Below, in pieces: positions 1-37,870 of a DNA stretch of 37,870 nucleotides (within the stretch, counting starts at the first letter, position 1; each line of letters begins with the position of its first letter). A program made the position numbers and the translations under genes. This stretch comes from Selenomonas bovis DSM 23594. GTDB taxonomy: Bacteria > Bacillota > Negativicutes > Selenomonadales > Selenomonadaceae. The notes under the pieces are model-generated. The model saw only the letters and a program-made list of their open reading frames with translations. It ran no database searches and was not told the DNA's origin. Where the stretch lies: positions 1 through 37,870 of the forward strand of contig NZ_KB908393.1 of assembly GCF_000381005.1 (NCBI RefSeq), read 5' to 3'.

Positions 1-116
1 TGACCGACTATGATAGACTGAAAAAAGCGAATCACCAACAAAGGTGGCCATAGGTAGTCGAGCTGATGCTCCGATGTAAATCCTAAAAAGAAGGGCGTGA
101 TGCTAACGGCATCACG
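1..116 (+). other. Structured non-coding segment at the window edge
   Basis: No long gene starts here. Three complementary pairs are visible. CGACTA (5-10) can pair with TAGTCG (55-60), enclosing CACC (33-36) paired to GGTG (43-46). A perfect 8-bp hairpin CGTGATGC/GCATCACG follows at 96-116. This could be a 5' leader or small RNA belonging to the peptide at 123-242. I compared it with common riboswitch signatures (c-di-GMP-I, fluoride, cobalamin, TPP) and found no convincing match. The left end is cut by the window. Confidence 0.3.
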
Positions 117-122
117 ATATAG

Positions 123-242
123 ATGAAAAACAATGTGTTCGCGTTGGCCTTGATTCTCATCATCGCCATCGCCGCGCACTATGGCATCATCGACGAGGAC
201 TTCGTCCTCGCCATGATGCAGGCAGTCTTCTGCCGTAAGTAA
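123..242 (+). CDS. Possible 39-residue hydrophobic membrane peptide
   Basis: The frame encodes about 39 residues: a short polar start (MKNN), a hydrophobic Leu/Ile/Ala stretch over residues 5-18 that could cross the membrane once, and a mixed tail ending CRK. I do not recognise a family. No normal ribosome binding site sits right before the ATG; the nearest purine-rich stretch (AAGAAGGG, 88-95) is 27 nt upstream. Two arrangements could still allow translation. An 8-codon upstream frame (ATG at 100, stop TGA 124-126) overlaps this ATG, or the hairpin at 96-116 could bring the ribosome site to about 6 nt from the ATG. It could be a small membrane protein, a type I toxin-like peptide, or spurious. 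Confidence 0.35.
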   Translation: MKNNVFALALILIIAIAAHYGIIDEDFVLAMMQAVFCRK

Positions 243-274
243 TCCCTTTCGGCGGCATCCCCGCAGCAAGCATG

Positions 275-305
275 AAAAAAGAAGCTATCGTGCAAAATAG
301 CTTCT
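275..305 (-). terminator. Rho-independent terminator, minus strand
   Basis: A 9-bp perfect stem AGAAGCTAT/ATAGCTTCT (280-288 with 297-305) has an 8-nt loop. Read on the minus strand it is followed by six T (280-275). It probably ends the DUF5662 transcript. On the plus strand the tail is only CTTTC, so it may also weakly stop the small peptide transcript. Confidence 0.65.
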
Positions 306-449
306 CTTTCATAGGGATGTCGGTGGCCATCAGTGTTACCGCACTGTTTGTATGGCCGAAAAAATTTCTTTTCTGCAATACATCGGAGCGGCCGCCTCTT
401 GGTGGTTCGCTCTTTTGTATCTTTAGCGTACCACGATTGCCCGGAAACG

Positions 450-1070
450 TCAATGCCCTTTCACTGGCCCTACGCATGTTTCGTAGATGCGCCGCGTTGC
501 GGCGGGGCGCAGGAGGCTGATGTCCTCTGTCCGTGCGAGCGTGCCGAGCAGCGCCTCGACGAAATCCTTCATCTGCGGCGTCATCGCGACGCCGTTTTTC
601 TTTTTCCGCTGCCACCAGGCGTACTCGCTCGCGAATGTGAACGCGGAGCGGCCGTAGGCGCGTCCCGCCGCGAGGAAGTCGCAGATCATCTCCACCGCGT
701 AGCGGTACGGCATATTCACGGGATGCGCCCCGTGATCGAAATCATCCTGCCACGCCTCGTAGTGATGCAGATTGCGCCCATGATGGTGGATCCACGCGTA
801 GGAAAAACCATCGTTGCGTTTCTTGCAAAGCCAGATGGGCGAGCAAATGCCGTTGTAGTACCGCACGCTCTCGACGAACTCCATGCGCGAGAACTTCGAC
901 CAGTCGTGCATAAAGCCCTGCCACGGAATCCCCGCGATGCAGGCGAAACGGAACACCCAGTATTTATGGCGCAGGATCATCCAGGTATGTCCGCAGAGAC
1001 GCGCGAAAAACGACATACTCTGATTCCGTGCCCAGGCCTCCTGCTCCCGGATCTCGAGCGGATGCACCAT
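450..1070 (-). CDS. DUF5662 family protein
   Basis: About 206 residues. The central part carries the signature I associate with DUF5662 proteins of Firmicutes: AGIPWQGFMHDWSKFS, then EFVESVRYYNG, a CKK motif, WIHHHGRNLHHYEAW and MPYRYAVEMICDFLAAG. The His/Asp-rich blocks (HDWSKF, HHHGRNLHHYE) look like a metal-binding or hydrolase-like site, but no function is established. The ATG at 1070 is chosen because it shares its A with the TGA stop of the upstream gene (TGATG) and has GGGG about 9 nt upstream. In-frame GTGs at 1079 and 1073 are alternatives. Translation is probably coupled to the membrane-anchored protein upstream. Confidence 0.75.
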   Translation of the reverse strand: MVHPLEIREQEAWARNQSMSFFARLCGHTWMILRHKYWVFRFACIAGIPWQGFMHDWSKFSRMEFVESVRYYNGICSPIWLCKKRNDGFSYAWIHHHGRNLHHYEAWQDDFDHGAHPVNMPYRYAVEMICDFLAAGRAYGRSAFTFASEYAWWQRKKKNGVAMTPQMKDFVEALLGTLARTEDISLLRPAATRRIYETCVGPVKGH

Positions 1071-1765
1071 CACTGCCACCCCTGGAGCGTCCAGTAGTCC
1101 TCGACGCCCTTGACGAGCGGATAGAAAATCTCCTCCGCATTCTCGATCCGCGTGAGCCGGTAGCAGCCATCCTCCGCGGGCTCGAGACGCAGGCGCAGCG
1201 TGAGCTGCGGCACGAGCCTGCCGTAGTCGCTCTCATCGCCCCTGACCGTCACCTGCGCGACGGCCGCGCCCTCCTCGCGCCGCACGCTGTCGACACGCGC
1301 CGTATAGTGATCGGCGAACTTCCCGCACTCCGTCGCGAGCCAATGCGCCTCGCCGTCCGTGCGGCTCACCGGCGTCAGATCCGGCTGCAGATAGAAGTCC
1401 AGCACACGCCGCAGGAGCGCGAGATCCTCCGCGCGCCGCGCGGCGATATACGACTGCATGAACGCCGTATCGTGACGGAAAAACCAGTCATTCGGATAGA
1501 GCGCCGCGAGCTTCTCGATATCGCGCGCGAGGATCGCCGTTCCCTCGTCGTAGCTCGCGGGCAGCAGCTCATCGACCGCCACATAGCGCGCAAGCTCCGC
1601 CTCATCGCGCCCCTCGATCGCCTGCGCGATCCTGCCGAGCGCATACTCCGGCGTCTCCCGCGCCGACTGCGCATAACTGAGCCCGCCGAAAAGCAGCACG
1701 AGCAGCCCCAGCACCATGCCGAGCGCCAGGCGGCCAGGCCGCCATCGCCGCACATCAGATTTCAT
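1070..1765 (-). CDS. Membrane-anchored protein of unknown function
   Basis: 231 residues. An Arg-rich N-terminus (MKSDVRRWRPGR) precedes one hydrophobic segment (about residues 13-32), which fits a membrane anchor or uncleaved signal. The rest is soluble and would lie outside the cytoplasmic membrane. The stretch YALGRIAQAIEGRDEAELARYV recalls the start of DUF2939-type proteins, but the resemblance is weak and I assign no function. Its TGA overlaps the ATG of the DUF5662 gene, so the two form a coupled pair and may act together. A strong terminator at 1866-1909 isolates it from the amylase gene upstream. Confidence 0.75.
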   Translation of the reverse strand: MKSDVRRWRPGRLALGMVLGLLVLLFGGLSYAQSARETPEYALGRIAQAIEGRDEAELARYVAVDELLPASYDEGTAILARDIEKLAALYPNDWFFRHDTAFMQSYIAARRAEDLALLRRVLDFYLQPDLTPVSRTDGEAHWLATECGKFADHYTARVDSVRREEGAAVAQVTVRGDESDYGRLVPQLTLRLRLEPAEDGCYRLTRIENAEEIFYPLVKGVEDYWTLQGWQ

Positions 1766-1865
1766 GACAACGCCTCCTCAATATTTTCTTCATTATATCA
1801 TGATATCCCTCACTGGCAAGCCCGCACGGGAAATATCCCTCCCGCCGCCCCGGAAAGCGCGCACC

Positions 1866-1909
1866 AAAAAAAGCACGGCCGCTGCCGATAGCGACAGCCG
1901 CCGTGCTTT
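1866..1909 (-). terminator. Terminator of the amylase gene
   Basis: AAAGCACGGC (1870-1879) pairs with GCCGTGCTTT (1900-1909), and GCTG (1881-1884) pairs with CAGC (1895-1898). On the minus strand the stem runs into seven T (1872-1866). It lies about 50 nt after the amylase stop. Confidence 0.85.
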
Positions 1910-1959
1910 CCTGTATCCTATATGCTATGAAACACGCAAAACGTCTTGCCAGACCTGCA

Positions 1960-4900
1960 TCAGCCGACGAGCATCATGGCCTGATTCTCACCCATCGGCA
2001 GCGTCAGCGTGCCATCCGTGACGGTAAAGCTCTTGCCAGAGATCTGATCCTTGAGGACCGTGCCGTTCGCGATCTTCACAGTGAGCGTGACCTCCTCGGC
2101 CTTGCCGTTGTTGAGCGCGACAACGCCGACCTTGCCGGAGCCGTCGACAGCCGTACGCTGATAGACATAGATGTTATCCTGTGCGAGGAGCGTATCAACA
2201 TCGCCGAGCGCGAATACCGCCTTGTTGTTGTTGCGCACGGAGATGATCTTCTGATAGAACTTGATCAGCTCCTTGTCCTCCTTGCCCCACGGATACGTGC
2301 GGCGGCAGTCAGGATCCTTCGAGCCGAACTGGCCAGCCTCATCGCCGTAGTAAATCGTCGGCATGCCGGGATAGCCCATCTCGAACGCGGCCGCCATCTT
2401 CAGGCGCGCCTTGCCGAGATTGTAGTCGAAATCGCTCTTCGTCGGCTGCAGGACATTGTCCTTGCCGCCGCCGTAGAGATAGATCGCGCGCGCCGTATCA
2501 TGGCTGTCGACGATATTCATGAGATCGTAGAGCGCCTGCTTCGGATAGTTCTGACGCAGCTGCGTGAGCACATCGTCGCTGTCCTGCGCCTTGCCGCCCA
2601 TGACGAAACGCATGATCGCATCGGAGAGCTTGTAGTTCATCACGGAGTCCATCGTGTCGCCCATGAAGAACTGCGAGCCATCCTGCCAGATCTCGCCGAG
2701 CAGCAGCGGCTCATCGCCATTCTGCGTCTTGATGGACTTCACCTCGTCGCGGACATCCGCCCAGAATCCCGGCGGAACCTCCTTCGCGACATCGAGACGC
2801 CAGCCGGAGAGGCCGTAGTCGAACCACTTCATGATGACGCCCTTTTCGCCGTCCTTGCCATAGAGCAGATAGTCGCCGAGATCCGTATGCTTCGGCGTCG
2901 TTGCAGAGTAGCCCGGGAAATCCTTGTCGCGGAACGGCGCGAGGCTCGAGAAGCCCTGCCAGCTATGGTAGTCGTACTTCGGGCCCATCTCATCCGTCGC
3001 CTTGACATTCTTGATATCAAACCAGTTCTCCCAGTGCCACGGGCTGAACACCTGACCCTCAGCCTCGAGCTCCTTCTTCGCCTCGACCTTCGCCTGCGCC
3101 TCCGTGAGCTTCTTCGTGTTCATGAGATCGTAGATCTTGCTCCAGTACTCATACGCACCGACCGTCTTATACTTGCCATAGCGGTCGAAATAGATGGAGT
3201 CGTCACCGATATGGTTGTACACGCCATCCATGATGAGATGCATGCCGCGCTTCTTCATCTCCGCGGCAAGCTTCGAGAGATCGTCAAAATTGCCAAGGAA
3301 CGGATCGACAGAGCCGTAGTCACGCGCATCGTAGCGATGGTTCGACGACGCCGCGTAGATCGGGTTCACATAGATCGCCGTGATGCCGAGCTTCTGCAGA
3401 TAGTCGAGCTTCTGCGTGATGCCGGCGAGGTCGCCGCCGAAGAAATCGTTGCAATCCCACTTGTCGCCGTCCGCCGCGCCGGCGTTCGAGTTCGCCGGCA
3501 GCGCCGTCCAGGCGCGGTGCTGCACCGGCTGCGGGCCGCGTGCCGTCGTGCGCGCATTGTCGTTCGACTTGTCGCCGTTGAAGAAACGATCCGGGAAGAT
3601 CTGGTAGCAGACAGCTTCCTTCGCCCAATCCGGCGTTTCATAGCCCTTCTTGAAGCAAGTGATCTGGAAGTACTTCGTGCCCGTGAGCTTGAGCTCGCCC
3701 GTGCCGCCCGTCTTCGTATCGTCGCCGTACTCCTTCGTATCGTTGAGCACGAACTTATAGCCATAGATGCCATAGCTCTGCGGCGTGAACGTCACCTGCC
3801 AGACATCCGAGCCATCCTCTTTGCCGACCTTCGTCATCTGGTAGTACGTCGTCGTGCCAGACTCATAGTCCGGGTTGTACTCGTCGCCGCCCTTCGCCGT
3901 CATGGCGGCCTTCGTCACCATGAGCTTCGCCGTCGAGACATTGCCAGCCGCCGTCTTGATCTTCAGCGTGACCGGCGTGCCCTCGGAGACAGCGCCCCAC
4001 GGGCTGCGCATCTGCGTGCTCCAGCTGTCGTGGACGACCTTGTCCGCGCGGATGCTGCCGTCGTCCGCGATGATGCGCTTGTGCGGCGCGTCATAGTAGA
4101 ACGCCACCGTACCCGCCTTCGCGATGTGGATGGGCTGCGAGACAGGCGCCTGGCCTGCCTGCGTGATCGTCGCCGTATAGTCGCCGACTGCCACCTTTGC
4201 ATCCGTCTCGTAGAGATTCGACAGCATGAGATCGTACATCGTGCCGTCCTCGATGCCCGGGATGCCGGAGATCACCGGCAGTTCCTCCTTCGTGAGCATC
4301 TTGTAGCTATGGCTGTCCGCGATGCGGTGCGTCTTGTCGTTGTAGTAGAACGTGACCGTCTCCGGCTTGTCGAGCGTCATTGCGACATTCGCGCCGTCAG
4401 CGATACCGCCGAGGCCGTAGTTCTCCGCCCAGGAGCCGTTGATCGCGATCTTGTAGTTGTACGTGCCGGCCGGCATGTTCTTGATCGTGAACGTATAGAA
4501 GCCATGATCGCCCGCCGTCATCTTCGTCGCCATATCGGAGGGCGCCCACTTCGCGCCCGCGCCGCCGAGCGTCTGCAGATCGCCGCAGAGCACGATATCG
4601 CGCTGGTTCGCGAACTTCGCCTGCTCCGCATCCTTGCCCTCGTAGTCGTAGGAGACCACATGCGTCTTCTCATCGTAGGTGAACGTCACCTCATGATCCG
4701 CCGCGAGGCGCAGCGGGATGTTACCGCCGTTCGCCTGGCCGTCCTTGCCGTAGTTCAGATCCCACGAGCCGCCGACAGCCACCTTGAAATCATAATTGCC
4801 CTTCTTGATGAGGCCCGTGATGACGCGATGGCCGTTGCCGTCGGACTTCATGATCGTCTTCGGATCGGAGGGATCCCAGTCCTTCGCGGCACCGAGCGGC

Positions 4901-5442
4901 GTCTGCACCGTGCCGACGAGCACGACGTCATCCTTCTGCACCGCACCCGCCGGACGCGGTGCCTCGGCCTCCTTTGCGGCAGCAGCAGAGGCCGCCGCCT
5001 GGCCCTCGAACGTCGCCGTCGTCTCATGCGTCACGCTGTCATACGTGAACGTCACCTCGGCATCCTGCGGCAGCGAGAGCTTCATATTCGCACCGTCCGC
5101 GGCGCCGTCAGCACCGTAGTTCTCGTTCCACGAGCCGCCGATGGCGATCTTGTACTCGTAGTTGCCCTTCTTGAGCTTGCCCTTGAACTGGTACTTGCCA
5201 TCGCCGATCGGCTTCATCTTCGTCTTGGCATCAGCAGGTGCCCAGTCATTGCCTGCGCCGAACTTCGTCTGCACTGTGCCGACGAGCACGACATCATCAG
5301 GACCGACCGACTCCCCAGCCTCAGCAACCGACATGGAGAATGCCTGCGGCACGACCGCCTGCGGTGCCGTATATGGCGCCGCGAAGAGGCCGAGCGTGAG
5401 GGACATGCCGATGGCAACACTTAAAGATTTCTTACGGTTCAT
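1960..5442 (-). CDS. Secreted GH13 amylase/pullulanase with tandem X25-type modules
   Basis: 1160 residues. A signal peptide (about 1-42) leads into three tandem modules of about 100 residues (47-147, 174-272, 280-377). Each has the pattern VLVGTVQT...W.P.D..TKM...G.Y..K.A..GSW.ENYG....GAN, like the X25/pullulanase N-terminal domains. A less similar beta-rich, CBM34-like stretch follows (about 380-600), then a GH13 barrel beginning YQIFPDRFF (about 611). GH13 regions are intact: DGVYNH (739-744), GWRLDVAKE with nucleophile D884, GEIW with acid/base E917, and VDSHD with D982. It should hydrolyse alpha-1,4 and perhaps alpha-1,6 bonds in starch, pullulan or glycogen outside the cytoplasmic membrane. 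No SLH or sortase anchor is visible. AAAGGGG precedes the ATG by about 9 nt. Exact specificity cannot be fixed from motifs. Confidence 0.93.
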   Translation of the reverse strand: MNRKKSLSVAIGMSLTLGLFAAPYTAPQAVVPQAFSMSVAEAGESVGPDDVVLVGTVQTKFGAGNDWAPADAKTKMKPIGDGKYQFKGKLKKGNYEYKIAIGGSWNENYGADGAADGANMKLSLPQDAEVTFTYDSVTHETTATFEGQAAASAAAAKEAEAPRPAGAVQKDDVVLVGTVQTPLGAAKDWDPSDPKTIMKSDGNGHRVITGLIKKGNYDFKVAVGGSWDLNYGKDGQANGGNIPLRLAADHEVTFTYDEKTHVVSYDYEGKDAEQAKFANQRDIVLCGDLQTLGGAGAKWAPSDMATKMTAGDHGFYTFTIKNMPAGTYNYKIAINGSWAENYGLGGIADGANVAMTLDKPETVTFYYNDKTHRIADSHSYKMLTKEELPVISGIPGIEDGTMYDLMLSNLYETDAKVAVGDYTATITQAGQAPVSQPIHIAKAGTVAFYYDAPHKRIIADDGSIRADKVVHDSWSTQMRSPWGAVSEGTPVTLKIKTAAGNVSTAKLMVTKAAMTAKGGDEYNPDYESGTTTYYQMTKVGKEDGSDVWQVTFTPQSYGIYGYKFVLNDTKEYGDDTKTGGTGELKLTGTKYFQITCFKKGYETPDWAKEAVCYQIFPDRFFNGDKSNDNARTTARGPQPVQHRAWTALPANSNAGAADGDKWDCNDFFGGDLAGITQKLDYLQKLGITAIYVNPIYAASSNHRYDARDYGSVDPFLGNFDDLSKLAAEMKKRGMHLIMDGVYNHIGDDSIYFDRYGKYKTVGAYEYWSKIYDLMNTKKLTEAQAKVEAKKELEAEGQVFSPWHWENWFDIKNVKATDEMGPKYDYHSWQGFSSLAPFRDKDFPGYSATTPKHTDLGDYLLYGKDGEKGVIMKWFDYGLSGWRLDVAKEVPPGFWADVRDEVKSIKTQNGDEPLLLGEIWQDGSQFFMGDTMDSVMNYKLSDAIMRFVMGGKAQDSDDVLTQLRQNYPKQALYDLMNIVDSHDTARAIYLYGGGKDNVLQPTKSDFDYNLGKARLKMAAAFEMGYPGMPTIYYGDEAGQFGSKDPDCRRTYPWGKEDKELIKFYQKIISVRNNNKAVFALGDVDTLLAQDNIYVYQRTAVDGSGKVGVVALNNGKAEEVTLTVKIANGTVLKDQISGKSFTVTDGTLTLPMGENQAMMLVG

Positions 5443-5511
5443 AAGAATGTACCCCTTTCCCTTAAAAGGAACCCCTTAAAAAGCCTTGAACTAAGATAAT
5501 TTATTCTTTAC

Positions 5512-5568
5512 AAAAGAAAACGGGCGCCTCTGGGAGCAGAACTCCCAGAAGCAACTCCCGTCTTCTTT
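5512..5568 (-). terminator. Terminator of the SLH porin gene
   Basis: An inner 7-bp stem CTGGGAG/CTCCCAG (5530-5536, 5542-5548) sits inside a longer outer stem, AAAGAAAACGGG with CCCGTCTTCTTT (one mismatch). The minus-strand end is T-rich (GTTTTCTTTTG). It lies 45-100 nt downstream of the porin stop. Confidence 0.75.
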
Positions 5569-5615
5569 CTGTATTCGTTTTTATTCCACGAGGGATTCAA
5601 GCCGCGAGGCTCAGA

Positions 5616-7139
5616 TCAGAAGTGGAAGTCGAGCCAGCTGCGGAGGATGTGGCGGCTATAATCGCCACCGGCATGGCTCCAGCCTTCTTTGAGGTGCGGT
5701 GCCCACATCGTCTCCCATTCGACGTTCTTGTACGGAACGAGTTTGAAGCCGTAGTACCAGCCCTTCGTGCCGTTTGCACCGACCGGCTCACGCGTCGTCC
5801 ACTCATCATCATGACCGAGGTCAGCCATCACGCCGAGCTCCATCCATTTTGCGTAAACGCCCCACGAACCCTTCTTGTTCAGATCCGTGCCGCGATAGTC
5901 AATACGGACAGCGATGTCGCGATCAGCATGCGTACCTTCGAACCATGCGTTGCCATGTGCATTGGACTTCACAAGAGAACCCGTGATAGCGAGGTCTTTC
6001 AACGGACGAACCTTCAAGTCAACACCATAGAAGTTCGTTGCCTTCGTCCAGTAGCCATTGCCATTATCCGTGTCACTGTCATGCGCTACGACACGAGAAT
6101 ATGCGAGGTTGGCATCGATGTACTTGCCGAGCGGGCCCCAGAAATTGAGCGTGCCGACCACAGGGTTGCGCCAATAGTGTCCGACAACATCCACTTTATC
6201 CGTGGTAGGATTGTAAACATACGATGTACCATCATAAGAAGCCCAGTCGGAAGAACTCTTCCAATATTGTGCGCTCATCCACCAGCCATGGCCGCCCTCA
6301 ATCGGATGGTACGTCGCGATACCGTCAACCTGTCCACCGAGCATGAGGTTCTGCATGCCGATGCCGTTCCATTTACGACCGATGTTCGTGTACCAATTGT
6401 GCTGCGGGCCGAGCTGGAGTTCCACCCAGATGTTCGAAATCGAACCGTTATGGTTGTCATCGCCGAGGATGCTGTCTTTATTCAACGTGGAAAGGCGACG
6501 GTTCTCATAAGAATACGTCGTTTTGCCCGACGAATCGGTATGCGGTACCAGAACGCCAACTTTATTTGAGTTCGTGTACTCTTTTTCGCGGTAATGCGCA
6601 TTCTTCTCAACCGTGAAGCGCGCCACTGCATAATCGTTGATCTTCATGGAGCCTTCGAGATCCATATAGAAGCGATTGTTGTACGTGCCGCTACGACCGT
6701 TATTCACAAGACCGTTGTCATCACCGGCCTGCACGCGCGCCATGCCCCAGACCTTGAACTTATCCGTCTTGGCGTTGAGGTCCTTGATGGCCTTCGTGTT
6801 CGCGTTGACCTGCTTGGAGAGCGTTGCGAGCTCGCTGCCGTACTCCTTCTCGAGTTTCTCGAGGACTGCCTGGTCGCCGACGCCGAGGTTGCCCTTCTGC
6901 ATCGCCTTTGCGACGATGGAAGCCATCTCATAGCGCGTCATCGTGCGGTTGCCCTGGAACGTGCCGTCGCCCATGCCATCGATCACGCCGTCTTTGGCGA
7001 GATAGTCGAGCGCGTCATACGCCCAATGGCCCTGCGGCACATCGCTGAAGCTATCAGCGCCGTCAGCAGCGAATGCCGTGCCGGAGATGCCGAGCGTCAG
7101 GCCGAGCAGGAGTGCAGTTGCTTTCTTGTTGAGTTTCAT
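5616..7139 (-). CDS. SLH-domain outer-membrane porin (OmpM type)
   Basis: 507 residues from MKLNKK, chosen over longer in-frame starts because GGGGAAAGGAAG lies just upstream and a signal peptide follows at once (cleavage near AFA-ADG, residue 24). Residues 29-82 form one SLH domain (FSDVPQGHWAYDAL, then MTRYEMASIVAKAM). Residues 90-127 are heptad-like and probably form a coiled coil. The remainder alternates aromatic and polar residues like a beta-barrel and ends in Phe (LDFHF), as outer-membrane proteins usually do. In Negativicutes such proteins tether the outer membrane to the cell wall through the SLH domain and form general pores. This is the clearest sign that the organism is diderm. 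It sits alone, with its own leader and terminator, as expected for an abundant porin. Confidence 0.93.
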   Translation of the reverse strand: MKLNKKATALLLGLTLGISGTAFAADGADSFSDVPQGHWAYDALDYLAKDGVIDGMGDGTFQGNRTMTRYEMASIVAKAMQKGNLGVGDQAVLEKLEKEYGSELATLSKQVNANTKAIKDLNAKTDKFKVWGMARVQAGDDNGLVNNGRSGTYNNRFYMDLEGSMKINDYAVARFTVEKNAHYREKEYTNSNKVGVLVPHTDSSGKTTYSYENRRLSTLNKDSILGDDNHNGSISNIWVELQLGPQHNWYTNIGRKWNGIGMQNLMLGGQVDGIATYHPIEGGHGWWMSAQYWKSSSDWASYDGTSYVYNPTTDKVDVVGHYWRNPVVGTLNFWGPLGKYIDANLAYSRVVAHDSDTDNGNGYWTKATNFYGVDLKVRPLKDLAITGSLVKSNAHGNAWFEGTHADRDIAVRIDYRGTDLNKKGSWGVYAKWMELGVMADLGHDDEWTTREPVGANGTKGWYYGFKLVPYKNVEWETMWAPHLKEGWSHAGGDYSRHILRSWLDFHF

Positions 7140-7552
7140 AGAACTACTTCCTTTCCCCGAGGAGCCGCGATGCGTCTCCTCACCCCTGAGATAGAATGAA
7201 TCCTTCATCGAAACGATCAAGCCGCCGCACTGTCTCTCCATGTTCCGGCAGTCCTAGCCTTTCTCTCTCGTTTCTTATTGCATTATAGCATTTGCCCCAA
7301 CGGATATGGTGCGAAGTCGTGAACCGTAGTACAACGGACGTATATTGTTACACACCCCCAGGCAAACCTCGCCAACCCCGTTTGCGCCCATCCTTGCAGT
7401 AAGTCCAGCCAATCGCGTTGCGCCTGCGGCTTGTGTTCCTGAGGATTTACATAGAAATAAGGCGCTGCCAGCCTCATCCAGAGGATGGCAGCGCCTTGCA
7501 TCTGTCATCGCCATGCGACAACGTAAAACGCAGCAACGTGTCAAAGTTCCCT
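7140..7552. promoter_or_regulatory. 413-bp intergenic region upstream of the porin
   Basis: On the minus strand a TATAAT lies at 7288-7283 with no good -35 at 17 bp. Transcription from it would give a porin leader of about 135 nt. Near the ribosome site, GAGGAG and CTCCTC could form a small hairpin just before GGGGAAAGGAAG, which might modulate translation. Further right, GCAAAC/GTTTGC (about 7360-7395) is another weak inverted repeat. The hemL terminator occupies 7451-7497. No gene is seen; the frames in this stretch lack ribosome sites and recognisable products. Confidence 0.5.
7459..7497 (-). terminator. Probable hemL terminator
   Basis: AAGGCGCTGCCA (7459-7470) pairs perfectly with TGGCAGCGCCTT (7486-7497), and the loop contains a further CCTC/GAGG pair. 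The minus-strand tail is ATTTCTATG, a weak T-tract. It lies about 56 nt after the hemL stop. Confidence 0.65.
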
Positions 7553-8872
7553 TTATCGCCGACTCGCCGCGACGGCGGCGAAGGCTTTGCCCGCGGCCTC
7601 GATCGTGCGGTCGATGTCTTCGTCGGTGTGCGCGCCGCTCATGAAGAGCGTCTCGAACTGGCTCGGCGCGAGGTAGATGCCCTGCTCGAGCATGGACTTG
7701 AACCAGACCTTGAACGCTTCCTGGTCGGAGGCGCAGGAGTCGTCGAAGTTCCAGACCTCGTGTTCGTTGAAAAAGATGCCGAACATGCTGCCCGCCTGGT
7801 GTGCCTGGATGGCGACGCCGGCCTTTTTCGCCTGCTCCTGCCAGCCGAGCAGGAGTTTTTTCGTCTTGAGCGTGAGCATGCGGCTGTAATCCGGCTCGCC
7901 CGGCTCCGGCTCAGCGGTGATAATTTTCAGCGTCTCGACGCCCGCCGTCATGGCGAGCGGATTGCCGGAGAGCGTGCCTGCCTGATAGACGGGGCCAGAC
8001 GGAGAGATCTCCTGCATGATGTCGCGGCGTCCGCCGTAGGCCGCGACGGGCAGGCCGCCGCCGATGATCTTGCCGAGGCAGGTGAGGTCCGGCGTGATGC
8101 CGTAGGCGGCCTGCGCGCCACCGAGGGAGGCGCGGAAACCGCACATGACCTCGTCGAAGATGAGCAGAGCGCCGTGCGCTGCCGTGAGCTCGCGCAGCTT
8201 GCGCAGATAGCCCTGCTTCGGCGGCACGCAGCCCATGTTGCCCGCGACAGGCTCGACGATGACGGCGGCGATCTCGTCGCCCATCTCGTCCATGACCTTT
8301 TCGATGGCCGCAGCGTCATTGTACGGCACGGTGACAGTGTCCTTCGCCGTGCCCTTCGTGACGCCCGGCGAGCTCGGCACGCCGAACGTCGCCATGCCGC
8401 TGCCGGCACTCACGAGCAGGCTGTCGCTGTGGCCGTGGTAGCAGCCGATGAACTTGACGATTTTCTCACGGCCCGTGTAGCCGCGCGCGAGGCGCAGCGC
8501 GCTCATCGTCGCCTCGGTGCCGGAGTTGACCATGCGGATGAGCTCGATGGAGGGATAGACCTGCTGCACGAGCTTCGCGAGCTCGGACTCGATGACGGTC
8601 GGTGCGCCGTAGCTCGTACCGCGCGTCACGGCCTCCTGCAGCGCCTTGACGACATTCGGATGGGCATGGCCGACGACCATCGGCCCCCAGGAGCCGACGT
8701 AGTCGATGTATTCGTTGCCGTCGATGTCGAAGATACGGTCGCCCTCAGCACGCGCGATGAACGGCGGGTTGCAGTCAACATTCGCGTAGGAGCGCACGGG
8801 GCTGTTGACGCCGCCCGGCATGAGCTGCTTGGCCTCCTCGAAGGCCGCGAGGGATTTTTCCAAATGAAGCAT
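7553..8872 (-). CDS. hemL: Glutamate-1-semialdehyde 2,1-aminomutase
   Basis: 439 residues. This PLP enzyme converts glutamate-1-semialdehyde to 5-aminolevulinate, the last step of the C5 route that HemA begins. [10 protein letters not shown] near the start, [11 protein letters not shown] and the PLP-lysine motif [10 protein letters not shown] (K268) are all present, and the length is normal. The start at 8872 follows GGGAGGAATCAGT; the longer in-frame start lies inside the operator region. It is separated from the other heme genes by a divergent regulator-like gene and has its own promoter within 8888-8945, so ALA supply could be controlled apart from the sirC-hemA-hemC-cobA/hemD-hemB operon. 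A hairpin terminator follows. Confidence 0.97.
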
Positions 8873-8887
8873 ACTGATTCCTCCCAA

Positions 8888-8945
8888 GTTATTGACATAT
8901 GTCATGAATTATCGTATGATGCAGTTAATGACATATGTCAATAAC
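8888..8945. promoter_or_regulatory. Divergent hemL / DUF134-NifX promoters with paired operators
   Basis: Two 18-bp arms in inverted orientation, GTTATTGACATATGTCAT (8888-8905) and ATGACATATGTCAATAAC (8928-8945), each contain the 12-bp palindrome TGACATATGTCA, with centres 36 bp apart. Plus strand: TTGACA (8892-8897), 17 bp, TATGAT (8915-8920). Minus strand: TTGACA (8941-8936), 19 bp, TACGAT (8916-8911). Each palindrome therefore covers the -35 of one promoter and the expected start point of the other. A single dimeric repressor could close both. The adjacent DUF134 helix-turn-helix protein is the obvious candidate, by inference. Confidence 0.8.
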
Positions 8946-8968
8946 TGTTATGTAAAAGGGGTATTCCT

Positions 8969-9694
8969 ATGGCAAGACCATGCAAGAAGCGCCGCATCTG
9001 CCAGTTGCCGCGCTGCACCGCGTTCCGCCCGCAGGGCACATCCGAGCGTCCGACCGTCCGTCTCACGCTCGAGGAGTTCGAGTGCCTGCGCCTTATGGAT
9101 TACGAGGGGCTGACGCAGGCGGCTTGCGCGGCGCAGCTCGGCGTCGCGCGCACGACGGCGCAGGCGCTCTACCAATCGGCGCGCGTGCGGCTCACCGCGG
9201 CGCTCGTCGAGGGACGGCCGCTCGTCATCGAGGGCGGCAGCTATGAGCTCTGCCCGTGCACGAGCGCGGCTTCCTGCGCGCCTGCCTTTTGCCCCAAGAG
9301 ACAGAAAGGAGTCTTTCCCATGAAAATCGGCATTCCTTACGATGAAAGCACGCAGCAGATCTTCCAGCATTTCGGCAAGACCGCGGCGTTCAAGATCTAT
9401 ACGGTCGCGGACGGCGCCGTGCAGTCGAGCGAGGTCGTGACGACCGGCGGCCAGCTGCACGAGGGCGCGGCCCAGCTGCTCGCAACGCACGGCGTCGATA
9501 CCGTCATCTGCGGCGGCGTCGGCGGCGGCATGCAGATGGCGCTCACGCAGGCGGGCATCCGCTTCTATAGCGGCGTGCAGGGCGCGGCGGACGCTGCCGC
9601 AGAGGCTCTGCTCGCCGGGAACCTCGCCTACGATCCCGCGGCGCGCGGCTGCCAGCACCACCATGAGCACGGCTGCGGACACGCGCACGCGTGA
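8969..9694 (+). CDS. DUF134 helix-turn-helix / NifX-like fusion protein
   Basis: 241 residues. Residues 1-92 match the DUF134 (UPF0251) family: MARPCKKRRICQLP at the start and a helix-turn-helix around 33-75 (TLEEFECLRLMDYEGLTQ...LGVARTT). A Cys cluster follows (C95, C97, C103, C108). Residues 118-227 form a NifX/NifB-type cluster-binding domain (MKIGIPYDE, then ICGGVGGGMQMAL), and the tail is His/Cys-rich (HHHEHGCGHAHA), suited to metal. It is probably a regulator sensing iron, an Fe-S cluster or a related ligand, and may act on the palindromes beside it. AAAGGGG precedes the ATG by 7 nt. An internal AAAGGAG and ATG at 9320 could yield a separate NifX-like protein. A strong terminator follows. 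Confidence 0.9.
   Translation: MARPCKKRRICQLPRCTAFRPQGTSERPTVRLTLEEFECLRLMDYEGLTQAACAAQLGVARTTAQALYQSARVRLTAALVEGRPLVIEGGSYELCPCTSAASCAPAFCPKRQKGVFPMKIGIPYDESTQQIFQHFGKTAAFKIYTVADGAVQSSEVVTTGGQLHEGAAQLLATHGVDTVICGGVGGGMQMALTQAGIRFYSGVQGAADAAAEALLAGNLAYDPAARGCQHHHEHGCGHAHA
9305..9322 (+). promoter_or_regulatory. Internal ribosome binding site before the NifX domain
   Basis: AAAGGAG (9305-9311) stands 8 nt before an in-frame ATG (9320-9322, Met118) that begins the NifX-like domain. The spacing is ideal, and the site lies exactly at the domain boundary. A second product of 124 residues is plausible. Confidence 0.6.
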
Positions 9695-9803
9695 GCGGCG
9701 GGCGCGCGCATGACGCGGCCGCACGGCGGATTCCCTGCGGCGCCGCGCCCTCGTCAGAGGAACGACCAACGCGCCGCGCGGGCTGCTGCATCGCGTACAT
9801 AGG

Positions 9804-9841
9804 AAAGGGGATTGCGCCCAGAGAGCGCAATCCTCTTTTTC
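9804..9841 (+). terminator. Terminator of the DUF134-NifX gene
   Basis: GGATTGCGC (9809-9817) pairs with GCGCAATCC (9825-9833), extendable by AAAGG with TCTTT to about 14 bp. It is followed on the plus strand by TCTTTTTCTTTTTC. hemB ends on the opposite strand 13-50 nt away, but the minus-strand tail lacks T. Confidence 0.85.
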
Positions 9842-9853
9842 TTTTTCTTTACC

Positions 9854-12407
<2,554 letters not shown>

Positions 12408-12476
12408 GCGCAATCTCCTTTTTATCTCAATCACAGCGCCCCGCAAGCCGGACGCCTCCGCTTCCTTTTTTTGGAA

Positions 12477-13418
12477 TCACTGCCGGTCGAGCAGCAGGCC
12501 GAGCTCATGCAGGACATCGAGCCCGCCCGCCGCAAGCAGCTGGTCGGCAAGCTCCGTGCCGAGCGCCGCCGCGTCCGCTGCCGCGCCCTCGAGACGGCTT
12601 CGGTAGAGCCGCCTGCCGTCGAGCGAGGCGATGACTGCCTCGACCGCGATGCCCGCCGCCGCAGGCTGCGCGTAGACGCCGACGGGCACCTGGCAGCCGC
12701 CCTCGACGCGCGCGAGAAAAGCCCGCTCCGCGCGCGCGCAGGCCGTCGTGCCCGCATCGGCGAGGAACGCGACGCGCTCCCGCACCGCCGCGTCCGCCGC
12801 GCGCGTCTCGATGGCGAGCGCGCCCTGGCCGACGGCCGGCAGCAGGAGCTGCTGCGGCAGGACCTCGCGGATGCGCTCCGCAAAGCCGAGCCGCTTCAGG
12901 CCCGCGACGGCGAGCACGGCGGCGTCATATTCGCCCGCATCGAGCTTCGCGAGGCGCGTGTTCACGTTGCCGCGCAGGTCGCGGATCGTGAGGTCGGAGC
13001 GCGCGTGCAGGAGCTGCGCGCGGCGGCGCAGGCTCGACGTGCCAATGGCGGCGCCCGCGGGCAGCGCCGCGAGCGACGCGTAGCGGTTGCTCACGAAGGC
13101 GTCGCCCGGGTCGGCGCGCTCCGTGATGGCCGCGATGGCGAGTCCCTCGGGAACCTCCGTCGGCATATCCTTCAGGCTGTGCACGGCGAGGTCGATCTCG
13201 CCTGCGAGCATCGCCTGCTCGAGCTCCTTGGTGAAGAGCCCCTTGCCGCCGATCTTCGCGAGCGGCGCGTCGAGGATCTTGTCGCCCTTCGTCGTCATGA
13301 GACGTTTCTCGACGGTGAGCTCGGGGTACGCCTCGCGCAGGCGCGCCGCGACGTAGTCCGCCTGCCAGAGCGCAAGCTTACTGCTCCTCGTGCCGATAAT
13401 GATGGTGTCGCATTTCAC
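12477..13418 (-). CDS. hemC: Hydroxymethylbilane synthase (porphobilinogen deaminase)
   Basis: 313 residues. It polymerises four porphobilinogens on a dipyrromethane cofactor. IGTRSSKLALWQ, HSLKDMP, GTSSLRRRAQL and RGNVNTRL are present, and the cofactor cysteine is C242 in VEGGCQVPVG. It starts with GTG at 13418 inside the end of hemA (41-bp overlap), with GGGGGAACGGGAACAA upstream, so translation is probably coupled to hemA. Length is normal. Confidence 0.96.
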   Translation of the reverse strand: MKCDTIIIGTRSSKLALWQADYVAARLREAYPELTVEKRLMTTKGDKILDAPLAKIGGKGLFTKELEQAMLAGEIDLAVHSLKDMPTEVPEGLAIAAITERADPGDAFVSNRYASLAALPAGAAIGTSSLRRRAQLLHARSDLTIRDLRGNVNTRLAKLDAGEYDAAVLAVAGLKRLGFAERIREVLPQQLLLPAVGQGALAIETRAADAAVRERVAFLADAGTTACARAERAFLARVEGGCQVPVGVYAQPAAAGIAVEAVIASLDGRRLYRSRLEGAAADAAALGTELADQLLAAGGLDVLHELGLLLDRQ

Positions 13419-14697
13419 TTGTTCCCGTTCCCCCTAACGTATCGAGCTTGAAGAGCGCGCGCATCGCGTCGATGTAGAACTGCTCGTGCTCCGTGCCCGC
13501 GGATTTTCTCAGCTTGATCATGGGCATGCGCAGGATCTTGCGCACGATCATCTGCGTCATGTGGTCGATATGACGCCAGTGCTCCTTGTCGAGCTCGCCG
13601 ATCTTCGAGTGCCAGCGCCGCATCTCGCGCTCGCGGATGCGCTCGCAGCGATCGGAGAGCAGCGCCATGAGCGGGCGCAGCGAGAGATAGCGGAACCGGT
13701 CCTCGAGGGAGGCGACCTCCTCCTCGATGATGGCGTCCGCCGCCTTGGCCTCCTCGCGCCGCTCCGCCCGGTGCTCGTCGACGACGGCCTCGAGCGCATC
13801 GATGTTGTAGAGCGTCACGCCACGGATCTCACTGACCTCAGGGTCGACGTCACGCGGCACGGCGATGTCGATGAAGAAGACCGGCCGCCCGCGCCGCTTC
13901 GTCATGAACTGCTGCGTCTCCCACGCCTTGACGACGTAGTGCGGCGCGCCCGTCGAGGTCACGATGACATCGGCGTCGAGCGAGTGGCGCAGCGCCCCCT
14001 CGAAGGGGATCGCCTCGCCGCCAAAGCGCGCGGCGAGCTCTGCAGCGCGCTCCATGTGCCTGTTCGCGACATAGATGAGGGAGATGCCGTGCGCGACGAG
14101 ATGCTGCGCCGTGAGCTCCGCCATCTTGCCCGCGCCGAAAATCAGCGCGTGGCGTCCCTCGAGGCCGCCGAGCTTCTCGCTCGCGAGCTCGACGGCGGCG
14201 TAGCTCACCGACACCGAGTTGTACTGGATGCGCGTCTCCGCACGCACGCGCTTGCCCGTCTTGATCGCGCGGTGCATGAGCGTGTTGAGCACGGTGCTCG
14301 TCGCGCTCGCCTCGCGCGCGAGCGCGTAGGCCTCCTTGACCTGCGAGAGAATCTGTCCCTCGCCGAGCACGAGAGAGTCGAGGCTCGCGGCGACGCGGAA
14401 CAGATGGCGGACGCAGTCCTCATCCAGATAGGTGTAGAGATATGCGTCGATGTCCTCCTCGTTGCCCGCGAGGTCGAAAAAGAACTGCTTGAGCGACGCA
14501 AGGTCGTCCGCCGCCGACTCGACGACGGCGTAGATCTCGCTGCGGTTGCAGGTCGAGAGCACGACGGCCTCGTTCACGCCGTCGTAGTCGCCGAGGTTCG
14601 CGAGCCCCTGCCGCACGGCGCTCTTGGGAATCGCGAACTGCTCGCGCACCGCGACGGGCGCCGTCTTATGATTCAGTCCGAAACAAATGAGCTGCAT
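13378..14697 (-). CDS. hemA: Glutamyl-tRNA reductase
   Basis: 439 residues. It reduces glutamyl-tRNA(Glu) to glutamate-1-semialdehyde, the committed step of the C5 pathway. GLNHKTAPVAVRE opens the protein, the catalytic Cys is C50 in STCNRSEIY, and LGEGQILSQVK, the NADPH-binding GAGKMAEL and the C-terminal dimerisation helices follow. It overlaps sirC at its start (32 bp) and hemC at its end (41 bp). The last 16 residues form a His-rich tail (MRHHHYRHEEQ) that exists only because of the hemC overlap. Confidence 0.97.
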   Translation of the reverse strand: MQLICFGLNHKTAPVAVREQFAIPKSAVRQGLANLGDYDGVNEAVVLSTCNRSEIYAVVESAADDLASLKQFFFDLAGNEEDIDAYLYTYLDEDCVRHLFRVAASLDSLVLGEGQILSQVKEAYALAREASATSTVLNTLMHRAIKTGKRVRAETRIQYNSVSVSYAAVELASEKLGGLEGRHALIFGAGKMAELTAQHLVAHGISLIYVANRHMERAAELAARFGGEAIPFEGALRHSLDADVIVTSTGAPHYVVKAWETQQFMTKRRGRPVFFIDIAVPRDVDPEVSEIRGVTLYNIDALEAVVDEHRAERREEAKAADAIIEEEVASLEDRFRYLSLRPLMALLSDRCERIREREMRRWHSKIGELDKEHWRHIDHMTQMIVRKILRMPMIKLRKSAGTEHEQFYIDAMRALFKLDTLGGTGTSEMRHHHYRHEEQ

Positions 14698-15307
14698 GTC
14701 TGATTCTTTCCTCCGCTTCCTCGCTGCGTCCCTGCCGCACCATGTCCAGGATCTCCGCGCTCATGGCGCGCCGCCAGAACGCCTCCCGCGCACGCGCTGT
14801 GCCCGTCTCCGCCTTGAGCTCCCGCCGCACGGCCGCGAGGCGCTCGAGCCAGTCGCCGAGCGCCTCGGGGTAGAGCGTCTCGAGCTGGGCGCGGATGGCG
14901 CGCGAGAGCGCGGGCGAAAGGCCGTCCGTCGATACCGTGAGCAGGAGCCGTCCGCGCGCGAGGCTCGCCGGAACCGTGAAGTCCGAGAGCTCCGGCTGCG
15001 CGGGCGCGTTGACGAGCACGCCGCGCGCCTTCGCTGCCCGCGCCGCCGCCTCGTTCGCCGCGCGGTCGTCCGTCGCGCAGACGACGAGGAACATGCCCGC
15101 AAGCATCGTCTCCTCGTAGCAGCGCGCGCGCCAGCACAGGCGTCCCGCGGCCGCGAGATCCGCGAGCTCCTCCGTGAGGCGCGGCGCGGCGACCGTCACG
15201 GCCGCCTCCGCGCGCAGCAGCGTGCGCGCCTTGCGCAGCGCCACGGGGCCGCCGCCCAGTACGAGGCACGGCCGCCCCTTCATCTCGAGATTCATCGCGT
15301 ATTTCAT
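14666..15307 (-). CDS. sirC: Precorrin-2 dehydrogenase / sirohydrochlorin ferrochelatase family protein
   Basis: 213 residues from MKYAMNLEM (ATG at 15307, GCGGAGG upstream). The N-terminal NAD-binding fold is clear (CLVLGGGPVALRKARTLL, then VCATDD), followed by the dimerisation and helical domains of the Met8/SirC/CysG-N family (VSTDGLSPALSRAIR). It oxidises precorrin-2 to sirohydrochlorin; some members also insert iron, and the sequence alone does not settle which. It is the first gene of the tetrapyrrole operon, 48 nt after the expected start point. Its end overlaps hemA by 32 bp. Confidence 0.92.
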   Translation of the reverse strand: MKYAMNLEMKGRPCLVLGGGPVALRKARTLLRAEAAVTVAAPRLTEELADLAAAGRLCWRARCYEETMLAGMFLVVCATDDRAANEAAARAAKARGVLVNAPAQPELSDFTVPASLARGRLLLTVSTDGLSPALSRAIRAQLETLYPEALGDWLERLAAVRRELKAETGTARAREAFWRRAMSAEILDMVRQGRSEEAEERIRHAAHLFRTES

Positions 15308-15627
15308 ACCAGCCTCCGCAAACATGAACGGCATTCGCTATTCGAGTGATTACTTTTGTCTATTGTACCGCGCAAAAATTCCGCCGTCAATCGTTCCCGC
15401 GCGCTTTGCCCGCCTTTTCCCGCGGCGGAGATGCGACGCCGCGCCATCGCCTCAGAGCTTTGCCGCGCTGGCAAAGCTATCCTCTTCTTTCGTCATTATG
15501 CTATAATGGAGGTATTTCACGGCGGCGCACGGGACGCGTGCCGGTGCGCCGCGTTTCCAGGAACGGACAGGCTGCCGCCCTCCGCCCCTGGTTTCGCAGA
15601 GAACATACCAGCAACCGAGGTACTATA
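15308..15627. promoter_or_regulatory. 320-bp divergent region between sirC and tex
   Basis: It contains the heme-operon promoter (15362-15390, minus), a perfect hairpin AGCTTTGCC/GGCAAAGCT with a 5-nt loop (15456-15478), and a TATAAT (15502-15507, plus) for tex with no good -35. The tex leader would be about 113 nt. No gene is seen; the in-frame extension upstream of tex lacks a ribosome site and normal composition. Confidence 0.55.
15362..15390 (-). promoter_or_regulatory. Promoter of the sirC-hemA-hemC-cobA/hemD-hemB operon
   Basis: On the minus strand TTGACG (15390-15385), a 17-bp spacer, and TACAAT (15367-15362). This is close to the sigma-70 consensus. The leader to the sirC ATG is about 48 nt, too short for a riboswitch. 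Confidence 0.8.
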
Positions 15628-17825
<2,198 letters not shown>

Positions 17826-17829
<4 letters not shown>

Positions 17830-19721
17830 GCCTGCTCGAAACGACCATCGCCAGCATCCAGCCGGCAAACGAACCCGCTGCAGCGGAAGCGGCGACGCTG
17901 CTCGACACCGCCTTCCCCGGCCTCCCCGCCGACGCGCTCGGCGCGCTCCTGCTGCGCTACCTGCGCGCGACGGGAAAGAGCGCGCCCGAGGCGCTGCGCC
18001 GCTGCACCATCCTCTGCTGCGCCGACCACGGCGTCGCCGCCGAGGGCGTCAGCGCCTACCCGCCCGAGACGACCGTCCAGATGACGGCGAACTACCTGCT
18101 CTCACAGGGCGCCGCAGCAAATGCCTTCGCCGCCTACGCCGCCTCCGACCTCCTCGTCGTCGACCTCGGCATCGCCGCTGATACCGGCGGCATCCCGGGG
18201 CTCGTCGACTACAAGATCGCGCGCGGCACGAAGAACATGGCCCAGGGCCCCGCGATGACGCGCGACGAGGCGCGCCGCGCCGTCGAGACGGGCATCAAGA
18301 TCGCCGCCGCCATCGCTGCGCAGGGCTACACCTGTTTCCTGCCCGGCGAGATGGGCATCGCCAATACGACGGCGAGCGCCTGCATCGCCGCGACGCTCTG
18401 CGATCTCACGCCCGAGCAGGCCACGGGACGCGGCACGAACATCTCCAACGAGCGCCTCAGGAAGAAAGTCAGCATCGTCGCGCGCGCCCTCGCGGTCAAT
18501 GCGCCCGACGCGCGCGACGGGCTCGACGTGCTCGCCAAGGTCGGCGGCTTCGAGCTCGGCGCGATTGCGGGCATCATGCTCGGCGCGGCCGCGCACCACG
18601 CCGTCACCATCCTCGACGGCTTCAACAGCAGCGCCGCCGCCCTCATCGCGCAGGCGCTCGCCCCGAGCGTCACCGACTATCTGCTGCCCTCTCATCAGGG
18701 CGGCGAGCGCGCCCACGGCGCCGCGCTCAGGAAGCTCGGCCTCACGCCGCATCTCTTCCTCGACCTCAGGCTTGGCGAGGCCTGCGGCTCCTCCATCACC
18801 TCGCGCTTCCTCGGCCTCGCGCTCACGATGCTCGCGGCCCTCCGCGAGGGACACGCACCCTCGGAGGACGACATCTCGCTCGAGGTCATGCCCGCGCAGG
18901 CGCCGAAGGTCACGGACAAGACATTCAATTTCTACCTGCGCACGATGCCGGAGCTCGACAAGAGCGCGATGGCCGTCTGCCAGGGACGGCTCGACCACCT
19001 CGCCAAGCCGCTCTACAGCCTCGGCCACCTCGAGAGCATCGCCGCCGAGCTCGCGGGCATCTCCTGTGAGGAGCGCCCGGACAAGGACATCGGGCAGGCG
19101 CTGCTGCTTTTCGGCACGCAGGGCCTGCCGGACGCCGAAAGCATCGCGCTCGCCGCGGCCTCCCATGATATCTGCATGCCGCTCACGCTCGGCCGCCTGC
19201 GCGAGGGCCTGCCGCCGACCGCCGGCTTTGACTTCGGCCGCGTGACGGCGGAGGACATCACGTTCGACACGCTGCTGCTCGGGCTCGGCCTCACGGGCGA
19301 CATCGAGGATGAGCTCACAGCGGCGCTCTGCACGGAGGACGGCGGCCTGCGCTACGCGCCGGAGGAGTTCCTCGCGCACGTGCCGGAGCACCTGCGCCTC
19401 ACCGTCTCCGCACTCGTCGGCGCCATCGTCGCCGCTGCTCACAACAGCAGCCTCATCCTGCCCGCGGACGCCGCGACCGACCTCGTCGCGCGCTACACCG
19501 AGCTGCTCGCGAAGGACGCGCGCCCCTACATCCTCCACACGGGCGACCTCCTCGCCCTCGGCCGGACGCGCCCCGGCGTCACCGCCTGCGCGAGCGCTCT
19601 CATCGTCCGCGCCGCCCTCTCCGTCCTCTGCGATATGAAGACCTTCGCCGAGACGAAAGTCGCCCCCGCAAACGACGGCCCGGGCAAGGAACGGCAAAAA
19701 GCAGGCACCGCAGGCGCCTGA
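17826..19721 (+). CDS. Double-length CobT homologue (lower-ligand phosphoribosyltransferase, ArsAB-like fusion)
   Basis: 631 residues; ordinary CobT is about 350. CobT moves phosphoribose from nicotinate mononucleotide to the cobamide lower-ligand base. Residues 1-340 form a CobT domain: CADHGV (65-70), LPGEMGIANTT (172-182), GRGTNI (201-206), SHQGGERAH (289-297) and LRLGEACG with the catalytic Glu at 318. It lacks the family's usual N-terminal LTKPxGSLGxLE motif. That motif opens the second half instead (LDHLAKPLYSLGHLE, 389-403), which continues as a degenerate CobT fold to DMKTF (603-607). The position aligned with the Glu there reads LALGRTRPG, without Glu. Sporomusa ArsA and ArsB are two separate CobT homologues that act as a pair on benzimidazoles and phenols. 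This protein looks like such a pair in one chain. AAGGAGG precedes the ATG. Confidence 0.85.
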
Positions 19722-19769
19722 GCGGCCGCTGTACCGAAAGCGATGCCGGCCGCAATATCTTCCCCCACA

Positions 19770-19812
19770 GGCCTGCGATACCGGTACACCCGCCGCACCG
19801 GTATCGCAGGCC
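19770..19812. repeat. Perfect 16-bp inverted repeat
   Basis: GGCCTGCGATACCGGT (19770-19785) and ACCGGTATCGCAGGCC (19797-19812) with an 11-nt loop. It sits between the convergent tex-cobT and 3D-domain genes. Neither side has a T-tract, so it is a strong hairpin but not a classical terminator. Confidence 0.8.
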
Positions 19813-19827
19813 GCCCGCGGGCAAAGC

Positions 19828-19875
19828 GAAAGCGCGGGGCGCAGCAGACATTCCTCTGCCGCGCCCCGCGCTTTC
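19828..19875. terminator. Strong convergent hairpin, possible bidirectional terminator
   Basis: GAAAGCGCGGGGCGC (19828-19842) pairs perfectly with GCGCCCCGCGCTTTC (19861-19875), and GCAGA/TCTGC continues the stem after one mismatch. It lacks a T-tract on either strand. By position it would end tex-cobT on the plus strand and the 3D-domain gene on the minus strand. Confidence 0.55.
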
Positions 19876-19894
19876 CTCTGCATAGATCCCCATG

Positions 19895-20260
19895 CTATTC
19901 TAAAAGATAGATCTCGATATTCTGACGCCCGAACATCAGCGCCTCCTCATGCGTATCAAACGCCACATCGATCATGTAGCCCTGAATGCCCCAGCCGATG
20001 TCCTCCGCGACCGCCTCGCCGTAGCCGGGGATGAAGACGCGCGACCCGAGCGGAATCACCGACGGATCCACAGCGATCACGCCATGGCGCACGAGCGTCC
20101 CGCTCGCCGTGTAGGCCGAGTTCCCCGGATCCTGCGCGCTGTACGCCGTCGCCGTCACATACAGCGCGCGGCCCTCCGCCGCGTCCGCGCCCGCAGGCAG
20201 ACCGATGAGCAGCAGCGCCGCCAGGACGAATCCCCAAAACTTCCTTCGATACACACGCAT
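19895..20260 (-). CDS. Secreted 3D-domain (double-psi barrel) cell-wall protein
   Basis: About 121 residues. A signal peptide (basic MRVYRRK, then FVLAALLLIGLPAGADA) is followed by the 3D domain shared by lytic transglycosylase MltA, YocH and resuscitation-type proteins: VTATAYS, GVIAVDPSVIPLGSRVFIPGYG, AEDIGWGIQGYMIDVAFDT. The three aspartates (D65, D87, D98) that name the domain are conserved. It probably acts on peptidoglycan in the periplasm. The start is uncertain: GAGGAG lies 3 nt before the ATG at 20260, while ATGs at 20263 and 20281 are in frame. Its own promoter lies at 20335-20364. Confidence 0.88.
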   Translation of the reverse strand: MRVYRRKFWGFVLAALLLIGLPAGADAAEGRALYVTATAYSAQDPGNSAYTASGTLVRHGVIAVDPSVIPLGSRVFIPGYGEAVAEDIGWGIQGYMIDVAFDTHEEALMFGRQNIEIYLLE

Positions 20261-20334
20261 CATCTCCTCAAAAGCACGCATTTTCTCTATGGGGAAATGC
20301 CCATTTTATCAGCATTTTCCTCTTTATTTTTCTC

Positions 20335-20364
20335 ATTCTATCATATTCCCTTGTGGGCGGTCAA
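20335..20364 (-). promoter_or_regulatory. Promoter of the 3D-domain gene
   Basis: On the minus strand TTGACC (20364-20359), an 18-bp spacer, and TAGAAT (20340-20335). The leader contains an imperfect GGAAAATGC/GCATTTCC hairpin before the start. Confidence 0.6.
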
Positions 20365-20391
20365 GAATCCGCTGCCCGCGGCCAGCGGCTG

Positions 20392-20423
20392 TTATCCACA
20401 ATTTTATCAACATCTTGTGCACA
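20392..20423 (+). promoter_or_regulatory. Two DnaA-box-like 9-mers upstream of the nrd promoter
   Basis: TTATCCACA (20392-20400) matches the DnaA-box consensus TTATNCACA exactly. TTGTGCACA (20415-20423) differs at one position and lies in the same orientation 23 bp on. Both stand directly upstream of the -35 at 20426. The surroundings are AT-rich for this genome. DnaA control of ribonucleotide reductase genes is known in E. coli (nrdAB); here it is an inference. Confidence 0.5.
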
Positions 20424-20425
20424 TA

Positions 20426-20454
20426 TTGACGAGTGCAACCACATGTTGTATAAT
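20426..20454 (+). promoter_or_regulatory. Promoter of the glycyl-radical domain gene and nrdG
   Basis: TTGACG (20426-20431), 17 bp, TATAAT (20449-20454). This is one of the best promoters in the window. The leader to the ATG at 20510 is about 48 nt. Confidence 0.85.
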
Positions 20455-20509
20455 GCAAAGGCAATCAGGAGAGAACCACACAAGTGGTACGATAGAAAGG
20501 ATGAGCCTC

Positions 20510-20794
20510 ATGGTAGTGAACGGAACGGACGTCAGCGTCAAGGGAATCCCCGACATCTCCGAAGCGGAGATCATGAACTATATCGACTATGTACAGGAAA
20601 AGACGGAGGAGCCGGTCGACGCCATCTCCATCACGCGCCGCGCGGACGGCACCGTCGCGCTCGACTATCAGCTGCGCCCGCAGAAGTTCGAACGCATCCG
20701 CCGCATCACGGGCTACCTCGTCGGCACGATCGACCGCTGGAACGACGCGAAGCGCGCCGAGGAGCACGACCGCGTCAAGCACGGCCTGCACTGA
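20510..20794 (+). CDS. Stand-alone NrdD C-terminal glycyl-radical domain
   Basis: 94 residues. The second half (FERIRRITGYLVGTIDRWND, then KRAEEHDRVKHG) matches the extreme C-terminus of class III ribonucleotide reductase NrdD, where RxTGYL carries the glycyl radical; the glycine here is G68. The rest of NrdD (about 600 residues, including the Cys-rich zinc site) is absent, and the first 50 residues are not obviously NrdD. AGAAAGG lies 9 nt before the ATG at 20510; an earlier ATG at 20501 touches the ribosome site. Its TGA overlaps the nrdG ATG, so it is made together with the enzyme that installs glycyl radicals. It may be one part of a split NrdD, or a replaceable radical domain comparable to GrcA/YfiD for pyruvate formate-lyase. 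Confidence 0.8.
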   Translation: MVVNGTDVSVKGIPDISEAEIMNYIDYVQEKTEEPVDAISITRRADGTVALDYQLRPQKFERIRRITGYLVGTIDRWNDAKRAEEHDRVKHGLH

Positions 20795-21300
20795 TGGAGC
20801 TCAACATCGCCGGGATCGTCGACGACTCCATCGTCGACGGCGACGGCTGCCGCCTCACGGTCTTCGTGCAGGGCTGCCACCGCCGCTGCCACGGCTGCCA
20901 GAACCCGGAGACACAGCCGATGGAGGGCGGCCGCCGCATCGACACAGCGGACATCCTCGCCAAGGTCAAGGCCAATCCCCTGCTCGCGGGCGTCACGTTC
21001 AGCGGCGGCGAGCCCTTCCTGCAGCCGGCGCCGCTCGCCGCGCTCGCGCGCGCGGTTCACGCACTCGGGCTCGACGTCTGGAGTTACAGCGGCTTCACGC
21101 TCGACGAGCTCCTCGCGCGCGCCGAGAAGGACAAGGCGACAGCCGCGCTCCTCAACGAGATCGACGTCCTCGTCGACGGCCCCTACGAGGAGGCGGAGCG
21201 CGACCTCACGCTCCACTTCCGCGGCTCGCGCAACCAGCGCGTCATCGACATGAACGCGACGCGCAAGGCGAAAAAGATCCAACTTCTCTATGAAGACTAA
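20794..21300 (+). CDS. nrdG: Anaerobic ribonucleotide reductase activating protein
   Basis: 168 residues, typical length. This radical SAM enzyme has its [4Fe-4S] cysteines at C28, C32 and C35 (GCHRRCHGCQN) and the SAM-binding GGEP motif (TFSGGEPFLQ). It generates the glycyl radical on NrdD, allowing anaerobic dNTP synthesis. The ATG overlaps the upstream TGA by one base (TGATG) and has no strong ribosome site of its own, so translation depends on the gene before it. A bidirectional terminator follows directly. Confidence 0.95.
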   Translation: MELNIAGIVDDSIVDGDGCRLTVFVQGCHRRCHGCQNPETQPMEGGRRIDTADILAKVKANPLLAGVTFSGGEPFLQPAPLAALARAVHALGLDVWSYSGFTLDELLARAEKDKATAALLNEIDVLVDGPYEEAERDLTLHFRGSRNQRVIDMNATRKAKKIQLLYED

Positions 21301-21307
21301 GGAATCC

Positions 21308-21354
21308 AAAAAGAGACATGTGACAAGCACCAGCCTGTCGCATGTCTCTTTTTT
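21308..21354. terminator. Bidirectional terminator between nrdG and nupC
   Basis: AAAAAGAGACATG (21308-21320) pairs with CATGTCTCTTTTT (21341-21353), with a further GACA/TGTC pair. It is followed by a T run on both strands. It serves nrdG (+) and the nupC end of the deo operon (-). Confidence 0.9.
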
Positions 21355-21415
21355 CCTGCGGAAATATCAACTTCTCGGGAGAAACGCGAAGGTCTCCCTC
21401 CGCGAGATGCCGATT

Positions 21416-22615
21416 TCACCAGATGAACAGCCCCGCGACGCCGGCACTCAGCAGCGAGACGAGAATGCCGGAGAGGAGGATGTAGCCGACATTGCGGCTG
21501 ATGAGCTCATTCTTGCTCTCATCGACCATGCTCTTGAAGCAGCCGATGATCATGCCGAGCGTGCCGAAATTGGCGAACGAGGTGACGAAGACCGTGAGCA
21601 CGCCCTGCAGGTGGCGGCTGAACGTCGGCAGCTGATCCTTCACGGCGAGCATGACGACGAACTCGTTCGTGACGAGCTTCGTGCCCATGTGCTGCGCGAG
21701 CAGGAACGCCTCATCGGCATCGAGGCCCATGAGCCAGGCGAACGGGAACATGATGCAGCCGAGAATGCTCTCGAGCGAGACCGCAGGCGAGACGAGCGCG
21801 AGCAGCATGTCGATGAACTTCGCGAGCGAGACGAAGCAGATGACCGTCGCGCAGATGATGAGCACGAGCCGCCCCGCGCCGAGGATGGAGGAGCTCAGGA
21901 ACGCGAAGAACGGCTCGCGCTCCCGCCCGCCCTCGCCGACGCGCGCGACGGTGTCCTCCGCCTCGGAGATTTTGACGGGATGCAGGATGTTCGTGACGAT
22001 GAGCGCGTTGATGACGTTGAGCGGCACGGCCGTGAGGATGAACTCCGCGGGCAGCATCGTCGTGTAGACGCCGATGAGCGCGGCCGTCACGCAGCTCATC
22101 GACATCATCGCGAGCGTGAGGCAGCGATCCGCCTTCATGCGCGAGAGCTGCAGGCTCGAGACCGCGAGCGCCTCCGTGTTGCCGAGGAACATCATCTCGA
22201 TGGCGAAGAACGACTCGAACTTCGGCTCCCGCGTGAGCAGCGCGAGCAGCTTGCCGATCCACTTGATGACGAACGGCAGGATGCCGAGATACGTGAGGAT
22301 GTCGAAGAGCGGCACGACGAAGAGGATCGGCAGCAGCACGGCCGTGAAGAAATTCATCTGCTCGACGTGCACCCAGTCGGGGAACGCAAACGCGATGCCC
22401 TCGTAGGCGACGTGCACGAGCCAGGTGAAGCCCGCCGCCGCCCAGAGCACGAGCTCGCGCCCGACGGAGAACGAGGTGAGGAACCACGCGAGCACGACGT
22501 TGAGCGCGAGCAGCACGCCCACGCTGCGCCAGGCGATCTCGCGGCGTTTCTTGGAAAAGAGCACGGCAATCACGAGAAAGACCGCGATGCCCAGGATATT
22601 GATGATCAGATACAT
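21416..22615 (-). CDS. nupC: Concentrative nucleoside transporter, NupC/CNT family
   Basis: 399 residues with about ten hydrophobic segments. CNT-family features are visible: FDILTYLGILPFVIKWIG, a FLGNTEALA motif, SMSCVTAALIGVY, MGTKLVTNEFVVM and SFANFGTLGMIIG. These proteins import nucleosides with sodium or protons across the cytoplasmic membrane. It is the last gene of the salvage operon, 30 nt after cdd, so it supplies substrate to the enzymes encoded upstream. A terminator follows its stop. Confidence 0.95.
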   Translation of the reverse strand: MYLIINILGIAVFLVIAVLFSKKRREIAWRSVGVLLALNVVLAWFLTSFSVGRELVLWAAAGFTWLVHVAYEGIAFAFPDWVHVEQMNFFTAVLLPILFVVPLFDILTYLGILPFVIKWIGKLLALLTREPKFESFFAIEMMFLGNTEALAVSSLQLSRMKADRCLTLAMMSMSCVTAALIGVYTTMLPAEFILTAVPLNVINALIVTNILHPVKISEAEDTVARVGEGGREREPFFAFLSSSILGAGRLVLIICATVICFVSLAKFIDMLLALVSPAVSLESILGCIMFPFAWLMGLDADEAFLLAQHMGTKLVTNEFVVMLAVKDQLPTFSRHLQGVLTVFVTSFANFGTLGMIIGCFKSMVDESKNELISRNVGYILLSGILVSLLSAGVAGLFIW

Positions 22616-22645
22616 GAAAGACTCCTATCTATTCTCTATCTTACT

Positions 22646-23035
22646 TCAGCCGAGATCGCTCTCCGAAAAGGCGAAGGGCAAGAGCTCCGCGAGCGTGACC
22701 TCCCGCGCCTCGCCCTTGAGGTTCCCCATGAGGATGCGCGGGATATGGAACTCGCTGATGGCCTGGCGGCACATGCCGCAGGGCGCGCAGGGGCCGTCGG
22801 TGTCAGCGACGACCGCGAGCGCCTCGATGTCGCGCTCACCCTCGCTGACCGCCTTGAAAATCGCCGTGCGCTCGGCGCAGCAGGCGACGGGATAGCTGGC
22901 GTTCTCGATGTTGCAGCCGCCGTAGACGTGGCCCGCGCGCGTGAGCACAGCCGCGCCGACCTTGAAATGCGAGTACGGCGCGTAGGCGCGCAGGCGGTAC
23001 GCCTGCGCGACCTCCATGAGTTCTGCGTCCGTCAT
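22646..23035 (-). CDS. cdd: Cytidine deaminase
   Basis: 129 residues, the size of the homotetrameric class. It deaminates cytidine and deoxycytidine to uridine and deoxyuridine. Zinc ligands C53, C86 and C89 and the proton-shuttling E55 are in place (CCAERTA, PCGMCRQ); YSHFKVGAA and GCNIENASY bind the nucleoside. It overlaps the end of pdp by 4 bp (ATGA), giving tight coupling. Its products feed Pdp. Confidence 0.97.
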   Translation of the reverse strand: MTDAELMEVAQAYRLRAYAPYSHFKVGAAVLTRAGHVYGGCNIENASYPVACCAERTAIFKAVSEGERDIEALAVVADTDGPCAPCGMCRQAISEFHIPRILMGNLKGEAREVTLAELLPFAFSESDLG

Positions 23036-24369
23036 CCGTTCTCACCTCCATAGCGCTCGACGCCCTCCGGCGTGACGCGCGCGAAGATGAGCGGGCGCGG
23101 CGCCGGCCGCGTCTCACCGATCGTGATGGCAGCGCCGTAGCGCTGCGCTGCCTCCGCGAGCGTCTCCTGCCGCGAGGTGCAGAGCGTCGCGAGCGGCTCG
23201 CCCGCCTGCACCGCATCGCCGTATTTCCGATGCAGGATGAGTCCCGCGGCGGGGTCGATGACGCTCTCCTTCGTCTCGCGGCCCGCGCCGAGCACGACGG
23301 ACACCTCGCCGATGGCCTCCGCGTCCATGCGCGTGACGAACCCCGCGCGCGGCGCGCAGACCTCGCGCGAGAACGGAGCCGCCTCGAAGTCCGCCTCCCC
23401 CGTCAGGACGCGCGCGTCGCCGCCCTGCGCGCGCACCATGCGGCAGAGCGTCGCGAGCGCCGAGCCGTCCGCGATGGCGCGCTCCGCCATCGCGCGGCAG
23501 GCCGCGGGCGTCCCCTTGCCGATGAGGAAGAGCATATTCGCCGCGAGCGCGAGCGAGACCTCCCGGAGGTCAGCAGGCCCCTCCCCGCGCAGCACCGCCA
23601 CAGACTCCCGCACCTCGATGCTGTTGCCGATGCCGCAGCCGAGCGGCACATCCATATCCGTGATGAGCGCGACCGTGCGTCTGCCCGCCGCCTCACCGAT
23701 GGCGACCATCGTCTGCGCGAGGCGGATGGCGTCCTCCTGCGTCTTCATGAACGCGCCCGAGCCGGTCTTGACATCGAGCAGGATGGCGCTCGCGCCGGCC
23801 GCGAGCTTCTTGCTCATGATGGAGGACGCGATGAGCGGGATGCTGTCGACCGTCGCCGTCACATCGCGCAGCGCGTAGAGCTTCTTGTCCGCGGGCGCGA
23901 GGTTCCCCGACTGGCCGATGAGCGAGATGCCGCAGGTCTCGACCGTATGGAAGAACTCCTCGCGCGTGAGCTCCGTGCGGTAGCCCGGGATCGCGGCGAG
24001 CTTGTCCACCGTGCCGCCCGTATGGCCGAGGCCGCGCCCGCTCATCTTCGCGATCTTGCCGCCGCAAGCTGCGACGATGGGGCAGGCGATGAGCGTCGTC
24101 TTATCGCCGACGCCGCCCGTCGAGTGCTTATCCACCGTTTTCCCTGCAATCGCCGAGAGGTCGATCTGGTCGCCCGAGCGCGCCATGACCTGCGTGAGCA
24201 CCGCCGTCTCGCGATCCGTCATGCCGGAGAACCAGATGGCCATGAGCATCGCCGACATCTGATAGTCGGGAATCTCGCCTTTTACATAGCCCTCGATCAT
24301 GAACGCGATCTCCTCGTCCGTGAGCGCCGCGCCGTGCTTTTTCTTCGTGATGAGGTCATACATGTGCAT
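23032..24369 (-). CDS. pdp: Pyrimidine-nucleoside phosphorylase
   Basis: 445 residues. It splits uridine, thymidine or deoxyuridine with phosphate into base and (deoxy)ribose-1-phosphate. The family signature SGRGLGHTGGTVDKLAAIPG and the phosphate-binding KHSTGGVGDKTTL are intact, as is the C-terminal domain (ICAPRAGFV-like stretch near 343, GDAVQAGEPLATL). GGAGG lies about 8 nt before the ATG at 24369. It begins only 3 nt after the deoB stop and overlaps cdd at its end. Confidence 0.96.
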   Translation of the reverse strand: MHMYDLITKKKHGAALTDEEIAFMIEGYVKGEIPDYQMSAMLMAIWFSGMTDRETAVLTQVMARSGDQIDLSAIAGKTVDKHSTGGVGDKTTLIACPIVAACGGKIAKMSGRGLGHTGGTVDKLAAIPGYRTELTREEFFHTVETCGISLIGQSGNLAPADKKLYALRDVTATVDSIPLIASSIMSKKLAAGASAILLDVKTGSGAFMKTQEDAIRLAQTMVAIGEAAGRRTVALITDMDVPLGCGIGNSIEVRESVAVLRGEGPADLREVSLALAANMLFLIGKGTPAACRAMAERAIADGSALATLCRMVRAQGGDARVLTGEADFEAAPFSREVCAPRAGFVTRMDAEAIGEVSVVLGAGRETKESVIDPAAGLILHRKYGDAVQAGEPLATLCTSRQETLAEAAQRYGAAITIGETRPAPRPLIFARVTPEGVERYGGENG

Positions 24370-24372
24370 CGC

Positions 24373-25560
24373 TCACGCCTCCTCTCTGACGAGGCGCGGC
24401 AGCAGGCTCTCACCCTTCGTCTTGAGATCCGCGCCAAAGATATCCGCGATCGTCGCGCCGATCATCGCGAACGTCGGATACGTGCCGAGATTCGCGCCCT
24501 GGCGGATGCCGCTCCCGTAGACGAGCAGCGGCACGTACTCACGCGTGTGGTCCGTGCCCGGCGCGCCGGGATCGCAGCCGTGATCCGCCGTGATCATGAG
24601 CACGTCATCCTCGCGCATGCGGCTGAGGAACGTGCCGAGCTGTGCGTCGAACTCCGTCGCCGCGCGCGCGTAGCCCTCGATGTCGCGGCGATGGCCGTAC
24701 GCCATGTCGAAATCGACGAGGTTGACGAACGCGAGCCCCGTGAACTCCTCGTCCTGGAGCGCGAGCGTCTTCTCCATGCCGTCGCGGTTGTCCTTGTTGA
24801 TGCCGAGCGTGCGGCTCACGCTGCGCCCCGCGAAGATATCCGATATCTTGCCCACGCCGATGGTCGCGAGCCCCTTGCGCGCGAGCGCGTCGAGCACCGT
24901 ATCGCCCGTCGGGTCGAGGGAGAAATCATGGCGGCGCGGCGTGCGCGTGTAGTTCGGCCAGGTGCCGACATAGGGACGCGCGATGACGCGGCCGACGCCG
25001 TGCTCGCCCTGCATGATGCGGCGCGCCATGCGGCAGTATTCATAGAGCTGCTCGACCGGCACATCGTCCTCATGCGCCGCGATCTGCAGCACGCTGTCCG
25101 CCGACGTATAGACGATGAGACCGCCCGTCTCCTTCTGCTCGCGGCCGTAGTCGTGGATGACCTGCGTACCCGAGTAGGGCTTGTTGCAGAGCACTTTCCT
25201 GCCGAACGCCTGCTCGAGCCGCGCGATGACCTCCGGCGGAAAGCCGTCAGGATACGTCGGCATGGGCCGCTCCGACACGATGCCCGCGATCTCCCAGTGG
25301 CCCGTCGTCGTATCCTTGCCGCGCGAGAGCTCTCGCAGGCGCGCGAACGCGCCGAGCGGCGCGCTCACAGGCGCGCCGCAGCCCACGCCGTCGATGTTGA
25401 AAAGACCGAGCTGCGCGAGGTGCGGCGTCGCGTACGCGGGCGACGCCGCGATCGTGCGCAGCGTATTCACGTCGCCGTCGCCGAACTCCGCAGCGTCCGG
25501 CTCCGCGCCGATGCCGAAGCTGTCAAGGACGATCAAAAACACACGCTTACATGCTTTCAT
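24373..25560 (-). CDS. deoB: Phosphopentomutase
   Basis: 395 residues. It interconverts (deoxy)ribose 1- and 5-phosphate, linking nucleoside phosphorolysis to DeoC. An alkaline-phosphatase-superfamily metal site is visible: D13 in LDSFGIG, the phosphorylatable threonine in KDTTTGHWE (T85), and TADHGCDPGAPGTDHTRE. The ATG at 25560 overlaps the deoC stop (ATGA), which fixes the start within a longer open frame. Confidence 0.97.
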   Translation of the reverse strand: MKACKRVFLIVLDSFGIGAEPDAAEFGDGDVNTLRTIAASPAYATPHLAQLGLFNIDGVGCGAPVSAPLGAFARLRELSRGKDTTTGHWEIAGIVSERPMPTYPDGFPPEVIARLEQAFGRKVLCNKPYSGTQVIHDYGREQKETGGLIVYTSADSVLQIAAHEDDVPVEQLYEYCRMARRIMQGEHGVGRVIARPYVGTWPNYTRTPRRHDFSLDPTGDTVLDALARKGLATIGVGKISDIFAGRSVSRTLGINKDNRDGMEKTLALQDEEFTGLAFVNLVDFDMAYGHRRDIEGYARAATEFDAQLGTFLSRMREDDVLMITADHGCDPGAPGTDHTREYVPLLVYGSGIRQGANLGTYPTFAMIGATIADIFGADLKTKGESLLPRLVREEA

Positions 25561-26228
25561 TTCTCCTGTTCCTCCTCCCATGCGTCTTTGAGCACTGCAA
25601 CGGCGCTGCTCGCGCCGAGGCGGTCGCAGCCCGCCGCGAGGAACGCCTCCATCTCCGCGCGCGTATGGATGCCGCCCGCGGCCTTCATCTTGACGCCCGC
25701 CCCGATGTGCGCGCGGAAGAGCGCGATATCCTCGAGCGTCGCCCCCTGCGGGCCGAATCCCGTCGAGGTCTTGATATAGTCGGCGCCGCCCTCCGTCACG
25801 GCGCGGCACGCCGCGATCTTCTCCTCGCGCGTGAGGAAGCACGTCTCGACGATGACCTTGAGCACACGCTCGCCGCAGAGCGCCTTGAGCGCGCGGATCT
25901 CGTCCGTCACGTACTTTTCATCGCCCGCCTTGAGCATGCCGATATTGATCACCATGTCGATCTCCGCCGCGCCGTCCGCGAGCGCCTGCGCCGTCTCCGC
26001 GAGCTTCGCAGCCGTCGACGCGTTGCCGTTCGGGAAGCCGACGACCGTCGCCACCTTCAGCCGCGCCCCGTAGATGCGCGCGAGCCGCGCGACATAGCAC
26101 GACGGCACCATCACCGTCGCCGTGCCGTAGCGGATGGCCTCCTCCGCCACGCGCTGCATCTGCGCCCAGGTCGCCGTCTGCTTGAGCAGCGTATGATCCA
26201 CATGGGATAAGATATCTTTTGCCTTCAT
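25557..26228 (-). CDS. deoC: Deoxyribose-phosphate aldolase
   Basis: 223 residues. It cleaves 2-deoxyribose 5-phosphate to glyceraldehyde 3-phosphate and acetaldehyde. The Schiff-base lysine is K153 (DYIKTSTGF), with D91 (DMVINIG) and K182 (KMKAAGGI) as partner residues. The start at 26228 follows GGGAGAGAC; the longer frame begins upstream of any ribosome site. It is first in the deoC-deoB-pdp-cdd-nupC operon, behind the promoter at 26281-26310. Confidence 0.97.
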   Translation of the reverse strand: MKAKDILSHVDHTLLKQTATWAQMQRVAEEAIRYGTATVMVPSCYVARLARIYGARLKVATVVGFPNGNASTAAKLAETAQALADGAAEIDMVINIGMLKAGDEKYVTDEIRALKALCGERVLKVIVETCFLTREEKIAACRAVTEGGADYIKTSTGFGPQGATLEDIALFRAHIGAGVKMKAAGGIHTRAEMEAFLAAGCDRLGASSAVAVLKDAWEEEQEK

Positions 26229-26280
26229 GTCTCTCCCTCTTTCTCCAAAAATTCGCGAAACCGCGCAAACTCTTTCTTCC

Positions 26281-26310
26281 ATTATAGCGTATTCCCGCGC
26301 CCCTGCGCAA
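26281..26310 (-). promoter_or_regulatory. Promoter of the deo operon
   Basis: On the minus strand TTGCGC (26310-26305), 18 bp, TATAAT (26286-26281). The -35 touches the T-tract of the glpK-paralogue terminator. I see no clear operator in the 50-nt leader. Confidence 0.65.
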
Positions 26311-26341
26311 AAAAAGCATCCGCAGCCGAAGCCGCAGATGC
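26309..26341 (-). terminator. Terminator of the glpK paralogue
   Basis: As minus-strand RNA, positions 26341-26316 form an 11-bp stem (two G-U pairs) closed by a UUCG tetraloop and followed by seven U (26315-26309). A textbook terminator. Confidence 0.92.
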
Positions 26342-26366
26342 CTGCGTTCCTCCCATAGTGAGCACC

Positions 26367-27854
26367 TCACCAGCCCATGACCTTCGAGACGGCATTCTGC
26401 CAGCCGTCATAGAGCGCGCTGCGCTGCGCCTCATCCATCTGCGGCTCGTAGCGCACGCCCTCATGCCAGAGGGACTTGAGCTCGTCGATGTCCTTCCAGA
26501 TGCCCATGGCGAGTCCCGCGAGGTAGGCGGCGCCAAGCCCCGTCGTCTCCGTCGTATAGGCGCGGATGACCGGCATGTTGAGGATGTCCGCCTGGAACTG
26601 CATGAGCAGGTTGTTCTGCGCCGCACCGCCGTCCACCTTGAGCTGGGCAATCGGCGTCTTGACATCTGAGGTCAGCGCCTCATAGACATCGCGCACCTGA
26701 TAGGCGAGCGCCGCGAGCGCCGCGCGGATGATATGCGCGCGCTGCGTATCCTCCTTGAGCCCGATGATCATGCCTGAGGTCTTCGTGTCCCAGTACGGCG
26801 CGGAAAGCCCGCGGAACGACGGCACGAAATAAACGCCGCCCGTATCGGGCACGAGCTTCGCCACCCACTCAGAGTCCGGCATGGACTTCAGGATGCCGAG
26901 CCCGTGCTTGAGCCACTCGAGACTCGAGCCGGAGACGAGCATGCTGCCCTCGAGCGCATACGTCACATCGTCGCCGATGCCCCAGGCAATCGTCGTGATG
27001 AGACCGTTCTGCGAATGGACGATCTCCTTCCCCGTGTTCATGAGCAGGAACGAGCCCTCGCCGTAGGAGTTCTTCGCCTCGCCCTGGGTAAAACACGCCT
27101 GGCCGAAGAGATCCGCCTGCTGGTTGCCGATGCAGGCCGCGATCGGGATGGCGGCGCCGAAGCACGTCGCGTCCGTATAGCCGTAGAGATGACTCGACGG
27201 ATGCACCTCGGGCAGCATCGAGCGCGGGATGCGGAGATGGCGCAGAATCTCGGCATCCCAGCAGAGATGCTTGAGGTGAAAGAGCATCGTACGGGAGGCA
27301 TTCGAGTAATCCGTCGCAAAAATCTCACCGCCCGAGAGCTTCCACATGAGCCAGGTATCGATCGTGCCGAAGCAGAGCTCTCCCTTCTCCGCCATCTCCC
27401 GCGCGCCGAGCACGTTGTCGAGCAGCCAGCAGATCTTCGTGCCGGAAAAGTACGGGTTCAGCACGAGCGAGGTCTTCTGCCGGATCTCCTCCTGGTAGCC
27501 CTGCTCGCGCAGCTGCTCGCAGATCTGCTCCGTCTGCCGCGACTGCCAGCTGATGGCGGGATAGAGCGGCCGCCCTGTCTGCCGGTTCCAGATGACAGTC
27601 GTCTCACGCTGGTTCGTCACCGCAACGGCTGCGATCTCACGGCTGTCGATGGCCGCGAGCCGCATCGCCTCCCGCGCCGTCCAGAGCTGCGTGCTCCAGA
27701 TCTCCTCCGCATCCTGTTCGATCCATTCCGCATGCGGAGTGAAGGTGCTGATCTTCTTCTCCGCGTAGGAAATCATCTCTCCCCGGCGGTTGAAAATCAC
27801 TGAGCGGTTCTTGACGGTACCGGAATCCAGTGCCAGAATGTATTGTTTTTGCAT
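26367..27854 (-). CDS. Divergent glycerol kinase paralogue lacking the catalytic Asp
   Basis: 495 residues, collinear with the GlpK at 28923-30431. The FGGY fold is intact ([55 protein letters not shown]). Two key sites differ. The catalytic-base position, Asp244 in the neighbour ([10 protein letters not shown]), is Asn244 here (IGNQQADLFG), and the ATP phosphate loop reads DSGTVKNR instead of DAGTTSNR (T14 to V). The glycerol-contact motifs R-E and Y-F-S-G remain. By family knowledge the Asp is needed for phosphoryl transfer, so this may be a non-catalytic or regulatory kinase, or one with another substrate. The frame is complete with its own extended -10 promoter and terminator, so it is not an obvious pseudogene. 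Confidence 0.9.
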   Translation of the reverse strand: MQKQYILALDSGTVKNRSVIFNRRGEMISYAEKKISTFTPHAEWIEQDAEEIWSTQLWTAREAMRLAAIDSREIAAVAVTNQRETTVIWNRQTGRPLYPAISWQSRQTEQICEQLREQGYQEEIRQKTSLVLNPYFSGTKICWLLDNVLGAREMAEKGELCFGTIDTWLMWKLSGGEIFATDYSNASRTMLFHLKHLCWDAEILRHLRIPRSMLPEVHPSSHLYGYTDATCFGAAIPIAACIGNQQADLFGQACFTQGEAKNSYGEGSFLLMNTGKEIVHSQNGLITTIAWGIGDDVTYALEGSMLVSGSSLEWLKHGLGILKSMPDSEWVAKLVPDTGGVYFVPSFRGLSAPYWDTKTSGMIIGLKEDTQRAHIIRAALAALAYQVRDVYEALTSDVKTPIAQLKVDGGAAQNNLLMQFQADILNMPVIRAYTTETTGLGAAYLAGLAMGIWKDIDELKSLWHEGVRYEPQMDEAQRSALYDGWQNAVSKVMGW

Positions 27855-27904
27855 AAGATCCCTCTCCTGCCATTTGTTTGGAATATTCTATATAGATATC
27901 TCTC

Positions 27905-27913
27905 ATTATACCA
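27905..27913 (-). promoter_or_regulatory. Extended -10 promoter of the glpK paralogue
   Basis: The minus strand reads TGGTATAAT (27913-27905), an extended -10, with only a weak -35. GGAGAGGG precedes the ATG. The leader is AT-rich. Confidence 0.6.
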
Positions 27914-27934
27914 TAACACGCCGAAGTATGACAT

Positions 27935-27972
27935 AAAAAAAGGAAGTTTTCCGAACGAATCGGGAAACTTCC
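27935..27972 (-). terminator. Terminator of glpF
   Basis: GGAAGTTT and CCG (27942-27953) pair with CGG and AAACTTCC (27961-27972) around one T/G mismatch. Seven T follow on the minus strand (27941-27935). It separates glpK-glpF from the paralogue. Confidence 0.88.
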
Positions 27973-28065
27973 AAACAACAAGGGATAAAAGAGGGGTAAT
28001 CAAGCCTTAAAATTGGGAGATGTAAAATGATTTATAGCTACCTGCCGAAGCAGGATGCTACCAGA

Positions 28066-28803
28066 TTAGAATGCACCGAGTGCCGTTGCCACAACATAAG
28101 CAAGGCCAGCGCCGCAGAGCGGAGCGACGATCGGCACGAGAGCATAGCCCCAGTCGGAGCCGCCTTTGCCAGCAATCGGGAGGATTGCATGCGCGATGCG
28201 AGGACCGAGGTCACGGGCGGGGTTCATTGCGTAACCCGTCGGACCACCGAGGGAGAGGCCGAGCGCCCAGATGAGGACACCGACAATGTACGGGCCATAG
28301 CCCGGAACCATGTTGCCGACCGGTTTGGAGAAGATCATCCAGATGACGAACATCAGGAAGAACGTCGCGATGAGCTCGCAGAGGAACGCGCAGGGAATGT
28401 TGCGGATGGCAGGAGCCGTGCAGAAGACGCCGAGCTTTGCAGCCGGATCTTTCGTCTCAGCCCAATGCGGCAGATAAGCGAGCCAGACAATCGTGGCACC
28501 GAGGATACCGCCGAGGATCTGCACGAGCGACGTCATGAGGAACTGCGGGAACGTGTAGATGCCGACGAGCATCTTACCGAACGTGACGGCCGGATTGAGG
28601 TCGCCCTGCGGTGCGCCGAGCGTCGTTGCAGTGAAGACGCCGAGCGTGACCGCGAAACCCCATCCGATGGCAATGTTGACCCAGCCAGATGCCTGGCCTT
28701 TCGATTTCTCCAGCGTGAGGTTCGCGCAGACGCCGCAACCAAAGACGAGGAGTACGGTGGTTCCGATGAACTCACCAAGCAGGTTTTCTGTTCCTGTGAC
28801 CAT
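28066..28803 (-). CDS. glpF: Glycerol facilitator (aquaglyceroporin)
   Basis: 245 residues, six membrane helices. Both pore motifs are present: GDLNPAVT and AMNPARDLGPR. The Asp after the second NPAR is typical of glycerol-conducting members. It lets glycerol through the cytoplasmic membrane; trapping by the kinase encoded 119 nt upstream drives uptake. AAGGAGG stands before the ATG. An inverted repeat CTGCCGGC/GCCGGCAG (28875-28903) lies in the gap and might reduce read-through. Confidence 0.96.
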   Translation of the reverse strand: MVTGTENLLGEFIGTTVLLVFGCGVCANLTLEKSKGQASGWVNIAIGWGFAVTLGVFTATTLGAPQGDLNPAVTFGKMLVGIYTFPQFLMTSLVQILGGILGATIVWLAYLPHWAETKDPAAKLGVFCTAPAIRNIPCAFLCELIATFFLMFVIWMIFSKPVGNMVPGYGPYIVGVLIWALGLSLGGPTGYAMNPARDLGPRIAHAILPIAGKGGSDWGYALVPIVAPLCGAGLAYVVATALGAF

Positions 28804-28874
28804 GATAATTCCTCCTTAAAAAACTCTTCTGAAACGCTTCTGAAAGATAACCCGTAGATAATATCGGAAACGGT

Positions 28875-28903
28875 CTGCCGGCTGCCCCTTGCGATGCCGG
28901 CAG
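28875..28903. repeat. 8-bp inverted repeat between glpK and glpF
   Basis: CTGCCGGC (28875-28882) and GCCGGCAG (28896-28903) have no T-tract. It could be an intra-operon hairpin that adjusts the glpK:glpF ratio. Confidence 0.4.
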
Positions 28904-28922
28904 CACCATTTCTTCCCAAGTA

Positions 28923-30446
<1,524 letters not shown>

Positions 30447-30481
30447 CTATTGTGTATTTTTAAACAATTATTTCTAGAGGC

Positions 30482-30544
30482 AGGAGAGCCCCCGCTCTCC
30501 TTCTCCTGAAACCCCTAAAGAACCAACGGCAACGGCTGTTGCCG
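30482..30544. repeat. Two hairpins between the IIB gene and glpK
   Basis: AGGAGAGC/GCTCTCCT with a CCCC loop (30482-30501) and CGGCAAC/GTTGCCG with a GGCT loop (30527-30544). Neither is followed by a T-run on the minus strand. They may act as mRNA processing or stability elements within the glp transcript. I see no convincing promoter for glpK in the 138-bp gap. Confidence 0.5.
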
Positions 30545-30569
30545 CTACGCCGGATGCAACCGAGGCTGC

Positions 30570-30890
30570 TCAATAATCACCGGCGATTTTCTGCGCGAGA
30601 TCGAGGATCTTATCCGCGTCGATTGTCGCATAGAGATCCTTCGGTATCACGGCCGACTTGACATTGGGATACTTCACCTGGAACTCCGGCAGGTTGGACG
30701 CCGCCTGTGGCGCGAGGAGCATGACATCGGCAAACGATGCCGCCTCCTGCACCTCATTGACCGGGTAGAAGCTCACTGAGCACGGATACCCGAGCCTCGC
30801 AGCTTCTGCCTCCATCCGCCTCACAAGCAGGTTCGTGGAGACGCCTGCCGAACAGAGCAAGACAATCCTTCGGACTTTTCCTTGGACCAT
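30570..30890 (-). CDS. Lone PTS lactose/cellobiose-family IIB protein
   Basis: 106 residues from MVQGKVRRIVLLCSAG, with GGGGG in front; the longer frame has no ribosome site. It matches the small soluble IIB domain of the lactose/cellobiose PTS family, with the phospho-accepting Cys at C13 (LLCSAGVSTNLLV) and the P-loop-like turn after it. No IIA or IIC gene is present. It sits between glpC and glpK in the same orientation, so the context points to a role in glycerol metabolism or its control rather than sugar transport. It could also simply be an orphan subunit using IIA/IIC encoded elsewhere. Confidence 0.88.
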   Translation of the reverse strand: MVQGKVRRIVLLCSAGVSTNLLVRRMEAEAARLGYPCSVSFYPVNEVQEAASFADVMLLAPQAASNLPEFQVKYPNVKSAVIPKDLYATIDADKILDLAQKIAGDY

Positions 30891-30935
30891 GCAATAACCC
30901 CCTTCGTCGAACATTGTTCTTTTCGTTGATAGGTT

Positions 30936-32162
30936 TTATTGGTAGGCTTTCGCCAGTATCTCGATGGGATGGCAGGGCTCTGTCTGCGTCCCATGTTTGA
31001 TCTGCATCCTGCAGGTCGGGCAATCGCAGATGACATCATCCGCATTGGCCGCCTTGATCCGCGAGAAGAGCTTCTCGCCGATCTTCATAGAGATCTCGTA
31101 TTTATCCTTCTTGAAACCATAGTTGCCGCTCATGCCGCAGCATCCAGCGTCTGCGAGCTCTACCTTCGCCCCCGGGAGGTGGCGGAAGATGGAGACGACC
31201 GGCGTGCCGATGCCCGCCGCTTTGAGGTGGCAGGGAACGTGGTAGATGAAGCGTTCATTCACAGGGGCGAGCTTCGTATTGAACTTGCCTTCGCCATCGA
31301 GCATCTCGAGGAACTCGAACGCGTCGTAGACATTCTCGCCTGCTTCCTTCATCGTCTCCTCGCCGAAGAGTTCCTCGTACTCCTTGCGGAGCATGAGCGA
31401 GCAGCTCGTGCAGCAGGCGACGACAGGGATACCCTGGCGCTTCCAGTAGAGGATGCGCTCGACATTGTTCTCTGCGTGCTCATGCGCCTCGTCGAGATAG
31501 CCTGTGACGACGAGCGGCGAGCCACAGCAGTTGAACGCCTCATCGAGGAGCACCTCGTAGCCGTTCGCATTCATGACCTTGACGAACGCCACGCCGATGT
31601 GGGGCTCGTTGTAGTTGATGGAGCAGCCGGGATAGAAGACAACCTTCTTATCAGAGGACGGCTGCTTGATCTTGCGGAACTCCTGTGCGAACGTGCTCGA
31701 CGCGTAGGCGGGCATGTCGCGCTCGCCGGCAATGCCCAAGGAGTCGAAGACACCGAGGCTCTTGCCGATCTTCATGCCGAGGTTCGCGAACGTCGTGCCG
31801 AGCGGCAGCGCGTTGACGAGCTTCGCCATTCTCTCCGCATGCGCGAGCATATCGTCGCGCTGCGGATGCGGATGTTTCCTGTAATATTCTCCCCGCTGCA
31901 GCATGTTGAGCGTGGAGACCGCAACACCTGACGGGCAGGCGCGATCGCAGCTCTTGCAGTTCGAGCAGAAGTCGAGCGAGAGCTCTGTGTCATCCTCGGC
32001 GAAGTGCATGCGTCCATGTGCCGGTGCGACAAGCTTCGGCCCGCGGTAGTCCTTGGCTGCCGCCATGACAGGGCAATTCGCCATGCACGAGGTACAGGAA
32101 AGGCAGTGGTCGCCGGTGTAGATGGCTCTCTCTTCTTCATCAATCATTCTCTTATCGCTCAT
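30936..32162 (-). CDS. glpC: Anaerobic glycerol-3-phosphate dehydrogenase subunit C
   Basis: 408 residues. Two [4Fe-4S] motifs (C20/C23/C26/C30 and C66/C69/C72/C76) are followed by two CCG domains (FNCCGSPLVV and ADAGCCGMSGNYG), the heterodisulfide-reductase-like fold. GlpC passes electrons from GlpAB to the quinone pool and binds the complex to the membrane. It follows glpB by 18 nt. Confidence 0.96.
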   Translation of the reverse strand: MSDKRMIDEEERAIYTGDHCLSCTSCMANCPVMAAAKDYRGPKLVAPAHGRMHFAEDDTELSLDFCSNCKSCDRACPSGVAVSTLNMLQRGEYYRKHPHPQRDDMLAHAERMAKLVNALPLGTTFANLGMKIGKSLGVFDSLGIAGERDMPAYASSTFAQEFRKIKQPSSDKKVVFYPGCSINYNEPHIGVAFVKVMNANGYEVLLDEAFNCCGSPLVVTGYLDEAHEHAENNVERILYWKRQGIPVVACCTSCSLMLRKEYEELFGEETMKEAGENVYDAFEFLEMLDGEGKFNTKLAPVNERFIYHVPCHLKAAGIGTPVVSIFRHLPGAKVELADAGCCGMSGNYGFKKDKYEISMKIGEKLFSRIKAANADDVICDCPTCRMQIKHGTQTEPCHPIEILAKAYQ

Positions 32163-32180
32163 TCTAACGGGCTCCCCTCT

Positions 32181-33443
32181 TTACATCATCGCGGCCTTGT
32201 ATGCCGACGCCAGAGCGACACCATTGCCGGAGTGCTCGAAGCAGAAGTCATAGCCGCCGAGATTGCGTCCCACGACATACACATTATCGAAGACGCGCTT
32301 TCCGTTTCCGTCCACCGGGCGAAGCGACTCGTCCGTGAGGATGCCGGTCTTGGCAAAGCCCTGGGGCCGATCGGAGAAAAGTTCCTTGTTCGACCAGTTC
32401 TCTTCGCCCTTGACGAAGTAGACCGGCAGATCGAAAATCACTTCTTTGGGCTGCTCGAAGTCGCGCATCGTGATGCCGCCGCTATAGAAGCCGCCCGTCG
32501 CAAGGATGAATTTCTTCGCATAATAGCGTTTCTCATTGGAAGCCGTCTGCGCGATGACCGCCGTTGCCACAGCACCATTCTTCTCCGCGCGCACAACCTT
32601 CGTGTTCTCGACGATATCGACGCCGAGCTCGCGCAGGCTGTCGATGAGGAGCGTCTGCAGACGCATGCCATTCACCGAGGGCGGCAGGCAGGTGGTCTCG
32701 ACGACATCCGTCCCAACGCGGCTGCTGATCGTCTGGTAGCAGGCATGACCTTTGGTACCGAGTACCTGCGGTACGACGAACAGCACGTCCGTCGTGTTGC
32801 CGGACTGCAGGGACTTCGCCTTGCTGAGCTGCTTGGAGAACGAACTCGTCCCCTCGTCCGTATCCATCCAGCGTGCGACATCCTGCGTCGTAATGTCGCG
32901 GCCGCCCGTGAGCCCCGTATTGACCTCGATGAGTTCGTACGATTTATCCTCACCGAGAGACTTCTTGAGGTTTTCCATCATGATATCCCCGTAGAAATCC
33001 TTGAGGCCCTTGATGCCGACAACGACGATCTTCTTCTTGCCAGGGAATACCTCGGAGCCGGAAAGGGAATGGGGCGCGAGGCAGGTCGGCTTCAACGTAC
33101 CGACAGCCGTCGGCACCATCATCTGGCGGTCCAGGGAACCATGATAAGGGATATGGTTCTTACGCGCGACACCCGTGAAGAAATCCACAGCCTCCTCGAG
33201 CGCCTTCGTACCGATTTTTTTGTAAGGATGCGATGCGGGCAGGTTCTCGATGGCCGCGAGCGGGTTCTCGACGGCCTTGTGGTGCTCATCGAAGCCGAGC
33301 ACATCGATTACGCCGCTGTTGAGTGTGAGCGTACCTTCACCGTAAGTCAGGAGCGTGACGGACTTGCCGCGCTTTGCGCTCGCGAGCGCTGCGACAAGAC
33401 CGGCGAAGCCGCCGCCGATAACGACTACATCTGAACGAATCAT
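32181..33443 (-). CDS. glpB: Anaerobic glycerol-3-phosphate dehydrogenase subunit B
   Basis: 420 residues. A flavoprotein with an N-terminal Rossmann motif (VVVIGGGFAGLVAALASAKRG) and a C-terminal FAD-contact region (VVGRNLGGYDFCFEHSGNGVALAS). It forms the catalytic dimer with GlpA. It overlaps glpA by 4 bp (ATGA). Confidence 0.95.
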   Translation of the reverse strand: MIRSDVVVIGGGFAGLVAALASAKRGKSVTLLTYGEGTLTLNSGVIDVLGFDEHHKAVENPLAAIENLPASHPYKKIGTKALEEAVDFFTGVARKNHIPYHGSLDRQMMVPTAVGTLKPTCLAPHSLSGSEVFPGKKKIVVVGIKGLKDFYGDIMMENLKKSLGEDKSYELIEVNTGLTGGRDITTQDVARWMDTDEGTSSFSKQLSKAKSLQSGNTTDVLFVVPQVLGTKGHACYQTISSRVGTDVVETTCLPPSVNGMRLQTLLIDSLRELGVDIVENTKVVRAEKNGAVATAVIAQTASNEKRYYAKKFILATGGFYSGGITMRDFEQPKEVIFDLPVYFVKGEENWSNKELFSDRPQGFAKTGILTDESLRPVDGNGKRVFDNVYVVGRNLGGYDFCFEHSGNGVALASAYKAAMM

Positions 33444-35053
33444 TGCGCATTTCCCCCATTCACATTGAATACCAGCTCATACAGCCCGCGCGTCATCTCG
33501 ACCTCGCGAATCGTACGGCCCATGAGCACTGGACGGATACCCTTCCAGCGTCCCTGGAGGAATTCCTTCATCTGCCCGAGCGAGTCCTTGCAGATTTCAT
33601 CGTGTCCGCACTTTGCGAATACGCTCGCGCTGCGGAGTGCGCAGAAGTTCGCCTGGCAAGTGCCCATGCCGAGGCGCGTCCTGCGGCGCACATCGTTGAT
33701 CTTGTAGCTTGAGAGTTCCTTCGCGATCTCCTCGACCTCTGCGCGCGTAACGTTCTCGCATTCGCAGACAATCTCGCGCTTTTCCGGCTCGCGTTTGAGC
33801 GTATCGACAACGCGTGCGAAGCGCTCGGGGCCGAGACGCGTCGCCGCGAGATTCGTGCCGTAGGATGGGAAGTACTTGCGTGCTGCTTCTTTGTCCTCCT
33901 CGGAGACCTGCGGTACAAGCGGCTCCTCCGCCGTGCGGCATTTCTCGTGGTTGCCGAGTTTCGCGCAGACCTGGTCGGACATACGCTCTGCCATCAGACG
34001 GTACGTCGTGAACTTGCCGCCCACGATCGTGAACATACCCTTGAGCCCATCCTGCTTCTCGTGGTCGACAACTGCAAACCCGCGCGAAGCACCGCGGCCG
34101 GAGGCACCCCCCGGCGGCATGTAGAGCGGGCGGCTGCCGGCGAAGCAACGCAGCAGACGGTAGTCACGCAGATGCTCGAACGTCTGCTCGCCGATGGAGA
34201 GGAGCTTTTCAACCTCCTCGCGGGACGTGCTCGTATCCTCGGCATCAGGGATGCTCATCGACGTCGTGCCGAGAATCGTAATGGAGCCATGCGGTACGAA
34301 GATATCGCCGTCAGAGGACTTATGCAGACGGTTTACGACATGGTTCGCGATGCGCTGGTTGAACGCAAGGAGCGTGCCCTTATCTGGCTGAACGCCGACC
34401 TCGAGGCCCGCCATCTCAGCGATTTTACCAGCCCAACCGCCACCGGCATTCACGAGGATATCGCAGCCGATTTCATACTCCTCACCGGAGAAGAAGTCAC
34501 GCACCTTGACGCCGTGAACCTCATCGCCATCACGAAGCACGCCGATGACCTCGGTGTACGTCTTGAGGCGGCCGCCGTAGCGTTTCGCACTGTCGACGTT
34601 CTGCCAGCTCATGCGGAAACCATCGATGGCGGCATCCGGTACGAGGTAAGCCGATACAACATGCTTCGAAAGGCGCGGCTCTAAACGGAAAGCTTCATCT
34701 AAAGAGATATGCTTTGCCTCGATACCGCTCGTCTTACAGCCTTCTACCCAGGCTTTCTCATAGTCAGGGTCATCGCTGTCGAGTCTCACGAACATGCCGC
34801 CTGACGCCTCAACGCAGCTCTTGCCAATCTTGCGGAGGATCGTGTTCTCCTCGATACACTCCTTGGCGGCCTCCTGATCCTTCACTGCATAGCGTCCGCC
34901 GCTGTGCAGCAGGCCATGATAACGCGAGCTGGCGCCATTGATGAGGTCGCGCTTCTCAACGAGCATGACATCCACACCGCGCATCGCGAGATCGCGCAGG
35001 ATACCTACGCCCGTAGCACCGCCGCCAATCACAACGACTGTTGCTTTTTCCAT
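33440..35053 (-). CDS. glpA: Anaerobic glycerol-3-phosphate dehydrogenase subunit A
   Basis: 537 residues from MEKATVVVIGGG; GGGGAG stands in front, while the longer frame lacks a site. It oxidises glycerol 3-phosphate to dihydroxyacetone phosphate with FAD (GGGATGVGILRDLAMRG, then SSRYHGLLHSGGRYA). The C-terminus is a BFD-like [2Fe-2S] domain with C430, C432, C466 and C471 (CxC-x33-CxxxxC). It is first in the glpABC-IIB-glpK-glpF array, behind a long structured leader. Confidence 0.97.
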   Translation of the reverse strand: MEKATVVVIGGGATGVGILRDLAMRGVDVMLVEKRDLINGASSRYHGLLHSGGRYAVKDQEAAKECIEENTILRKIGKSCVEASGGMFVRLDSDDPDYEKAWVEGCKTSGIEAKHISLDEAFRLEPRLSKHVVSAYLVPDAAIDGFRMSWQNVDSAKRYGGRLKTYTEVIGVLRDGDEVHGVKVRDFFSGEEYEIGCDILVNAGGGWAGKIAEMAGLEVGVQPDKGTLLAFNQRIANHVVNRLHKSSDGDIFVPHGSITILGTTSMSIPDAEDTSTSREEVEKLLSIGEQTFEHLRDYRLLRCFAGSRPLYMPPGGASGRGASRGFAVVDHEKQDGLKGMFTIVGGKFTTYRLMAERMSDQVCAKLGNHEKCRTAEEPLVPQVSEEDKEAARKYFPSYGTNLAATRLGPERFARVVDTLKREPEKREIVCECENVTRAEVEEIAKELSSYKINDVRRRTRLGMGTCQANFCALRSASVFAKCGHDEICKDSLGQMKEFLQGRWKGIRPVLMGRTIREVEMTRGLYELVFNVNGGNAQ

Positions 35054-35086
35054 CGTGAAACTCCCCTTTTCCCGTTCCGGTCTCTC

Positions 35087-35218
35087 CGGCACTGCCATAG
35101 CAGTGCCGCCTTGTGAATTCGCAGATAATTCACGAAAGAATTATCGAACAATGGCGATTTGCCATCGTTTCTGCTCATAAAAAACGTTCTTTCCTTGTTC
35201 CCTCGGCTTCGGAACGTT
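35087..35218 (-). promoter_or_regulatory. Multi-hairpin glpA leader with an attenuator-like stem
   Basis: In transcript order: AACGTTC/GAACGTT (35218-35183) followed by a run of T down to 35179; ATGGC/GCCAT (35165-35151); GATAATTC/GAATTATC with a 6-nt loop (35145-35124); and CGGCACTGC/GCAGTGCCG with a 4-nt loop (35108-35087). The first resembles a terminator right after the start point. Antitermination of the GlpP type known from Bacillus glp leaders is a possible mode, by analogy only. Confidence 0.5.
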
Positions 35219-35236
35219 ATTTCGTTTACACGTATT

Positions 35237-35265
35237 ATAATACACGAGATGTATCTCGTAGTCAA
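35237..35265 (-). promoter_or_regulatory. glpA promoter with operator in the spacer
   Basis: On the minus strand TTGACT (35265-35260), a 17-bp spacer, TATTAT (35242-35237). The spacer is almost filled by the inverted repeat ACGAGAT-GT-ATCTCGT (35244-35259). A second palindrome, GTATTATAATAC (35232-35243), covers the -10. A bound repressor would block polymerase completely. Confidence 0.7.
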
Positions 35266-35455
35266 TACGAAATTGCATTTTTTAATCATAGTTTTTCGTA
35301 TTCTCTTCCTTTTGTCAGAAAAATATTGTTATTCATTCTAAACGTCATATCGTATTGTGATACGAAAACAAATCATTCCAGCGTTTATTTCTGCTGTATT
35401 TTCTATATTTTCTATAGAAAATGCGAAAATTACATTTTTCAACCTTGATTTTCCA

Positions 35456-35484
35456 TTGAATTGTACGACATTCCCATGTATAAT
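35456..35484 (+). promoter_or_regulatory. Promoter of the XRE regulator
   Basis: TTGAAT (35456-35461), 17 bp, TATAAT (35479-35484). The 16-bp palindrome at 35407-35422 lies 33 bp upstream and may be an operator. Confidence 0.75.
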
Positions 35485-35566
35485 GAGGTGTAAGAATTTC
35501 ATATTGATTTCATCGACAACAAGACACGATATTTCATATCAGCGCACCAGCAAGGAGGGGGATTCG

Positions 35567-35896
35567 ATGACGCGCGAGGATTATATCAAGTCTCTCATCA
35601 AATCCCACGGCTATACGCTCAAGGCGTTCGCCCAGCAGATCTCCATGCCGTATACGACGCTCCTCTCAATCCTCAATGGCTCGATTGGCGGCGCGGCGAT
35701 GGACAACGTCCTCAAAATCTGCCACGCCCTGAACGTCCGCATCGAGGAACTCGATCAGATATCGAGCACCGGCCACCTTGACCGGCATCTCGCAGATGGC
35801 AGCGACGAGGCACAGGACGAGAGCCTCATGGAGCTCATACGCGACCTGCCGCCGGAGAAAAAAATCGCACTAAAAATCCTGCTCACGAACTTGTGA
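35567..35896 (+). CDS. Small XRE-family (Cro/CI) transcriptional regulator
   Basis: 109 residues. The start at 35567 follows AAGGAGGGGG; the in-frame extension upstream is promoter DNA. Residues 4-62 form the helix-turn-helix (GYTLKAFAQQISMPYTTLLSILNGSIGG, then VLKICHALNVRIEEL). The C-terminal 40 residues are acidic then amphipathic and may dimerise. It is divergent from the glp genes and could regulate them or itself through the palindromes between them; no direct evidence exists. The last codons and the stop lie inside the terminator hairpin. Confidence 0.9.
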   Translation: MTREDYIKSLIKSHGYTLKAFAQQISMPYTTLLSILNGSIGGAAMDNVLKICHALNVRIEELDQISSTGHLDRHLADGSDEAQDESLMELIRDLPPEKKIALKILLTNL

Positions 35897-35907
35897 GCAG
35901 GATTTTT
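35872..35907 (+). terminator. Terminator overlapping the XRE stop codon
   Basis: AAAAATCCTGCTCAC (35872-35886) and GTGAGCAGGATTTTT (35893-35907) form a perfect 15-bp stem with a 6-nt loop. A T run ends the right arm. The TGA stop (35894-35896) is in the right arm. Confidence 0.92.
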
Positions 35908-36192
35908 TCGTACTATAGGAATCACTGATTCATTCGGCACTCCGTCTTCACGCGTCTGCGTTGTCCTCCCGTCGCCCTACAATCCTCAGCACAAAACGCG
36001 ATGGAGCGTTTTGCCGCTACGCCTCCGGTTTATCTCCTAGGGAGATACAGCGCATCCGCGTAAATCCGGAGCACCTCATTTAATCAGCGCTTCCTATATT
36101 TTATTTACACGCCGCTGGCACCAGCATGCCGTCACGCATGCACACATATCCGGATGATGCAGCGCATCCATATCAAGCCTGAACGCCTCACC
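35908..36192. repeat. Non-coding stretch with several short inverted repeats
   Basis: CAAAACGC/GCGTTTTG (35992-36013), TATCTCC/GGAGATA (36031-36047) and GCATGC/GCATGC near 36126-36143. TCCGGTTTA before the second hairpin nearly complements TAAATCCGGA after it. No gene and no clear terminator for the amidase gene is seen on the minus strand. Confidence 0.5.
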
Positions 36193-37050
36193 TCAACCGC
36201 GCGGTTTCTTGAGATTCTCTCCGCGCTGCCAGCGCAGCTCATAGAGATCCGTCCGGCGCGCGCCGGCCATGACGGGGATCTGTGCACGCGTTCTCAGTGC
36301 TTCATCGAGGTCGAGCGTCACGAGGAGCGTCTCCGGCTGCGCGCCGAGCTCCGCGAGCACCGTGCCCCACGGCGAGATCGCGAGGGAATGACCATAGGCA
36401 ACGTAACGGCTGCGCGCATCGCGCGCCGCGGAGCAGCCGAGGAGGAAGATCTGCGCGTCGAGCGCCCGCGCGCGGAAGAGCAGCTGCCAATGCGCGGGGC
36501 CTGTCGTCATATTGAAGGAAGCCGGCACGAAGACCGCCTCCGCACCATACAGCGCCATGAGCTGCATGAGTTCCGGGAAACGGATGTCGAAACAGATGAC
36601 AACGCCGAAGCGGCCGAGCGGCGTATCGAACACCGTGAGATCAGCCCCAGGGGAGAACGTGTTGCTCTCGCGAAACCGCTGCCCGCCCGCAATGTCGATG
36701 TCGAAGAGATGCACCTTGCGATGGCGCGCGATCTGCCGCCCCGCCGCATCGAAAACGAAGCAGGTATTGTAGAGGCGTCCCTCCGCCGCCTCGGGGAATG
36801 AGCCGCCGATGAGCACGACGCGGCTCCCCGCAGCCATCTGCGCGAGCGCGGACCAGATGCGCCCGCCCCGCGCCTCACGCGCCGCAAGGAAGGCATGGCG
36901 CTCATACGGACAGACAAACATCTCCGGCAGGCAGACGACCTGCGCTCCCGCGTCAGCCGCGCGCCGCACGGCATCCGCCGCAGAGCGCAGGTTCTGCTCC
37001 TTGTCCTCCGTCACTCGCATCTGCACGAGAGCCGCCTTGACGCTACGCAT
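36193..37050 (-). CDS. Nitrilase-superfamily amidohydrolase, omega-amidase (NIT2) like
   Basis: 285 residues from MRSVKAALVQM; GGAGGAGGGG stands 5 nt upstream. The catalytic triad of carbon-nitrogen hydrolases is present: E43 (LPEMF), K112 (HRKVHLFD) and C153 (VICFDIRFPE). The motif set (GGSFPE, LYNT, FDIDI, FVPASFNMTTGPAHW) resembles omega-amidase, which hydrolyses alpha-ketoglutaramate and alpha-ketosuccinamate. Other amides or a repair role for deaminated glutathione remain possible. It follows the GNAT gene with a 152-nt gap and may be separate. Confidence 0.92.
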   Translation of the reverse strand: MRSVKAALVQMRVTEDKEQNLRSAADAVRRAADAGAQVVCLPEMFVCPYERHAFLAAREARGGRIWSALAQMAAGSRVVLIGGSFPEAAEGRLYNTCFVFDAAGRQIARHRKVHLFDIDIAGGQRFRESNTFSPGADLTVFDTPLGRFGVVICFDIRFPELMQLMALYGAEAVFVPASFNMTTGPAHWQLLFRARALDAQIFLLGCSAARDARSRYVAYGHSLAISPWGTVLAELGAQPETLLVTLDLDEALRTRAQIPVMAGARRTDLYELRWQRGENLKKPRG

Positions 37051-37202
37051 CGGAACCCCTCCTCCAAGAAAGCATGCGACAACGCTCATGTACCACCAGC
37101 ACCGTTCCCGTCAGGCAGGCAGGAGGTGCCGCCCCTCTCCCGGACAGATGAGCCATCCGCGCGTCCCGCCAGCAGATGCCGGAGTAACGCGCCGCCCAGC
37201 CG

Positions 37203-37745
37203 TCAGGCAAGCTCCAGCCCCTCCGCCTTGCGCGCCTGGTACTCGCGCGCGAGCATGCCGAGGATGACGAGATTCTCATAGCGCCCGTTCGTGACGATTG
37301 TCTCGCGGATGAGCCCCTCGCGCAGCATGCCCTCCGTCTCGTAGAGGTGCAGCGCGCGCGCGTTGTAATCCTTGCAGTCGAGCCACGCGCGATGGAGCCC
37401 GAGCACATCGAACGACCACGCCTTGAGGAGCTTCATCGCCTCATGCCCGTAGCCGCAGCCCTTTTTATCCACGACGACATGCGTCCACTCGATCTCCTTC
37501 GCCTCCGTCTTGAGGCCGTTGATGAGGAAATAGCCGACGCGCTCCCCCGTCGCGATCTCCTCGGCGAGCACGTCCATGGACTCCTCGACGTGCCCTTCGA
37601 GCACCTTCGTATGGAACAGTTTGTCAAACGGCACGATGTATTTCACATTCTCCGCGCGGTACTCCAGCTCCAGGATATAATCGAGATCCGTGAGATCCGC
37701 CCTGCGGAGGCGCAGGCGCGGGCCTTCATATAAAATATCGTTCAT
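37203..37745 (-). CDS. GNAT-family N-acetyltransferase (RimJ/RimL-like)
   Basis: 180 residues from MNDILYEGPRLRLRRAD, chosen because AAAGGAG stands 6 nt upstream. The order of motifs suits the RimJ/RimL acetyltransferase group: RLRRADLTDLDYILEL, the central VGYFLI strand, the acetyl-CoA loop DKKGCGYGHEAMKLL, and LHRAWLDCKDYNARALHLYETEGM. The acetyl acceptor is unknown; it may be a protein N-terminus, polyamine or antibiotic. No clear promoter is visible in the 125 nt before it. Confidence 0.9.
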   Translation of the reverse strand: MNDILYEGPRLRLRRADLTDLDYILELEYRAENVKYIVPFDKLFHTKVLEGHVEESMDVLAEEIATGERVGYFLINGLKTEAKEIEWTHVVVDKKGCGYGHEAMKLLKAWSFDVLGLHRAWLDCKDYNARALHLYETEGMLREGLIRETIVTNGRYENLVILGMLAREYQARKAEGLELA

Positions 37746-37870
37746 AGTCGCTCCTTTCTCATTGCCAAACACCTATAACTTTCGCCCCCGAACGCCCTGA
37801 CTCCTTCTTCCTCGCTTGCTATTTGTCACAAGAATGACGATTCCGTCCACGCTCCCACGCGGGAAGCGAC

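Follow-up and report, generated by a model that had tools for sequence, protein, structure and literature searches.

The window, a 37,870-nucleotide stretch of the Selenomonas bovis DSM 23594 genome, carries hemL, encoding glutamate-1-semialdehyde 2,1-aminomutase, on the reverse strand at 7553–8872 (TIGR00713, 9.1e-187). The genes hemB, cobA-hemD, hemC, hemA and sirC, which complete the hem cluster, lie on the same strand at 9854–15334. Another aminomutase-like protein, with 40% identity to hemL, is also encoded in the host genome (L163, G000:C49:1213-2538). Elsewhere in the window, at 26367–27854 and 28923–30431, two glycerol-kinase-like frames were seen by eye around a GlpF-like one, near glpABC-like frames. 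A 979-bp segment (8873–9851) separates the hemL start codon from the end of hemB and comprises a probable palindromic operator, a DUF134-NifX gene and a terminator.

The DUF134-NifX gene (8969–9694, forward strand) encodes 241 residues, consisting of a DUF134 domain with a helix-turn-helix (residues 2–93), a cysteine-rich linker, a NifX/orange-protein-like domain (residues 129–215) and a Cys/His tail. Both domain assignments are well above their cut-offs, with PF02001 (DUF134, also UPF0251, which we take to be COG1342) at 7.1e-23 and 81.5 bits against a gathering score of 27, and PF02579 (Nitro_FeMo-Co, the NifX-ORP family) at 1.8e-17 and 63.9 bits against 26.3. An intrinsic terminator is predicted 3′ of the gene (9802–9840, forward strand); on the opposite strand, hemB is followed by a terminator that is shorter and has a weaker run of Ts.

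The sequence TGACATATGTCA is present exactly at 8893–8904 and 8929–8940, its only matches in the window at up to two mismatches; shuffled sequence gave a mean of 0.41 such matches, and seven of 100 shuffles had two or more. Compared with the form found elsewhere, both copies are 22-bp palindromes of the type RTTATTGACATATGTCAATAAY, with centres 36 bp apart. Copy 1 (GTTATTGACATATGTCATGAAT, 8888–8909) has two mismatches to this form, both outside the GACATATGTC core, and copy 2 (GTTAATGACATATGTCAATAAC, 8924–8945) has one. The first-pass annotation had placed two identical palindromes within 18-bp arms; the palindromes are as described, while the arms are longer, at 22 nt with 95% complementarity (8887–8908 and 8925–8946). 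An exact search of the 2.69 Mb host genome for the 13-mer TTGACATATGTCA gives no position beyond these two. This uniqueness, together with the phylum pair scan and the scrambled-palindrome control reported below, rules out local chance as the origin of the palindromes.

Copy 1 holds the −35 element of a sigma-70 type promoter for the DUF134-NifX gene (TTGACA-17-TATGAT, 8892–8920, forward strand), and copy 2 lies over its expected start point. This promoter matches consensus at 11 of 12 positions and is the only one to pass a promoter scan of 8700–10000. In the direction of hemL the geometry is mirrored, with a TTGACA in copy 2 and copy 1 over the would-be start, and the start codon of hemL is 15 bp from copy 1. 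The −10 of this possible weak promoter (TTGACA-17-CATACG, 8913–8941, reverse strand) matches only three of six positions and the promoter fails the scan; an alternative GATAAT on the hemL side was judged by eye to be too far from the TTGACA, at 22 bp. The earlier description of interlocked divergent promoters is thus half right, in that the geometry and the rightward promoter are borne out and the leftward promoter is poor.

Recurrence and geometry of the probable operator at DUF134 genes

We define the class A operator as two 22-bp palindromes 32–46 bp apart, with a −10 box between them, upstream of a DUF134 gene with an AR-T recognition helix. The window has this layout, with a spacing of 36, TATGAT between the copies and the helix ARTTAQ. 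Scanned for as a DNA pattern, using no protein information, the pair matches in 36 of 398 genomes of the phylum and in none with the reversed control. Thirty of the 36 genomes were examined, and a DUF134 gene is present in 29 of the 30 pair-bearing loci, the window's included. At the thirtieth (L030), the pair precedes a DUF5320-like frame, recognised by eye, and a NifX gene. Within the genus, all seven genomes have a copy before DUF134 (a count that leaves out L016, a sub-cut-off match in G003), and five of the six congeners have both copies at up to three mismatches of 14. Twenty-nine further loci from the window's family (L047–L075) were searched at the same threshold, here without a control, and 27 have a site within 1 kb.

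The pattern extends beyond the phylum sample. Among 80 named loci (the best 80 of at least 576 relatives), the operator is found within 1 kb upstream at up to six mismatches of 22 in 73, and the pair in 57. For 194 scrambled palindromes on the same loci, the corresponding means were 3.3 and 0.01, and the maxima 29 and 1. Of the seven loci that missed, four offer no more than 325 bp upstream, and at another (L232) the pair stands before DUF5320 and NifX genes downstream of DUF134. These best-matching loci are mostly from Clostridia and other Firmicutes, with others labelled Synergistaceae, Anaerolineaceae, Exilispira, Actinomycetota and Brocadia; many are metagenome assemblies, and the set favours the AR-T class because it was found with AR-T-type peptide patterns.

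The exact 13-mer occurs in 53 of the 398 phylum genomes (12 matches for the reversed control) and DUF134 in 266, so co-occurrence alone is loose and much of the DUF134 family would use other or looser sites. Closeness to the full site is more informative. We examined 71 of the 72 distinct 13-mer sites (G171:C16 was left out), and 41 of the 46 with up to three mismatches to the 20-mer precede DUF134, NifX, DUF5320, Mrp or ferredoxin-ATPase genes, compared with four of the 18 with five or more mismatches. Two sites in L132, with four mismatches, were scored as far from such genes through an open-frame artefact and actually precede DUF134 (L033). The five close sites elsewhere comprise two before a Fur-type gene, one at a similar spot in one of those genomes (L139), one inside a gene in a genome without DUF134 (L123), and one before an unrelated gene (L136). 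A further four-mismatch site, before a gene that appears by eye to be cytochrome-like (L153), was taken as chance; that genome has no DUF134 match. The first-pass annotation had suggested a search upstream of DUF134 genes in other genomes and named lack of conservation there as grounds for refutation. The palindromes recur at this position in the phylum, and also in some records whose label names another phylum, so this check did not refute the proposal.

The promoter geometry recurs with the palindromes. Across 110 pairs, copy 1 contains a perfect TTGACA in 108, which is partly built in since this hexamer belongs to the palindrome, and a −10 matching at least five of six positions follows at 16–18 bp in 103. 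Copy 2 falls on the expected start. The palindrome could in principle be a mere promoter ornament, kept since TTGACA is the −35, and the built-in hexamer of copy 1 fits such a reading. Copy 2, however, has no promoter role and keeps CATATG at 98–100% and, on either side of it, G and C at 99% across the 92 AR-class pairs (which were chosen by similarity to the palindrome), and scrambled palindromes form practically no pairs, so we regard an ornament as extremely improbable. The copies are 32 to 46 bp apart over the 110 pairs, making a fixed helical phasing unlikely.

A protein on either copy would exclude polymerase, and from this we infer negative autoregulation. DUF134 might instead activate the promoter, or regulate it in both senses, as its helix-turn-helix may resemble sigma-70 region 4 (Z up to 7.4, within the range of common arrangements) and the sign of regulation cannot come from sequence alone. 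The promoters are near consensus, however, and the copies cover the −35 and the start, where a bound protein would block polymerase; activation therefore seems to us quite unlikely, and repression remains our preferred reading.

The DUF134 recognition helix and the likely binder

The type of operator follows the recognition helix of the adjoining DUF134 protein. With operator-fetched loci excluded, operator A is found at 74 of 90 genes with the AR-T helix and at one of 68 with SR[PQA]T[FY]; a Fisher value for this association overstates its significance because the genes are related by descent. The intermediate SR-TV group has operator A in 10 of 18. Neither operator type is present at 55 of the same 68 SR[PQA]T[FY] genes, and in the whole class (n = 70) the variant TTATGAACATATGTTCATAA is found in four, a hybrid in eight and neither in 56. 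These counts cover 500 bp upstream, which leaves some sites farther up uncounted; the whole-class counts also leave out two of 217 DUF134 genes, with less than 120 bp upstream. The variant stands at the SRPT-class genes of L283, L279 and L297, and hybrids of it with TTATTGACATA at those of L082, L086, L103 and L265. In one locus (L255, 1476–3378), two divergent DUF134 genes with SRPTFQ and SRTTVQ helices have several operator copies between them.

As the operator tracks the recognition helix, DUF134 is the likely binder of the palindromes. They could instead be bound, and the DUF134 operons controlled, by a different regulator such as a metalloregulator of the Fur family; the same palindrome precedes a Fur-type gene in family f65, and the host genome has two Fur genes. 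In that family, TTATTGACATATGTCAATAA and a second, GAACATATGTT-like copy stand before the Fur-type gene in L140, where it was confirmed by Pfam, and in L142, where it was assigned by likeness. In L139, a similar spot is without an intact Fur frame as judged by eye; in L141 (genome G235; genomes G259, G235 and G390 cover L139–L142), a single copy lies ahead of a DUF5320 gene. Four points argue against Fur as the binder: the covariation of operator type with the DUF134 helix; the presence of operators at DUF134 genes in many families; the two host Fur gene loci, which have no site within seven mismatches of 20; and the second copy in L140 and L142, which resembles the GAACATATGTTC type of SRPTF-class DUF134. 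The DUF134 genes of f65 (L079 and L087) belong to that class, with SRPTFF helices, and have no operator A. We give a binder other than DUF134 a low probability, about as low as activation. For the f65 sites before the Fur-type and DUF5320 genes, DUF134 could act in trans or there could be a second binder, and a link between DUF134 and Fur in metal homeostasis is possible in this family.

The DUF134 domain is modelled as a helix-turn-helix with high confidence (pLDDT 92.6). Domains of sigma-70 region 4 make up most of the top entries in its structural comparison, at scores that are not decisive; Foldseek on the helix-turn-helix gave E values no better than 0.05, and Pfam Sigma70_r4_2 matched the window protein at 5.5e-05, below its own cut-off. 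By sequence, the solved structures nearest to the DUF134 profile are DeoR-type helix-turn-helix proteins (7bhy and 8r7y, 7.7e-05), the first of them an operator-bound structure. This likeness covers about 38 residues, and these proteins have no NifX-type domain.

The C-terminal domain has the NifX/orange-protein fold, with a TM score by target of 0.89 to 2yx6 and 0.75 to the apo orange protein 2wfb. Structures with the NifX/NafY/ORP fold (2yx6, 1o13, 2wfb and 9ian) share this fold, and some also the sequence, but have no DUF134 domain, whereas the NifX domain of the window protein is fused to one. At least three cysteines directly follow the helix-turn-helix in all 96 stand-alone AR-class DUF134 proteins, compared with 12 of 26 fused ones, a low share that counts somewhat against the overall reading. 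In their place, all 15 fused proteins aligned have invariant His and Cys residues, situated in the NifX domain and the tail. On account of these cysteine clusters and invariant residues, a metal or an Fe-S-type cluster ligand is the likely signal for DUF134-NifX. The suggestion of such a signal, made from the window alone, therefore remains plausible given the fold, the cysteine clusters and the Fe-S carrier genes that keep company with DUF134.

Gene company and the proposed circuit

In the 80 best-matching named loci, NifX is present at 56, DUF5320 and MinD-type ferredoxin ATPases at 51 each, and Mrp at 34; the neighbour families were verified by Pfam on L212 and L133. These common neighbours, DUF5320, NifX, ferredoxin-ATPases and Mrp, make up the orange-protein set. 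Operator sites also occur apart from the DUF134 gene, before NifX (L117, L131, L138 and L143) and before Mrp (L133). In the window, one protein combines regulator and NifX domain, which reduces the module there to a single gene. Its operon contains no Mrp or ferredoxin-ATPase gene, as it runs into the terminator and then the convergent hemB. A Mrp-type gene elsewhere in the host genome has no site within seven mismatches of 20 in its locus, unlike the Mrp gene of the same-family relative in L133.

The closest described system is that of the Desulfovibrio vulgaris orange protein (ORP) complex, whose genes, as summarised in PMC6345978 and PMC3897727, are under sigma-54 and DVU2106. By the same summaries, one cluster there encodes an ORP-type protein, ferredoxin-motif proteins and a Mrp-type ATPase, and the regulator recognises palindromic sites and acts as a repressor at its own promoter, as we propose for DUF134. 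The systems differ in that an enhancer-binding protein, sigma-54 and IHF act in D. vulgaris, as outlined in those sources, and DUF134 would act on a sigma-70 type promoter, and in that the window has a single fused gene without ATPases. No operator, target or role for DUF134 was found in the open-access PMC literature searched, which was mostly abstracts and included PMC5886521, PMC10434189, PMC6345978 and PMC3897727; the operator is proposed here.

Taken together, we think it quite probable that the palindrome pair is the operator of the DUF134 protein, a portable regulator that would be self-repressing and probably sense a metal or cluster, with hemL possibly co-repressed as a side effect. 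A DUF134 dimer would bind each palindrome copy through its helix-turn-helix. Occupied copies would mask the −35 (copy 1) and the start site (copy 2), and the DUF134-NifX promoter would thereby be repressed by its own product. The NifX/orange-protein-like domain and the Cys/His clusters would sense a metal or an Fe-S-type cofactor and alter binding, and hemL, which is now read from behind the operator, may be repressed along with DUF134-NifX.

hemL and the differing location of the module

In all six congeners the gene order is hemC, cobA-hemD, hemB and hemL, with hemA visible in five and sirC in four, the others being cut off by the ends of contigs or of fetched sequence. In one of these genomes (G006; L171, 1618–2974), hemL is split into two overlapping frames, by a frameshift or an assembly error. 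No congener has an operator before hemL, at up to three mismatches of 14. In the sister species (L166, 3085–3706), an antitoxin-like and a Doc-like frame, recognised by eye, lie between hemB and hemL, and the hemB–hemL junction is perhaps an insertion-prone spot. The 979-bp segment of the window has no alignment in this sister species. There the DUF134 gene adjoins rpsB, and the host genome shows a junction of 120 bp at that position; gene, operator and terminator are thus found at different places in the two species, and the direction of any move would be a matter of inference. In the window species, hemL no longer directly follows hemB and is behind the operator instead.

The first-pass annotation had named ALA supply through hemL as the target of the regulator. 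A dedicated link, in which the DUF134 protein controls hemL on purpose and ties ALA supply to metal or cluster status, would account for the position of the copies (16–37 and 52–73 bp upstream of the hemL start codon) and for the leftward TTGACA, with copy 1 over the leftward start. The comparative evidence is against it. Among 249 loci, 229 of them with DUF134 and with flanks of about 0.05 to 3 kb, hem genes adjoin DUF134 only at the window's own locus (L009 and L036). The hemL gene of all six congeners stands behind hemB without an operator, one of them with the toxin-antitoxin-like pair between, and the segment is the one that is unaligned in the sister species. The hemL-side −10 is poorer than those on the same side in 84 of 110 pairs elsewhere, which match at four or five of six positions. 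We consider a purposeful heme link unlikely, and hemL is not supported as a dedicated target. From the gene arrangement, hemL may have acquired the operator by accident, and any repression of hemL is more likely to be an incidental effect than dedicated control.

The main part of the observation is sound and wider than first proposed, pointing to a recurrent putative operator of an uncharacterised domain family, with a heme part that appears local. A more far-reaching picture, which we offer as a conjecture with perhaps a modest chance of being right, is that DUF134 is a large undescribed transcription-factor family whose domain would act like sigma region 4, read an inverted −35 pair (TTGACATATGTCAA) and compete with sigma for the −35, its specificity coming from the AR-T or SRPT helix residues. 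With NifX/orange-protein domains, fused or co-expressed, it would close a regulatory loop around a heterometal or Fe-S carrier pool, and here a portable module would have captured hemL, such that heme-precursor supply would follow that pool. DUF134 is present in two thirds of the sampled phylum genomes (the 266 of 398 given above), and the operator, the covarying helix classes and the recurrent gene company make it a testable transcription-factor family. Together they also give a handle on the control of the Fe-S or heterometal carrier set in these bacteria.
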